A DNA stretch of 64,000 nucleotides from Nitzschia sp. pyKryTriq1 (taxonomy: Eukaryota; Bacillariophyta; Bacillariophyceae; Bacillariales; Bacillariaceae): positions 558,001-622,000 of the forward strand of contig OY101120.1 of NCBI GenBank assembly GCA_956465555.1. Direction: 5' to 3'. Position numbers and translations under genes: made by a program. Of this stretch, positions 1 through 64,000 are shown piece by piece (positions within the stretch are counted from its first letter, which is position 1; every line of letters starts with the position of its first letter). The notes beneath the pieces were generated by a model, which had not been told where the DNA came from, did no database searches, and worked only from the letters and a program-made list of their open reading frames with translations.

Positions 1-259
1 AGCCTTTTTGACTGTGACAATCATGCCCTTGACCTACTCTATTGCCAACGGTTTGATTGCCGGAATCGGATGCTGGATGGTGATGCAAAGCACCTTCTAC
101 ATCTTGTCCTTGTTCGGTATTGAAAAGCCAGTTTACATGGAGCCCATGAACGAGGATGCGCAAGCCAAGGACGTCAAGAAGATTGACAGCGAAAGGTCGG
201 AGGATATGCCTTCCGAGTTGGACATTCCTGTCGAAGCGATGGGCGAGGAGACCGCCTAA
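1..259 (+). CDS. AzgA-like purine permease, C-terminal fragment
   Basis: The reading frame is open from the window edge (codons in phase with base 2) to a stop at 257-259, so only about 85 C-terminal residues are present. The fragment begins inside a membrane helix (FLTVTIMPLTYSIANGL) and continues through another hydrophobic stretch (IAGIGCWMVMQSTFYIL). A hydrophilic acidic tail of about 45 residues follows. The PLTYSIANG wording with a following hydrophobic helix is typical of the last membrane segments of AzgA-type (NCS2-related) adenine/guanine/hypoxanthine permeases. The family assignment rests on this short stretch only. Inferred role: purine uptake across a membrane. No intron is visible in the part seen. 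Confidence 0.7.
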   Translation, partial: AFLTVTIMPLTYSIANGLIAGIGCWMVMQSTFYILSLFGIEKPVYMEPMNEDAQAKDVKKIDSERSEDMPSELDIPVEAMGEETA

Positions 260-311
260 GGTGTGATGATAGCGCTGCAACCCCGACAGTCGTTGCGTCG
301 AAACACAAGGA

Positions 312-549
312 CATGGCTCCTCGAGCATCAACCCTCCGTGTTTTCATTTGATGCGTTCAGTTTCATGAAAGACAGAAACTAGAGACCTGGACGGAATGTT
401 GGGCAACAAAAGACTTCTTTTGGATGTTCGATGGCTCCTCGAGCATCAACCCTCCGTGTTTTCATTTGATGCGTTCAGTTTCATGAAAGACAGAAACTAG
501 AGACCTGGACGGAATGTTGGGCAACAAAAGACTTCTTTTGGATGTTCGA
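312..549. repeat. 119-bp tandem duplication
   Basis: Bases 312-430 and 431-549 are the same 119-bp unit repeated head to tail, with no mismatch noticed by eye. Each unit starts ATGGCTCCTCGAGCATCAAC and ends GGATGTTCG. It lies just downstream of the permease stop codon, in the gap before the convergent methyltransferase, so it may fall within the 3' UTR of either gene. Near-identity implies a recent duplication or an assembly duplication. Confidence 0.95.
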
Positions 550-678
550 CATCCCCGGTAGCTACAACGGAAATCTTCATGGCAGTTTCGTTTCATTTTT
601 GAAAAGGCATATTTTGTGTAATATACATAGTGAATTTTGAGTACCTTCATTCGAGGCGATATTATACAGTCAACCGTT

Positions 679-1722
679 TCATTTCAACCCAATCCAAATC
701 TTCCGTACTTTGACGTCGTATGTTTGATCTTCGTCGATTACCACGCCCGATCCTGTAAAGGCCGTGAGCGTTTGCTCGGTGAAGTCAATATCAGGTGCTT
801 GTATATTCGGACTGGCATGTTGTTGTTGTTGTTGTTGTTGTTGTGAAAACTGACGTTCGAGCTCGCCCATGAAATCCACGAATCGTTGAGAATCGGTAAC
901 GAGAATCTTCACCTTGGGGTTTCGTATCCAGCCTTCCACGAGTCGACGGGCGACATGACCTGCTAGCTCCTCATTGTACAAGACATCTGCCGCAATGATC
1001 AAATCAGCATATGGCATGGGCAGGGGCTGGTTTCCCATCAAGTCAAAAATTTGTGTTTGCAGCACATCTTTGTTGGTGATTCGCTTATTCTCCATGATAC
1101 CCAATTCTAATTGCTGGAATGTAGTTGGATGAATATCGGTGGCCAGAATACTCTTGGCCCCCAATTCCGCTACCGCTTGGGCTTCGACGCCTACTCCCGC
1201 GCCCAAGATCAAGACCGAGTGATCCTGCATATCAATCGCCAAAGAGGATAAGGAGGATGATTCACTTTTCAGAGCCTGCGCCGCCACGACAGATCCAGGC
1301 CACGAGACAAGACCGAATGGGTCCAGCACTCCACCATTTCTAGCGGTTTCTAATGTCCCATTTTCACTGCTTTGGGCTTGAGACCGCCAATAGGTCTCCA
1401 CCACTTCAGCGGGTTGCTCCCATTCCCAAACTGTGATCTTCCAGTCCGATGAGATGTCAAGTGTTCGAGAACGAAGGTGAGCCTCCTTCCCAGTACTGGA
1501 TACCTCTATTGTTCGTCGTTGCGCTTGTTCTTGTTCCGAATGATTCGTCGTCTTCTTCTTCAAGTCGAGTCTACTAACGCACCTCTCCTCCCTGGGATGA
1601 CGATTCTTCGACGCAGTCGTCGGCATTCGTATTCTTGGCTCAGCAAGAAATCCATGAAACATCCAACCACTGACAGCGTGCACAAACAAGGGGGCGACAA
1701 GAGAACATCCCAAAAGCTTCAT
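679..1722 (-). CDS. METTL21-type protein-lysine methyltransferase
   Basis: A 347-residue SAM-dependent methyltransferase of the METTL21/nicotinamide-N-methyltransferase-like group (PF10294 type). The C-terminal half shows motif I VLILGAGVGVEAQAV, an acidic end of strand 2 in ILATDIHP, and the DLIIAADVLYNEEL motif after strand 4, which in this family lies near the lysine/peptide site. I chose the ATG at 1722 because it opens a hydrophobic leader (MKLLGCSLVAPLFVHAVSGW). An upstream in-frame extension to 1944 runs through TACCGGTA-type intergenic sequence and is unlikely to be coding. The leader could be a signal peptide or signal anchor, which is unusual because most family members are cytosolic. 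A run of CAA codons (815-842) gives a poly-Gln tract of about 9 residues between the Rossmann core and the last strands. The substrate is unknown. Confidence 0.8.
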   Translation of the reverse strand: MKLLGCSLVAPLFVHAVSGWMFHGFLAEPRIRMPTTASKNRHPREERCVSRLDLKKKTTNHSEQEQAQRRTIEVSSTGKEAHLRSRTLDISSDWKITVWEWEQPAEVVETYWRSQAQSSENGTLETARNGGVLDPFGLVSWPGSVVAAQALKSESSSLSSLAIDMQDHSVLILGAGVGVEAQAVAELGAKSILATDIHPTTFQQLELGIMENKRITNKDVLQTQIFDLMGNQPLPMPYADLIIAADVLYNEELAGHVARRLVEGWIRNPKVKILVTDSQRFVDFMGELERQFSQQQQQQQQHASPNIQAPDIDFTEQTLTAFTGSGVVIDEDQTYDVKVRKIWIGLK

Positions 1723-2648
1723 CGTATAAGGAAACGACGAGCATAAAGACAGTTTGCGGATGTCCAATCTGCGCTGCTCTGGTATGATAATATCACCATC
1801 GACAATCGACACAGCTTTACATACCGGTACTGGTACCGGTAGTACACCGTACCAGTACTGTACCAGTACTGTAGCAGAGAGGCCGTTCGACACGCTATCA
1901 CGGTTGTTGCATGCATGTTGCATCGTCTGTACCGGTACGTACATACCATACGTGCGTGCTTGGTCGGTGCGTATGGCGAGTAGTGGCGATCATCGTTTAC
2001 TGAACTCGATTAATGGTTACTTATGGGTTTCGGATCTGAAATATGCCCCGATTTTATGTGGGGACAGCAACTACTATTCATCGTCGGACGGAACAAGGCG
2101 AAGACTGAAGTTCAAAGAACCTTCTTGTGCGTGTTGGCAAGGTGTTGGGTGCGTGCGTGACATCTCCGCTCAAAATAGTGGTTCTCTTTTGTTTCTCTTT
2201 GTTCCGGTCATCATCAGGTCCCGGTTCCGCTCTCCATTTTTGATTTCTTGAATCTTTCCATCTACCAGGCAGACTACTCTACTCTCTCTACTACTACTCT
2301 CTTTAGCTACTACTAGCTACTAGTAGTAGCTACCGGTACTACTACTCTCTCTACTACTAGTAGTAGTAGTAGTAGAGAGAGAGAGAGTAGAGTACTCGCG
2401 TAGAGCTAGTAGTAGACTAGTAGACCATCGTTCGAAAGATGATGCAAAAGCTAGAGAATGTCAGCATCTATGTGGCAGATAACATATTACACGTAGAGAC
2501 GGTAGTGCTTGTTGTTCTACGACTACTATAGCCAGAGGAGTGAAAAAGTTCAAAATGTTTGCAGCATTATATAGACAGGTGTATGCTTATCTACTAGAGA
2601 GTAGTACAAGGACGGACCACTTCTCGGCAGTACTCGTACGAGTAGTCA
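1723..2648. other. Intergenic, TACCGGTA and CTAGTAG rich
   Basis: No gene is supported here. Around 1818-1880 there is a dense cluster of overlapping GGTACC, ACCGGTA and CAGTAC words. From about 2268 to 2420 the DNA is built almost entirely of CTACTACT/CTAGTAG and GAGAGAG runs that can fold back on themselves. An apparent reading frame at 1754-2251 on the plus strand crosses these words and looks accidental. Confidence 0.75.
2268..2420. repeat. CTACTAG/CTCTACT simple-sequence repeat
   Basis: A low-complexity block of CTACTACTCT, TAGTAGTAG and GAGAGAGAGTAG units. The two halves are roughly reverse complements of each other, so the block can form long imperfect hairpins. Similar shorter blocks recur through the window, for example near 3990-4045, 4455-4510, 28440-28530 and 63330-63460. 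Confidence 0.85.
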
Positions 2649-3533
2649 TCATGCTGCGGCGGCAACTGCGACTCCAAATCGATCAAATCCTTGTGATCCT
2701 TGTAAACATTGCAAATTCCGTTGAAATTTGTCTGCATCACTGGGGTCGACTCTTTGCGCCATGATTGCATTTTCTAGAAGCAATTCCATGGCAAGAATCA
2801 CTCTCTGCGTGTCCATCGAGCACTCGTTGAGAACAAGCGCATAGTTGTTCAGGACAGATAGCTTCAACGTACTCCAGAAAGGAGATGCAGATCGTCGCTT
2901 CAAAATAGTTCGATGGATCGGACCAAGCAACGCCAAGGACTTGCGCAGGTAATATGATCTCGAATCAGGAATGCGGAGACCAACGAAAGCACAGAGAATG
3001 CTAAGGCTAGAGGGTTCGGGATAAAGGGGAGGAAGATTTATGAGACCTTTCCCCCAACGTGGTGACTAGTAGCCATATAGCAGTTGAAGGCAGGTAAGCA
3101 ACACTTACTTGTATCCGAGTACCCACGAGATACCACATCTACACATGTCATCGATCTTTTTACTAGGAAGCAAAGGATTGATTTTCAAGAATTTGAGGTT
3201 TAGGAGGCAAAGTTTCTCTTGTCTGGAAACTGTCGTCACTGCGACAGGAGCTGCGGAAGATCTGTTATTTTGAGCCATCGGGAGCAACAAAAGATTAGAA
3301 CAATCCTCAAAATAGTATTCAATACTTTGATCGTTGGCTTTGTTGCCAGACGAGTGATATGAAGAATGGTGCATATGTGTCCGCCTGGCCCCTCTGCTAT
3401 CAGTATGATCATTCTTACTGATACGATTCTGGTCTGCACATGCCCGTAAGAGGATATTGAATCCTTTCGCTAGGTTCCCTGTATGGATTGCATCAACGGC
3501 GGCATTGTTCAATTGAATTGCTGTGGAGTTCAT
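2649..3533 (-). CDS. Unrecognised family protein, paralogue A (two exons)
   Basis: The gene model is complement(join(2649..3006,3109..3533)), 260 residues. Exon 1 starts MNSTAIQLNNAAVDAIHTG and ends in phase with ...SWVLGY plus two bases. The donor is GTAAGT and the acceptor CTCTAG, giving a 102-nt intron. Exon 2 continues LSILCAFVGLRIPDS and ends in a run of alanines. I do not recognise the family. The N-terminal AIxLNNxAxDAxHTGxLxxGFNILL and the C-terminal LxVLNNYAxVLxECSxDTxxV stretches are helical, and the spacing of small residues recalls TPR-like repeats, but this is only an impression. No signal peptide or membrane segment is seen. The next gene (4762-5542) is a clear tandem paralogue with the intron at the identical codon position, which strongly supports both models. 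The middle of exon 1 (His/Ser/Asn rich) is the least conserved part. Confidence 0.75.
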
Positions 3534-4047
3534 GGTTACGAATGAGATAATATACTTGTGATAGATGCTTCGATTTGTAAAAGAATGGGTAAATTGAGTT
3601 TCTGAAATTAATGTTGTTTGGGACGAAGATGCCGCCGAATTCGGAAACTGCAGACGCACGGCGGTGGTGTCCTCTCCTCGCGGCTCGCGGGCCGGCGGGC
3701 TCCATCATGAACTGTCTGTGTCTTCGTCCTGCTCTTTCTGTGAGTATGTACAAGTACCAGGTACGAGTACCGCGCGCGGTACTGGTAGTCGTAGCTCTCT
3801 TGTTGAACTTTCTTTCGTTCGCACTGACTTCACCAATCAACTGGGAAGGGGGGGCAACTTTGCCGCAGGCGCGTGGGAACGCGGGCGGAGGGGCGAATGG
3901 GCCAGGTTTGCTTCAGGAAATATATGCCCGGTGGGGGTCGGACAACGTATGCTGTTCTTGTTCACACGCAGATAGTTGTGTTGATACCGGCCTCTACTAC
4001 TAGCTGGCAGTAGTAGCTCTCTCTACTCTCTACTCTAGAGTAGCTAG
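3534..4047. other. Intergenic spacer between paralogues
   Basis: No supported gene. The region contains GTACCAGGTACGAGTACC-type words (about 3750-3785) and a CTACTAG/CTCTACT run at about 3990-4045. Overlapping plus-strand frames at 3611-4003 have no recognisable content and overlap the presumed 5' leader of paralogue A. Confidence 0.6.
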
Positions 4048-4202
4048 TATATCGTAAAGCAGCGAAAAAGTGCAGTCTAATTTAGTTGCTACCTTGACGG
4101 TTGAGAGAAATTAATCTCCTCCCCGCCGGAACGATACCATCTACGCCAGACAGTCCAATTGATTGACTCAATGGACTCTTTTCACCCTTTCGGGATCATC
4201 AG
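4048..4202. repeat. Dispersed 155-bp repeat, copy 1
   Basis: The block from TATATCGTAAAGCAGCG to TTTCGGGATCATCAG matches 15926-16082 almost exactly: one 2-nt indel near the start and one A/G change. Flanking sequences differ, so this is a dispersed element and not a segmental duplication. It carries no coding capacity. A shorter diverged relative appears near 61672-61735 (CTACCTTGACG ... GCCGGAACGA). No terminal inverted repeats are obvious. Confidence 0.9.
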
Positions 4203-4761
4203 CGCTAATCTGCACATCTCAAGAGACGATGGAACCTAGTCCTATGCTTGCAGCTTTCCTCGACCTCAATAATTGAGTTGAGTAGTAGCTCGGGCTGTTC
4301 CCAGTGGGCACGTAGAATTGCAAGCTTCTCTTCCATGCATAACTGGCAACGTAGGACTCCGAACGTCTTCATACAACTAATTGCTTTGCCTTGCCATAAA
4401 ATTTCAACCTCGGTACGATCTCGAATGATTTGGGGACTGTACTGAACCTCCCTAGTAGTAGAGAGTCTACTCTCTCTACTACTCTAGCTAGAGCTAGTAG
4501 TAGAGAGTTTAGTTGTTGTTGTGCCTTGTGCGTTGTGGTTCTCCTGTGACAATAATACCTGGTACCGGTACGTACCGGTACTATCTACCATGATTGCGAC
4601 GTATAAGGAGCCCAAGAAGCGTCGCTGCTCGACGACGACCGCTACTACTACTTCTTTACGATATACTCTAGTAATAGTAGACGTCGGTACACATACAATT
4701 TATAAGGGGCCATGGTCAAGTGCAGTTATTGGTGGAAGCTTCATCTTTATTCGAGAGTTGA
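4203..4761. other. Intergenic spacer downstream of paralogue B
   Basis: No supported gene. The region holds a CTCTACTACTCTAGCTAGAG run (about 4455-4510) and a TACCGGTA cluster at about 4559-4585. It lies between the dispersed repeat and the stop codon of paralogue B. Confidence 0.6.
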
Positions 4762-5542
4762 CTATGCGGCTGCCGCAACAATATCGTTCATGTTCAGAAT
4801 GTCCAAGCTCCGCTGAAAGTTGATGGCGTCAATGGGGTCCAACTGTTGTTCGTCTGCTTCTGCTGTGCTCCGTAGCAAGATCTTCATGTTCGACGTGACA
4901 TTATGCGTGTCCAGCGAACATTCTCGTAGGACGAAAGCATAATTATTAAGAACTGCCAATTTCAAAGTAGTCCAGAAGAGGGAGGACGACGTTCGCCTTA
5001 ACACAGTTCGCTGAATCGGACCCAACAAGGCCATTGCCTTTCTCAAATAGTAGCAGCCAGAATCAGGTATCCGAAGTCCGACGAAGGCACAAAGAATGCT
5101 CAAGCTGGAAATTGTAGAAGGGAGCAGTATCCAATGTAAGTGACTCAATTGTGCAGAACAAAAAGGAGCATTTTTTTCGATGGACTCACTTGTAACCAAG
5201 TACCCACGACACCCCACAGCTACACATGCTGTCTAGCTGACTATTTGAAAGGGGGGATCCGATCCTGAGGAACTTGAGACATAGCAAGTTTTGTGGGCTC
5301 ACTACATTCTTGCGAGTATTCCGCATAAGGATATTGGAGCAATCCTCGAAAATGTATTCAAAAATGTGGCTATGCGTTTCGATCCCCGGTTTGTGCTTGT
5401 GTACTCCATGGTTGTGATTTTTGCTGCTCATTCGACTTTGACGAGCACATGCCTTCAGGAGGATATTGAATCCTGTTGCTAAGTCACCAGTATGTAGCGC
5501 ATCAATGGCGGTGTTGTTGAGATGCATCGAAGTAGAGTTCAT
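4762..5542 (-). CDS. Unrecognised family protein, paralogue B (two exons)
   Basis: The gene model is complement(join(4762..5104,5190..5542)), 231 residues. Exon 1 starts MNSTSMHLNNTAIDALHTG. The donor is GTGAGT and the acceptor TTCCAG, giving an 85-nt intron that interrupts the same codon as in paralogue A (SWVLGY | N LSILCAFVGLRIPDS). Exon 2 contains LRKAMALLGPIQRTVLRRT and LAVLNNYAFVLRECSLDT, parallel to paralogue A, and both proteins end in a short poly-Ala. Conservation of exon structure and of both protein halves, with divergent DNA between, shows an old tandem duplication under selection. The function is unknown. A TPR-like helical fold is a guess. Confidence 0.75.
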
Positions 5543-6620
5543 GGTGAAGTGCAAAAATACCGGTATGTGGGAGAGTAGAGCGTAGAAACGAGTTTGATTT
5601 TTTGTGATGCACAGCTGTTGTCGGGCGCGGTTGTGCGGTTGTGGCTGTTGAGTTTTGTTTCCCAACAAACGCCGAGGCAGAACGAGAACCGAAGCACATA
5701 CACGCGGGAAGACAGCGAGAGGAGCATTTGTCGCCCGAGTTTTCAATCTCCGGATTCCGCCAAACATAATGGAAATCTTCGCAACTCGCCGCTACACGTA
5801 CGAGTACAGTACAAGTACAGAACACAGCTGCTGCCATCTGTCACTCTGCCAGAAGCGAGCAGCGCTCTCAACTAAACTGAGAGCGCTCTTCTGGCTTGGG
5901 TTGCGTGGCTCCTTGAAAAAGAGAACAGAGGAATTCCGCGCCAATCAACCCTGATGACACCGACTTTCGGTAGAATCAAATTTCAAATATGCCTCGATTT
6001 TCTTTTCTTGACAACAACCACTCGACCGGTAATACAGAACGGCGGGAAAGAATTATGACGAAAATTCTTATGGTTCTCTTCTCTTGCCTTCGGATGACGA
6101 CGTGCGTGTGTTTTACGTTCGTTTTACTGTGCTCGTACCAAGCTCGCACTGTAGATTGCCAATTGCCATGCGTGCGGTAAAGCAGGAGATGTGGTACCGG
6201 TACAGTAACGGTAGGAATGAATAGTCCATCCGATACCCAGCAGCCAGCAGCTGTACTATTACAGTAGTGGAGCTACCGTACAGGTTGACTGCCCCCACAT
6301 ACATCATCTCTCTACCGGTAGAGGAGACAGTTGGATTGTAGTATCAATAACGACGGCACGATAATACATACCCGTAAGAGTAGTGCGATATAGTAGTACT
6401 GTTACTATCTGCCGCTCTCTCTCTACTACCTAAAAGTAGAGAGAGTGCGCAAAAAAATGTCACAGTCGCTCTTATATATCTACCGGAGTGCTTAACTCTC
6501 AGCAGCAGAGTAGGTGGTCTAAAGGCATCGAGCTTTGGCTTTTCTAGCTATCAGGACATCCGCGTCTTAGTTATATATTTAGGAGCGGCTTCGCAGGACT
6601 CCAATCTACCGGTATCGAGG
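5543..6620. other. Intergenic, with a strong hairpin
   Basis: No supported gene. It contains the inverted repeat at 5848-5895, several TACCGGTA words (5568, 6194, 6312, 6610) and a CTCTCTACTACC/GTAGAGAGAG run near 6413-6445. The start of paralogue B and the end of the PNGase gene bound it, so it should hold the promoter of paralogue B. Confidence 0.6.
5848..5895. other. Hairpin-forming inverted repeat
   Basis: Left arm GCCAGAAG, a 5-nt bulge, AGCGCTCTCA; loop ACTAAAC; right arm TGAGAGCGCT then CTTCTGGC. That gives 18 perfect base pairs with one bulge. It lies about 300 bp upstream of the paralogue B start codon. It could be a small foldback element or a structured RNA; nothing further can be read from it. 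Confidence 0.85.
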
Positions 6621-9600
6621 CTAGTCCTGCGAGTGCTCACAAGCACCGGTGCCAATATTTTCAGTCAATCTCGATAAGGTTTGATTCAAGGCCTCAAGAT
6701 CGATGGAAACTGGAATCGTGGCCTTGAAGTCTTGATTGGTTCCATAAATCTCGAACCCAAGGCCTCGCAGTAAGCTGAGACCGCCTTCTACTCTCGTGAT
6801 CTGATCAGCTACCTTGTTGCTTAGTTTGAAACTTCGGAATCGTGGCGAAAAGGGTTCTTTCGTTGCATTCTTCAAATATTTAATCGCGGTTGCCAAGGCG
6901 TCCGTCGCTATCGATGGAGAATTCCACTCCATCACACGAGTCATAGCTTCGTCCAAGGTACTAGGTCCCCCTACCGGCCCTGCTTGGAGCGATTGTCCAT
7001 CCAGGGGTCCAGGATCCAGTGCTCGGCCCATCTTCTGCTCTTCGGCAACTAACCCAACTGCCGTTGCCGCCGCTGATGTTGGATCGTTCCCTTCTGCCAC
7101 AAACTTCTCAAAGAACTCTTTTATGCGCCCTGCAGTATCCACGGGGGATGATCTAGGCTTTTGCTCTGCGAAAAGATACGGATTCTCCTTTGTGTCTCTT
7201 GATGCATCGTTCGCGCATACTTTCATCTCCTGGCAGGATAGTTCTAGCATGGACAGAATTTCTTTGCTTTCTTGCGGGATGCGCTGAAGCCAAGAGTCGA
7301 GCAATGCTTCGATTTGCAGTTCTCCGCCCCTACAGGCCATGCCTACTGCTTGCCTTGATTCACCTGCCGGGACCACAACTTGACCCGAAACAGCGTCCAG
7401 CACAACAAACGACGGTATCCCCCTTACCCCATACGTTTTATTGAGAGCTTGTCTGACCATCTGCAGTTGATCGAATGGAATGGCTTGCCACGGCATGGTG
7501 CCGAAATAGTTCTGGAAGCTGTTGACATCCCGATCGGAACTTACAAAGACTATTTCCAACCCATGAGTGGGACAATGATCCTTGAGATGTGCGTACATCT
7601 CAGCTAGCATAGGTGTGAACTGACGGCAAGGTCCACACCAGTGCGCTGAAAAGTAAAGGCCAACCAACCGAGCATTATGTAGGGCTTCCGATGTTGGGAG
7701 ACGCATGGTGTTGTTCGTCAGCAGCTGAGGGCCCAGTGAATTGTTGAAGAAGCCTATTTCCAGAGGGACTTCGTAAGCAGGCACTCCGGAAACTTTTGAT
7801 TCCCAGACAATTCCCTCGTCATCGCTGGGCACGAGGGGTGGAGGTAAAAGATGAAAGGTATTCCAAGCGTTTTCCTTCGTCGTGATCTCCAGCGTGGTGC
7901 CATCTATCCGAGACAAAGGATATGATGATGCGTCTAGTAGATAGAGTGGTACACCAGGTTTTGTCGTGTATCCTGAATACCGCCCACTGTTGGATTGGAT
8001 AAAGGATGAAAAAGCAAGTCGCTTCTGTTCTTCTGTGGCAAGAAGTTGTGTCTTAAGGGGCATAGCACTCTCCGGTAGACGACATGCCACTTTCGATGGA
8101 TATGTGTATCGTTCCGTGCGCAGCTTGAGTGGAGGTCGTAGTGGGTCGACTTGCAAAATGATTTCGTATCCTTCCGATGGGCAGTCTTCCAAAGTACTAC
8201 AAAAAGACCAATCAGGGTGAGCATCGACTTGGCCGATGAAGGCGACTCCTTTTTTCAAAAACTTGTCTTTCTTCCAGCCACCTAACCGCGCCATGTCCAA
8301 AGTCTTTACTTTTGGATCCTCTTCGCATTTTCCGTTCATGATCACGATGCGGTGGGATGGTAGTTTGGCGACAAAATCCTTCGCATCTGCCCATCTTACA
8401 AAAGATTGTGACTGCAGGACGCACCCCAGACACTCCTGATCTACCACAACTATCGAAACAGTGTCTGGCTCCCCAATGGCACATGCCGCACCAGCCACTT
8501 TGATTCCATCATGCCGCCCCAATGGTTTTGGCCGTACTTGGAGAGATAATTGGCTTGATAGGGGTGGTGAAAAGGCCTCGACCTCGAATCCAGCTACGTG
8601 CTTTTCCTTTTCTTCGGATTTGGCAGCTGTTCCTTCTTTGGATTTTCCGGCTTCCTGTCGTGATCGTTTCCACGCCAAGGACCCACTGATACGGCCTCGG
8701 CCGTATTTCTCTTGCGGCGTCCAGTCGGTCGATTGTTTGAACAACTGCAACTCGGCATCCTCTAGTTGTCGACGTCTGTTGAGCTCCTCGCGAGCTGACT
8801 TGGTCAGATTCTGTCCCAGTTCCTGATTCAGCTCTCGAATGATATGCGCGGTAGCATTTTCACTGGTAGTATGGGTACGTCGACGGGTCTGAAAATCGTC
8901 AGTGAGAAATTTACGTGTGTACCGAGGCGTCACATCCACCACATGATCCGAAGCAATCGCAATCATATAACACAATCCATCCTTGCCCCATCCGTATTCA
9001 TACATGCTGGGTTTGTCAATGATTCCTTCACAGGAGTCTGCCATAATCCAATTGTCTCCCAGTCGCACTTCGGTCCACAAATGGTCGCTCAAATCTAGGA
9101 CCAGCCTCGTTTCAAAGCCTGCTGCGCGACAAAACAAGCCAAACAGATTCGAGTATTCTCCGCAACGGCCCTTTCTTGTATCCATCAATTTTCGAGCTTT
9201 GTTGTATCGCGGGAAAGTAGTAGTATTTTCCTTGCATTCAGGACAGTAGTAGACTTGTGATGGTAACAATTCAAATAAATGATTTAGTGAGTGGAGGCAG
9301 CAAGCTCAAGTTCTGTTCTTTCCATCGTGATGTACAGACACACAGTCAGTACTCCTACATACCTTCTACTCTTTTTGCGTTGCCCTCGTTTTCTTCTTCA
9401 GTTTCTGGGCCTCGGACCGTCTTCATTTCACACTCCTTGCATCCACACTTGACACAGGGAGGTGCATTCACCCAGGTCATGAACTTTGGGAACCATCGGC
9501 AGAGACGCTGCAAGAAGAGCGCATTCGAATCGTCGGCTAGCAGCCGATCGTGATCCGGCCGACTATACGGACCGGTGGCATTTCGCAAATCATCCCAGGG

Positions 9601-10182
9601 AATCACATCTTCCCGGCACTCTTTGAGCCATTCAATATTTTCCCAATTCTGCACGGTCCGCATGGAGGACTGAATCCTCTCTTTAAACTTGTTATCATCC
9701 ACAGTCTCCATTTTATCTTCCTCCGTGTCGTTTAGCGCTGTCTTGTCTTCGTCGTCGTCGTGAGGTTCTATCGGAGGAACCAAATTTGAATTGGTACTAC
9801 CGGTGGGTTTTGCGTTTAAATTCTCTTCTGCTGGGATGTTCTTCGTTTTACTTTTTGAAGCCGTCTCTTCTAGCACGCGGCTGCTTCCCTCCGCCAGAGG
9901 TGTCTGCTTGGACGGAAGACCGTTGTTGTTGATGTAGGTGTTACTGCTTGAAGATTTGAGCGGAAAGGTGGTCGAAAATGCGGTTGTGGCAGTGAAACAG
10001 ACGACTATGAGGAGGGGAAACCAACGAAATCGGGCCAACGCCAACGCTCCTCTCGATCGATTGAGGTTGTGTCGGAAATTTCTCCTAGAAGGCGGCGGCG
10101 CCGAGACTTTGAATATTCTGTTTTGTGGTGAAGCGTGATGAGCAGCGAGTGTGTTACGGAGGACATTAACACCTTGGGTCAT
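6621..10182 (-). CDS. Peptide:N-glycanase fused to thioredoxin and PUB domains
   Basis: The gene model is complement(join(6621..9253,9363..10182)), 1150 residues. The donor is GTATGT and the intron is 109 nt. The splice joins ...KRVE to VYYCPEC..FPRYN, exactly as in NGLY1/Png1. Family knowledge: PNGase cleaves the Asn-glycan bond of misfolded glycoproteins during ER-associated degradation. Seen: Zn-binding CxxC pairs at about C243/C246 and C277/C280, then the transglutaminase-fold triad C304 (RCGEYSNLF), H331 (DHLWTEV) and D346 (ADSCE). A domain at about 520-640 resembles ILEI/FAM3 (weak). A nucleoredoxin-like thioredoxin domain has WCGPC at 812-816 and GIPSFVVLD. A C-terminal PUB domain (p97-binding in other proteins) lies at about 1048-1135. 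Near the N terminus, RFRWFPLLIVVCFTATTAF suggests a signal anchor. Animal PNGase has an N-terminal PUB; here it is C-terminal. Confidence 0.9.
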
Positions 10183-10686
10183 TCTTTCCTTCCATTTCCT
10201 TTCTGCGTTTTGTGAGGCGGGCGGTTGGTTGGGCTTCTGCCTTCATCTGTTGCTTGATGGGCGCGGGCGGGGGCTTTGGGCTTTGAACTGTGTGGCTCTC
10301 TCGGCCGGCTACGAGTACTCACTCGGCACTTCTTGCAATCACTTTACCACGGAAACGGTCGTAGAAACGTTGTACCAGGTGCAGGTACTGTATGTACGTA
10401 CCTGTATCAGAAGGGAGTAGTAGTAGTAGTTGTGAAGTGTTCCATCCGGGTTCTTTTCAAACGCGACCGTTGAAAGAAATCGCGGACAATTCTTCATCAA
10501 GCTGGTATAATCGACTAAGTCGACTTGAGACCAACACGCAGTGGAGGCACTCCGTACCGCGTAGACTACTACTGGTAAGACGTAGACTACAGGTAGTCAT
10601 CATAGTCTAAGAAATGCCCGACCATCTAGTAGATCTACACTGGAATCACCTGTTTAGATTGGTTTTTGAAAGGAATCTACTAGTAG
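10183..10686. other. Intergenic spacer
   Basis: No supported gene. The half next to 10182 should contain the PNGase promoter and 5' UTR. TACGTACCTG and GTAGTAGTAG runs occur at about 10392-10430, and short CTAGTAG words near 10620-10690. Confidence 0.55.
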
Positions 10687-11419
10687 CTAGCTTGATCGTC
10701 TTAGATTTTCAATGATTGGAAAGACGAGATTCATACTACCTTTCATCATGGCATCATTTTCTGAATGAGGAGGATGCGGAAAAGCGAGGAGTTCCTCAAA
10801 CACGGGAGTGCCATCCTCATTTTCGACGGGGCACGTGCCTTTCTTACAATGATCCAATGCAAAGCCGGCAATACAGTCACCCTTTTGAAACTCAAGTTGC
10901 ATCACGCTCCAAAAGTTGTACCAATGGATTTCACAGGTAGTACTGAACGGATACACGGTCTCGTACCAAACACCCGACTCCAAGTCGCAATATTGATCCT
11001 TCACGGAAGAATGGGGCATAACGACGTCTGTGTCTAATGATGTACCAGAATTATTATAATGAAAAAGGATAAGATGCTTGTTGTGTCCAGCTGAAGAATC
11101 ATGATGGCACGATCCATTTCTCTGCTCGTCGTCGCTGGTAGTGCTGGCGGCACTACAAATACTTACAACACGGGCTTCCGGCTTTTCTCCACGTAGAAAA
11201 GGACATTTTCCTAACCGGATCACCAGAGCATCCACCATCCCGATAGACTGAGAGAGTGACACACGCCTTTGGGTGTCTATTCCACTCTTCTGACATCTCC
11301 TGTTTTGCTTCAACGTCGAGGTCGTAGTAGTCTTCACCATTGCGAAGGCCACTTGCGAGGGTCACAACAACAAGAAGGATCAGCAAACCAAGAATCGAGA
11401 ACAGGAAGTTAGTACTCAT
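10687..11419 (-). CDS. Secreted Cys-containing protein of unknown function
   Basis: The gene model is complement(join(10687..11090,11167..11419)), 218 residues. Exon 1 begins MSTNFLFSILGLLILLVVVTLASG, a clear signal peptide or signal anchor, and then has ACVTLSVYRDGGCSGDPV. The donor is GTAAGT and the acceptor ATTCTTCAG. The 76-nt intron restores the frame into GHNKHLILFHYNNSG. Without the splice, exon 1 stops after four codons. Exon 2 has paired cysteines and aromatic residues (DQYCDLESGVWYETVYPF, CEIHWYNFW, GDCIAGFALDHCKKGTCP), consistent with an extracellular disulfide-bonded domain. I recognise no family. Probably secreted or cell-surface. Confidence 0.65.
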
Positions 11420-11807
11420 CGGAAACTCAAATCAGAAATACTTTATTGTGGCAGCAGTCGGTTCAACATTCAGTATCCTCGTAGACTAGTTGCTACTCGT
11501 ACATGCCGGTAGTATCTTTCACTCGTGGCTGGCTCGTGGATCTTTATGAGCGTTTGATCCTCATTGTTCTTTCATCCCAGCAAATATCGGGACTGCACTC
11601 GCGAATAAAAAATGACCCAAGCGACTGGATTATTTTGGATCGACAGAATTCCTTCCATGGTGATTGTGTTGGGGGAGCTAGGATTATGATTGATTCTCGT
11701 CTTCTTCGGCACAAACAACTTCGTAGACGCGGGGTGAATGGGATTTATTGCAGCGCTTTTGATGTAGGGGTACTCGTATGATTTATATGATAGAGAGCAT
11801 CTTTAGC
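11420..11807. other. Intergenic spacer
   Basis: No supported gene. It lies between the start of the secreted protein and the RTF1 stop codon. A plus-strand frame at 11503-11781 has no recognisable content. Confidence 0.5.
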
Positions 11808-14800
11808 CTACAATGTACCTGCGGCCTTTCGTTCTTGGTAGTCTGCCAGACTCAATCCCTTGCGCACCCTATTGCCAGCAGTTCTTTTCGAAGAGAGCCC
11901 CGCGATACCTTTCGTAAAGGACGACTGCGCTAGGACCTCCTCGTCAATCGTGAATTGATGCGATTGGCTGAGTGCAGCTGCCTTGTGCTGCTGCTCTTGA
12001 ACCAAGGTAGGTGTCGAATCAAGTTCCTTGTCTCCGTTTTCCTGTTCAGAAGCCTTTCCCTTCGACCCATCCACTTCCTTGGACTGATCGCCGTTCTCAA
12101 CTTCTTCATTTTGGCCGACTTCCCACAAAATCTTGGGCTTGACCTTACGCCGCGCGTACGGGTTGAAGGATTGCTGTCCAGCTGAGCTTTCGGCAGCCTC
12201 GTCCTTAGAGGTCATTTCTCCCCGGTCTACCTTCTGGTTTATTTCCAAAGCCCGCCTATTGACCTTGGCCCACTTCTGGTCTTTTGTTCGTCCAGCAAGT
12301 TTCGCTTTCCTATCTTTGACTCGGTCCTTGACCGCCTGCTCCTCGGTCAGTTTCTCTTGAAGAACTTTCTCCGCCGCTTCTACAGCTAGCTCGAATTCGT
12401 CTGCCTCTTCAGCCGTTTTGGCAAGTCCCCTTTGGAACTTTGCATCCTCCAAAGCAGATCTCGCTCCACCTACTGCAATTGCCGCTCGCGTACGCTCCAA
12501 AGCAAGATTGGCCATGGATTCCCCCGTCTTCTTGCGGTTACGCAAATTTGTTTCGATATCCTCAGTAGTGTAGACGTAGTCACTAACAAGCTTGTCCTGC
12601 TGCCGACGCATCCTGCTGGCTTCCTTCTTTCCAAGCGTTCTCTGCCGGATTGCCTTTGTAGCATCTACATACTGTTTCACGTCAGCTTCATCCACCTTGG
12701 CATCGGATACCAGACTGATGGGGAAGTCTTTTGTGTTACTCGCAAATTTGAGTGTCAAAACTTTGTCGGTCGTAACCTGTGGTTGAAGACAAGGAAAGTC
12801 AGTGGTTGTTTTCCGCGCGCTCTGCAAGACTAGTTATTTTCAACTTACGGGCTTTTGGTTCTTCACTGGTGGAAGCTGATAAGGCTTGGACGAGCCGATG
12901 CCAACAATCTTACACAAACGATAGCAACGTTTCCCTTGCTCGTTTTCTCCAATGAAAAGTTTGACGAAACAATTCATCACGGCATCGTGGAAATAGGGTT
13001 CATTGCACCATCGCCCGATACGACGACGTGGAAGAGATATCTTCTGGTAGTCTTCTAAATCAGCTTCAAGGAGTACACGACCTACTCCGGGCACAGTATC
13101 TTCCGGCTCCTCCTTCATGTCAGCTTCGTCCTCGTCGTCAGAAGCACCGACTTGGTCTAGTCGAGAAGAAGTACGGCGTTCCAAGGCTTTCTTTTGCCAC
13201 GGTTTAAGAGCGGCTCCGCTGTCCTCATAGTCGTCGTCAGAATCCTCGTCATCGTCTCCAAAGTCTGACTCACTTTCGCTATCTTCCTTGCGGACAACCT
13301 TTTTTCGCTCCTGTGGTAGCAACAACAAAAATAATGAGCAGTGTATCAAAGGAAATCCTGGAGTGGATCATCGCTGTGTTGCTTACTTCTCGAAGCGCAG
13401 CCAAAGCCTTGGCCTTTTGCGCTTTGCTTCCACTGGCGTCCTTATTCCTGTTAGATTCTCGTTTACCGGCCAACGTCTTTGCCAATGCTGCGTCGGCGTC
13501 CTCTTTGGCTTTCTTGACCGCCGCCGATTTCTTCGCTGGAGTTGCCTTTCTCTTTTTGGTGTCTTTCTGCTTCGTGGCAGCCTTTTCCTCGCGTTCCCTC
13601 CTCTTGGTTTCTCGAAGTGCTTTCTTCATATCCATCTCGGCCTTACGCTTCTCGAAACGTTCAGCGAGGATAGCCTCGCGTTCGATTTCTGGAAGTGAAT
13701 CCAAATACTTTTGATCCTCTTCGTTCTTGACCAAACGCTGGGTATCGAACGTTTCCATATCCAATTCTGCTTCTTCGTCGCTACTCTCTTCCTCGTCGGA
13801 AGATTCTTCCATCGCATCTGGATCTGGAGTAGGCTTCGCCGGACGTCCCCTTTTCTTCGGAGCAGGTTTGGACGGCGCTTCTTCTTCCTCCTCTTCAGAA
13901 TCCATCTCCATATCATCGTCGTCATCTTCGCTATCCTCTTTGAGAGGTCGCCGTAACTGTTTCCCTCCTCGAGCCGGGGGCATTGGTTTGGCTTTGAGCT
14001 CTTCTTTCTCTTCTTCAGGTGGATCGGGACGTCGTAACTGCTTACCGCCGGCAGGGGGGCGTGGCGGCACGGCAGCGGGTTTCTTTTCTTCTTCGTGCTC
14101 TTCCTCTGAGTCGTCTTCGTCATCCTCTTCAGGTGCTGCCATGCGCATCAATGACTTGCCACCTCCTCGTTGAACAACAGTGGTCTTGGTTTGTTTGCTT
14201 TCCTCCTCATCCTCGTCATCGTTATCTTCAGGTTGCCTCGGTGCCCGCAATTGCTTCCCACCACGAGGAGGTGCCCTTAATGTTTTGCCCCCACCCACTG
14301 GTACAGGTCGACCAGGGGCAACATCTTCATCGTCGTCCTCGTCGTCCTCTTCAGGTTGCGCGGGTGCCCGTAACTGTTTGCCGCCACGAGGAGGTAATCT
14401 CAACGTCTTACCCCCAACCACCGGTGCAGGTCGAACAGGCTCGGCTCCAAAATCTTCATCGTCGTCATCGTCGTCGTCATCTTCTTGTGGGGCAGGGGCT
14501 CGAAGCTGCTTGCCTCCTCTGGGAGGCCGCAACGCTTTACCCCCGCCAGCTGGATGCAAAGGCTCTTCCTCCTCAGAATCGTCGTCGTCTTCTTCTTCTT
14601 CTTCGTCTTCTTCAGGCCCTTGCATTCGCATCAATGTCTTGCCTCCACCACGTTGGACGACTCGCGTCGGGGCCTCCTCTTCCTCGTCGTCATCATCCTC
14701 ATCATCTTCGTCGTCGTCATCCTCGTCACTATCCTGCTGTGCGCTGTGGCATCCAACGCAATCCAAACAAAAATGAGCATTGAAAGCGAAGAACATCACA

Positions 14801-15305
14801 ACACGTGCATACTGTATGCTATCCAACAATACAAGCTGTTTCCACTCCACTTACGGTGGTCGTAGTTGCTTGCCTCCTGAATGACGAAGCTGCTTTCCTC
14901 CCCCTTGATGAGCAACTCGAGTCGGCTCCTCCTCCTCGTCGTCGTCATCGTCCTCTTCCGAGGATTCCGCCGCGGGGGGTGGTCGCAACTGTTTGCCCAT
15001 TCCTTTGCCCCCAGGCATACGCATACCTTTGCCACTGCCAGAGTAATACTGGGGCTCTTCGTCCTCCTCGGCATCATCGTCATCGTCAGAGGACGGATCG
15101 TCATCGGCGAATCGTTTCTTTACGTTGGGCTATGCGTAATTAGGGGTATGGCGAAAGAAAAAAGAAAGATACGTGCGTGGTTAGGCACATCATCTTTTCA
15201 TTAGATACAAACGGGAGCGAGAGGCAGCAATGATCCGTAGAAATCCTAGTAGTACGAACCAACGGGATTTGTGTTCATCAGAGGAGCGCAGATCGTACTC
15301 ACCAT
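11808..15305 (-). CDS. RTF1: RTF1, Paf1-complex Plus3-domain protein, repeat-expanded
   Basis: The gene model is complement(join(11808..12776,12849..13310,13387..14743,14855..15129,15303..15305)), 1021 residues. Four introns of 72, 76, 111 and 173 nt all have GT-AG ends and keep frame. RTF1 acts in the nucleus with RNA polymerase II, promoting elongation and H2B ubiquitination. The Plus3 domain spans about residues 620-745 ([35 protein letters not shown], then [18 protein letters not shown]). After it comes a coiled, Lys/Glu-rich C-terminal half with [15 protein letters not shown]. The N-terminal half (about residues 10-390) is highly unusual: long Asp/Glu runs alternate with a short basic motif GGKQLRxP, GGKTLRxP or GGGKxLMRM, repeated more than ten times. 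RTF1 is usually about 560-710 residues. The first coding exon is inferred to be the ATG alone, joined to [15 protein letters not shown]; that exon is the least certain part. Confidence 0.85.
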
Positions 15306-15925
15306 GATTCAGGGGTTGGAGTTGCGATCCAAAGAGGAATTAGCTGCAAAGTTGTTATTGTGCAACTCGTGCGTGCGTTGCGAGATATTGAGTTGTTATC
15401 GGCGATCGGTTGACGCCAAACTAGTATAGTTCGTATGCTTTAACGCTGTCCTTCCAGGCTCGAGAGAAGGGGAAAGAGTACCACACTGATAATCCACGCC
15501 TCCCAGAGGTTGCCGCAGTTGTTTCGGAGAGGATAAATTCTGCGAATGGGTTGACTTTGGCTGGTGCACGGCAAAGTACCCGTACACTTGTATCATCTCG
15601 CCGTTGCTGCCCTGGCTGCGCTATGTATGTGCTCGTCGGTCATCGTCGCTCATCATCTTACAGCATTAGTTTCAGGTACCAGCATGTACCGGTATCAATC
15701 AGTCTGCGGTCCGCGACGGTTGATTTATTCCGCCTGGCCTTCACACCCGACGACGGGCGACGGCGCGCGGCGACGCAGGGGCTGATTATCGCTTCGACGC
15801 GGCGACCACAACCATCCCCCCCCGATCCAGACCATAATTACCAAAACACGTAGAGCTGTACACATTTTGGACTACTGTGATTCAAGATAATAGTTATGAG
15901 TACGGTACTCTACTACTAGTAGTAC
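15306..15925. other. RTF1 upstream region
   Basis: No supported gene. Expected to hold the RTF1 promoter and 5' UTR. It contains TACCGGTA/GGTACC words near 15675-15695 and a CTACTACTAGTAGTACT run at 15908-15925 immediately before the dispersed repeat. Confidence 0.55.
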
Positions 15926-16082
15926 TATATCGTAAAGCAGCGAAAAAGTGCACTGTCTAATTTAGTTGCTACCTTGACGGTTGAGAGAAATTAGTCTCCT
16001 CCCCGCCGGAACGATACCATCTACGCCAGACAGTCCAATTGATTGACTCAATGGACTCTTTTCACCCTTTCGGGATCATCAG
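15926..16082. repeat. Dispersed 155-bp repeat, copy 2
   Basis: Near-identical to 4048-4202, in the same orientation. It is flanked by AGTAC on both sides (left flank ...TAGTAC, right flank AGTACTACT), which could be a 5-bp target-site duplication. AGTAC is common in this intergenic DNA, so chance is possible. Confidence 0.9.
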
Positions 16083-16414
16083 AGTACTACTCTATTGCAA
16101 TACACACGGTCTACGCGACTCGTACGACCATAGTCTGCCCGTCGTCGGTAGATAATGTCCTGAAGGATCTTCCACGCTAGTGCGTGCCGTGCATGCGCAG
16201 ACGCCCTAGCCACGACCAGTCGATGACGTGGTCGGCCCGAAATGACTCGGGTGCGTGTGAGACGCGCAACGCACGACTGGCCCCCGTCCGTTGCAAAGAC
16301 TCAACAGAAACTACAAGTCTAAGAACTAGACCACAACTGCCAAACAGGCACCGAAAATAGCTCACCACATAAAATGAGATTCACACCACATGAAATAGAT
16401 TCATCTGGTCAACC

Positions 16415-17390
16415 ATGTGAAAGTCATGCAAGACTAATATTTCGCCAAGTCAGCGCAATATCTTTTCTCAACAATTGATTTTGAAACAAGTAGTTCCAAA
16501 ATAACAATTCATTTCTAGCTCACAATTTTTACTTTCAATCATTCCTGTCGACTACCTCGTGCATAGGGCACTATTGGCAGTACTGTTTTCCTTTCATTAG
16601 TCAAGCCTACTACTACTAGTAGCTACTGTAGTAGGATGCCCTATTAAACCTACCTACATCTCAAAACCCTGTAGGTGGTGTAATAATATTTACCAGCAGA
16701 AACTTCACAATTCGCTTTCTTATTTATTTACATTCGCTGGAACGTTTGGACCAGCACTTTAACCAATCCCTTTCCCGTGTAAAAACCTTCCTTTTTCTTT
16801 TATCCTAGAGGTTTTTCGTATCTCCCCAGCCAAGGTACCATCGAAAAGTTTATCATATTTTTGGAAGAGAGTTGCCAAATCATTCCGTTGAGATTCTGTT
16901 ACATCTACTAGGGGCCTGAAAAAAGAGCCCAACTTGTCGCAAGGAGCCGTGTCGTAGCTACTCAATGGAATATCTTGCAATTATAATTTAAATAGCCCAT
17001 TAAATCCCTTAAATGCAACATACATGTCACTACGTTGCTACTTTTAGTGAATTATTGCATGGCCTACACGGGTTGGACTCATTGACGCAAAATTTCGTCC
17101 ATTCAATTTGATGGAATTCGGAATTCCCCGCTTGTGGCAGCGAAAAATGATCGAACATGACTTCGACTCGGTCGACGCAACTGTCACCAAATTCGTGGAT
17201 TTCTGCGAGCGCATGGAATCCATCGAACGCGCATGTGAAAGTCATGCAAGACTAATATTTTGCCAAGTCAGCACAATATCTTTTCACAACAATTGATTTT
17301 GAAACAAGTAGTTCCAAAATAACCATTGATTTCTAGCTTATAATTTTTACTTTCAATCATTCTTGTCGACTACCTCGTGCATAGGGCAAT
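16415..17390. mobile_element. Ty3/Gypsy-like remnants between 155-bp direct repeats
   Basis: A fossil. Direct repeats of about 155 bp (16415-16572 and 17232-17391), about 90% or more alike by eye, bracket retroelement debris. On the minus strand, 16759-16980 translates to a stretch with LATLFQKYDKLFDGTLAG, the linker ahead of reverse transcriptase in Gypsy polyproteins. On the plus strand, about 17085-17235 encodes a Gag-like piece (FGIPRLWQRKMI, VTKFVDFCERME) typical of Gypsy elements. The two pieces lie on opposite strands, so the locus is rearranged. It is broken and clearly non-functional, with most of gag and pol missing. The repeats may be LTR fragments or a later duplication. Age: moderately old. 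Confidence 0.7.
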
Positions 17391-17391
17391 A

Positions 17392-17862
17392 CAGTATGCA
17401 GGCGAGGTGCAGTCCCGAGCGAGCTGGCATAATACTCGTAATCGTAATTGACAAAGCGAATTCATGCCATGCCTCAGTTGATCCATAAATAATAATGACT
17501 ATTAGGGCTTATTTATTGCATCGACAAGAGTCAAGAGGCCATCGTAGAGGCAATGGTGTTCTCATTTTTTCAACAGAGAGAGAACAAATGGTTCGCCATG
17601 AGGGCTTATTCGCCAGATTGTCAAGAGGCAGGCAATAAATGATGTTCTCTCAACAATATCATCCAACAACAGAAAACTAAAACCTTCTCATCTATCGACA
17701 TCCTTCTCTAGCTATCGTGCTAGATCTTGAAGTTCCACATGCATACGGTACAAGTACCGGTAGCAGGAATGATGAGCACGTTCGCTGGCGAGAAGGACGA
17801 TACCGTACAATACTGAAGCTTGTAGACATCCCTTTGCTCATACCACGTTGTCGTAATACACT
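17392..17862. other. AT-rich spacer before the glutaredoxin fusion
   Basis: No supported gene. It has short internal echoes (AGGGCTTATT and TCAAGAGGC occur twice, about 17505-17535 and 17598-17630). A TACCGGTA-type word lies near 17750. The proximal part should hold the promoter of the next gene. Confidence 0.5.
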
Positions 17863-18912
17863 ATGACGAAATCAACCCCATCAGATGATCCTGCTAATAG
17901 CGCATCCAGTATTGACTTTGCCGGCAACGTTGTAAGTCATACGAACAAGATCCGGCCCGTGTCGACCAATAGCGAGAATGCTTACGAGCAGCGAAGTGCT
18001 AGCGACAAGTCTCATTCGACTGACGACACACATCGAGACATCGAATCGCAACAGCAGGAAGCCACCGTGACAGTCGTCGGGAGCCTGGAAGCTTACAAAG
18101 GCAGGACGCTCGAAGAGAAGGTCGACTCTTTCATTGCAGACCATCCCGTAGTGATGTTCAACAAGACATGGTGTCTATTCTCTGTCGACGCTCAACAGTT
18201 TTTGATAGAACAGATGAAGGTTTCCATCCATTGTATTGAAGTGGATATCCACCCGCAAGGAAAAGCCATACTCAAGCACATCCAGGAGAAGACGGGACAC
18301 AAAACAGTTCCGGTGATTTACGTCAAGGGTGCTTTCTTGGGGGGGTTTGAAGACGTCAACCAACTCTATGCAACAGGAAAATTACAAAATGAGTACCTCA
18401 AAGACCTCACGCAAGCAGATAGATGTGAGGAGTTCATCTCCAAGTCAAAGATTGGCGTCGAACCTATGTTTTGGTTTCCCAGTACAGTCAACGCATATGT
18501 TATTCGGTTAACGGGGATTATGACTTGTATCTGCAGCGCCCTCTCGGCAGTTTCGGTTCAATATGCAGATTGGGGTCGATATATTGGGTATGCACTCTTC
18601 TTCGATTTTGTGCTTCGTCTCCTTGCCGGCTCACGACTATCGATTGTTGGTCGTATTGCAACTGTACTAGCTATGCCTCTGGAGCCGAAACCGAGACATG
18701 GTCGCCCAAAGCAGTTCGCTACGATGTGTGGGGTTGTGTTTTCAGGTCTTGGGTCGTTATTCTATGTTCTCGACTTTCCAAACCATGACTATGTCGGCAC
18801 TGCATTCATGGGTGGTTTAGCTATCGCAAGTGGAATGGAGGGCTTCCTTGACTTTTGTGTCGGTTGTGTCATGTTCAAGTACGGTATCAAGTTGGGATTG
18901 ATCCGAAAATGA
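17863..18912 (+). CDS. Glutaredoxin-DUF4395 membrane fusion protein
   Basis: An intronless 349-residue protein. Residues 1-80 are a hydrophilic, disordered leader. Residues 85-190 form a glutaredoxin domain: VVMFNKTWCLFSVDA with the active-site position W103-C104-L-F-S, then a glutathione-binding TVPVIYVKGAFLGGFEDV with the cis-Pro. The single-Cys CLFS resembles monothiol CGFS glutaredoxins but has Leu in place of Gly and is not the dithiol CPYC. Residues about 210-340 are a DUF4395-like membrane domain: VIRLTGIMTCICSALSAV, DFVLRLLAGSRLSIVGRIA, PKPRHGRPKQFATMCGVVFS and GFLDFCVGCVMFKYGI. The last keeps the paired Cys (CVGC) that recur in DUF4395 proteins. Inferred role: a membrane-anchored redox protein, possibly relaying electrons or glutathione between the soluble Cys and the membrane CxxC. 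The substrate is unknown. Confidence 0.85.
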   Translation: MTKSTPSDDPANSASSIDFAGNVVSHTNKIRPVSTNSENAYEQRSASDKSHSTDDTHRDIESQQQEATVTVVGSLEAYKGRTLEEKVDSFIADHPVVMFNKTWCLFSVDAQQFLIEQMKVSIHCIEVDIHPQGKAILKHIQEKTGHKTVPVIYVKGAFLGGFEDVNQLYATGKLQNEYLKDLTQADRCEEFISKSKIGVEPMFWFPSTVNAYVIRLTGIMTCICSALSAVSVQYADWGRYIGYALFFDFVLRLLAGSRLSIVGRIATVLAMPLEPKPRHGRPKQFATMCGVVFSGLGSLFYVLDFPNHDYVGTAFMGGLAIASGMEGFLDFCVGCVMFKYGIKLGLIRK

Positions 18913-19615
18913 TGAAAGGCAGCATGCTTGAGATACTATGCTACAACTCAGGGATGCAACAAGAAGTGAACCTTTCTTCTATTCTTTATTTTACTACATA
19001 CATAAAGCTAGTAGACTAGTTTATCATTTATTTTGGGGGGTTTCAAAGGCTGCTACTTGCCAAACCAATACCGGTAGGTCCCTACTGTAGGACGTCTCAT
19101 CAGTCCGAACAATGAAATATAAAACAATGAGAAGAAGTTGGGACCTATCATATTACTACGTCCGTGAGAACAACGAGGAACAGTCCCCGAACGAAGAGCA
19201 AGACCCAACTGGTACATATGAATACCGACCGGTGCGGTATGTACATACTTCAACATGGTACTACTAAATACATCGAAACACTGGATGCATCGCTAATCGC
19301 TGCAGTACGCGTTCAGCATCAGAGACTTCATTCGAATAGGACCAACAGGTTCGCGCCACCCCATTCGAACCAAGGAGACAGGAGACCTGTTCGAACGACT
19401 TCTCCGACCAGCAACGTCACGCACGGAGGACGATTTATTTTTTGAATTTCGATTTTCTTCGCAACACAAAAACACAATAATGAAAAATGACACAAGACGC
19501 GCAACACGCAACACATCCATGGCACACACCTTCCTTGCAAGAAGTCAATGAGCAGTACATATATATCCATACCGGTATACAAGTAGACTAGTAGACTGCG
19601 CAATCGCTGCATAGA
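18913..19615. other. Intergenic spacer
   Basis: No supported gene. It carries isolated TACCGGTA words (19070, 19570) and a GACTAGTAGACT palindromic word just before the glycosyltransferase. Confidence 0.5.
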
Positions 19616-20566
19616 ATGGAGCATTTTTGTTGTTCAACCAGGTTCCTTGTTAGGCTTCTTTGGTTCACGGTCCTCCTTCTTTCGCAACCCCAGCGTTGGA
19701 CGGCAGCAGATGCTGGCGACATTTCCTCCGATGATAGTGATGATTCTTCTTCTAGTAGAATGCGTCGTCAGAAGAGCTGTATCTACACCTACTTTGAACA
19801 CATCCCATCCACAGTTCGGACTACGGGGATGGATGACGACGATGACCAGCAGCTGGTGGATTTCTGGAAAGCGTCCTGGTCCTCGGCCGGTTGGAAGCCG
19901 ATCATTCTCGGATTCGAAGATGTACAAAGACTGCTAGGCAATTACTCTACGTTTGAAACAGACCTTAATCAGTTGCGACTAGATCCTTGGAGCCGCGTGA
20001 TCTTTCACCGTTGGATGGCCATGGCTGCCATTGACGGCGGTTGGTATGTGGATTACGACGTTTTCCCGTTGCCAGACTTTCAACAACCTCCTGCGAGCCT
20101 TCCGAACAAGGGGCGGATGACGGTATATGACATTCATTCTCCTACATTGGCTAGTGGAACGGGAGAGCAATGGTTGTCGACGCTACAAGCACTCTTGGTA
20201 GACGCCAAGCAGAATGTGAGCCCGATCGCCGACCGAGCGACCTTTTGGACAGATTCGTTGGGCATCAACAATCTAGTCAAGAATCACGGGAAGCAATCAC
20301 CGGCACCCTTGACCGAAAAACGTGTCATGATACCGTATAGTCGCAAGGATCCAGTCTTGAGCCGCAATGCCGAGGACTGTTCGGCCCGATCCATTCGAAA
20401 TCGTTGGGTGATACACATGGGTCCCAGAGTATTTCAAGCCGCCAAGCACATGTCTACTGTGGAACGGCACCCTCGAAATCGACGAACGGAAGCGCAAAAA
20501 TGGTTGCTACACTGGAACGAGATCTGCCACAAGTCAATAGGTCTCAATGATACAGCACAGATATAA
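19616..20566 (+). CDS. GT32-like glycosyltransferase, type II/secretory
   Basis: 316 residues. The N terminus has a hydrophobic signal or anchor (FLVRLLWFTVLLLSQP) followed by an acidic Ser-rich stem. The catalytic region shows WSRVIFHRWMAMAAIDGGWYVDYDVFPLPDF. This is the DXD-sugar-binding region (Gly_transf_sug type, CAZy GT32-like) where GGxYxDxD binds nucleotide sugar and metal. YFEHIPSTVRT near residue 60 may correspond to the family's N-terminal strand (IPKxIHxxW) in diverged form. Inferred role: transfer of a hexose onto a secretory glycan in the Golgi. Its 3' end is only 34 bp from the stop codon of the convergent sulfotransferase. Confidence 0.7.
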   Translation: MEHFCCSTRFLVRLLWFTVLLLSQPQRWTAADAGDISSDDSDDSSSSRMRRQKSCIYTYFEHIPSTVRTTGMDDDDDQQLVDFWKASWSSAGWKPIILGFEDVQRLLGNYSTFETDLNQLRLDPWSRVIFHRWMAMAAIDGGWYVDYDVFPLPDFQQPPASLPNKGRMTVYDIHSPTLASGTGEQWLSTLQALLVDAKQNVSPIADRATFWTDSLGINNLVKNHGKQSPAPLTEKRVMIPYSRKDPVLSRNAEDCSARSIRNRWVIHMGPRVFQAAKHMSTVERHPRNRRTEAQKWLLHWNEICHKSIGLNDTAQI

Positions 20567-20600
20567 AATGATGATATGGTCACCCACCAGCTACTAATGC

Positions 20601-21986
20601 TTACTCCCAAACATTTTCCCATCCCAATAATGCATACAGACGGGCATTGTATGGGCGATACAAGTCCTCGAGCTGTTGTCGGATATGATTTGGCATGGGC
20701 GTCGCTCCATCCGAAGTCTTGTGGATTTGTACCAAATTATTAGTAGAAAGTTGGTGATGGGGCAGGTCTAGAAAGTACAGTAGCTTGTTGTATTCCTCCT
20801 GTCGATGTTTAAGAAACTGTTCCGATTGCATGACATACAAATCCGACTTGGGTTTTCCCACTCGTTCCATGGCTCTGAAGTAGTGCTCCAATGGAATCAC
20901 GTACAAGCCTCGACCCACGATTTGTTGGGAGTGCGGTTTGCGTTGATAAAACTTCCATGCCAAGAGCTCTTCTTGTGGTGTCGTAGCATTCAAGACTCCA
21001 GCCTTATGTAAGAGTCGGAGATCGTCGTCGATCCATGTTTGCCAATCGACCATGGCTAGGTTGTTGGCCCTTTTACTCTCATCCATGAACCGATAGTGCG
21101 ACTCCACACGAGCCACTGGATTTCGTAAAATTGCCATCAATTTCACCCACGGCGATACACAAAGAATCATCTCGGGAATTCGATCACTTTTCAAAATATA
21201 CCCGGGAGAACTTTCGACCATGATCTTGGGAATGATGATTTTTCTGCTGCTCTTGCTGTCGTTGTTTGTGTTGTTCCAAACAAATGCAGATTCTTCTACC
21301 GTGACATTGATGCCCACAGCCTTTTGAACGGCTCGTGCATAGTTGCGAAGAGTAGTATCGCGTTGGATTCCCATCTCGTTCCGAATAGCCTTGGGGGAGT
21401 CGAAGAAATGCAACTCCCAGTGCCCAGTTCGGACTACCAATGGATGATCCCACAACGATTCAATCACGGCATGTGTGCCAGCTTTCATGGCGCCCAGCAA
21501 AATGGCATACGGAGCTCGATACTGCCATTCTGCAGGGACATGATTTGCGGCGGTCTTATTGATACAAGTGGTGTTATCGACAAAGCGCCACATGTGGGGA
21601 TCCTCTAAAAAGTCGGCGGGATCCACGGGTAATCTGCCACCTGTCGGCTGATACCCTTCGGAATTCAGAAATGGTGACTTCTTGGGGTATCGGTAGGACG
21701 GATGCGTTGCGTGAAAGGGGGGCGGGATATTGGATAATGTCGCACTGTAGTCGGGTCGTCGCGGGGTCGTGGGGATTGAAGTAGACACGTCGCTGTTGTG
21801 ACTAGAACTCGGGGTTTTCGAGGTATCCGATGCTGCGTTTATCGCCGCAGACGTCTTAGATTTGGTTGGATCGTTCAAGTATGCATGCACATCCAAGTAT
21901 TGATAGCTCGAGAAGAGTGACGCAAGGGCAATCAACCCGATGAGAAGGATGGGCTTGCTATTTCGCTTCCAATCACGCACAGTCAT
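20601..21986 (-). CDS. Golgi-type carbohydrate sulfotransferase
   Basis: 461 residues, no intron seen. A short cytosolic N terminus (MTVRDWKRNSK) precedes one membrane anchor (PILLIGLIALASLFSSYQYL) and a long Ser/Thr/Pro stem, the type II layout of Golgi sulfotransferases. The PAPS 5'-phosphosulfate loop is APYAILLGAMKAGTHAVIES. The 3'-phosphate motif is AILRNPVARVESHYRFM. These are the hallmarks of the heparan/chondroitin-type Sulfotransfer_1 group. Inferred role: 3'-phosphoadenylylsulfate-dependent sulfation of a secreted polysaccharide or glycoprotein, plausible because diatoms make sulfated extracellular polysaccharides. Convergent neighbour: the GT32-like gene. Confidence 0.85.
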   Translation of the reverse strand: MTVRDWKRNSKPILLIGLIALASLFSSYQYLDVHAYLNDPTKSKTSAAINAASDTSKTPSSSHNSDVSTSIPTTPRRPDYSATLSNIPPPFHATHPSYRYPKKSPFLNSEGYQPTGGRLPVDPADFLEDPHMWRFVDNTTCINKTAANHVPAEWQYRAPYAILLGAMKAGTHAVIESLWDHPLVVRTGHWELHFFDSPKAIRNEMGIQRDTTLRNYARAVQKAVGINVTVEESAFVWNNTNNDSKSSRKIIIPKIMVESSPGYILKSDRIPEMILCVSPWVKLMAILRNPVARVESHYRFMDESKRANNLAMVDWQTWIDDDLRLLHKAGVLNATTPQEELLAWKFYQRKPHSQQIVGRGLYVIPLEHYFRAMERVGKPKSDLYVMQSEQFLKHRQEEYNKLLYFLDLPHHQLSTNNLVQIHKTSDGATPMPNHIRQQLEDLYRPYNARLYALLGWENVWE

Positions 21987-22399
21987 CTCGCTCGAGTAAT
22001 ACTATACGATGTACCATTGGGTGGAAGTGCCATTCTTTTCTCTTTTTCGAGACGATCAATCAAGACTGATTCTTCTGCTTCACGCAAATATTAGCTACTC
22101 TTCTTTGATTTCGTTCTTCGAGTCTATCCACTATCCACTCATCAGCATTGCCGCAATATAGTTCGTCGGGCACGAGGACGCAACAATTGAGATGATAGTG
22201 CTGTAGGAAGTACGACGACACGAACAGCGATTAGCCAGGTGAAGGAATCACCTCTGTACATACATGCTGTCTTCTCTCTACCGCGCTGCGTTCGAGTACC
22301 TGTGTTGAAATCGTAGAGTTCCACGCGGGCTGCTCAACGATTCGGGCTCTTTTGAATACTTTGACTACAAAACACGATTCGAAGTTTCGAGATGTAAAA
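21987..22399. other. Sulfotransferase upstream spacer
   Basis: No supported gene. Expected to contain the sulfotransferase promoter. Nothing else recognised. Confidence 0.5.
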
Positions 22400-23690
22400 T
22401 AATGAGCTATTGGTGTCAGGGTGTTCTTAGCTCTATTGAATGCTTGTTTGCACTTTCAAATGTATTGATCCGGTAGTGTTTCGACAGCGGTCTACGCTCG
22501 GATCTTTTGTTGATCTTAGTTGATGGCAAGTGGTGACAGATAAACGTCGTAGTGTTCGTTGATGGAATAGTCTTCACTTGTTCATTCACGGATCTCATAT
22601 GTAAAGGGACTCGCGTCTGTCCGTTGTAGATTATTATTCGAGCACCGCACACGTCTGCAACTTTTATCGGAACATTCAAAAGTATACATACTTGAAGTAA
22701 TTTTAATGGTAGCGCAACTTTTAACCTATTCACAACTCCTGCAAGGGCAACCCAAACCCAAGGATGAATATGCACCCCAATGGGTCTGCAGAAGTTAACG
22801 CGTCACGAAAGAAGAACTGTGGGAGATTGTTTTCTATCTACTGCAGAGATTTTCACCTTAGTAAGCAAACTCGTTTCCCCAGCGTATGACGGTCAGACGG
22901 GTGATTATTATAGCCCCGGACGAAAAATAAAAGGACAGGAGAACAGACTTCAACCGGTGCAAGACGATAAAAGTTGCGCTACCATAAAATTATTTTCAGG
23001 TATGGTTATTTTTGAATGATCGTTAAAAGTTGTTTATGTAAACATTGCATTATTCGAACACTCCCTCTCGCGAGTTGCTTGGAATGTATACGTTGTGTGG
23101 TTACCAGCCGTTCATCGTTCTCCGGTGACGTTTGAAGTCGTCTTCGTTAAGTGGTTTGGTCAGTACGTCGGCCGGTTGCTCCTTGGTTCCAATGTGGTGG
23201 ATGGTAATCACCCCTCCTCTGTCCACGTACTGCCTGAAATGGAAGAGACGGTTGTTAAGAATTTTGGTTCTTGGTCTGAACTTCTTGATTTTTGCAATTT
23301 CTATTGCTCCCGAGTTGTCTTCAAAAACTTTGCAATGGACCTTGGTCTTGGTAGTGTTGATGGTGTTGTAGCCGAGAGAGCTCATCTCGTCGAGTAGGTT
23401 AATGAGGAGGATTGGTATTGCCTCTCGCAGAGCGTACGACAATCTGGTCACTTCGCTCTCAGTTGATGAAAGGCATATTTCCTGTTGAAGCGAACTCTTG
23501 TATGCAATTGGAATGCCGGCATAGGATATGAAGAATCCGTGGCGCGAACGCGCTGTCGAACGGTCCTGTCCGGCAAGGTTAGGGTCCCAGTTCCCGCCGG
23601 CAAAGTCTGCGTCCATGTCGCGACGTGTAGCAGTGTTAGTAGTTCGTCTGATCTTCCGATGCACGAACCTATCTCAAGTAAAGTAATGAC
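22400..23690 (-). mobile_element. Ty1/Copia (diatom type) 3' fragment with LTR
   Basis: A fossil. The minus-strand stretch 23101-23664 encodes a Copia RNase H domain (HGFFISYAGIPIAYKSSLQQ, CLSSTESEVTRLSYALREA, the TKEQPADVLTKPL terminus). It is followed by a purine-rich tract (CGAGAGGGAG) and the apparent start of an LTR with TGTTCGAATAATG at about 23060, running toward lower coordinates to roughly 22400. The rest of the element (Gag, integrase, RT) is absent, so it is truncated and non-functional. The RNase H stretch is a long uninterrupted frame, which suggests a fairly recent truncation. The LTR contains the long inverted repeat described separately. Confidence 0.85.
22657..23032. repeat. 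Foldback inverted repeat inside the Copia LTR
   Basis: About 68 bp at 22657-22724 is matched in inverted orientation by about 22966-23032. Both arms read CAACTTTTA..CG, then CATTCAAAA, then GGTAGCGCAACTTTTA when each is read inward. The arms are about 80% alike and enclose about 240 bp. This could be a foldback/MITE-like insertion in the LTR or a structured part of the LTR itself. No clear target-site duplication is seen. Confidence 0.75.
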
Positions 23691-23794
23691 AATGTCATTC
23701 TGCTTCTGATAACTATGCTTGTTGGGTTTGGATTCTTACCTTCGCAGATCAATCTTGGAACTGCCGAATCTAGTTAGTACTACTACTAACTATA

Positions 23795-24002
23795 TCTTCC
23801 ACGATGAAGATACTAATATTCGCTCCCAACTGTCTATATCTCTATCCCACTTTCTTTCCTGTTACGGTAGCCTTTCGCTTCGTTTAGGGAATCTCAATGG
23901 TTGGATTGTATTGTTCATTCTTCATGTATAGTAAACAATAAGACTACCGTCCCATCGCAGACTCATCCGATTGGATCTCCATTTGGGACTGTTTCTGTAC
24001 AT
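23795..24002. repeat. Dispersed repeat, copy 1 (solo-LTR-like)
   Basis: This shares order and sequence with the reverse complement of 56823-57060. Both contain TTCCACGATGAAGATA, a variable middle, AGGGAATCTCA, TTCATGTATAGTAAACAAT, CATCGCAGACTC..CGATTGGAT and CCATTT.GGACTGTTTCTGTAC. There is no coding capacity. Size and lack of ORFs fit an old solo LTR or a non-autonomous element. Confidence 0.8.
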
Positions 24003-24184
24003 CACGAATCTAATTCACGACATACTACTTACTCGTACGGTACATGGTTATCTCTACTGGTACTGTACGTAGCCGGTGGAGAGGACAGTCTTTCCTTGCT
24101 CTTATCATGTTGATAGAATAGACTACTCTCTAGTAGTAGTCTTAATATAACATCGGCTGCAACCTCACATAAGTTTCCATTATC

Positions 24185-24847
24185 ATGGCTGGAGTAACGG
24201 CTATCGTCGGCAGTCTTCGATCTGGTTTGACAGCGGCGGTTGGAACCCAAGTCGTTTTGACTGTGGCATCGTTGGGATACGCCACGGGCCGTTTGGGTGG
24301 GACTCCCTCCCCACTACTCCAGTCGTCGTCGTCTTCAAAAGGCGGACCAGAGGAAGTCTTTGATGCCCATCATTATGATTTTGTGACAGAATTTGTGACG
24401 GGGATGTATGCCGGGCGGGGTACGTCCCACCCCTGTGTGAAACTCGCCGACGGCGACAAGAATTCGGTAGTAGTAGTATCCTTTGAAGATCCTGCGGCCC
24501 GGTCCTGTGGCGCACACGAGGTTCGAGAAGCCTTTCGAGCGTTAAAGTACTTGGAACCCCGATCGATAAGACCTCCTTGCTGTGTGGACGTTCAACCACA
24601 AGGAGAATCCATCGCCTTGTCGTATGCCCTGGATCAACAATACCTTGATGGTCGTTTGCACCTACAGTCTTTGCTGGTCATCAAAGTTCAACTTCGGCAG
24701 CGAAAAGATGTTCCCGAAAGTGAATTTTTAGTATTACAAATGGAAGAGCATTGGAATGGAATCCCATTTTGGAACTCCTACTTGTTTTGGATTGTTCGGC
24801 GGATCAATGGAATGGTCAGTTGGCAATTGACAAAGCGAATATTGTAG
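24185..24847 (+). CDS. Conserved-looking protein, possible NTF2/SnoaL-like fold
   Basis: 220 residues, no intron needed. A hydrophobic N-terminal part (SGLTAAVGTQVVLTVASLGYATG) may be a membrane anchor or targeting sequence. Residues about 60-210 read like an NTF2/SnoaL-type fold: HHYDFVTEFVTGMY, a beta stretch VVVVSFEDPAARSCG, EVREAFRALKYLEPR, and final strands LVLQMEEHWNGIPFW with WIVRRINGMVSWQLTKRIL. This resembles conserved eukaryotic proteins of unknown function that end in a similar EEHW..IP segment. I cannot name the family, and the fold suggestion is a pattern-based guess. Confidence 0.55.
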   Translation: MAGVTAIVGSLRSGLTAAVGTQVVLTVASLGYATGRLGGTPSPLLQSSSSSKGGPEEVFDAHHYDFVTEFVTGMYAGRGTSHPCVKLADGDKNSVVVVSFEDPAARSCGAHEVREAFRALKYLEPRSIRPPCCVDVQPQGESIALSYALDQQYLDGRLHLQSLLVIKVQLRQRKDVPESEFLVLQMEEHWNGIPFWNSYLFWIVRRINGMVSWQLTKRIL

Positions 24848-25303
24848 CGTGCGGTACGAAGAATGCAATGAATGCGAGCCGATATGGTATGTGGTAGGGC
24901 CGAACCCAATGACACCGAGAATCCTATTAGTCCTGTTTGTATCTATGAGGTTATAGTTCTTTCCAAACATGGATTCTATGGAAAGATGATGGACGACTGA
25001 AGTATTTGACGACTGTTGCCATCTGGATAGACTGAGAGACTCGAAGATCTCCCTTGTCAGGGGAGCAGCAGGCGACGTGCAAAAATCAGGAAAACGGCAC
25101 ATCGAAACCATAGAATTGTGACCGATACAAGAGTAGTTGTAGGAGTATTGCATAAAGGCTCCTTGGCTTGCAGTTGAAGAAGGGCCCAGACAGATATGAT
25201 GGTCCTTTTCACGCAGTTATCATGGGAATAAAACAACACCTTTCCACCACGCGCTGCGACGCGTGCACTTCATTCATTCATGGTGCATCATTCATTCATT
25301 CAT
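24848..25303. other. Intergenic spacer with TTCA repeat
   Basis: No supported gene. A TTCA tetranucleotide run spans about 25270-25306 and overlaps the 3' end of the next minus-strand gene. Confidence 0.5.
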
Positions 25304-26647
25304 TCAAGCCTTGTTGTGTCTGGATTTCACATTGACGTTGAAGGAATGACTGGATTGATAGTAGGTAGTCAGTGGTCGATTCAAAAACATTGCCGTTTCG
25401 TCTCGACGCCCATACATGTAAATGATATCTCGCGCCCACAGAGTGTCTTGTCCCTTGTAGATGGACGAGGAACGGACGTAGCGAGTCACATCTCGCTTGA
25501 CGACCAAGTGTCCCGGACGCATTCCCCCCACTGTACGAATCCCAAATTTCAAGACATCTTGACTTTGGTCAAGCATCTCTCGAAGGGCGATTCCTCGAAT
25601 CACTTCCACGCCTTCCTGCTCATCGGGGCACGCCAAAACCGAAGTCGTTTCCGTGGGTTCGGGAAGAGAATCATAAGGATGATACCGAACTTTACCATAG
25701 AACCCATGTCCCGTCCCATAGTTGGAATGAAGCAATAGCTTGAGGCCCGGATGGCAATCAAAGACTTGTTGGATAACTTTATTCCGTTCCGGTTCCTCCT
25801 CATCGTCCGTATCGATAAAGGCTAGTACATCGGACGTGGCGACTCGAGAGAGCACATTTCTAGCACGCCCCGCTGTGATACGTTCTCCGAGACACACGAT
25901 AATTAGATTGGTGTGAAAGTCTTTGAGGATTTTGTGGGCGTCCTGGCACCACTGTTCCCCCGTCATGATCAATCCATTGTCATCGTTTTCTGCAATGACA
26001 GCGTTCACGTCGCTAAACAAAAAGATGAGTTCCTTGGCGGGCACTTCTTGCCGTTGATTTGAGAGTAGAAAGCTAGATACTCTGGATTCATCGTAGATGT
26101 CCTTGGCGAGGCCTGGAACACATGTTGAGATGGTAGTAGTGGGCCGAGAAGCCGATGACTGGTCCGAGTCGTCTGCTTTTTTCTCCAAAGGCAGAGGCGG
26201 CCACAACGGATCGTCTACGGAAGGCAACTCGGCGAAATAAGAGACCCGAGGCCAGCCCGATTCCGAATCAAAGCTGGGTTTCGGTCTATCCAAGGGAGCG
26301 GTGGGGAGCATCCGCTGCAGTGCCACACTGGGAAGAGGCCAGGGAGGCAACCTCGACCGGCGACTCGACTTTTGAACTTGCTTTTGCACGGCGTACAGCG
26401 ATACGATCGCCGACATAGCCAGTAGGACTACGTAATACTTCCGCAAAACAAGCAATCGCTGCAGTATTGGTGGGGAGTGAAAGCAGGAGATGATCCAGCG
26501 CAATCGCATTTGTCGTTGTGTGTGACCTAGTTTGTCGGACTCATCGTGCTGACTCTTCTTCATCGAAGAGGGTGGTTCGTCTTCGTCAGAGGAGTTATGC
26601 CGGGACGTATCGGGCAGTACTAACTTGTGGACATTCCGCGTGCTCAT
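25304..26647 (-). CDS. GT2-like glycosyltransferase, type II membrane
   Basis: 447 residues from the ATG at 26647. A further in-frame ATG at 26788 would add 47 residues, but that stretch contains a TACCGGTA word (about 26703-26712), which in this window marks intergenic DNA, so I prefer the inner start. The layout is an acidic cytosolic tail, a membrane anchor (YYVVLLAMSAIVSLYAV), a Pro-rich stem, then a GT-A domain. It shows LIIVCLGERITAGRARNVLSRVATSDVLAFIDTDDEEEPERN, with DTDD as the metal/nucleotide-sugar DXD, then LLLHSNYGTGHGFYGKVRY and GGMRPGHLVVKRDVT. The resemblance to GT2 proteins (xxxRNxGxxxAxxxxIxFxDxDD) is clear. Inferred Golgi glycosyltransferase; acceptor unknown. Confidence 0.7.
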   Translation of the reverse strand: MSTRNVHKLVLPDTSRHNSSDEDEPPSSMKKSQHDESDKLGHTQRQMRLRWIISCFHSPPILQRLLVLRKYYVVLLAMSAIVSLYAVQKQVQKSSRRSRLPPWPLPSVALQRMLPTAPLDRPKPSFDSESGWPRVSYFAELPSVDDPLWPPLPLEKKADDSDQSSASRPTTTISTCVPGLAKDIYDESRVSSFLLSNQRQEVPAKELIFLFSDVNAVIAENDDNGLIMTGEQWCQDAHKILKDFHTNLIIVCLGERITAGRARNVLSRVATSDVLAFIDTDDEEEPERNKVIQQVFDCHPGLKLLLHSNYGTGHGFYGKVRYHPYDSLPEPTETTSVLACPDEQEGVEVIRGIALREMLDQSQDVLKFGIRTVGGMRPGHLVVKRDVTRYVRSSSIYKGQDTLWARDIIYMYGRRDETAMFLNRPLTTYYQSSHSFNVNVKSRHNKA

Positions 26648-27149
26648 TCCTTCAGATCTTTCTGATGGGTGGTTTGTGTTCAACATAAGAAGAAGGATAG
26701 GAAGTACCGGTAGGGGTAGATGCCAGAGAAGTGAGGAGTGCGAAAAATAGTACTGTACACGAATAATGAATTTTCGAACTCGTGCCATGGTCGGTGGCCG
26801 GTGGCCGGCGGCGGAGTAGACTACACAAGCTGGCTTTGCTTTTTTAGGCTTCGCCGGCCGCACGCACTTTCGAACTTTAGAGGGCAAACAGGTAGGCATA
26901 TCATTTGTGGTGTTGCCGGCGCGCGCATTTCCACACTCTTCTTTTTGAAAGTCCGCGAGCCTGCCAGCGCCTCTCTGTTTGTCGACTTGGCCGACCGAAG
27001 ACAGAAGAACTTTTCGGAAAATAAACCGGATCTTTCGTCGTTCTGCAATACAAACGGCGGGATCCAACACATCCAACAACCACACAACACAGTCACGTCA
27101 TTCTCCATCATTGAGCGAAGACATTGAAACGAGGGTCGATACAACTACG
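26648..27149. other. Divergent promoter region
   Basis: The spacer between the divergently transcribed glycosyltransferase (minus) and nitrilase (plus). No gene of its own. Contains GTACCGGTAG near 26703. Long in-frame extensions of both neighbours run into it but lack recognisable content. Confidence 0.55.
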
Positions 27150-28344
27150 ATGAGTGACTCCTATTCTTATTCCCCCAACAGTCTCTTGGAGTCTTTTCAG
27201 AAGCTCCAAGCCCGCGAAGAAGCAGCTCTCGCGGCAGCAGCAGGAAGCGCGGAGACTATTGCGGACGATGCCGCACTACCACCACCGGCTGCCAAACGTA
27301 GCAAAACCTCGCCTTCGTCGTTTGTGGCGGCAGCGGTGCAATTTACTGCCACAGGGATGCCTTCCAGTCAAGTGGATGGCCATTGGGCCTTGGTGCAAGA
27401 GGCTGTCCGAACCGCCGCAGAACAAGGCGCCCAGCTGATTTTAATTCCCGAACTCTTTCTTGGACCCTATTTTTGTCAATCCCAAGAGCCCACACTGATG
27501 AAGTTGGCGTGTGAAGATGTCGAGCACTGCTTTATTGTCAAGATAATGCAACAACTGGCCAAACAATATTCGGTCGTCTTGCCAGTTTCTCTGTTTGAAC
27601 GAGACAACAATACTCTTTACAATACAGTAGTTATGGTTGATGCCGATGGATCCGTGCTGGGCAAGTATCGCAAATCTCATATCCCCGATGGAGTAGGATA
27701 TAATGAAAAGTTTTACTTTTCTCCAGGAGATACAGGTTTCCGAGTTTGGAAAACGCGAGTGGGAAACGTGGGTGTCGCGATTTGCTGGGATCAATGGTTT
27801 CCAGAAGCGGCACGGGCCATGGCCCTGCAAGGAGCCGATATCTTGTTGTACCCGACAGCCATTGGTAGTGAACCGCAAGATCCGACTTTGGACTCTTCGG
27901 ACCATTGGCAGAGAGTAATGCAAGGACATTCGGCGGCCAATGTGAGTAACAGCAAAACATCATATTCTGTCAAACATATTTCCTCTGATTCTGTGTTGTG
28001 GACTACATGTTGTTATTTGTTTGTTGTTGTTTTTTGCACTGCAGATGATCCCTGTCCTTGCCAGTAACCGACAGGGGAATGAAGTATTGCTCCATCCGGA
28101 TGGCTCGGAGAAGCAACGTATTCGATTTTATGGTCGTTCCTTTATAACCGATGCTACCGGTGCCTTGGTGGCTCATGCCGATACCCCCAATTCGGCCGAG
28201 AAGCCATACACTATTTTGACGTCGACCATTGATCCCGAGGCCAATCGATCCATGAGGATGTATTGGGGGCTGTTTCGGGATCGACGTCCCGACTTGTATC
28301 AAGTCTTGCTCACCAAAGATGGAAAACAGCAGTCGTCATCCTAG
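27150..28344 (+). CDS. N-carbamoylputrescine amidase (nitrilase superfamily)
   Basis: The gene model is join(27150..27941,28045..28344), 363 residues. The donor is GTGAGT and the acceptor ends TGCAG, giving a 103-nt intron in phase 0 that joins GHSAAN to MIPVLASNR. It hydrolyses N-carbamoylputrescine to putrescine, CO2 and ammonia in the arginine-decarboxylase route to polyamines. The catalytic triad is visible: E101 (LIPELFLGPYFC), K175 (KYRKSHIPD) and C212 (AICWDQWFPEAAR). FFCQ-type FCQSQEP and NRQGNE also match the AguB/CPA subgroup. The first 55 residues are an Ala-rich, disordered leader absent from plant enzymes, with no clear targeting signal. In diatoms polyamines feed long-chain polyamines of silica walls, so the gene may supply that pathway (inference). 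Confidence 0.9.
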
Positions 28345-28920
28345 TAGAAACTAGGTGTGCCGCAGCGTACTACTGGTAGTAGTTGCTCAACAATGATGCT
28401 GTTTCTTGTGGTGGTTGTATCGTCGCAACCCCATCTACACTATAGTAGACTCTACTAGTAGTCTTACCTGTCCTATAGACCATGGCTACGCCACTCTCTA
28501 CTAGAGTCAGTATACTCTACAGGTAGTAGAGAGTAGAGATATGAGCAGATCGATCTGTTTACATTGTAGACAAGTTATTGAACTCCCAAATCAAAAATGC
28601 TGTCCGCCCGTCGTTGCGGCGTCGTACGTCGTACAAGGGTTTTGACTCAATGGAATAAATAACATTTGCGGCTACCCGCAAAAATGCGTTTAGACGCTCT
28701 CATCTCGTCCTCTCCGTCGCGTCCGCGCTCTCCCCCTCCTCCCAATTTTATTGTTTCGCGGCGATGACGATGATGACCATTGTTGTTGATGGCCGATGGT
28801 CGATGACATAGTACCAGTACTGTCACATGTAACCCTGTCTCTTCTGTTTTGACTCTCCCATGAACCAGAGTCGTTGATCTTTCAAACGCTAGAGTATCTC
28901 AAGTCAGGATTATTTAGAAA
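28345..28920. other. Intergenic spacer
   Basis: No supported gene. CTACTAGTAG and CTCTACTAGAG runs occur at 28440-28530. A pyrimidine-rich stretch (TCTCCGTCGCGTCCGCGCTCTC) lies near 28708-28730. It should carry the promoter of the thioredoxin-like gene. Confidence 0.5.
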
Positions 28921-29577
28921 ATGAGCGAAGTGAAAGCAGCCGAAGCAAGGGAGCCAGATGATGATCTACCGGCGGTTGTATCTGACCTGCTGATAATACA
29001 ACCGAGCGAAATAAACCCGGAACCCGGGCCAACAAGCTCGGACCCAAATAACAACCTTGCATGTGTGGGTGCTATTTGTGAAATCAAACCAGCTGCAGAA
29101 ATATCCGACAACCTTGCTACGAAGAAGAAAAAGAAAGCAGGAGGCTCATCTGCCTTTATCCAAACCATACATTCTCAGCAGGAGCTCTCCACTCTTTTAG
29201 AGTCGTCGTCGTCAAAGGCTGGAGGTACTGTGATTGTCGAGTTCATGACGACTTGGTGTGGTGCCTGTGCTGGTATTGCACCTCTTTACGAAGCGTTGTC
29301 TCAATCAGCAGCTGAAGAAGCTGAAGAACAAGGTCCTCTACTAATTCAGGCTGCGCAAGTCATCTGTGACAAGACTAAAGAAACCAAGAAGATTGCTGCG
29401 AGTTTTTCGGTGGGGAGCTATCCAGTGTTTGTGGTTTTTGAGAATGGAAGGGAAAGTAGCAGATGGAATGGCGCCGATCGCGGCAAACTCGAGAAAGCTT
29501 TTGAACGAGCGAGTGGTGGTGCTCGACGACGAGGAGGAGGAAAGGGCAAAAAGAAGGGAGGTGGAGGAAGGAAGTGA
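28921..29577 (+). CDS. Thioredoxin-domain protein, WCGAC active site
   Basis: 218 residues, single exon. Residues 1-80 are acidic and disordered and end in a basic patch (KKKKKAGG). The thioredoxin domain spans about 80-195: VIVEFMTTWCGACAGIAPLYEAL with W112-CGAC, then VGSYPVFVVFENG with the cis-Pro loop. Target reduction via the CxxC dithiol is expected, although Ala replaces the canonical Pro and would shift the redox potential. The C terminus is a Gly/Arg/Lys tail (RRRGGGKGKKKGGGGRK) suggestive of nucleic-acid or ribosome association or a nuclear location. No signal peptide is visible. Confidence 0.8.
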   Translation: MSEVKAAEAREPDDDLPAVVSDLLIIQPSEINPEPGPTSSDPNNNLACVGAICEIKPAAEISDNLATKKKKKAGGSSAFIQTIHSQQELSTLLESSSSKAGGTVIVEFMTTWCGACAGIAPLYEALSQSAAEEAEEQGPLLIQAAQVICDKTKETKKIAASFSVGSYPVFVVFENGRESSRWNGADRGKLEKAFERASGGARRRGGGKGKKKGGGGRK

Positions 29578-29732
29578 TGCTTAGATTGTCTAACGACGAC
29601 TTTCATCCGATTTACCTAAATGAGTGATGCGGCTACTTCGTTGTCGACAAGATTACGCATGAATGAGAGAATGCTCGGGACAAGGTGGCTATTACATTGC
29701 GGTATACTCTGGCAAGAGATTTTGCGCTGGTT

Positions 29733-30587
29733 TCACTCGGGAAATCGCGGGAACGGTCGTTCTTCCATGGGCGGCCCAGGACAAGACTCCAAAAGACGGT
29801 AAAGCGCTTCATTTTGCGCGGCAAATACAGATTGAAGGGCCTCTTTTGCTTTTGGGGTTGGGAGTTTCACCTTGAAGATACTCTCGTTGGCGTTCGATTT
29901 CTGGAGGGCTGTGTCCGAAAGTGGGTAGCCGAGAAACGTTTGGATACGTTCTTTGAGTTGTTTTGGATTGGAGCAGAGTTCGTCGTAACTCAAAATTAGA
30001 ATTTGCTGTCGATCAAAGCAGTCAAACCATTTTCGCAGATGCAGTGCATACAAGCTGTGACGAGTGGATTGCCCAGGGCCGGTACTCCGTTGTAGGGCAG
30101 GGATTGATTGGCGTCGGACAAATTCGTCGAACGATAAAATGGAACTGTCGCTTTTGTTCAGAACTTGGTGATGCCATTCCGTCATATCCCAGTGCTCGAG
30201 ATTACGGCAATCAAAAGCCAGATGATTGTACAGGGATAATTCCCGAGCAATGGGATCCCTCAAAATGACTATGAATTTCACAGTGTCAACTTGATCGCCT
30301 CCGGCCTGCTCGTACACAGATCGAACCCGTTCGGCAAACGGCAAAGTATCGGGAGTGGCATCCAGCGTACGGCTATTATTCACAAATCTCTGAGCATAAA
30401 AGTCGATTCCTTGTTGATACCGGGCCTCTAAATCGAAAAAGTGTACTTCCTTGCTGTAATACCAGGGTTCACCGTCCATCACTATGGGTCGTTGGAATCC
30501 ACCATGGTCAAACAACCAATCGGCAATGGCAGAAGTACCGGCTTTTTGGGCTCCAATCAGTTGGACAGCCGGCAGCTGTCTGATCAT
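29733..30587 (-). CDS. Sulfotransferase domain protein, 5' end possibly incomplete
   Basis: 284 residues from the ATG at 30587. The protein starts almost directly at the PAPS-binding loop (VQLIGAQKAGTSAIADWLF), then EVHFFDLEARYQQGIDFYAQRF, the 3'-phosphate motif IVILRDPIARELSLYNH, and HSLYALHLRKWFDCFDRQQILILSYDEL, a typical heparan/NDST-like Sulfotransfer_1 ending. No membrane anchor is present, so either this is a soluble form or an upstream exon with the anchor is missing from the model. An AG-ended acceptor (GATCAGACAG) sits close to the start, which would allow this. Inferred role: PAPS-dependent sulfation of a glycan. Confidence 0.8.
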   Translation of the reverse strand: MIRQLPAVQLIGAQKAGTSAIADWLFDHGGFQRPIVMDGEPWYYSKEVHFFDLEARYQQGIDFYAQRFVNNSRTLDATPDTLPFAERVRSVYEQAGGDQVDTVKFIVILRDPIARELSLYNHLAFDCRNLEHWDMTEWHHQVLNKSDSSILSFDEFVRRQSIPALQRSTGPGQSTRHSLYALHLRKWFDCFDRQQILILSYDELCSNPKQLKERIQTFLGYPLSDTALQKSNANESIFKVKLPTPKAKEALQSVFAAQNEALYRLLESCPGPPMEERPFPRFPE

Positions 30588-31095
30588 CGTATCGTGACGA
30601 CACGCTGGTGTTGGTGCCTTTTGAAGGTATAAGTGATGAGAGCAGTAGTGACAACTGTAGTTGCCGGTGGCGACCGAGAACTGGTAGATTATTTGAGCTT
30701 TTTCTTCTAGAAGTGTTGGTTGCCTTGCCTGTTGGCGGCTAGTATACTTGTATCCTCCCGTAGAAGGACTACCCGTTTAAAAATTTCACTAGTTTCCCTG
30801 CCGACCAATCACCGTACCGGTAGATCATGTTAGAGTATTGATCTAATAAAGAACGCACCGGATCTCGGACGCTTGGGGTTTATTGGCCCGGTATCCTACT
30901 CTACAAGTACTCCGACGTTAAAAGTGTACCACTTTGAAAAATTGGAATCCTTTCGGTGTCGAAACCTTAGTCTTCACCTCAAAACCTGAAATTGTCGAAA
31001 CGCCTCAAAGTCCTGAAAGAAGATCTTTCTCATCCACACAAAGGATCTTCCTATTTTGAATCTTACTAGAACTAGTAGTCCATCAGTTTGTTGCC
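30588..31095. other. Spacer between divergent genes
   Basis: No supported gene. It lies between the minus-strand sulfotransferase and the plus-strand fusion gene, so it should hold both promoters and perhaps a missing first exon of the sulfotransferase. TACCGGTA occurs near 30813. Confidence 0.5.
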
Positions 31096-33925
31096 ATGGG
31101 AAACCCTCGAGGCGATAAAACGAAGATGCAACTTTGTATTGTGAATGTAGGTCTCTATCGTTCTGGCACTACCACCCTCGCAAAAGCAGCCACCAATCTT
31201 GGATTGAGGGCTTACCGGGAGTTCCCAGATCTGTCTCCAGAAGAGATGAAAGCGCTTCTCCTGGAACCCGAAACAGCCCTCATGAATTGGTTTGAAAAGA
31301 ACGACGGCTTACAGGAGATCATTCGCAATGCCATGAACTATGATTTGATTTGTGATGGATGGATAGCACTCCTTCCGTTTCTCGAAGCATCTGCTATAGA
31401 ACGCTTGAAACATGCGGCCTTTTGTACTGGAGTTCATTTGCAGTTCGTTGCAACAGAGAGAAACATTGAAGAAACGGTTCAGTCTGAGCTTCAGCACTGG
31501 ACAGTTCACGATTTGGAGCGAAAAACAGGTCTCGATGCATCAGACCGCCGTGGTCTCGAAGAGAACCTTAAAAAAAGAGCATTGGAACATCAACGCAAGG
31601 TCCATATGTTTCATAGCTTGGGTCACTGCCGTCTTCTGCCTCTCGATAAGATAAGAAGCGGAGATTTTGAAGATTGGTCTAAGGTGCTATCGACTATGAG
31701 CAAATGCTCGCAACTGGACTGGTGTAACGCAATTGAAGAGGCAGGGAAGTGCAATACAAATCCTCCACTGCCTGTTGAAGGGATCTTGTTGACCATGCGG
31801 ATTGGAAGGAACAAGGAGGCCGAAAAGAAGACTGATTCCGTTGCAAGATTGCTTGATCGGATCGAAGAAGACAGTCTTTGCCGCTATGTGGTGGTGCTTG
31901 CGATCGACGAGGATGAAGAATGCAGTGATGGTGCCAACCAGCTTGTTGCATCGATCCAATCGCGTGTTGGACACAAGATGAAATCCTTGTCTATCATTGT
32001 CAATCCCGGTAGGGGCCGTAATGAAGTATTTCCAATGTGCTCTATTTGGGATGAAATGGCCAAGGTGGCTTGGTTTGAAAAGGGCGCTGATTGGGTTGTG
32101 TTGCTAGGAGATGACGTCGAAATCCAATGTCCGAACCATTACAGAGCCATCTATCGCAGTTTTCTGGACATCCAGGAGCGTCTCAAGGTTCCCTTTGGCT
32201 TCGGATGTCCGTGGTGGAACGATACTTCTTTTCCAGGGTTTCCGAGTTTTCCCTGCGTTGGCAAAGCGCACTCCAAAATCTTTGGAGGGGGATTGATTCC
32301 CAAACATCGCAGATATATGTTCGTCAACCAAGACCTTGATCCGTATTTACATCGCCTGTATAGCAAGTTTGGAGCTTCCCCCTGTGTAGTCGACGCCATG
32401 CTCACCAATAATGCAGGCGGTCCAATTGGTGCCGATCAGGGGCCCCGTTATGAACGCACTGCAGCAAAGGGGTGGAAAGACCACGTTGATGATGACCTTG
32501 AGCCCATTAGGAAGTATCTGGGCTATCAGACAAAGGAAATGATCTTGCTCGATGTGGTGGTCCCTTCATACCGAGTCAGATTGGATTACCTGGAAAGTAT
32601 CTGCAAACTGAAAGTACCAGAGTATATTCACACTCTTTTCATCATCATCATAGACAATCGGGATGCCCTTTGTCGCGAGACGGCCACTCTATCCAATCAA
32701 GACGTCACCACGATGACAGTCACAAGGAGAGCGCATTTTGGAAGAACATTTGTCTCGAGTTGCTGGCAACCAAATCCGCGTCCGTTGCAACGAGGAAAAC
32801 GTGGGTGCTTCGGCCAGCCGAAACCGAGGACTCGATGAAAGCGCTGCAGAGTTCATTTTGAATCTGGACGATGATCTCCTTCCGAATCCCGACTTGTTGC
32901 AACAATAAGCTAGCAAGCTGGTCAGCCTCAAGCAAGAGAATTTAGTGGGACTTATCGGGCTGGTGCGATTTCCTCGAAGTCCGGGGCTCCCATTGCGACA
33001 CGCGGCCGTACTCATGAGCTATCTGACTTTTATGTTTGAGATTGCCGAACGGAAAGACGGTCTCTACTCCAATCCTGCCTGGGGTGTAACGGCCAACATT
33101 CTCTTCCGGCGGACCAAAGTTCGCTTTGATTTGGCTTATGCTAAAACCGGAGGAGGCGAAGATGTGGACTTTGCGTTGCGTGTGTCTGAGGAAGCCCGGT
33201 CTCTAGATGGTAGCAGTGCGGAACTGGCGGCGGTTCCCGATGCTTGCGTAGTCCATCCGTTCTGGCCAGGGTCGGTCTTGGACTTGGCCAGTCACTTTTT
33301 CAACTGGGCCATCGGCGATGGGAGTTTACTAAACCGGTTTCCAGAGTTTCGGTATTGGTCCTTCCCAAATTTCCCCGAAACCTTGTTGTTCATTACCCCG
33401 TTGGTATTTTGGTTCGGGCCCCTTCGACTAATCCAGCTGGTTCCTCGATTCTTTATTGCCGATCTTCTGGTAGATATGTCAAACCAAGATGAATATCGCC
33501 ATCGATGCGATCTCCTTCGGCCACTTGATGTCCCCGAGACCAGAAAGAAGGATTGGGAACGGAGTCAGCTGTTCTACTTTGCTGCTCATGTTCTGGCGAA
33601 CGGGTATGTTGTGGTCTTGGAATGTGGCCGATTGTGGGGTCATCTTCAACGCCCCAAGCCGTGGCGATATATCTGCCGCCGATTTGATTGGCATTGCGGA
33701 CGCTTGGAACGGGCGCCGCACAACTTTCGCCGACGAGAAGCCTTGAAATTCGTCTTATTTGTCGCCATGGCTATCAGCATGGTATTTGGCTGGCCGCAAA
33801 GTCGGTCTTCCTTTTACAGTAGTTGGGCCTATTCGTGGCGCCCTCTGCTCTCTCTCTCTCTCTCTCTCCCTCTCTTTGGTAACCATATCACGTCTGGTAA
33901 CATACCGGTACTTTATGTCGAGTGA
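31096..33925 (+). pseudogene. Sulfotransferase-like/GT/GT2 fusion gene, disrupted
   Basis: A long host gene in two frames. Frame 1 (31096 to about 32700) encodes a P-loop sulfotransferase-like domain (VGLYRSGTTTLAKAATNLGL, about residues 15-200). A glycosyltransferase-like domain follows (RYVVVLAIDEDEE; WVVLLGDDVEI, a DXD-like site; GFPSFPCVG), then the start of a GT2 domain at about residue 496 (MILLDVVVPSYRVRLDYLES). The GT2 domain continues in another frame: RVRCNEENVGASASRNRGL and FILNLDDDLLPNPDLLQQ, then WGVTANILFRR, GGGEDVDFALRV and two or more hydrophobic segments (ETLLFITPLVFWFG; KFVLFVAMAISMVFGW). The frame change falls between about 32655 and 32735, and an in-frame TAA is at 32906-32908. 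No intron of normal size explains either. It is a recent pseudogene or contains two sequencing errors. The last codons run through a CT microsatellite, so the C terminus is uncertain. Confidence 0.65.
33845..33875. repeat. (CT)n microsatellite
   Basis: About 28 bp of nearly pure CT inside the predicted C-terminal coding part of the fusion gene, encoding Leu-Ser repeats. Length polymorphism here would alter the frame of the C-terminal tail. Confidence 0.9.
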
Positions 33926-34774
33926 AAATGATGGTGAGCATGTCGTCAGAGGACCATAGTGATCAGCTACTTCTACATCAAACAATACGTTTCTACCGGT
34001 ATAGCAGATGCGAGAGGGATAGATGATAAGGGAGGAGAGAGCGCTTCAAGCTGCTTTGGATTGCACAGTCGAAGACGAAGTACAAGTACTCTACAGTACG
34101 GTGTACCAGTACCAGGTACAGTTCGTACACACAGTACTCGTGCTGCTGTACGTGCACCGGTACCAGTACCTACTACAGTACATACTCGTACAAAGACGAA
34201 TAATACGTGATACTCGTACGTGTCCCGCCCATAAATATAAATTAGCGGTTACTTCGTAATTTATAAGCGCAGAACGCCGTTTACATATTACGATCTGCGA
34301 GTACCGGTACCGGGTACTGGTACCTGGTACTGTACTTGTACCCTGTCTACAGTACCAGGTACTGGTACATTAAAAAAAATGGCAATATCCCGTAGTGATT
34401 TGGGATTGGGCATAATATTTTCACTTGTAGAAATCGCAGTAGGTCCTCCTCCGTTGGCACGCGCGCGCTTACAACATTCTTTTGAAAGCGTGGAAGCAAG
34501 TTGAAAGCGCCGGTGATCGATTTCTGGCGGGGCGGGGGAGTGATTTTCTCCGTCGAGTTCTCAAGGCTACTACTAGTACCGGTACTACCGGTATACCGGT
34601 ATCTATGATGTTGTCTCACCACCACCTCCAGCAGATGCATGCAACATGCAACGCACTTTTTCACTTTTTTTTCGCATTTTCATTATTTTTGAAGACCTCA
34701 ATCTCGAAAGTCATCAATAAAAGGCTCCCACCACCGCATTCTTATTTCAAGACACACCGACAGATTTTCTCAAC
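33926..34774. other. Intergenic, dense GGTACC/ACCGGT cluster
   Basis: No supported gene. Two clusters of overlapping palindromic words (GTACCGGTACC, CAGTACCAGGTAC, GTACAGTAC) occupy about 34080-34200 and 34297-34372, with more at 34575-34605 (ACTAGTACCGGTACTACCGG). These are among the densest such clusters in the window. Confidence 0.75.
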
Positions 34775-35107
34775 ATGAGTGCACTCGCATTGCTTCGTTT
34801 CTTCTACGGTAGACGGCGTCCTTCTGCATCCTCTCAGTCTGCTGAACTGTGGAACAACGGGAGTAGTACTTTCGATTATCTTCCAAGAAACGAACAACGT
34901 CGTCGTCGATCGAGACGAAACAACCGAGTGGTCCCTGAAGCTCAACCTGGACCAAGTGCCGAAGAATTGGAGGCTGAAGCAGAGGCCATGATGTACGAAG
35001 AGCTCCGCCAAATGGACGAACAAGCGCAAGAGGCTCATCGGCGGTTGCAACGAAGGCTGGAATTACAAGAACGGCTGCAATCAAGACGAATCGGCTTATT
35101 GCCATGA
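34775..35107 (+). CDS. Small basic coiled-coil protein, hypothetical
   Basis: 110 residues with a normal ATG. The N-terminal MSALALLRFFYGRRRPS is followed by an Arg-rich patch (NEQRRRRSRRNNR). Then comes a long charged helix rich in Glu, Gln and Arg (AEELEAEAEAMMYEELRQMDEQAQEAHRRLQRRLELQERLQ) with heptad-like spacing, so a coiled coil is likely. The stop is shared with no other frame of interest. No family recognised. It is counted as a gene because its composition differs sharply from neighbouring intergenic DNA and it is free of TACCGGTA words. Confidence 0.55.
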   Translation: MSALALLRFFYGRRRPSASSQSAELWNNGSSTFDYLPRNEQRRRRSRRNNRVVPEAQPGPSAEELEAEAEAMMYEELRQMDEQAQEAHRRLQRRLELQERLQSRRIGLLP

Positions 35108-35516
35108 TGATCCACGGTTTTCCTTTTGAAAGTAGAGACCATGTCATATTTTAGCTATGATACAATTATTTCTTTCTTGTACTCTTGGGTGTTTTGTTTC
35201 GATTGCGATGAAAGGGATTGGGGATACCGTTAATACTGTACCTGGTACCGGTACGAATAACTCGTACTTTTGTGCTCGTGGTCGTCGGGATTGGCGCGCA
35301 GTCGTTTTAGTCGGCGCACGGAGATCCAAAAGAGCTGTAACGTACCAGTATGCTGTGTCTACCGGTACCAGGTACCGGTATGGTACCTGGTACCCGCATA
35401 CCTGATGTCTCACTACCGGCTACCGGTATTCTATTTTGTGTTCCTCTGGGTTTCGTCTTCGTCTCATTGCGGCACTTATTTCGACATCCCTTTGTCACCA
35501 CACTCAACTGGCGGAA
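35108..35516. other. P450 upstream region, palindromic words
   Basis: No supported gene. Contains GTACCTGGTACCGGTACG near 35240 and a longer run of GGTACCAGGTACCGG-type words at about 35362-35395, plus CTACCGGCTACCGG at 35413. It should include the P450 promoter and 5' UTR. Confidence 0.65.
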
Positions 35517-37124
35517 ATGTCTAGCATCAAAGCAATCCTGGCGCCTTTCACGCAGGCCGGTCCCTTATCGGGCCAGCAACCAGCAATATGTTCAGCTTTG
35601 GCGGTATTAGCGTTCTCCACGTTCTACTGGATGACAATAAGTTACAAAGCCTCCAAACGCGTTCTACCTCCAGGTTATACAAGCATTCCTCATCTGGTGT
35701 CCTGGATTCCGTTCATTGGGTCCGCGGTCGAGTTTCAAAGGGGCCACATTCGAGACTTTATCAAACGATCGGCGGCAAAACTTCAAGCTCCAGCATTTAC
35801 TGCCACAGTCATGGGAGACAAGTGTCTTTTCATCGCAGATTCGCAACTCATCAATTTTATTTTTCGAGATTCAAAGCAATTGGATGGACTTACCTTCCAG
35901 AAGCGCTTTCTAAGGAATGTGACTGGATTCACGCAAGCTCAGACGGAAGTCTTGTTCGACGAATCCACAGGAACACCCAGAAGCGTGATGCAACTTTTTC
36001 ACAAATATCTCCTTAAAGATGATGCTCTAGAAAGGACATTGAGAATAAGTCAAGACATTCTATTGAAGGAAATCGACAAGCTTGTTACGCCCTCAGAAAA
36101 TCCCGCGGTGGTTTGGACCCGGCAGCATCTATTCAACTTTACCTCGACGGCTGTCTTTCGAGCTTCAGCGGGGCCCGTCCTCAGTATGAACCTCATCCCT
36201 AACCACGAAGAACATCTGAAGGACCTACGGAACTTCGAAAAGGGATTGGGTCTTTTGTTTGTTGGGGCCCCCAATTTTATGGCTCCGGATTGCGTTCGAG
36301 CTCGAGGATCCCTGATCAGCTTGTTCATGTCGGATTTGGTCCTCTCTGCAGAATCGCCATTTCTACAGGAACGTCGGGAAACACTCATGAAAGGCCTCAG
36401 TAGCACGGAAGAGTTCAAAGATGATATGAACTTTACTATTGCTCGGAACAATCTAGGAGTCTTTCTGGCAAGCGTGGGAAATTCCATCCAAGCAGTCTTT
36501 TGGACCCTCTTGAACTTGATGGAAAACCAGGAAGCGTTTGAAGCGTGTTTCCAGGCCGTACAGAAGGTTGCTGCGAAGCGCGAAGCAGGTCGAGAATGGT
36601 TCACATTGGAAGAACTAGATGCGTTGATGGTATTACAGTCGGCCTTTTACGAGACGCTTCGCATGTATCAAGCGCTATTTGTGACGCGGCAGGCTGTCGA
36701 AGACTTTTGCTTGAATCCCAAGGAAACGAAGGGACCCAAATATATGGTGGAGAGGGGCACTATGATCATGGTGCTACCCAATTTGATGCACATGGACCCT
36801 GAAATCTTTGAAAATCCAGAAACCTTTCAGTATGATAGATTTTTGGATCCTCAAGCTACCAGCAAGCAGGGCTCGTCCAAGCTGTCAAGTCATTTGCGAC
36901 CCTTTGGAGGTGGGGTTCACATGTGTCCCGGAAGAAAGTTTATTGGCTATGAGGCGCGTGCAATGCTTGCTATGATTTTGTTAAAATATGAAATGCGAAT
37001 TCGTCCGGGGGAAACGCGGCCGGGCATTGATTTTTCGAGGCAAGGCATGTCTGTCGGTGTGCCAGAGCGCGATGTGGAAATTGAGGTTCGAGCGCGAATG
37101 CACAATAGTGGTGATGGTGTTTAA
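35517..37124 (+). CDS. Cytochrome P450, CYP7/CYP8-like
   Basis: 535 residues from the ATG at 35517 (MSSIKAILAPF). The upstream extension has no ATG and runs into intergenic repeats. An N-terminal membrane helix (AICSALAVLAFSTFYWM) and a Pro-rich hinge (VLPPGYTSIPHLVSWIPFIGSAVEF) match microsomal P450s. The K-helix ExxR is near E379 (YETLRMYQALF). The heme loop is PFGGGVHMCPGRKFIGYEA with Cys 470 as thiolate ligand. The I-helix reads NNLGVFLASVGNSIQAVFW, so the usual acid-Thr pair (A/G-G-x-D/E-T-T) is missing, as in CYP7/CYP8 (sterol 7-hydroxylase, prostacyclin synthase). It may therefore use a pre-oxidised substrate or an altered proton relay, such as an endoperoxide or hydroperoxide isomerase, or a sterol hydroxylase. 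Substrate unknown. Confidence 0.85.
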   Translation: MSSIKAILAPFTQAGPLSGQQPAICSALAVLAFSTFYWMTISYKASKRVLPPGYTSIPHLVSWIPFIGSAVEFQRGHIRDFIKRSAAKLQAPAFTATVMGDKCLFIADSQLINFIFRDSKQLDGLTFQKRFLRNVTGFTQAQTEVLFDESTGTPRSVMQLFHKYLLKDDALERTLRISQDILLKEIDKLVTPSENPAVVWTRQHLFNFTSTAVFRASAGPVLSMNLIPNHEEHLKDLRNFEKGLGLLFVGAPNFMAPDCVRARGSLISLFMSDLVLSAESPFLQERRETLMKGLSSTEEFKDDMNFTIARNNLGVFLASVGNSIQAVFWTLLNLMENQEAFEACFQAVQKVAAKREAGREWFTLEELDALMVLQSAFYETLRMYQALFVTRQAVEDFCLNPKETKGPKYMVERGTMIMVLPNLMHMDPEIFENPETFQYDRFLDPQATSKQGSSKLSSHLRPFGGGVHMCPGRKFIGYEARAMLAMILLKYEMRIRPGETRPGIDFSRQGMSVGVPERDVEIEVRARMHNSGDGV

Positions 37125-37725
37125 AGAGAAACTACGGACTAGAAATATACAACCCATTTGTTGTTTCCATTTTCCATTACCCTGCCCTCCGGAGTACTTG
37201 GTACATTCATGGTGAGACTAACAAATCGCAAGTAGTACCTGGTAAGAGTATTTATTCTGCTTTCATCATGCTTGGATGAGATGAAAACCACTTTTAGTCT
37301 ACTAGTGAGGAGTCGTAGATTCAGAGCTGAATGTTCTTCGGGAATCGAATAATTGTGGATGAAGTAGTCAGATCACATAAGTCATTTCGGATTTCGCAAC
37401 ATCCTCGACACAGGGGTAAGTTATTCCTCCCGAGAAAAAGCATGTGAAAGACACTAATTCCTTTCTCTCGGGGTAATTGACCCCTCTTGTATCTTCCCTG
37501 GGCTACTTTCATTTTTTCTTTGTCGCCCACTACCGGCAATACCTTGCTCCACATGCAGAACCCACGAACCACGAGGGAAGCAAGACAACAACCCAGACCC
37601 GCCAAACAGCTAGCAGCGCTCAAGCTCATACCGGTACGAGTACTTCTCTCTCTGAGTGAGAAAGAGAGATCGCACGTCAAAGGGGAATCTTTCTTATTGC
37701 CATATTCATGTAAAACCGAAGAAAA
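37125..37725. other. Intergenic spacer
   Basis: No supported gene. A minus-strand frame at 37321-37746 overlaps the next gene's leader and lacks recognisable content. TACCGGTA-type word near 37629; a CTCTCTCTGAGTGAGAAAGAGAG imperfect palindrome near 37647-37670, about 60 bp upstream of the next ATG. Confidence 0.5.
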
Positions 37726-39810
37726 ATGAGCGACCGATCTTTTCATTCCTCTAGCACGGACGAAGAATCGTCTTGCTCCGCCACCGAATTGGGGTCAATT
37801 GTCGACGACTTGGAAGACGAATACGACTCCTCTAGTAGCGGAGAACCCGAGCGGAAGATTGAGGCAAAGATCGTTGTTGAGTTGCCACCTGATGGTATTC
37901 AACAAGTAAACCGACATCCTAATCCACCGTCATGGCAGGAAAGTCACGTTTCGTCTGTAGCGTCTTTCGTTCGCGGGGTGGAAGGCTTGGACTTTTCTGG
38001 CAGCAGTCAGGGAACTTCTTCGTTCGTCCTTGTCGGAGTTTCTCCCCAAGAGGCAGGCACTTCAGATGTTTCGGTTGGATGGTCCCTCGTTTCCAGTGAC
38101 CAAAAGCCTAGATCGTCGCCTTCTACATGTCCGTCTGGGAATCGAGGGGCAAGTACTACTACCGGTACAGGTACGGACTATTCATACCAACCAACGCCTT
38201 GCGATTTGTCCTCTCTCGGGTCGTTTCCTAGCAATGTTGATGTTATTTCAGCATTATCTACTGGTGAGACTGTATTGAGATGCAAGATGTGCAAGTTTCA
38301 TAATGATGCAGGCATCACGGTCTGTACCAATTGCGGTGTGGCCCTGGTCACCAATCCGTGCTTCGACCAAGATGAACAGATGGCGCGTGACCTGCATACC
38401 GAGGAAGTGTTGCAACTCGAACACGAACGCAAAGAGGAACGTTTGAAATCTGAATCTCCAGTGAAACAAGGGACATTCTTCACAGAAGAAATTCAATCTT
38501 GTATCCATGCCTTCGATGGCTTTCAAAGTCTTCCTTGGATTGATTTCCGGTCCCAGGCCATTACTTTCATAGTAAACGCAATGGCTATGGGAGCTGGAAC
38601 CAAAGTTTCCATCGCCTACCTCTTTACAGATTCGGATGATGCGATAGTTGATACTATCAACAGGCGTGGTTTTCAGCACGATTGCAACGTTGGCTTTGGC
38701 GAGACAGTGGCGGTGAGCGACAACAGTGACGGTGCATGGAAACACTTCGTGAAAAACACCGCCATCGGCAAGGAGCAATCACCTATCTCGATTGCCGAAA
38801 GTGGTGACGGCATAGAGACATTGGCAGCTAAGGGCTGGCTTGTTGCTGTCTCTGAAAAAGAGGGTGGATCCGAAATTCGATGGGTGCCTTCTGGGAACGT
38901 TCTCCCGATAGTTGCATTTGATGCCCACCTGCGCGGCGAAGGCCAGGTGCTTACTTTACAGGCCTGTATCCAAAGCGTCTGTAGCGACTTTTTTGGGATC
39001 ACCTTGGACTTGGATTCTTGCCGTAAAAAGAAGTCACGTGCTTCATCGAAACCTCCGGCGAAAGCTCGGCTGCCTGCTAAGCCTCTGGGGAAAGGAGCAA
39101 CTTTGTTAACGGAACAAATTCAGTCTTGTCTCCATCCCTTCGATGGTTTTCGAAGTCTCACGTGGAATGATCTTCGGTCCCAAGCCACGACTTTCATAGT
39201 TAAGACAAGGTGTATGGGAGCCAGGCCCAACGTTTCCATCGCCTATATCTTTACAAAGTCGGATGATCTATTGGTTGATGTTATCCAGAGGCGCGGTTTT
39301 CAGTGTAACGTCAATGTTGGCTTGGGGAAGTCGGTGGGGGTAAGCGATAACAAGAACGATGCATGGAACCACTTTGTGAACACATCACTTTCGCCAATTA
39401 CCGAAATTAGTGACAACATGGAAACCTTGGCAGCTCAAGGCTGGCTTGTCGCTGTCTCTGAACTAGCACAGCCAAAGGATCGGTCCAAAAGTATGTCCCC
39501 AATTCGATGGGTACCTTCTGATAACGTTCTCCCGATAGCTTTCTTTGACGCCCGCCTCCGCGATGAAGACCAAGTTCTTACTTTGCAGGCCTGGATCCAA
39601 AGTGTTTGCAGCGACTTTTTCGACGTCACAAAGAGTCCTTCTAGTTTTCAATTATTGGAAGAGGACGACGACGACTCGGATAGTTCAAAAGGCACCGACG
39701 ACGCTGAGTGTGACGGCAGTCCGTCGGAACTGCGACGCGTGCGTCGCCAAAGGCAAAGAAGGCACCCAAGTCACCGACGAAGAGATGCCATTCATCCTCG
39801 TTTACATTAA
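37726..39810 (+). CDS. RanBP2-type zinc-finger protein with duplicated unknown domain
   Basis: 694 residues, single exon. Residues 1-180 are Ser-rich and disordered. At about 184-205, LRCKMCKFHNDAGITVCTNCG has the CxxC-x10-CxxC spacing of a RanBP2-type zinc ribbon, which in other proteins binds ubiquitin or RNA. Two copies of a domain of about 175 residues follow, at about 250-427 and 460-645. Each begins TEEIQSCIH.FDGF.S or TEQIQSCLHPFDGF, and has a SQA.TFIV segment, VSIAY.FT.SDD, a middle VSDN..AW.HFV, an ETLAA.GWLVAVSE core, and ends RWVPS.NVLPI.FDA.LR..QVLTLQ..IQSVCSDFF. The copies are about 60% alike. I do not recognise this domain. The C terminus is an acidic patch and then an Arg/His-rich tail. 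Confidence 0.75.
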   Translation: MSDRSFHSSSTDEESSCSATELGSIVDDLEDEYDSSSSGEPERKIEAKIVVELPPDGIQQVNRHPNPPSWQESHVSSVASFVRGVEGLDFSGSSQGTSSFVLVGVSPQEAGTSDVSVGWSLVSSDQKPRSSPSTCPSGNRGASTTTGTGTDYSYQPTPCDLSSLGSFPSNVDVISALSTGETVLRCKMCKFHNDAGITVCTNCGVALVTNPCFDQDEQMARDLHTEEVLQLEHERKEERLKSESPVKQGTFFTEEIQSCIHAFDGFQSLPWIDFRSQAITFIVNAMAMGAGTKVSIAYLFTDSDDAIVDTINRRGFQHDCNVGFGETVAVSDNSDGAWKHFVKNTAIGKEQSPISIAESGDGIETLAAKGWLVAVSEKEGGSEIRWVPSGNVLPIVAFDAHLRGEGQVLTLQACIQSVCSDFFGITLDLDSCRKKKSRASSKPPAKARLPAKPLGKGATLLTEQIQSCLHPFDGFRSLTWNDLRSQATTFIVKTRCMGARPNVSIAYIFTKSDDLLVDVIQRRGFQCNVNVGLGKSVGVSDNKNDAWNHFVNTSLSPITEISDNMETLAAQGWLVAVSELAQPKDRSKSMSPIRWVPSDNVLPIAFFDARLRDEDQVLTLQAWIQSVCSDFFDVTKSPSSFQLLEEDDDDSDSSKGTDDAECDGSPSELRRVRRQRQRRHPSHRRRDAIHPRLH

Positions 39811-40077
39811 TGAAAACTCGTACCCGCCTGCTAGGCATCAACGGCCAAACGAGGCATCATGGTAACTTCAGTTCCATACGAGTATCATATCGTTCGAAAT
39901 ATTAGTAGACTACGTAGTAGATACGCATTCTTTCGCTGTCTCTTCCTCGCCCAAGCAACCTTCTCGACAAAATACGGTGGCAGTAAAGTACAGCACAGTA
40001 CCAGTAGTGGTACTGTAGAAACACAAATCGTATTGTTGTATCATTCGGTCCTATATACAGTAGTACTTCAAAAATAA

Positions 40078-41214
40078 TTAGTTCTTGTTGAGGTTGCCAT
40101 TGTCCTTTCCAAATAAATGTAACAATGGAACGTGCACGCGTTGCGCCCAGGCTCTTTCATTGTGACGACCGCCTGGAAATTGCTCAAATCGGTAGGAAAC
40201 ACCAGCCTGCTCCAAAGCTCGCTTCATAGACACCACTCCTGACTGTAGCTGGGTATCGAGCCACCAGTAGCCTGGGTTCCACCAATGGTCTGGTGTCAAG
40301 TGGTCCAGAACATCGACCCACGGAACAGTGACATCATTCAAATCACCTCCAATATCCATATAGATTCGTTTCGACTGTAGTAACTTTCTGCCGTTTCTCG
40401 ACGATCGCGCTACTTCTTGAGTGAGATTCGGTCCAAACGCCGGCGACAAACACGCCGCGCCGCCAAAAAGGTTGGGGTGCCGCAGCATTAAATGCAGCGA
40501 CGCTTGTCCTCCAAGACTGGATCCCATACAAAAGGTCTGTTCGGGAGAGGGATCGGTGCGGAACCTGGCATCTACTAACGGTTTTACGGTCTTGGCGAGA
40601 AAGTCCGCGTGGGCTTGCGCAAACGGGAAATTGGAGTCTCCATATTCCAAGTGTCGTCGGCGAATGCCCGGCAGCAAGTCTCCATCCATCGAAGGAATCA
40701 TCACTACAATCGGAAGTTCCGCAGAGAGCAGTCCATGATCCGCCATGCGCGTCAAGGCTCCTGTCAATCGCCACGACGTACCCGTCCAGGACGATGTGTC
40801 TTCCATTGCATTTTGTCCGTCGTGCACGTACAGTGTGGGGTGTCGCCCACTGGTGCTTTGGTAGTTGGGGGGCAACCACACATTCAGAGTTCGAGGCGGA
40901 AGAATGAGGCTGCCTCCCAAATTGATATTGGCGAGGTTGACGTCAATTCCAAAGGTTTCTTCCGGTGGAATACTCACAACGGTCCCACCACAGAGACCGT
41001 TAGGAAAGGGCGGTTCCAAGGTACTCGTACGAACGACAGGACTCGTTCTCTTCTTCTCATCGCTCTGCTGTTGTTGTTTTGCTGCCAAGAGCCGCCGACC
41101 TCGATATACTGAAAACTGCTGGGAGGGTACGTGTGTATCGTGCGGTATCAGAAACGCCCACAACTTTCCTGGCAAGAGGAGGCACACGGCAAGAGAGAAA
41201 AGAGGTAACATCAT
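40078..41214 (-). CDS. Secreted putative esterase, alpha/beta-hydrolase (PF00756-like)
   Basis: 378 residues. A signal peptide is evident (MMLPLFSLAVCLLLPGKLWAF). The core matches the esterase D/enterochelin-esterase-like family. RTLNVWLPPNYQ is the first strand, PTLYVHDGQNAMEDT follows, the nucleophile elbow is FCMGSSLGGQASLHLM, the acid is probably in IYMDIGGDLNDV, and the His in FPGGRHNERAW completes a Ser-Asp-His triad. Inferred role: hydrolysis of an ester in the secretory pathway or outside the cell (acetyl- or feruloyl-type carbohydrate ester possible). A Gln run lies near residues 47-50. No intron seen. Confidence 0.8.
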   Translation of the reverse strand: MMLPLFSLAVCLLLPGKLWAFLIPHDTHVPSQQFSVYRGRRLLAAKQQQQSDEKKRTSPVVRTSTLEPPFPNGLCGGTVVSIPPEETFGIDVNLANINLGGSLILPPRTLNVWLPPNYQSTSGRHPTLYVHDGQNAMEDTSSWTGTSWRLTGALTRMADHGLLSAELPIVVMIPSMDGDLLPGIRRRHLEYGDSNFPFAQAHADFLAKTVKPLVDARFRTDPSPEQTFCMGSSLGGQASLHLMLRHPNLFGGAACLSPAFGPNLTQEVARSSRNGRKLLQSKRIYMDIGGDLNDVTVPWVDVLDHLTPDHWWNPGYWWLDTQLQSGVVSMKRALEQAGVSYRFEQFPGGRHNERAWAQRVHVPLLHLFGKDNGNLNKN

Positions 41215-41384
41215 TGTCTAGGATCCATTTCGATTGTATGTGTTGATTTACCTCACTCGGGGTCCTTACTTTGCCCTCTGTATTCCTCTGGGGATACGTC
41301 AAGAGTGCGTATAGGCTAACAATACCAATGTAACTGTTCCTAAAACTTTATTGAAAATAATAAGACATTCTTCCGTACACAATA

Positions 41385-41517
41385 TTTCTCTTTCACGTAG
41401 TATTTCCTCGTTGTTCACAACGTTCACTTCATATTCATATTCAGGTAAGTATACCGCGTATAATGTCACATGTAATTTGTATCTTTTGATTCATCCGATC
41501 TGAAAGGTAAAATAATG
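41385..41517. repeat. 133-bp exact repeat, copy 1
   Basis: Identical by eye to 42545-42677, same orientation. Copy 2 abuts the Copia reverse-transcriptase fragment in natural order, so copy 1 is the displaced duplicate. Confidence 0.95.
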
Positions 41518-42067
41518 GCGCAGGCGCCAACAAACCCTCAACTCTCTCGGACACTGTAGACCGATGGTATAGTACTGTTAGTGAAATAATTCGTTGGCCT
41601 ATGCCCCTGATCGATTCCGATTTGCGTAGCAGGATCGTCCTCTCTCGGGGATACCCTTGGGTACATCTCCTTGCCTCGTCCTTGTCAAGGTGTGAAGGGA
41701 TGGCGGGCGGGTTTTTAAAGCTAATTAATCTAGAATTCCGAAGTTGGGATTTGCGATACCGAGGTTGACTCGATGATCTTATGAGGTTCATCGGTCGTCT
41801 CTCTTGGTATCGGTTTCGGGTTTGGGTGTTCGTTCGACTTCTTGTCTGTCCTTCGTTCGTTGGGGGTGGCCATGGCGCAGGCGCCAACAAACCCTCAACT
41901 CTCTCGGACACTGTAGACCGATGGTATAGTACTGTTAGTGAAATAATTCGTTGGCCTATGCCCCTGATCGATTCCGATTTGCGTAGCAGGATCGTCCTCT
42001 CTCGGGGATACCCTTGGGTACATCTCCTTGCCTCGTCCTTGTCAAGGTGTGAAGGGATGGCGGGCGG
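41515..42067. repeat. 196-bp exact direct repeat pair
   Basis: Bases 41515-41710 and 41872-42067 are the same 196-bp sequence, starting ATGGCGCAGGCGCCAAC and ending GGGATGGCGGGCGG, separated by 161 bp. The first copy overlaps the end of the 133-bp repeat. Exact identity indicates a very recent duplication, or an assembly artefact. Confidence 0.95.
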
Positions 42068-42075
42068 CCATTGAA

Positions 42076-42290
42076 CTAGAAATCCAGCCTCATCTCGTCG
42101 CCTTGGTTGTTCGCGTCGGTTCCTGATAGGTCGACCATGTCCTCAGCGAGGTTGCTTGTGAGTTCGATGATCTGGGGTCTGATGTACGCCATGAATGCGT
42201 TGGATCTCCACCGCCCCAAAATCATGATCTTCATTTCTGAGTAGTTCCGTTGGCTAAGTGCTAGGGCCATGGCGGCGCCTGACCGTAGTG
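42076..42290 (-). mobile_element. Tyrosine-recombinase-like fragment
   Basis: A fossil. The minus strand encodes MALALSQRNYSEMKIMILG then GRWRSNAFMAYIRPQIIEL. This fits the C-terminal catalytic region of tyrosine recombinases of Crypton/DIRS-type elements (GRW..AF..YIR). Only this end is present; the rest is missing, so the element is broken. Confidence 0.6.
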
Positions 42291-42313
42291 ACTTGTTCCC
42301 AATTTCTTCAGGG

Positions 42314-42556
42314 TCAAATCCGAATGATAATACGGTTGGCCACGCACGGATCGTAGGGGTTTATCTCGAAACCAATTGACTCAATGTCCTTTCGAAACTT
42401 TTTATAGTACAAGAGTGACGACTGTAGCATTCCATACAATGCTTTCAACATGAGAACATACAAAACTTTTTGTCCTCTTTCGTAGATCACATACTCATGA
42501 TAGGTGTCGGGGTCCAGCTGAACAAGCATGTCTACCAGGGCACCTTTCTCTTTCAC
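42314..42556 (-). mobile_element. Ty1/Copia reverse-transcriptase fragment
   Basis: A fossil. The minus-strand stretch encodes GALVDMLVQLDPDTYHEYV then KVLYVLMLKALYGMLQSSLL and FEINPYDPCVAN, the Copia-type reverse transcriptase palm/thumb region seen in diatom Copia elements. It is a short piece; integrase, Gag and most of RT are absent. Adjacent exact duplications suggest recent rearrangement. Confidence 0.85.
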
Positions 42557-42677
42557 GTAGTATTTCCTCGTTGTTCACAACGTTCACTTCATATTCATAT
42601 TCAGGTAAGTATACCGCGTATAATGTCACATGTAATTTGTATCTTTTGATTCATCCGATCTGAAAGGTAAAATAATG
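42545..42677. repeat. 133-bp exact repeat, copy 2
   Basis: Identical to 41385-41517. On the minus strand this copy continues directly into the Copia reverse-transcriptase fragment and is therefore likely the original context. Confidence 0.95.
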
Positions 42678-43288
42678 TTCTCCAACAGTATGATGATGCG
42701 ATATGCGATCGATAGCATCGGGTAGAGGAGAAGAAAAAATGGAAATGATGCTGCCATGTCATTGGACGGTTTTTGATGTTCTTCGCGCCATGGTCGGTTC
42801 ATGTTCTACTCTACTCGTATCTGACGCGAATTCCAGAAATGACTGTCAACTGCTGTCAACGAACAAAATTCGCCCTCGATTCATCGGACTAACAACGCTT
42901 TTTCGTTGTCGTCCCTCGTCGTTTTGCCGTGGCCATCGTCGCTGTCCGAGCTCGACTACAGTAGTAGTACTGTAGTAGAGAGAGTACTTGTGGTAGTCCT
43001 ATTGATAACGATGATCCAAAGGTAGAAGCAAGCAATATACAGTATTCCGTCTACTACCACCGAGAGTCTGCGATGGCTCTTCGAGGTTTGTGGAAATGAG
43101 CAACGATTCTGTCGCATCGTCTTTCTTGGGGTGACAATGTTGTTGTTTGGATAGTAGTACACTACTAGTACCGGTACTCCAGGTACTGCTGCTGTTCTTG
43201 TAGAATTCTTCTAATCGTCCTTCTACTAAACTACCAACATATCGAGTCGTTCATGATTTTCGTAGCCAATGGTAGGTCAAGCTCCTAT
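42678..43288. other. Intergenic spacer
   Basis: No supported gene. GTAGTAGTACTGTAGTAGAGAGAG occurs near 42961 and ACTAGTACCGGTACTCC near 43164. Confidence 0.5.
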
Positions 43289-44056
43289 CTATTCTGGTTT
43301 GGTTTCTTCAGTACCATCCATAATCGCTTCGTAAAACCATTCGGCATTTGCGATCCTTCCGATGGGTAGTTTCGCAATAGCTGTAGGATGTATTGGTAGT
43401 ACTTTGACTTGACTGAACCATTCGCTCGGATACATGCGTAAGCTCCTATCCAATGCAGTCACGGGCGGAGCTACTGCTTGATTGTTCATTGTTTTCATGC
43501 CGTTGCTGAACCATTCACTTCCAACAATGTTTTCCTTGGAAATAGGCGGGGCTGACGGAACAGGGGGAGGAGTGTGATCTGAATTGGCCATTTGGAAGCT
43601 GAATAATTCACGCTGGTGATCATTGAAAATAGCTTTCTTGTCGGTAAATGGGATCGCTTTGTCGAGTGGAGGGGTAAGTTTTGCGTCGTTTTTCAACCAT
43701 TCGATTTCTTCCGCAAACCATTCATGTAGATCCGGTTGCATCTGCTCTTCGTTACGCAGCGGTGGAGCAGGTTTGACCGTAGCTGGAGCGATAGCGTCAC
43801 TAAACCATTCATGGTGCTGATTTGCAAGACTACTATCAGCAGAGTTGAATTCCTTGATGATCCATTTATCGTCTGGCGTCACCTTGAGTTCATTTTTCTG
43901 CGCCCACGTGAGTTCTTCAGTGAATAAATCGCTTTGTTCCCGGTCTTTGGTGGCCACTTTTAGACGAAGCAACTCTTTGGTGCTGCTTGGAGAAACTGAG
44001 AAAGTATCGACTATCGGGAGGAACATTAAGATGTAAACCAATGCTATCATCATCAT
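43289..44056 (-). CDS. Secreted or plastid-targeted EWF-repeat protein, unknown
   Basis: 255 residues from the ATG at 44056, which opens a signal peptide (MMMIALVYILMFLPIVDTFS). A longer in-frame start at 44113 would add 19 residues encoded by a (TTG)n/(CAA)n run. The mature part contains five spaced boxes, each with Glu or Asp-Trp-Phe: HEWFSDAI, HEWFAEEIEWL, SEWFSNGM, SEWFSQVK and AEWFYEAIMD, plus a degenerate sixth (QRELFSFQM). Pro-rich linkers (PAPPLR, PPPVPSAPP, VAPPVTA) separate them. The region after the signal peptide (VDTF-SVSPSS) vaguely resembles the diatom plastid-import ASAF motif. I recognise no family. The boxes look like short linear motifs for repeated binding of one partner. 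Confidence 0.6.
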   Translation of the reverse strand: MMMIALVYILMFLPIVDTFSVSPSSTKELLRLKVATKDREQSDLFTEELTWAQKNELKVTPDDKWIIKEFNSADSSLANQHHEWFSDAIAPATVKPAPPLRNEEQMQPDLHEWFAEEIEWLKNDAKLTPPLDKAIPFTDKKAIFNDHQRELFSFQMANSDHTPPPVPSAPPISKENIVGSEWFSNGMKTMNNQAVAPPVTALDRSLRMYPSEWFSQVKVLPIHPTAIAKLPIGRIANAEWFYEAIMDGTEETKPE

Positions 44057-44849
44057 TTTGCCCTGTGTAGTTGTTGTTGTTGTTGTTGTTGTCAATAATT
44101 CGGGTCGTATCAATGCTGTGATGCAGTGCTATTGATGATTGATTATCTCTTCTATTTTTGTGATCGTGTTTGTTGGTGAAAACTTTCAGGTATTCAATAC
44201 GATGCAGCAAACCGACCAGAGGGGACAGTTCTGGTTTCTTGATGGCTCCGACATCAACAACACGAGGTGATGAGAACCCTCTCCGCCGAAGGCCGTATCC
44301 TCGTCATGTCGCGACAAAGCAACATAACGAAGATTTTTTATTCTTCCTAATACACCAATTATGATAGGCTCGAAACCTTTATGACTAGACCAAAAACTTC
44401 TACTCGGAAGTACACCATTGGTTTCGGAAAGGAAACAACTACATCGAGAAAAATCGCAATGCCGGGTTGACAGTTGGATTTGTGGAAACTGCAATTTGCA
44501 TTTTCCAAGTCCGTCTCCGGGCAGTTCGCTTTGTTTGGATTGCGTTCGTGTTAGTCTTCTGTCAAGTAGCACACTCGCCTAATAGTATTTTTATTCTTAC
44601 TGTGTACCTTTTCAGCAATCCACGGCTCACGCACAGACGCACCGAGCGACCACAAAAACAACTCTTATCCCATAATGCATCCAGATTATTTTGATCTTTG
44701 GTGGGCTTCACTCCGCGGTGTTGCACGTTCCAAGTCATTCCAACAGCTGGCTGAGCACTAATTCGAGCAAGCAAGCAACAGTTGTTCTGACCACATCTCA
44801 ATCCTCTCGGAAGAGCCCGCCAAAAAGATACGATTTTAAGCAGAGAAGA
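44057..44849. other. Divergent spacer
   Basis: No supported gene. It lies between two genes read away from each other, and should hold both promoters. (TTG)n at 44069-44092 lies at the start of the EWF gene. An in-frame extension upstream of 44850 (to 44691) has no ATG. Confidence 0.5.
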
Positions 44850-45437
44850 ATGTCGCAACCAAAAACTCCTGCCGAGGATGGTAAAGTTTACTACAGCTAT
44901 TCTGATATCCACGAGTCGATTTCGAGTTTGGCCCCCAAGCTCATGGCAGAATTCAAGCCGGATGTAATGATCGCCATTGGGGGTGGAGGTTACATCCCGT
45001 CTCGAATGTTACGTACTGAGTTGCGAGTTCCCATCCTGGCCATCAGCTTGGAACTCTATGACGATGCCACCAATTCGATAAGGGAGACAGGTGTCGTCTG
45101 CCACCAATGGTTCGACGAAAAGAGCGAACCCGGACAACTGGTGAAAGGAGGAAATGTCTTGATTGTCGATGAGGTGGATGATAGCCGTACGACTTTGCAG
45201 TATGCGGTCGAACAAGTATTGAAGAGGTGCAGCCCCGCCAAAGTGGGTGTTTGTGTAGTGCACAACAAGAAAAAGCACAAAAAAGGCATTCTGCCAGAGG
45301 GCGTGGCCTATTTTGCGGCAGAAGAAGTGGAGGACCATTGGAATTGCTATCCATGGGACGCTGCAGACTATGGACGAAAGATCGGTGAACACGAGGCTCT
45401 GGCACGACGCTGTAGTAGCGGGTCGTCCTCCTACTAG
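44850..45437 (+). CDS. Xanthine/hypoxanthine phosphoribosyltransferase-like (Xpt1 type)
   Basis: 195 residues. KVYYSYSDIHESISSLAPKL is followed by PDVMIAIGGGGYIPSRMLRTEL (pyrophosphate loop region). The PRPP-binding loop is VLIVDEVDDSRTTLQYAVEQV, the DEVDDS-T-T signature of the yeast Xpt1/archaeal-bacterial Gpt-like group. Family reaction: purine base plus PRPP gives nucleoside monophosphate plus PPi, a salvage step. The C terminus (YFAAEEVEDHWNCYPWDAADY) fits the Xpt1-like W-xx-YPW substrate-loop region. The start at 44850 is the first ATG in frame. Together with the purine permease at the window start it gives a purine-salvage hint, but the two are 44 kb apart and that is likely chance. Confidence 0.85.
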   Translation: MSQPKTPAEDGKVYYSYSDIHESISSLAPKLMAEFKPDVMIAIGGGGYIPSRMLRTELRVPILAISLELYDDATNSIRETGVVCHQWFDEKSEPGQLVKGGNVLIVDEVDDSRTTLQYAVEQVLKRCSPAKVGVCVVHNKKKHKKGILPEGVAYFAAEEVEDHWNCYPWDAADYGRKIGEHEALARRCSSGSSSY

Positions 45438-46029
45438 AGTGCCTTCGGCAGAGATTGGTTTGTGTGAAAACAAGCTGCCTCGACGCCTGAAGAATGCGCC
45501 TTTCCTCGTGGTGGAAATGGGGACTACGTCGACTTTTCATAATACACGAGTCATCACAGCTTATCCTAGAAGTCGACCACGGTGGAATTGATGAGCAAAA
45601 CAACTGATGCGCTCGATTTCACAAATAATGGGAAAAAAGCCCCACAAAAGCTTTATGTCATAACATCATGCGATAGCAGACTGTATGTGGGAAGACCATC
45701 CATTATTTGATGGCGAATTCTAGCTACCCTAGTATATACTATGGATTTGCAGTGACGGAAACTGTGACATAAACAAAACAAACGAGACGAAGTTCGGGCA
45801 CGTTCTTTTATTGGAGGGGCAACGTCCCCCCATCGCACCCCGCTCTTCTCCCCGTAACAAAATAGTATTCATGAGCAAGCCAGAGTGGTCCAACGGAGAA
45901 TCCAGTGCTTGTGTAATATTGAAACCTAGTAGTCTGTATTTGTTCATAGTCGTCGGTACTTTGCGTAGATGCATTCTGGCGATCAAGTCGGGAAAAGTTC
46001 TCGAACGTCGGAAATCGCGTGTGCCCTTG
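45438..46029. other. Spacer between convergent genes
   Basis: No supported gene; it should hold two 3' UTRs. Several overlapping frames have no recognisable content. Confidence 0.5.
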
Positions 46030-48819
46030 TCAAGCACCAAAAGTCTTCATGCGGCGCTGCATGTAGTAGGAAGGTTTCCTCTCGGTCTTTCCACTGTCGC
46101 TGTCATTTGAATTTTGAGAATGAGAAGGACCTCCATCCTCGCCCCACTGGAAGAATCCCCCATCGTCTTGGGCAATCTTCTGCGACATCAGAAAGGCTCC
46201 CAGCGCACCAAAGTAGCCTTCATGCTCCAAAAATAAAGCTTCCATCTCTCCTTTGGACCAGTAGTCAATGGCGTAGCTCAGTCGACGCTGTGAGAGCATG
46301 TTGTTTCTCAAAAAATTTCCCACGAAGTAAATGCGGGGAGTGTTGTGAAGTTTGGCATTCAAATAAGCCACTTGGCCGATATTGTTGGTAATCATCAACA
46401 GCAGAGCTCGCGCCAGATCCTCCTGCTCCAATCCTGCGGCGGGATCTTCCTTCGCGACCAACTTTCCAAAAGATGACGCCACTATATTGCTAGGCAAACC
46501 CAGTTTTTCCAAGGCATCACTGTTTTCGCCGTAGATGTCACCGACCATCATATCCACCTTGGCAGGGTCCCCCTTTTCGGCTAATCGCATGACATCTTCA
46601 AAGTCTTCCACATCAGTCAACAATCGAATCAACCCCCAATAGGTACCTCCTCCGATCGTAGACCCGGAAATACGTTCATGCTTGCGAGGTCCGTCGACTC
46701 TCAAAATCGAGACTCCTGTTCCAATGGTGACTAGAAGATAGGGGTAGGATGTGGAATAGGATATGGCGTCTCGCTGTACCTTTCGCGACCACCACCATTC
46801 ATCAATCTTGGCTTTGTTTGCTGTATCGTCCGAGGGGGCTGGGTTTGTTTCGTTCGAAGTATCGACTGGTTCTGGTTTCTTCTTTGTTTGTTCAGGTGAA
46901 TTCAGTGGGCTTTGCGGCAGGTAGTTCTTTGGCTTCCTGGGCGGCGAAGCAGCAGCATGCTCCTCCTCGGTACGAGGGTCATCAACTAGGGGAGCGCCCA
47001 CTTGGTGGTCTTTGACCATAGTTCCATCTTCTGAGTCGGCGAACGACGATGAGGCTGGCGTGGATAAGTTCGCCGTGTTGGATGGTTCTCCTGAAGGAGG
47101 CGATGGTGGTTGTTTCTTGTCATGTGGTCGAAAGGTATAACACTCTCCGACCACTGTGGATAGTACGAATTGCATCCCAGCAACCAAACTGTCCAATTCA
47201 TCTTGCTTGTCCATTTGAATGCCCAAAACCTTGTCCCACTCCTTGGCATATTTATGTGCACCACCGCCTGTCGCTCCCATTTTGGCAATATTCAGATGCA
47301 AGTTGTTATATCGGATCAAATCCATGGCGTGTGTCATCCATCGACTTTCAAAGTGTATGAAATGAAACTCGCCACCCAGTTCTCGGCTAAAGAAGGATAA
47401 TTGATGATCCCGCACCGAATTCTCGTAGGAGTCAAGCCGTCGGGCAAAATTGTAGAATCGATCCAACGCGACCGCCTTTTTCTGCGAATCACTCAAATTG
47501 AACATGCTGCGAGATTTTTTCATCGTCGAAGATGACCTAGCTATCGGTGGCTGCTCTGATGAAGACGATTTTTCCTCTTTGTTGGCCGAGCTAGGCTTGG
47601 AATGGCTCGCCATCAGCACGGGATCCGTAGCTTCAAAGTGGACTGCCCCACGAAACAGAGACAAGTCGTCGGGGACCGATTCTTGTCGTAAATCTTTCAA
47701 ATGCTCCAAGTCTATTTGACTAGCCACCGAATGCATTGGTCGGTGAGAGTGTCGTTTGCGTCGCGGCGTCGCCAGTTGAGGCTGTTGGGGATCCTCCGAT
47801 GAGGATAGTGGATAGTTCTCGTCGACCGACTTGGCTCGACTCGTCTTGGTTTGAGTTTCGTACATTTGTTTTTGCAAGTCTTTGAATCGTCCCATACAGC
47901 CCAGTGAGAGAGATCTCCGCCTTGGAGTTGTAGATTGGCCGCCAACAGTATCTTTGGTTTCTCCCGTCAAGCGATAGGTAGACGACGTCGCTGTCATGGT
48001 GTTAGTGCTGGTGAGATGAATATTGCTGGTAGAAATGGAAGTGCGAGCTTTCAACACCGTTTGCGCGGATGCCGCCATGGCATAGTGCCTTTCTCGCGAT
48101 GGATTTACTAGCGGATCGTAATCGGCTGGTTTCTGTTCAAAATACACCAGCTTGGCAAGTGTGCCTCCTACATCCATTCCAAAAATACTTCCAATACAAA
48201 ATTCCTTGTTGTGGTGTGTGTCTTCGTCACTCGCCTTGTTGAATTCTTCATCGTCGTCGTTGTTGTTTCGTATCGTTTCATCTTTGTTGGTCTCGTCATC
48301 CAGAGACTCTCCCTCATCTGCAGTTTGAAAACTGCTCGCTCGGCTGATGGCAGAAGAGTTATTATTGTTCTTTAGACTCGTCTCTGCAAAGCTGCCACTA
48401 GAACTCGCACTGTTTTTCTTGTTCAAAAAGACTCTTCTTCCAATCGTTTTCCAAGGCCAGTGTTGTCTTGGTTTCGGTGGGCGTGGTAATTCTCCAATAT
48501 GATGGTGATAATAAAATTCCGAATTTTCCACAATCACCTGCCAGGACTTTTCTTTCAATGTATTCCAAGGATCCACCCAACTCGTATCGTCAGCGGCTAT
48601 TTCATCCGGCAGCAAATTTCGCAAGGTCTGCCATGCCCAAAACAACGCCACCAGTCCCGCGCCTGCCAGAAAACTCCAAAAGGATTGCCACCATTGCTCG
48701 TCGAACCAACCATTACCGCTAATCCTTTCTAATTCCAGTCCAGCAGCAGTCGTAACATCCCCAGAGAAGTCCACTCCTGTCAGTGCTAGGAGACGGAGCA
48801 AAAAGGTTGCTGCAGTCAT
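46030..48819 (-). CDS. Type II pantothenate kinase, large membrane-associated form
   Basis: 929 residues from the ATG at 48819. An in-frame ATG at 48990 would add 57 Ser/Leu-rich residues and cannot be excluded. Family reaction: ATP-dependent phosphorylation of pantothenate, the first step of CoA synthesis. Seen: an N-terminal hydrophobic leader and a membrane segment (FWSFLAGAGLVALFWAWQTL); the phosphate-1 loop FGMDVGGTLAKLVYFE; a long Ser/Lys-rich insert of about 200 residues; then FHFIHFESRWMTHAMDLI, the phosphate-2/adenosine segment AKMGATGGGAHKY, a second Pro/Ser-rich insert of about 100 residues, and YLLVTIGTGVSILRVDG, GSTIGGGTYWGLIRLLT and IYFVGNFLRNN. PanK II is normally about 350-570 residues. 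The inserts are low complexity and probably disordered and may carry regulatory phosphosites. Confidence 0.88.
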   Translation of the reverse strand: MTAATFLLRLLALTGVDFSGDVTTAAGLELERISGNGWFDEQWWQSFWSFLAGAGLVALFWAWQTLRNLLPDEIAADDTSWVDPWNTLKEKSWQVIVENSEFYYHHHIGELPRPPKPRQHWPWKTIGRRVFLNKKNSASSSGSFAETSLKNNNNSSAISRASSFQTADEGESLDDETNKDETIRNNNDDDEEFNKASDEDTHHNKEFCIGSIFGMDVGGTLAKLVYFEQKPADYDPLVNPSRERHYAMAASAQTVLKARTSISTSNIHLTSTNTMTATSSTYRLTGETKDTVGGQSTTPRRRSLSLGCMGRFKDLQKQMYETQTKTSRAKSVDENYPLSSSEDPQQPQLATPRRKRHSHRPMHSVASQIDLEHLKDLRQESVPDDLSLFRGAVHFEATDPVLMASHSKPSSANKEEKSSSSEQPPIARSSSTMKKSRSMFNLSDSQKKAVALDRFYNFARRLDSYENSVRDHQLSFFSRELGGEFHFIHFESRWMTHAMDLIRYNNLHLNIAKMGATGGGAHKYAKEWDKVLGIQMDKQDELDSLVAGMQFVLSTVVGECYTFRPHDKKQPPSPPSGEPSNTANLSTPASSSFADSEDGTMVKDHQVGAPLVDDPRTEEEHAAASPPRKPKNYLPQSPLNSPEQTKKKPEPVDTSNETNPAPSDDTANKAKIDEWWWSRKVQRDAISYSTSYPYLLVTIGTGVSILRVDGPRKHERISGSTIGGGTYWGLIRLLTDVEDFEDVMRLAEKGDPAKVDMMVGDIYGENSDALEKLGLPSNIVASSFGKLVAKEDPAAGLEQEDLARALLLMITNNIGQVAYLNAKLHNTPRIYFVGNFLRNNMLSQRRLSYAIDYWSKGEMEALFLEHEGYFGALGAFLMSQKIAQDDGGFFQWGEDGGPSHSQNSNDSDSGKTERKPSYYMQRRMKTFGA

Positions 48820-50187
48820 GCTGACTGACTGACTGACTGGCAGACTGCCAACGAACGTAGACCCTAAATAAGGAGCTGTTGAATGGTTGGCGAGAGTCGT
48901 CGTCGTCCAGCTGTGTCTTTGAGTGTCAGTGATATACTGTAATGATAACGATAATGATAATGACATGAGGGGTGGAAGTTGAACAGCCACTATTGCACAC
49001 TCTCGCTTTCATCCATATATTGGCGGGGGGGATGCGATGATCGATGACTATGCGAATAATCAAGTGCGACGAAAACCAAACAGAAGGGGTGAAAAAATCT
49101 TCCCCGCCGTTTCTCCACTACATTATGTTCTCGCAATCTGCGGATGAACCAATCAGATTGTTCTGATGCCGGCCGGCGCTGGCTCGCTTGACGACTACAG
49201 TACAGTAATTGGACATCACGTCCAGGGGTACATTATAATGTACCCCTGGTCACGTCCATCCAAAATCCAAAAGATCTTCTTGTTCCAGATAACTTCCAAC
49301 AAGAACCAACCAAACATATTATCAGCTTGTCCTACCAACGCTGTTACCACCATTTCAGTACCATGACCGTATGTACATCCGAGTAGACAATGAGTACTTA
49401 CAAAAGCAACCCATAGTTTTCCCATTTTCTTTATTTAAAAATTTGAATACCTTTATACTACTAGTAGACTATTACTACCAGTACTACCCGTAGTAGTAGT
49501 AGTAGTCGTACTTGCACTGAAAGTTCCCGCCTAGTACTAGAAAAAAGTAGCAAAACAACCCAACGGACGACTGAAAAAAGAAGAAGACGCATCAACAATG
49601 GCAAAAAGAAATAAAAACAACAACGATACCAGGATGACTCTTCATGAGATCATCCTTCCGACATCTTTATTCAACACGTATCTCTACAGTACTACGAATA
49701 GGACATATTAAATTCAAGCTTTTCTACCGGTATGTACCTATTTCAAGCTCTGATACAGTACTCTGATATCTGCATCCACGCACGGACGCACGACTGGAAC
49801 TGCCCAGAAGGTCGATGTCAGAACCTCCGCGCGCCGGCCGGCAGGCTTCATTTTGCTTCACTCTTCTACCCCCGATACGCGCTGTACTACAAATTCGTAC
49901 CGGTATTATTCTATCTTCCGCTTGTTCGGAAGGATCTTTGTGTGAACACGAGAAAGATGCCTGCATTCATCAAGTAAAAGGAACAAAAGAAGGAGATCAC
50001 CGCACTACAGCACTGGTACGTAACTGGTACTGCATGCATGCAGCGCCACCACACGTCCTTGTAGCTGTAACAGCACGGGTGTGCTTCACTACTTTTCACT
50101 TGAGACTGATCCTGGATGAATGAAAATGGTGGTGGATACTCGTGATTTGGAATAAGCATTGTTGCCATAATACTACGAGTCAGTACG
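48820..50187. other. Intergenic, with 28-bp palindrome
   Basis: No supported gene. Contains the perfect palindrome at 49222-49249, a CTACTAGTAG/GTAGTAGTAG run at 49455-49512 and TACCGGTA words at 49725 and 49898. A run of TGACTGAC at 48820-48838 abuts the PanK start. Confidence 0.6.
49222..49249. other. Perfect 28-bp palindrome
   Basis: CCAGGGGTACATTA followed directly by its exact reverse complement TAATGTACCCCTGG, with no loop. CACGTCC occurs on both sides as a direct repeat (about 49217 and 49251). No gene is near. It could be a dimeric-factor site or a small mobile-element trace. Confidence 0.95.
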
Positions 50188-51653
50188 ATGTTTCCATCTT
50201 GCGTCACGAAATCGTTCGTTCAAGCTGCTGCAAGCCGGGTGGTTGTATCCTTCCCCTCCCCCAGCAGGAAATGCAATGATGGTGCTTTCCGATGCCTCTC
50301 CACTGCCTTTACGCAAGATGATGCCAGACAACAAAACTCATCTGGATTGAACTACGAACTCTTCCGGTATGGAAGAGGTATGCCAATTCAGAGCTCTTTC
50401 ACTCCACCGAGCACTTGGTATACCAAGAAGCAATTTTTCGAGCGTGACCGTGAGGCAGTCTTCCTTCGAAAGAATTGGGTTGCAGTCGACGTGTGGACCG
50501 ACCAGCGACCTGGGGCCTTCAAATCGGGGACCTTCCTGGGGGAGCCCTATCTCTTGACTCGCAACAAGGATGGGCAACTTCGCGCCTTCTACAATGTCTG
50601 CTCACACGCTGGAAGCTGTCTAGCTGGGCCGTGGACTACTGCACAGCAAAGCACAGACTCTTCTTCTTGCCTCCGACTAAGCGCAGACCTTGTGGGGCAA
50701 TCCTCGGAGGGCTGCTTGAGCGCAGGGGGGTCGTTTCAATGTCCCTACCATGGGTGGCGATTCAATTTAGATGGCCGTCTGACCAAAGCGACGCAAACTA
50801 AAGGTATCCAAAACTTCCGCGCCAAGGACTATTCGCTCAAGTCCATTCCTGCTAGGCAGCTTGGGCCTATTGTCTTTCTCAATTTTGGGGGATCAGAGGG
50901 CGAAGAAGAACAAGGATCTTTTGACGAAAGCCAAAGTCGTTTCTCTGAACGACTCTATCAGAATGGGTTTGTCCCCGATCTTTCGGACCTTCAGTTGGTA
51001 GAGTCAAGGCGATACACGCTACAGGTATGTACGCTCGCAGACGAGAGTTCTCTTGCTCCTAGTACTGCATGCGGTTGATATTTGGATTGCATGGACGAGC
51101 TGACGACTCTATGATCCCCCGCCCTCGCTACACGTACTAGTGCAACTGGAAGGTATTTACAGACAACTATGGCGACGGTTGCTATCACTGTGGCTATGCT
51201 CATGTAGATCTTGCCTCAAACATTGACGAAAACAGCTACTCTACGGAAATACTCTCGGAAGAGTTGACAATCCAGCAGGCGCCTCCATCAGATGCCGACG
51301 AACGATTTGGCAGCAAGACAGCAGTGTATGCTCAATGGTACCCGAACGTTATGCTCAATCGATACGGCCCTTGGCTCGACATCGATATCGTCATCCCACG
51401 AGACGAGTCAACCTGTACTGTCTTCAAATCTTGGTTTCTGGAACATGATTTTGCGTTGCCCTCCAAGACGTACATCGAAGAAAGTCTTGTCAGCAGCGAG
51501 AAAGTCCACGACGAGGACGTCTTCTTGTGTGAAAACGTCCAGCTCGGTATGCAAAGTAGAGGCTTTGATGCTGGACGATATGTCCCCACCAAGCAGATAG
51601 CTACATATCATTTTCACCAGAGGCTTGCGCGTGATTTGCAATGTTTCCAGTAG
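50188..51653 (+). CDS. Rieske-type oxygenase, choline-monooxygenase-like
   Basis: The gene model is join(50188..51024,51141..51653), 449 residues. The donor is GTATGT, the acceptor CGTACTAG, and the 116-nt intron is phase 0. Residues 1-45 look like an organelle transit peptide (Arg/Ser-rich, few acids). The Rieske [2Fe-2S] ligands are C138-x-H140 (NVCSHAG) and C185-xx-H188 (QCPYHGW). The mononuclear iron site begins after the splice: CNWKVFTDNYGDGCYHCGYAHVDL, with the two His of the facial triad. The alpha-subunit layout resembles plant choline monooxygenase and related ring-hydroxylating oxygenases. The gap between the Rieske pairs is 44 residues, against about 15-17 usually, because of a Ser-rich insert (PWTTAQQSTDSSSCLRLS and following). 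Possible role: the first step of glycine-betaine synthesis or an aromatic or quaternary-amine oxidation. Confidence 0.82.
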
Positions 51654-51734
51654 TAACACATATCGTGATAAATGAGGCTAAAATGAAAACTAGTAGACAG
51701 TCTAGACTATCTTTGTGGAGCCAAAAATATACTG

Positions 51735-54158
51735 CTACTCGACAATGTCATTGTCTGCAAGGTCGACCACAGTAGTGTTCATCAATTCCAGTACTTCAAG
51801 CGGCACCGTCCCGGTCAGTGCATTGGAGGTGAGATCCAGCCATGTTAGCTCTGTCAACAGGCCAAGTTCACTAGGAATATTGCCGGTCAAGAGATTTGAC
51901 CCCAAGAAAAGAATATTGATGGTGTCCTGGAGCTGACCGAGCTCTGTCGGAATGGGTCCTGTGAATTGGTTGTCTTCTAAATAGAGCTCAGCCACTTCTG
52001 GGAGAAGCCCCAGTCTCGTAGGTAAGGGACCAGAAAGGACATTGCTTCCGAGAGAAAGGGTCACCAAGGAAGACATTCGGTCCAGATTCTGGGGCAGCGG
52101 GCCTTCCAATTGATTGCCGCTAGCAACCAGAGTATTCACGTTGACGAGGGCGGTGATTTCTTCTGGAATTCTACCGACGAGTTGGTTGAGCCACAATCCT
52201 AGCGTTGTCAGCTCTGTCAATAATCCAAGCTCAGATGGAATATTTCCACTGAGATAGTTCTCATTGAGCTCCAATCGAGTGAGCTTTGTCAGAAGCCCAA
52301 GCTCACTGACAATGGATCCCGTAAAACCGTTTCTCGCCAGATACAAGTCACGAAGTTCCTTCAGCCTTCCAATCTCAGTCGGTATATCACCTTGCAAAAG
52401 CTTGAACGCCTCCGTCCCCATGAATAGACCCGTCAATTTAGTGAGCATGCCAATCTGGGTGGGAAGAGTGCCTTCCAAGCTATTTAAGTCGAGGGAAAGA
52501 GTTACCAGATCCGACAGCAAGAAAAGTTCTGTCGGTAGAGATCCAAAGAGCCCATTATTATCCAATGCAATGTCGGACACGAATCCATCAAGGGAACACG
52601 CGGTACCATACCAATCGCAGACGGACTCGGCCGAAAGCCATTCGAGGTTGACGGCCCACAGATCCCCCTCCATCATGAAATAGAACAGTACCATGACGTA
52701 TCGCTCGACCATCTCTCTACTCTTCAATGCCGTCCAGTCAGAAGGATCTTCTCTGACCATCCAGTTGACTGCAAAGTTTTGGGGCGTCCCCGGAATACGA
52801 ACATCGGGAGAATACGGCTCGAGGAATTCTATGAGAAATCCTAGCTGATCGTTGACGAACGAATCTGTAGGAGCCGGTGTCGATGTCGGACTGGCCGTGA
52901 TCGTTGGCGATTCCGTTGGAGGTCTAGTCGGAGATGTAGTTGGTCGTCTGATTGGTGAAGGTGTGGGTGCCGCATCAATATTAGGTTGGGGCGTGCCTGC
53001 CGACTCTGACGGCGTCGACGTGTCGTCTGAGAAAACAAAAAAAACCAAGGCAACGCCGACACCGACGGCGCAAAGAATTGCAATTACCATAACAACAATG
53101 AACTTTGGTCGGGTCCAAAAAGCAGATTCGGCTTGCGTTCGAATCTTATCGTCGTCTTCATGTTCTTCACCATCGTCATCATCGCTGTCAGAATCTTCAT
53201 CGTCGTCCGATTCCGAGTCATCACTCTCGGACTCTTCGTCTCCAAGCAAACCTTGTCCATTTTCCTGCGCTTCAATATCATCTTGGTCATTTCTAGAGCT
53301 TTCATCTTCATAATCGTCTTCATTGAAAACCTCCAAACCAGGCTTGAAATCTCTGGCATTCTTGATCTGATCTTTTTTCACCACTCTGTGTCGATCTTTG
53401 ATTTTCCGCTTTTTCCTCCTTATCTTTCCCATCTTGTCCCTCGGAATGACCTCTGTTTTCTTCTTTTTTCTTTTCTTGTGTTTCTTTTTCTTTCTTTTAG
53501 ATTCGACTTGTTCACGACCCTCAGTCACCACCTGCTTCTCTCCATTTTCTTCCAATTCCTGCGATGTTTCTGTTCCATCCTCCCTTTTCTCCTTTTTAGA
53601 TCTGGAAGACGACCTGGATGATTCTCTCCTGGAAGACTTTCGCTTTGTTTTACTCTCCTTGTCTTTGTCACTAGCTTTCGATTTGGAACTACTTCTGCTC
53701 CGCTTGGAGGACGATTTTGATTTCGACTTTGATCGGGATGTGGACGTCGACGTTGACGTCTCTTTGCGTTTGGAGGATGATGATGATGGTGGTGATGGCG
53801 GTTCCTCTCCATCGCTACCATAGCAAATCTCTAAAATTCTTTTCTTGTCCCGCGCAATATCCTTCTCGGCCCGATTCGGAATAATATTCTTTCCCTTCTT
53901 TCTGGAAGAAGAAGACGACGACGACGACGACGTGCTTTTCTCGTTTCCGTTAAGAGGCGCCGTGGGTGGCGACATCGCAGAGGAGGAGGAGGATTCTCCA
54001 GCTGCTGAAGAGCTACCGGGCGGGCGGCTCGCCATGGAATCATCATTATTAGCTGAGTCTGATAGGATCGGCGAGGATGATGACGATTCGGACACGGGGG
54101 CATGCTCAGGTACCACTACTCTGTCCGAGGAATCATTAGTGGCTTCTATTTCGGTCAT
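51735..54158 (-). CDS. Single-pass membrane LRR protein with Ser/Lys-rich cytosolic part
   Basis: 807 residues from the ATG at 54158 (MTEIEATNDSS); upstream frame lacks an ATG. Residues 1-300 are low complexity: poly-Ser, then Ser/Arg/Lys repeats (RSKSKSKSSSKRSRSSSKSK) and a very basic patch (KRKKKKHKKRKKKKTE), then an acidic Asp/Glu/Ser stretch. One membrane helix follows (FIVVMVIAILCAVGVGVALVFFVF), then a Thr/Pro/Ser stem. The C-terminal region has an N-cap with W-C pairs (SVCDWYGTACSL) and about nine plant-type LRRs of the LxxLxxLxLxxNxLxGxIPxELGxL kind. No kinase domain is present. The orientation (LRR C-terminal, cytosolic N terminus, type II) is the reverse of plant receptor kinases but is known for diatom LRR proteins. 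Possible surface recognition or adhesion role. Confidence 0.8.
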   Translation of the reverse strand: MTEIEATNDSSDRVVVPEHAPVSESSSSSPILSDSANNDDSMASRPPGSSSAAGESSSSSAMSPPTAPLNGNEKSTSSSSSSSSSRKKGKNIIPNRAEKDIARDKKRILEICYGSDGEEPPSPPSSSSSKRKETSTSTSTSRSKSKSKSSSKRSRSSSKSKASDKDKESKTKRKSSRRESSRSSSRSKKEKREDGTETSQELEENGEKQVVTEGREQVESKRKKKKHKKRKKKKTEVIPRDKMGKIRRKKRKIKDRHRVVKKDQIKNARDFKPGLEVFNEDDYEDESSRNDQDDIEAQENGQGLLGDEESESDDSESDDDEDSDSDDDDGEEHEDDDKIRTQAESAFWTRPKFIVVMVIAILCAVGVGVALVFFVFSDDTSTPSESAGTPQPNIDAAPTPSPIRRPTTSPTRPPTESPTITASPTSTPAPTDSFVNDQLGFLIEFLEPYSPDVRIPGTPQNFAVNWMVREDPSDWTALKSREMVERYVMVLFYFMMEGDLWAVNLEWLSAESVCDWYGTACSLDGFVSDIALDNNGLFGSLPTELFLLSDLVTLSLDLNSLEGTLPTQIGMLTKLTGLFMGTEAFKLLQGDIPTEIGRLKELRDLYLARNGFTGSIVSELGLLTKLTRLELNENYLSGNIPSELGLLTELTTLGLWLNQLVGRIPEEITALVNVNTLVASGNQLEGPLPQNLDRMSSLVTLSLGSNVLSGPLPTRLGLLPEVAELYLEDNQFTGPIPTELGQLQDTINILFLGSNLLTGNIPSELGLLTELTWLDLTSNALTGTVPLEVLELMNTTVVDLADNDIVE

Positions 54159-55247
54159 ATCTCTATCAGAGCCCTTCGACGAGTAGAAATGAGAAAGACA
54201 CAATGTATCACCGTCTTCTTGTTCTCGGAATCGAAAATCCCCAGTGCCGAAGCGCAGCCAAGGCGACAGACAAGACACTCGAACCCAATGCAAAAGAACA
54301 CTTCCTTCCTTGGTCTCTCTTCAACAATCTCTTTTCTCGAACTAACTTTTGGGATGTGTTACTGTGTGGGGCTGTTATCAGACACAACAGCATGTGCATG
54401 TGTGTTCTTCGGTCCCTACGAGTAGACTAGTCTAACATAGGCAGGGAATAGGGACTTCGTTGTTTTATCGCAATGATGACCTTCCGTGTTCTGTCGCACC
54501 TTTTTGTCGCCATAAATAATGCGAGTCTTGCCAAGATTTGGAAAGATAAAAATAAACATCAATATCTCAATGTTTTGCCGGACTCCACTAACGACTGACT
54601 GACCAGTTCTTCGACTCATTCGATTAAAACGACTCCTGCTCCCACGCGCGGCGGGCGCTAGCTAGTCGGCAATTTTGGCGGCAATTTTTTACGTGGTGTG
54701 GCCAAACATCTTTGATTAACCCGAGCGATTGTTATTCTCTCGCTGACGTGTTCCTCATCATCGTGATAATACAACGACAACAAGATGTGACTAGAACCGA
54801 AAAAGAGACGGACGAGGGACAGAGATGCCTCTAAAAAAGGGGCGAGTACTCCCCCTTAATAACTCATACGCGTGGTTCAAACCAGTTTTTGACCCGTACC
54901 ACCGCCGGTCGTATCTCTTATTATTTAGAGAGTGAGTAGTCGTCGTTTGGAGAACTTCTTCGACTTTTGCGGAAGAAAGAAGAAAAAAAGAAGAATTCGG
55001 GTTCGCGCGTGGTCCGTCTTTTCTTCTGCTACCGCACTACAAGTACAGTACCAGAGAATACCGGGGTACAACCCGGTCTGTACTTGTACACCAGAACGTC
55101 TACTACCACGGTAGAAAGCTAGTAGAGTACAAGTACAGAAGCGAAAAGCCTACCGATACTCCTGAGTCGTCGTCTACCAATATACGACTCTAGTAGGAGA
55201 GATTGAGATAACATGTTGTAATTCCAAAAAAGCAAATTTATTTAGTT
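54159..55247. other. Intergenic spacer
   Basis: No supported gene. It lies upstream of the LRR gene and downstream of the next minus-strand gene. Includes GTACAGTACCAGAG and TACCGGGGTAC words near 55040-55070 and CTAGTAGAGTACAAG near 55117. Confidence 0.5.
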
Positions 55248-55997
55248 TTATTCTTGTTGTGCCAAAAATGAAGCCAAAACAACTAGTCCTCGCTTTCCCT
55301 CGCGAGATGAGATCAACGAATCACTGGGTTTCGCGAACAAGTGTGACGAATCGATGTTTCTCCTTGACATCTTGTCTACTCGCGAAGTCAACTTGGCCAT
55401 GGGGTTCTTTTCCACCATGGTGTTAACCGAGTCTGAATCCGAATCTCCTTGCGGCACTGGGGATACAGGAGACGATGGATGAGACACAGGAGCTGCACCC
55501 TGTTGACCCACATCTTTTGCGTCTTGAGCTGCTCGTTCCAAGGCTTCGGTCCGAGTGGACTCGGTCAGAAGCCTGTAGATATCAGAAATTGCTTCTGGAT
55601 CATGAACACCTAGATCAAACTGCTTGTCGTTTTCCTGAAAGACAGCAAGATTGATTCTGTATCTTTGGAGTTTTCGGCGTCGGCAGTCGCCCTCTCTCTT
55701 GCTTTCAAGGCCTCGGTATGTGACCTCGTCACTTTCCTTGGTACCATGCTTCATGAGAAACGATACTTCAAGCGTCTCGTCTCGCATTCTTTGGTAGTCT
55801 TCAGCACCACAAAAGGAATTGGACTTTTCTTCGTCTGAGTACTGGCTGAGGCTCGGGATGTTCTTGATTTGGATTCTCTTGGACCAGGTCACGCCCATTC
55901 CGGATCTTGATCTGCGTACTCCCTTGCTGGTCTTGCTGCTTCGGCGCTCCGTTGTCGTAATGACTGGGTCGAGTTGGTTGGACATGGATGGATGCAT
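55248..55997 (-). CDS. Diatom-specific family protein, unknown function
   Basis: 249 residues. A central region of about 120 residues matches in pattern a large family I know from diatoms: VTWSKRIQIKNIPSLSQYSDEEKSNSFCGAEDYQRMRDE, then TYRGLESKREGDCRRRKLQRYRINLAVFQENDKQFDLG, and DPEAISDIYRLLTESTRTEALERAAQDAKD. Key features are the 'I..L.qYsdeE...W/F...dYqrmr.e' box and the 'RGLE.....R......a..AVf.E...Q...G' box. No domain function is established for the family. The protein is basic at the N terminus, with a Ser/Pro/Asp-rich linker and a Ser/Arg-rich C-terminal tail. No signal peptide is seen. Likely nuclear or cytosolic. Confidence 0.75.
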   Translation of the reverse strand: MHPSMSNQLDPVITTTERRSSKTSKGVRRSRSGMGVTWSKRIQIKNIPSLSQYSDEEKSNSFCGAEDYQRMRDETLEVSFLMKHGTKESDEVTYRGLESKREGDCRRRKLQRYRINLAVFQENDKQFDLGVHDPEAISDIYRLLTESTRTEALERAAQDAKDVGQQGAAPVSHPSSPVSPVPQGDSDSDSVNTMVEKNPMAKLTSRVDKMSRRNIDSSHLFAKPSDSLISSREGKRGLVVLASFLAQQE

Positions 55998-56822
55998 GGC
56001 GATGGAAATGAGGGTAAGAAAAATTTGGGATTGGCTTTTGTTTATTCCGTGGTTTTATGACTTTTGTGAGATGATCTGTTCCGACCCGAAGACTATTATT
56101 TTTTTCGATGCGCTATTGGCCAATATTTTATTGGATGTTGGATGTTCTCAAGTTTTATGCACGCTTTTACTTGGGAACTGAAAGAGTGCGAGCCGAAGTT
56201 CCGTTCCCAGGGCTGGAAGTTCTTGTCGGGCATTCAATTATTGTGAAGACTATGATACAATTGCATCATAGGTGGTAAAGACTTTGATAAAAAAGTCCAC
56301 GATGGCGAAATATCAGCACGCTCCTCAATTAGTGAGCGGTCATGTTTCTTGATTAACGATATTTGAATCAGTGGTAAATAATTTTGATGCCATCCGAGAA
56401 AGGAGTCATATATTCATGATAATATATGCCACTTCTAATTTCACAAGAGAAGTCGTAGTCGTAGTAACCGCAGTTTTCGAACTAAACGAACATTTCATTT
56501 AGTTTGTTCTTGTTGAAGAAAGAGAACCCCACACATAATGAGTGCTTGAACCTTCTATGGGAATCAAGATTACAATAAACAGATTCTAATTATGAGTGAG
56601 AAACGTCCTTCGCAATGACGGAAGAAGCATACATGGTTGATGGAGATGGAGCGACCGAAAAAAATGAGGAACAGTGCTGGTACTGTACCGGTACCGGTAC
56701 AGCACTTGTACCGGCAGTGTTCAAGTAGTACCTGGTTCGTACCGTACTGTACCGGTAGCAGCAACACGGGGTAAAAATGAGAATGGGCGACGGGCAGACG
56801 GTCTCACATGAAAACACCTCTA
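55998..56822. other. Intergenic, TACCGGTA cluster
   Basis: No supported gene. The block at 56678-56760 contains GTACTGTACCGGTACCGG-type words and related palindromes in tight succession. Confidence 0.65.
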
Positions 56823-57060
56823 TGTACAGAAACAGTCCTAAATGGAAATCCAATCGAACGAGTCTGCGATGCAATCGGAAAGCTATGCTTGGAAGCGATC
56901 CTCCGGCGGAAACTATTGTTTACTATACATGAAGATTCTACATTGCTACCCAACAAATGAGATTCCCTAACTGTGGTAAACGATGATAATAAAAAACAAT
57001 ATTGTAGGATCAAGATTTAGAGGACGGTTGAGACAATAACTTCTATCTTCATCGTGGAAA
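56823..57060. repeat. Dispersed repeat, copy 2 (inverted relative to copy 1)
   Basis: The reverse complement of this block aligns along its whole length to 23795-24002, sharing at least six blocks in the same order with indels in between. It is a dispersed non-coding repeat, LTR-like in size. The divergence points to old insertions. Confidence 0.8.
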
Positions 57061-57717
57061 ATAATTATACTAGTAGTTGGATTCGTCTTCGTCAGTTCCA
57101 AGATTGATCAGCAATGGCAAATATCCGATGCCAACAAGTAAAGTCATCAAAGAAAGGATAACAAATGTCATAATCTTGAGTTTGAGATGGAAGTTTACTT
57201 TACTTGAGATAGGTTTGTGCCTCGGAAGAGCAGACGAACTTTAGCTAACATCGACACTATACAACGCGGGGCTGAGGAAGTGGTCCCACTAGTCAAAGCG
57301 TTAGCTGACAACGTATACATGTACCGGTAGGAGGCGATGAGATTTTCAGTTTTTTGTTAAAACGCTCAAATCGGAAAAAGGTGAAAAATATTTTTGTGCT
57401 CTTGCGCAAAGCGGTTTAAGATAATATGCCTCCATCCTCCCGGTTTGCGCGTGTAGTAAGTTGAACAAAATGAAGTAACGTATAAACAGTAATAGCAATA
57501 CTGGTACATGGAACGATTGACCGATTTGACCACTGGTAGAATTCCTACCACACCGTACGCCGCATGGGCCTTCGTCAAACTTTACGGCGTAGGGAAGGTG
57601 GCGATCTACAATTGGTACGCCACATTATTACATCACGACCGCCGCTCGAACGATCGCAGTACTTGTACGTTTGTTTCATACTCACTTCTTGCATATAGTA
57701 TTGAGACAATCAGGATC
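57061..57717. other. Intergenic spacer
   Basis: No supported gene. It should hold the 2OG-oxygenase promoter; a TACCGGTAG word lies near 57322. Confidence 0.5.
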
Positions 57718-58512
57718 ATGTTGTGGGTGCATCGTCTTGTTGGTTGTTTCTCACTGTTAGCTGGCCTGGCGCACAGTTACACGGCCACAGCCGCATCTTC
57801 TACCATCAGCAACAGCAACGACGAGACGCCTGTTTGCCACAACATTGGTAGCGAAATGCACGGACTCAAAGCTGGACGCTTGACGAGTCTAGTTTGTTGG
57901 CCCCGGGCGATTTCTTCGGAATCGATATCGTCCCTGCAATTTGACGTCCAGGCATTGAGGCGCATGGGTTTTGGTGCATCGGCCGGTATCGCCTCAAAAC
58001 ACGACACCACCACTCGCCGGAACGTTCATCAAATATGGTTGCAATCGCCAGCAGGTAGACCTCCCGAATATTTCGCAGGCAACATGGATGCACGGAAAGA
58101 TATGATAACATATCTGGATTCAATTCGTCAAAAATTGAGTATTGACAAGGAGCCGTTGCTACGTGAATTGGCGGAACTAAGTTATCTGTGGTACGAACCA
58201 GGTGCATCGTACATGCGGCATGTTGACGCCTTTTCCGACTCTGCATCGAGAAGCTTTCGAAGAACTGTGAGTTTAATTTTATTCCTGGGTGATCCAACCA
58301 ACGATCAACCCTGGGACCCAGAGGTTGACGGTGGAGCACTTCGAATCTATAGTAGAGACACTGCTGGAAAGGAGAGATACCATGATATCGCGCCCACACC
58401 GGGTACTCTGGTGTTGTTTGATTCTTCAACTACACCACATGAGGTTTTGGAAACACACCGAACCAGATCATGCATTGTTGGATGGTTCAATACGCCCCAG
58501 GAAAACTTATAG
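57718..58512 (+). CDS. Prolyl-4-hydroxylase-like 2OG-Fe(II) oxygenase
   Basis: 264 residues from the ATG at 57718, chosen because it opens a signal peptide (MLWVHRLVGCFSLLAGLAHSY). In-frame sequence upstream to 57508 looks intergenic. The double-stranded beta-helix ligands are H168 and D170 (YMRHVDAF) and H241 (TTPHEVLET), with R251 (RTRSCIVGWF) for the 2-oxoglutarate carboxylate. Between them are RRTVSLILFLGDP and DGGALRIY, typical of P4H-type oxygenases. Inferred role: hydroxylation of a prolyl or other residue in the secretory pathway. The target is unknown. Confidence 0.82.
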   Translation: MLWVHRLVGCFSLLAGLAHSYTATAASSTISNSNDETPVCHNIGSEMHGLKAGRLTSLVCWPRAISSESISSLQFDVQALRRMGFGASAGIASKHDTTTRRNVHQIWLQSPAGRPPEYFAGNMDARKDMITYLDSIRQKLSIDKEPLLRELAELSYLWYEPGASYMRHVDAFSDSASRSFRRTVSLILFLGDPTNDQPWDPEVDGGALRIYSRDTAGKERYHDIAPTPGTLVLFDSSTTPHEVLETHRTRSCIVGWFNTPQENL

Positions 58513-58799
58513 CCCAGTGAATACTGACTTGTCACAAATATTCAACTTCCCGCTTTCGCGTGGTCGAAGCTGCCAATGAAAACCAGTTCCATCGCAAAAA
58601 TCAAGCGAGCATCGTATTCGAGCCAAATCAACCGAACGAACCTAAACAGAAATAGAGCCCCCACTCGTAGAAGCCGAATGTTGGTATCATCACGTTGTGC
58701 ATTGTTTGTCAAACTGGATGCAGATTTTTTAATTTGTAGACCGGGTATCAAGCCATCAAACTACGCCAGCCTCGCATCAAATTCCGCCTGATGCCTACC

Positions 58800-59582
58800 T
58801 TATCCTTGACTCTTGGCCCATCCAGGCAGATTGTCCACGTCCTCGAGCCAAGCCTCTTCATCCGGAGTATTGGCTCTACCAAGTTTCCCGTTGCGATGTG
58901 GGTAGCGACCGAATCGATCCAATACAGTCTTGTGATCCAAAAGCATACCCTTTTGCTGTCCAAAAATCGCTGCCAAATCCTCGTCGTTTCGTTCCTCTCT
59001 GTAGACTTGTTGGCAGGATTCGATCATTTCCAATCCCAATTCATGATTCCTAAGCTCCTCGGAGTGCATCAGAGGAAGTATCATAAAGCACAGGTAGGGC
59101 GGATAGAATTCTCCGGGCAATTCTCGAGCACTTTGGGGCGAGCGATATTCTTTCACTAATTTCAGAGTCAATTCTTCTGCCACTGCATCGTACCGAAACG
59201 CTTCGTCGGTGCGCCGAAAGCAATTCCGAGAGAGCTGATCACAAAGCAATATTTGGCTCATGACCCCATCGACTTCACTGTTCCATTGGGGCTGTTTTGC
59301 CAATTTTCCACTACCGGACTTTCGAACCACATCCGAAAACGAGTTCCGACAAAGTGCGTCGTAGTCATGGTTCTGTTGGTACCACAGCCCAAGCATTGTC
59401 TTGAGAGGTGTACCTGCTTGCATTTCGGGTCCGTGCTCGTTGTCCAAAAAGTTGGCACCAAAGAAGAAAGATAATACGGCAGCAGGTTTATTTATGGGAG
59501 TACTGCAGGCTCGTTGGATAAAGGGCTTGGACGAAAACTCCGCGAAAGTCAGCATGATAGAGAGGAGAGGATGGTGTTTCAT
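58800..59582 (-). CDS. DUF924 family protein
   Basis: 260 residues from the ATG at 59582 (MKHHPLLSIMLTFAEF). It matches the DUF924 (PF06041) pattern end to end: KPAAVLSFFFGANFLD, LWYQQNHDYDALCRNSF, MSQILLCDQLSRNCFRRTDEAFRYDAVA, ILPLMHSEELRNHELG, and DRFGRYPHRNGKLGRANTPDEEAWL. The family has a TPR-like helical fold, and its biochemical role is not established. The HSE and FGRxPHRNxxLGR motifs are intact, so the protein looks functional. The N-terminal extension of about 25 residues could be a short targeting sequence. Confidence 0.88.
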   Translation of the reverse strand: MKHHPLLSIMLTFAEFSSKPFIQRACSTPINKPAAVLSFFFGANFLDNEHGPEMQAGTPLKTMLGLWYQQNHDYDALCRNSFSDVVRKSGSGKLAKQPQWNSEVDGVMSQILLCDQLSRNCFRRTDEAFRYDAVAEELTLKLVKEYRSPQSARELPGEFYPPYLCFMILPLMHSEELRNHELGLEMIESCQQVYREERNDEDLAAIFGQQKGMLLDHKTVLDRFGRYPHRNGKLGRANTPDEEAWLEDVDNLPGWAKSQG

Positions 59583-60058
59583 TGCCGATATCAATATATT
59601 CGTACAGTACCGGTACTTGCATTCGTAAGAGACAAGCGGGAACTGTAGTTCAGACGACGATGGAAACTAATAGAACAAGGTCGAGGCAATTTGGTTATTT
59701 CTTTTCTTCCGTCAGTTACTCACTCTACCTTGCTACTACTACATAATACCGGGAGTATAGTAGCTTGCTTGAACACCAGCCACAGTGTACCGTACACGTA
59801 CCGGTAAAAAAGTACTGTGCCGTAGGGGTTACTCGGCGCGCGCAAAGCGTCATCATGACATCATCAGCAAATGTGAATGCAGTTTGTTGTAAAAAATTGA
59901 AAATCAAATTGGTGTAGTCCACTCTCTACTCTAGAGTAGTAGAGTAGAGAAGACTTAGTCTACTGCACCATGCATGATGATGTTGCGTTGCTGCGTTGTT
60001 CTTGTAGCTGTTGTTGTACATCGTACACGTTTAGCGGGTATTAACAAGTGAGCGTTAA
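59583..60058. other. Intergenic spacer
   Basis: No supported gene. Contains GTACCGGTAC near 59608 and TACCGGTA near 59799, and CTCTACTCTAGAGTAGTAGAG near 59921-59948. Confidence 0.5.
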
Positions 60059-60185
60059 CCGTTTCACACCGACGTGGGCTTTTTCAGCCCACGCGCTTTT
60101 TTTGTGCGCCGCAAGGTAGTAATTTTTGAGATGCTGCTATCGCCAAAATTCCATCGCGCGAAATTCGTGCTTCGGTGTGAAACGG
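60059..60185. mobile_element. piggyBac-like MITE flanked by TTAA
   Basis: Perfect 14-bp terminal inverted repeats, CCGTTTCACACCGA at 60059-60072 and its reverse complement at 60172-60185, enclose a 127-bp element with no coding capacity. Both outer flanks are TTAA (60055-60058 and 60186-60189), the target-site duplication of piggyBac transposons. Inside the left end, CGTGGGCT and AGCCCACG form a short hairpin (about 60073-60093). A non-autonomous DNA element is the simplest reading. Confidence 0.85.
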
Positions 60186-60189
60186 TTAA

Positions 60190-60497
60190 GGTAGATATGC
60201 AACCTCGGTACTAACTTAGCCCAAACAAGGTTCCACGTGGCTAAAAAGGAATCCTCCATGAGGGAATTCGTGGAACAAAGTGAAGACTTGCGCAGATTGC
60301 GCGAAGAAAGCGAGCGCGGGAAGATCCCGAGGACTAGTTCGAACACAAATTCGGCGAGGAAGATTCCGTTTCGACGAATTTGGCGACTACTATGGTGCTC
60401 GACGAAATTCCTCTAAGAGACGAGGAAGACTAACCGGGCATTTCGCCAAACTTTGCAACTAGTTAGAACACATACACATACAACTTTTCGTAGCCTT
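60190..60497. other. Spacer between MITEs
   Basis: No supported gene. A short plus-strand frame (about 60258-60410, MREFVEQSEDLRRLREESER) is rich in Arg/Glu but too short and isolated to call. Confidence 0.45.
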
Positions 60498-60608
60498 AAA
60501 CTGCACTTATCGGAGGTGCGTGCTGCAACTGGCAACAATCTAGAAATTTTGATGGAGTTTCACATAGTACCAGTTTCAGATGGAAAGCCAATCCGATAAG
60601 TGCAGTTT
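60498..60608. mobile_element. Second MITE-like element with perfect 17-bp inverted ends
   Basis: AAACTGCACTTATCGGA at 60498-60514 is matched exactly in inverted orientation at 60592-60608, enclosing 111 bp in total. No coding capacity. The ends differ from the TTAA element, so it is a different family. The target-site duplication is unclear. Confidence 0.8.
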
Positions 60609-61145
60609 TGGCCTGCGACTATCTTCAGCATTCGGATACGAATAAAGTTTAATGCTGAAATATTCATGATGGTTGGATATTCATTGATGTGGAAAGGTGT
60701 GATGGTCTAGGAAAATAGTTCGGTCGCTCTACGCGGGCATGTACCAGAGTCTACGCGTGACATCATCAAAAATCTATTTTAGTACTTTTGGTTACATATC
60801 CACCTTAAGTCGGGTAAAAATAACACATAAATACCAAGTTTACACACACACATTTTTCACGCGGTTTTGCGCGGTTTTTGTCGGCGGCAGTTCTCGCCGC
60901 TCCAAAGAGTTGCGATGATGCGACCGAAGAACGAAGACGATGATAATCGACGATGGTGACACGATACACGATGCGAAACCAGAGACTGGAGTAACCGACA
61001 AGGAAAGTATAGTTTGTCGTTGGTTTAAACAAAACTGACAAGAAATTCATGCATTATTGTAGTGGATGCAGCCATCAGTAATGATGGTGGCATGTACTAC
61101 AATAATGCTGGTCCTCACTTTCTTCATCATCGTGTGTGAGCCACC
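60609..61145. other. Intergenic spacer
   Basis: No supported gene. Contains near-palindromic CATTATTGTAGTGGATG / CATGTACTACAATAATG at about 61052-61107, an inverted repeat of roughly 13 bp (CATTATTGTAGT..ACTACAATAATG) about 40 bp upstream of the next ATG. Confidence 0.5.
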
Positions 61146-61625
61146 ATGACTACGAGTACCGGTAGCGATTTAATCAATAAGGCGGCCGAAAGTCAAGACT
61201 ATATTCTTGCAGAAATCATCAAGTCACTTGGGGAGGAACGAAAGCGGCTACTGCTGGCTCCAGCAGATGTGGGTAACAACGCGGAGGGGGAGGGGGGTGG
61301 CGATGAAACGGTAACCGCAGAAGCTCCCATTGTTGAGTCGTCCATCAATCAGATTGATAGTGACGAGGAGGAGGACGCGGGTTATGTATCTTTTGCTGAA
61401 AGCACGGCTGATGGCGCTCTCGAAGAGACCACAGCAAATGCATCTTATAATGCGAGCAACGTGGAATCGGGTGAGAGTAAATCAAGTTCCGATGACGAAG
61501 AGAACTCCTCAGTCGGCAAGGACGGCGATGATGAAAGAAGTGATGTTAGCACTTCGCCTTCCACGACAATTATAAGCGACCCACCGGCAGTACTTCGGAG
61601 AAGCACTCGTTCTAGCAGAAACTAA
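61146..61625 (+). CDS. Acidic hypothetical protein
   Basis: 159 residues. The N-terminal part (LINKAAESQDYILAEIIKSLGEERKRLLLAP) is predicted helical. The remainder is low complexity, rich in Glu, Asp and Ser (SSSDDEENSSVGKDGDDERSD), and ends in a basic tail (VLRRSTRSSRN). No domain recognised. Composition suggests a nuclear acidic protein. It is counted as a gene because the frame has a normal ATG in a good context (CCACCATGA). Confidence 0.5.
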   Translation: MTTSTGSDLINKAAESQDYILAEIIKSLGEERKRLLLAPADVGNNAEGEGGGDETVTAEAPIVESSINQIDSDEEEDAGYVSFAESTADGALEETTANASYNASNVESGESKSSSDDEENSSVGKDGDDERSDVSTSPSTTIISDPPAVLRRSTRSSRN

Positions 61626-61671
61626 TAGTACTGAAACAAGTCATTGCGTAGTAGTACTAGTATATTTATAT

Positions 61672-61738
61672 TATCCACTACCTTGACGTTCGAGATAATG
61701 AATCTCTCTTGCGCCGGAACGACAGTTGCAAATAGAAT
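61672..61738. repeat. Diverged relative of the 155-bp dispersed repeat
   Basis: CACTACCTTGACGTTCGAGATAATGAATCTC.. and GCCGGAACGACAG line up with CTACCTTGACGGTTGAGAG..AATCTC.. and GCCGGAACGATAC inside 4048-4202. All copies keep a small GAGA/TCTC stem with an AT-rich loop at the same place. The match covers only about 55 bp, so relationship is likely but not certain. Confidence 0.5.
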
Positions 61739-61739
61739 G

Positions 61740-62174
61740 TTAGTAGTACTGGTACTCATACTCCTTGCTGAGCACACGATTGACGTCTTGGCTCATCTCG
61801 AAATCATGGATAAAGTACTCATCCTCGATTTCGGCTTTGAGTGGTGTGGCGGAGCCTGTAGGCTTGGGCTTAGCACGAGGGGATCCTTTGCCAATGGGAG
61901 ATCGAACGAGAGATGGCGGCGGTTTGGTAGCAGTAGTCCTTTCTTCATCAATGGGAGATGGCGGTGGTTTGGTAGCACGTCTAGTGCTGGTGCGACGTGG
62001 CAGCGGCATCACCTTCGTTGTCGCCGGCTTCTTCTTTGATGGCTGCTTCTTGGAGGGACGATATAGATCCGAAACTCGGAAGCGATTCTGAGAGACCTTC
62101 GCGATTGCAACGCTTTCGCCGACTGGTAGATCGTGCAACGCTTGAAGGAGACCTGCGACTTCGGACAGATCCAT
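61740..62174 (-). CDS. Basic hypothetical protein
   Basis: 144 residues. An ordered-looking N terminus (MDLSEVAGLLQALHDLPVGESVAIAKVSQNRFRVSDLY) could be a small folded domain. Then follows a Lys/Arg/Pro/Ser-rich stretch with a repeated KPPPS(P/L) unit (ATKPPPSPIDEERTTATKPPPSLV) and an acidic Tyr-rich end (EYEYQYY). No family recognised. The gene diverges from the one at 62450, with which it would share a 275-bp promoter region. Confidence 0.45.
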   Translation of the reverse strand: MDLSEVAGLLQALHDLPVGESVAIAKVSQNRFRVSDLYRPSKKQPSKKKPATTKVMPLPRRTSTRRATKPPPSPIDEERTTATKPPPSLVRSPIGKGSPRAKPKPTGSATPLKAEIEDEYFIHDFEMSQDVNRVLSKEYEYQYY

Positions 62175-62449
62175 GGTCGAGAAAGAACAAGAATTGTGTA
62201 CCTTTTCACGGACGGTCTTGAAATTTTATGACCTTCAAAGCAACCCTTTCCACACAAGGCCAATGAAAAGATTTTCGACTCCAAACGGTTTGGAGACTCC
62301 ATACGGTTTGCTCCGACGAGTGAGTTGGAGTCTCCTCGGTGGTTGGAGTGGTTGGAGTCGCGCAGAGTTTGTCTGTTGACATGCTTTCTCAGCAGCGTCG
62401 CTGGCGAACTTACAAAAATATTCATGCATCAATCAATCAATCAGCAACC

Positions 62450-62884
62450 ATGAGTACTCTCGACTTCCCCATCGTTTTTGCAACCAGGATTGCGTGTTTC
62501 AACAATCGAATTGATTGTTTTACCACGAGCTGGGACGTTGGGGATATGGTTGTTGCCGATGGTCGGCTGGCGCTCCTCGACGGAAGCAGACTTGGACTCT
62601 ACCCCAGCGATCAGCAGCATGTCCCGTTCAGTCAGCGCAGATACCTCATGTTGATCTGGATTTCAAAGATCGAGAAAATGATTTGCAAACCGTTCCGTTC
62701 AGCGGGAGGAAACTACGTGGGCTACAGGATCGAAATCTTCGGCGAGTTTGGTCGGGTGTCGCAAGAAGGACCACTGAAGGAGAGGCTCCTTCTCAAGGTC
62801 GCATATGCTGAGGTCGAACGGATTGTCGATGCTATTGAGCACGCAAGCGAGGCATTGGCTCGTCAAGCATCCAACCAACACTAG
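62450..62884 (+). CDS. Hypothetical protein, compact folded domain
   Basis: 144 residues from the ATG at 62450 (CAACCATGAG context). The content is evenly mixed with alternating beta-like stretches (FPIVFATRIACF, DMVVADGRLALLDGSRLGLYP, RYLMLIWISKIEKMI, YVGYRIEIFGEFGRVS) and a final amphipathic helix (YAEVERIVDAIEHASEALARQ). This looks like a real globular protein, but I recognise no family. Alternative: one of three adjacent small genes from an unrecognised mobile element. Confidence 0.5.
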   Translation: MSTLDFPIVFATRIACFNNRIDCFTTSWDVGDMVVADGRLALLDGSRLGLYPSDQQHVPFSQRRYLMLIWISKIEKMICKPFRSAGGNYVGYRIEIFGEFGRVSQEGPLKERLLLKVAYAEVERIVDAIEHASEALARQASNQH

Positions 62885-63469
62885 CTACCGGTAGGCACAA
62901 TGGCGTCTGCAAGCGCAACGCAATGCAAGACTGCTACAGTACCGGTATCATGGTCGGCATTGGTTTTTTACATTCATTTCTCTGCGTTATGCGTGCGCGG
63001 GAGCGGTATCGACGTCGGAGGGTGAGGCACGCGTTAAGTGGGTATTTTAGCGTTAATTTTTTGCCGATATTTTGTAAATTGTTAATACTCGCAAAACGTG
63101 TACCGTAGTACATATACAATACACAAGAATAGACCTGCTCTACTACTACTAGTCCTAAAGCAGCAGCGACGAGGAAAGACAAGCAAGAACAACAAGCACC
63201 ACCACAGTCTACAATCATTAACTACTTCACACACTACCTTCTCGACAATACTACTACTACTACTACTAGCAAACAAGAACAAGAAGAAGAAAAAATAATG
63301 ATGAGAGGAAGAAACGAATCATGTATAGCCAAGAAGAATCCTCCTCCCTCCTTATTACTACTAATACTAGTAGTAGCTAGTAGCTTTTACTCTAGTACTA
63401 CTTTCTCTAGTGCTAAATAAATATCATCTAGAGTACTAGCTATTACTGCACGTAGTACTACTAGTCGTA
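62885..63469. other. Intergenic, CTA-rich runs
   Basis: No supported gene. CTACTACTACTACTACTAG lies at 63249-63269, and CTAGTAGTAGCTAGTAG-type runs at 63355-63465. TACCGGTA words occur at 62886 and 62940. Confidence 0.55.
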
Positions 63470-64000
63470 TCACCCCAAGATATCCAATACAATATCGGCG
63501 TCGCCGTAGCTTTCAAAGATGTTCGCGGACGCAAGCGTAGCTGCTAGAGGCAGAGGAGCGAGATTTGTTTGCTGCTGATCGTTGCTGTCCTCTGTCTCCT
63601 GCTCGATCTTAACGGAGCTTTCGCTTTCGCTCTCGCTCTCGTCGACACCGGCATTTTCGTCACCGCTGAAACACGAGGATAAAAGTGGTGGTGCCATCAT
63701 GAGGCGATCAGACAACGAAAACAGCATGCTGCTGCTGGAGGGGCCGCGACCGGGGTCGTCCCCCATCATCATCGACAGAAACACGTCTAGAGGAGGACCG
63801 CTGGGCGGTGAGAGGTTAGTAAGGAGGTCTTCATGGAATTCTCCCGAAACGTTCAAGGCGGCACTGGTAATGCTCTCTGGTCGTGCTGCCGTTGTTTCGA
63901 TCGGCGCGGCGGTCCTCCTTCGGCACCAAGAATTTGAGGACGGCGGGGGCTTGGTGGAGAGGGCGGCCGGCGATGGTGAGAAAGCACAAGCAGCACCGTC
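63470..64000 (-). CDS. Unknown protein, C-terminal part (runs off window)
   Basis: The minus-strand frame ends at a stop at 63470-63472 and stays open to the window edge, giving at least 176 residues. It is rich in Ser, Pro, Ala and acidic residues, with a repeated Glu-Ser run (DESESESESS), a short Gln run and Met-rich stretches (LSMMMGDD). This is the composition of a disordered regulatory or transactivation tail. No domain is visible in the part present, so the family cannot be named. Confidence 0.5.
   Translation of the reverse strand, partial: DGAACAFSPSPAALSTKPPPSSNSWCRRRTAAPIETTAARPESITSAALNVSGEFHEDLLTNLSPPSGPPLDVFLSMMMGDDPGRGPSSSSMLFSLSDRLMMAPPLLSSCFSGDENAGVDESESESESSVKIEQETEDSNDQQQTNLAPLPLAATLASANIFESYGDADIVLDILG

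Follow-up and report, generated by a model that had tools for sequence, protein, structure and literature searches.

The window (the whole stretch of 64,000 nucleotides that was analysed) holds on its minus strand a two-exon gene predicted to encode a protein of 1150 residues, in which a PNGase core, a thioredoxin domain and a PUB domain follow one another behind an N-terminus with a short hydrophobic segment (Table 1). The predicted 9254-9362 splice joins VE/VYYCPEC with the frame kept. In all, 66 GT/GC-AG options around the intron keep the frame and, among the 60 of them that were listed, the acceptor at 9254, which makes YYCPEC, is compatible with several donors; GTATGT at 9362 is judged to be the donor closest to the usual consensus among these listed options, and its use retains the first zinc pair. 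The PUB and the thioredoxin share an exon and an open frame with the catalytic triad. The scan of frames and splice options, together with the profile and sequence matches described below, confirms the main architecture given in a preliminary description of this DNA, that of a single spliced open reading frame for one chain that carries a PNGase core with the Cys-His-Asp residues and both CxxC pairs intact, a WCGPC thioredoxin of the nucleoredoxin-like type and a PUB at the C terminus.

Table 1. Features of the gene and its predicted protein, with positions numbered along the window
Feature	Position	Strand	Basis
Whole coding region, 1150 aa	complement(join(6621..9253,9363..10182))	minus	frame and splice scan; in-frame stops upstream
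Intron, 109 nt, GTATGT...CACAAG	9254..9362	minus	frame-keeping splice options
Basic N-terminus, residues 1-53, acid-free, low coding score	10024..10182	minus	composition, codon score
Hydrophobic segment WFPLLIVVCFTATTA, residues 54-68, putative signal peptide core	9979..10023	minus	hydropathy
Residues 69-155, beginning F-STTF, S/T/N-rich, transit-peptide-like, then acidic linker	9718..9978	minus	sequence
M156, first Met past the hydrophobic segment	9715..9717	minus	sequence
PNGase core, residues 167-439, intron inside	8757..9684	minus	alignment to mouse PNGase, E 3e-46
First CxxC zinc pair, C243-C246	9445..9456	minus	position in alignment
Second CxxC zinc pair, C277-C280	9234..9245	minus	position in alignment
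Catalytic triad, C304 (9162-9164), H331 (9081-9083), D346 (9036-9038)	9036..9164	minus	alignment
Weak PAW match, residues 460-498	8580..8696	minus	Pfam, E 0.0068, below cut-off
ILEI-like region of the preliminary description, residues 505-640	8154..8561	minus	without significant match
Thioredoxin_8, residues 802-898	7380..7670	minus	Pfam, E 8e-24
PUB domain, residues 1058-1116	6726..6902	minus	Pfam profile; low-confidence model

Domains of the encoded chain

A phmmer comparison with PDB sequences aligns the core to mouse PNGase (2f4m; E 3e-46) and to yeast Png1 (1x3w; E 9.3e-34); both zinc pairs fall in register, as do C304, H331 and D346, the residues of the catalytic triad. To judge from its sequence, the protein belongs to the Png1/NGLY1 family as a genuine PNGase, with deglycosylating activity predicted. 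The PAW match that follows the core is weak and below the cut-off, covering just positions 1-41 of the 197 of the profile.

The thioredoxin domain is matched by tryparedoxin PDB chains at E 1.6e-23, with WCGPC at residues 812-816 (7626-7640) and the cis-Pro motif GIPS at residue 885, and it has Thioredoxin_8 and WCGPC in common with the nucleoredoxin/tryparedoxin proteins. Three loci of the same genome (L012, L013 and L014) are 42-47% identical to it and differ from the window protein in that no PNGase or PUB is seen, by eye, in their open frames. A scan of the protein with NCBIfam returned nothing notable except thioredoxin-type models far under their cut-offs.

The PUB domain lies close to the Pfam cut-off of 34.3 bits, scoring 29.8 bits (E 5.9e-7; 4.5 bits below) in the protein scan and 34.7 bits, just above, in the six-frame genome search. 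The (Y/F)(R/K)...N pattern is kept and is common to the six other PUBs aligned (mouse and five from the genome). In a single-sequence model of the region with a low mean pLDDT of 47, the PUB of mouse PNGase was the second Foldseek match (prob 0.90, E 0.23). Twelve PUB matches occur in the genome, 11 of them above the cut-off and all inspected in the DNA, and three of the 12 fall in thioredoxin-encoding genes: the window gene, L003/L080, which is annotated by Pfam as Trx-UBA-PUB with a sub-threshold zinc finger, and L006/L076, in which a signal-like N-terminus is followed by WCGP, a GTAAGT donor and the PUB, the thioredoxin being read by eye. L006/L076 resembles the window protein in its signal-like N-terminus, thioredoxin and PUB, whereas a PNGase core is not seen in it. 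A direct Trx-PUB kinship of the window protein with L076 (second exon) or L080 was considered and rejected, with BLAST at chance level.

The one domain of the preliminary description that is not borne out is a possible ILEI/FAM3-like domain ahead of the thioredoxin, for which all of the comparisons fall at or under chance. ILEI is absent from the Pfam scan of the protein (E up to 10, with the HMMER filters dropping weak matches), a search of the genome with the ILEI profile found nothing, and no FAM3 chain was matched when the segment was compared with PDB sequences, though FAM3A-C are present in that set. Aligned to the segment with hhalign, the FAM3 profile reaches 17.2, where 100 shuffles have a 95th percentile of 16.35 and go up to 17.6; seven other segments of the protein score 10.3-15.7, below the ILEI-like region, and residues 505-640 may have a remote kinship to FAM3. 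A single-sequence structure model of residues 500-910 (mean pLDDT 34) is uninformative on ILEI or Trx.

The N-terminus and its possible destinations

The preliminary description had also placed a hydrophobic segment near residues 52-70 and read it as a possible membrane anchor. The segment is present, at about residues 54-68, with a mean hydropathy of 2.09 over these 15 residues, 1.73 over the best 19 residues and 3.0 over the nine of FPLLIVVCF; its reading as an anchor appears less economical than as a signal peptide. Were residues 54-70 an uncleaved signal anchor, the PNGase would be held at the ER or another membrane, and the 19-residue value is within the membrane-span range, for which the usual threshold is about 1.6. 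However, the strongly hydrophobic core is only about 9-11 residues long and has an acceptable (-3,-1) site at its end. Further, residues 1-54 contain ten K/R and zero D/E, the first acidic residue of the protein being E98, and such a basic, acid-free N-terminus predicts an N-in orientation with the enzyme luminal, where it would be separated from cytosolic Cdc48 and from substrates that have been retrotranslocated. A membrane-anchored PNGase that faces the cytosol is unlikely because, judged by charge, anchor and signal alike would leave the catalytic part in the lumen, and the anchor as a whole is regarded as improbable. The N-terminus would be explained at least as well by a signal peptide followed by a transit peptide of the plastid type; residues 54-68 are more probably a signal peptide than an anchor, and targeting to the plastid side is likelier than secretion.

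Under the (-3,-1) rule for signal peptide cleavage, the best site, chosen by hand, is after A68 (TTA/FSTTF) with F69 at +1. The 53 residues that precede the hydrophobic core are long for a signal peptide, which counts against the signal peptide reading, and the coding status of this stretch was scored from codon usage (trained on 40 unchecked longest open reading frames; 14,892 codons). Residues 1-52 score -0.112, under the 5th percentile (-0.075) of in-frame windows, with 0.158 for residues 53-75, 0.165 for residues 76-155 and -0.553 to -0.046 for the other frames. The PNGase core is coding-like and residues 451-520 and 651-910 are not; low scores are thus also found in clearly coding parts (the thioredoxin), since residues 651-910 score low, and of the low-scoring regions just residues 1-52 are under the 5th percentile. 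A putative cryptic intron in exon 1, 108 or 111 nt long, for which nine options give a short n-region and the donor GTAACA is weak, would produce a normal signal peptide.

The same data bear on a different explanation, in which the protein is an ordinary cytosolic PNGase of ERAD with a C-terminal thioredoxin and PUB, translated from near M156, and the hydrophobic stretch goes unused as 5' untranslated sequence or behind a minor start. Consistent with this are the non-coding-like residues 1-52 and the position of M156 just ahead of residue 167, where the similarity to mouse PNGase starts, so that initiation at M156 would yield a signal-less form with the entire catalytic core. It fits poorly with the coding-like scores of residues 53-75 and 76-155, hydrophobic core included, and with the lack of any Met from residue 2 to residue 155.

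For a protein that is targeted to the plastid side, the residue after the cleavage site is informative. ASAFind, as published, tests for plastid proteins by asking for F, Y, W or L at +1, and F at +1 is given as the rule for plastid, not periplastid, proteins (PMC12136025). F69 would by this rule take the protein beyond the periplastid compartment into the stroma, where plastid thioredoxin systems would reduce the Trx domain. In the same genome, the N-terminus that precedes the antenna match closes with (A/S/G)F(A/V/S)(P/A/E) at 19 of the 30 antenna loci examined. A position matrix for the plastid signal, built from 18 typed N-termini of antenna proteins of this genome alone, does not select the site between A68 and F69; the best score of the window protein is 2.3 and lies elsewhere, a value that 57% of the shuffles of residues 1-100 and 20% of those of residues 55-74 reach, and left-out antenna proteins score 4.8-26.9. 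RGG, which occurs near the N-terminus in five of six ERAD-type, signal-bearing proteins of the genome that are candidates for the periplastid type, is absent from residues 1-155 of the window protein, with the sole RGG at residue 915. The stroma is favoured over the periplastid space by F69 at +1 and by the lack of an RGG near the N-terminus; the periplastid space is favoured by the PUB and by the glycan substrates that the enzyme needs. To our knowledge, the stroma has no Cdc48 that could partner the PUB and no glycan substrate and, with the antenna matrix passing over the site, a stromal protein is held to be more improbable still than a membrane anchor.

PNGase copy number and possible Cdc48 partners in the genome

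The genome searched is a 40.7 Mb diatom assembly of 20 contigs, in which Silic_transp (silicic acid transporter) has eight matches, the basis on which it was taken to be that of a diatom. The Transglut_core profile finds two places, the second being a transglutaminase-like open reading frame that is matched neither by the exon-2 protein nor by the mouse PNGase core, and the mouse PNGase core finds one place, the window gene. Apart from its own gene, the exon-2 protein matches nine places in the genome, seven of them through its thioredoxin part and none through the core. No PNGase other than the window gene came up in these searches, which read single exons and scored the best candidates and which a many-intron gene could escape. 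Searches of viral contigs gave no pattern match for the exon-2 protein and 23 for the core alignment, none of which was confirmed; among prokaryote contigs there were 40 pattern matches, with two distant relatives in MAGs.

Components with which such a protein could act are encoded as well. Derlin has four matches, two of them with signal-like N-termini (by eye), and putative ER-like import machinery is present in the genome; STT3 was found, so N-glycoproteins are expected. Cdc48_N has three matches, with L065 under the family cut-off. In the open frame read for L066 no signal is seen, and the tail is EEEDLYS. L067 and L068 are each closely preceded by a signal-like open frame; L067 ends in EEDLYG, and L068 is without such a tail. 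Introns split these genes, and their frames were joined by inference. L067 and L068 match the pattern of an sCdc48 pair, one member of which carries a C-terminal HbYX motif, in the account of that pair in PMC5070193. Two of the three Cdc48-type genes therefore end in DLYS or DLYG. PUB domains bind the C-terminal tail of p97 (Cdc48), and with these tails docking of the PUB on Cdc48 is plausible, the binding being predicted.

For the cytosolic explanation the natural partner would be L066, on whose EEEDLYS tail the enzyme would dock, deglycosylating and reducing its clients like PNG-1 of C. elegans. The DLYS tail of a Cdc48 without a seen signal, and the finding of a sole PNGase in the genome where PNGases are described as cytosolic (PMC9102325), agree with this, and a cytosolic ERAD enzyme is considered rather unlikely overall. 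If the protein is cytosolic, it would still be an ERAD enzyme in which two activities are naturally combined and the PUB is movable.

Proposed role and comparison with known systems

The explanation preferred here, which is put at about even, is that a PNGase of the Png1/NGLY1 family with an added C-terminal thioredoxin and PUB is imported, by way of a signal peptide at residues 54-68, into the periplastid compartment, where it works with Cdc48. A PNGase would have gained a nucleoredoxin-type thioredoxin and a PUB at its C terminus, and the signal peptide would bring it into the secretory route and then into the complex plastid, most sensibly the periplastid compartment, which is the relict red-algal cytosol. 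In that compartment the enzyme would be docked through its PUB on the periplastid Cdc48 with the retained DLYG tail and, as Cdc48 pulls N-glycosylated preproteins through, the thioredoxin domain would reduce the disulfides of the preproteins being threaded and the PNGase core would remove their glycans. A shorter product, started at M156, could act in the cytosol. That a PNGase should bear such an N-terminus could be explained because the periplastid compartment is a relict cytosol with a PNGase-related protein reported there. Set against the periplastid explanation are, besides the length of the stretch before the hydrophobic core, the non-coding score of residues 1-52 and the antenna matrix, and the F at +1 and absence of an N-terminal RGG do not fit the periplastid pattern.

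A further point against import is that, with the sole PNGase found taken into the plastid, the host cytosol would be without any. A bolder version, in which the sole PNGase has been relocated to the relict cytosol as a three-function import factor (Cdc48 docking, disulfide reduction and N-glycan removal), leaving host ERAD PNGase-free or using the internal-start form, is doubtful. Preproteins of complex plastids cross the ER, and can acquire glycans and disulfides, before they meet the Cdc48-driven translocon; if the periplastid explanation is true, one PNGase-thioredoxin-Cdc48-docking factor would answer how glycans and disulfides both come off.

Several described proteins can be set beside the window protein. 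A protein related to Png1, a deglycosylation enzyme, has been localised to the central neck of the plastid in diatoms (Stork et al. 2012, as cited in PMC5756292), and PMC5756292 also states that it has no homologue in the cryptophyte or haptophyte periplastid. Table 2 of PMC6610115 lists both Png1 and sPng1 of Phaeodactylum tricornutum, apart from sPUB, and the periplastid sPng1 is, like the window protein, a PNGase-related diatom protein, the two being compared by description only. The P. tricornutum Png1 of Table 2 in PMC9585838, which is up by log2 2.11 under tunicamycin, has a thioredoxin and a PUB alone, without a transglutaminase core in that table, and its orthologue in the genome searched may be L003 or L006 rather than the window gene. 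In Toxoplasma, an apicoplast thioredoxin is implicated in ER-to-apicoplast trafficking (PMC5823475). A PNGase-thioredoxin-PUB chain in a diatom was not found described in the literature searched.

The PUB of animal PNGases is N-terminal as PMC9102325 outlines them, whereas that of the window protein is C-terminal. The Cys-His-Asp triad and the two CxxC pairs are common to the window protein, NGLY1 of mouse and human, and yeast Png1, and mammalian NGLY1 likewise has a PUB and works with p97. A PNGase acting with Cdc48 is an already known kind, of which the window protein would be a new arrangement. NGLY1 and Png1 are without thioredoxin, whereas the window protein has one, and just a weak start of PAW. 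The thioredoxin of C. elegans PNG-1 lies N-terminal, in contrast to that of the window protein, which is C-terminal, of the nucleoredoxin/tryparedoxin type and followed by the PUB. In PNG-1 one chain holds thioredoxin and PNGase, with both activities reported (PMC2866665, PMC9102325), and the thioredoxin replaces the PUB in the description of PMC9102325, whereas the window protein has both, both C-terminal. By analogy with PNG-1, reduction joined to deglycosylation has a biochemical precedent, and the window protein, if read correctly, would be a second thioredoxin-PNGase fusion, arranged otherwise than that of C. elegans, which would suggest that the joint removal of glycans and disulfides has been needed repeatedly in evolution.

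Thioredoxin and PUB domains in one gene

A redox part joined to a part that docks Cdc48 is a recurrent pairing in this genome, with three of the 12 PUB matches belonging to genes that code for a thioredoxin domain as well (listed below). Neither of the two genes outside the window shows any detectable kinship to the window protein.

Features in the window and in other loci of the genome
Feature	Locus	Position (nt)	Strand
PNGase-thioredoxin-PUB gene	window	6621-10182	minus
Thioredoxin-UBA-PUB gene	L003/L080		
Signal-bearing thioredoxin-PUB gene	L006/L076		
Short palindromes, several	window	6180-6610	
Short palindromes	L002	about 730-755 and 2765-2780	
PUB domain in C-terminal half of protein	L009	G000:C1:3364207-3364374	
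Simple repeat, 1848 nt	L077	658-2505	reverse

Other PUB genes and neighbouring repeats

A further PUB domain belongs to a protein (L009) with an N-terminus that, judged by eye, is Pex14-like, and its presence there would tie peroxisome import to Cdc48. Two near-identical copies of a gene for a ubiquitin-like and PUB protein (L004 and L005) are located on contigs C1 and C3, and the antenna pair L040/L041 and a third pair, again antenna and equal in score, occur on the same two contigs at similar spacing; together, these pairs suggest a segmental duplication. Short palindromes resembling TACCGGTA occur downstream of the window gene as well as in L002, and a simple repeat with the translation (SFIH)n is situated upstream of a PUB gene.

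An RGG motif in signal-bearing ERAD-type proteins

Among the signal-bearing ERAD-type proteins of the genome, five of six possess RGG in the N-terminus, namely two Cdc48 (L067 and L068), two derlins (L069 and L070), and one thioredoxin-PUB protein (L076), the exception being the Ufd1-like L085. The motif takes the form [LMI]RGG in four of the five and follows the end of the signal, as placed by hand, by 26–45 residues. RGG was absent from the first 110 residues of each of 19 antenna N-termini. The N-terminal RGG could function as a periplastid targeting motif or as a processing motif, and it resembles the tail of ubiquitin.
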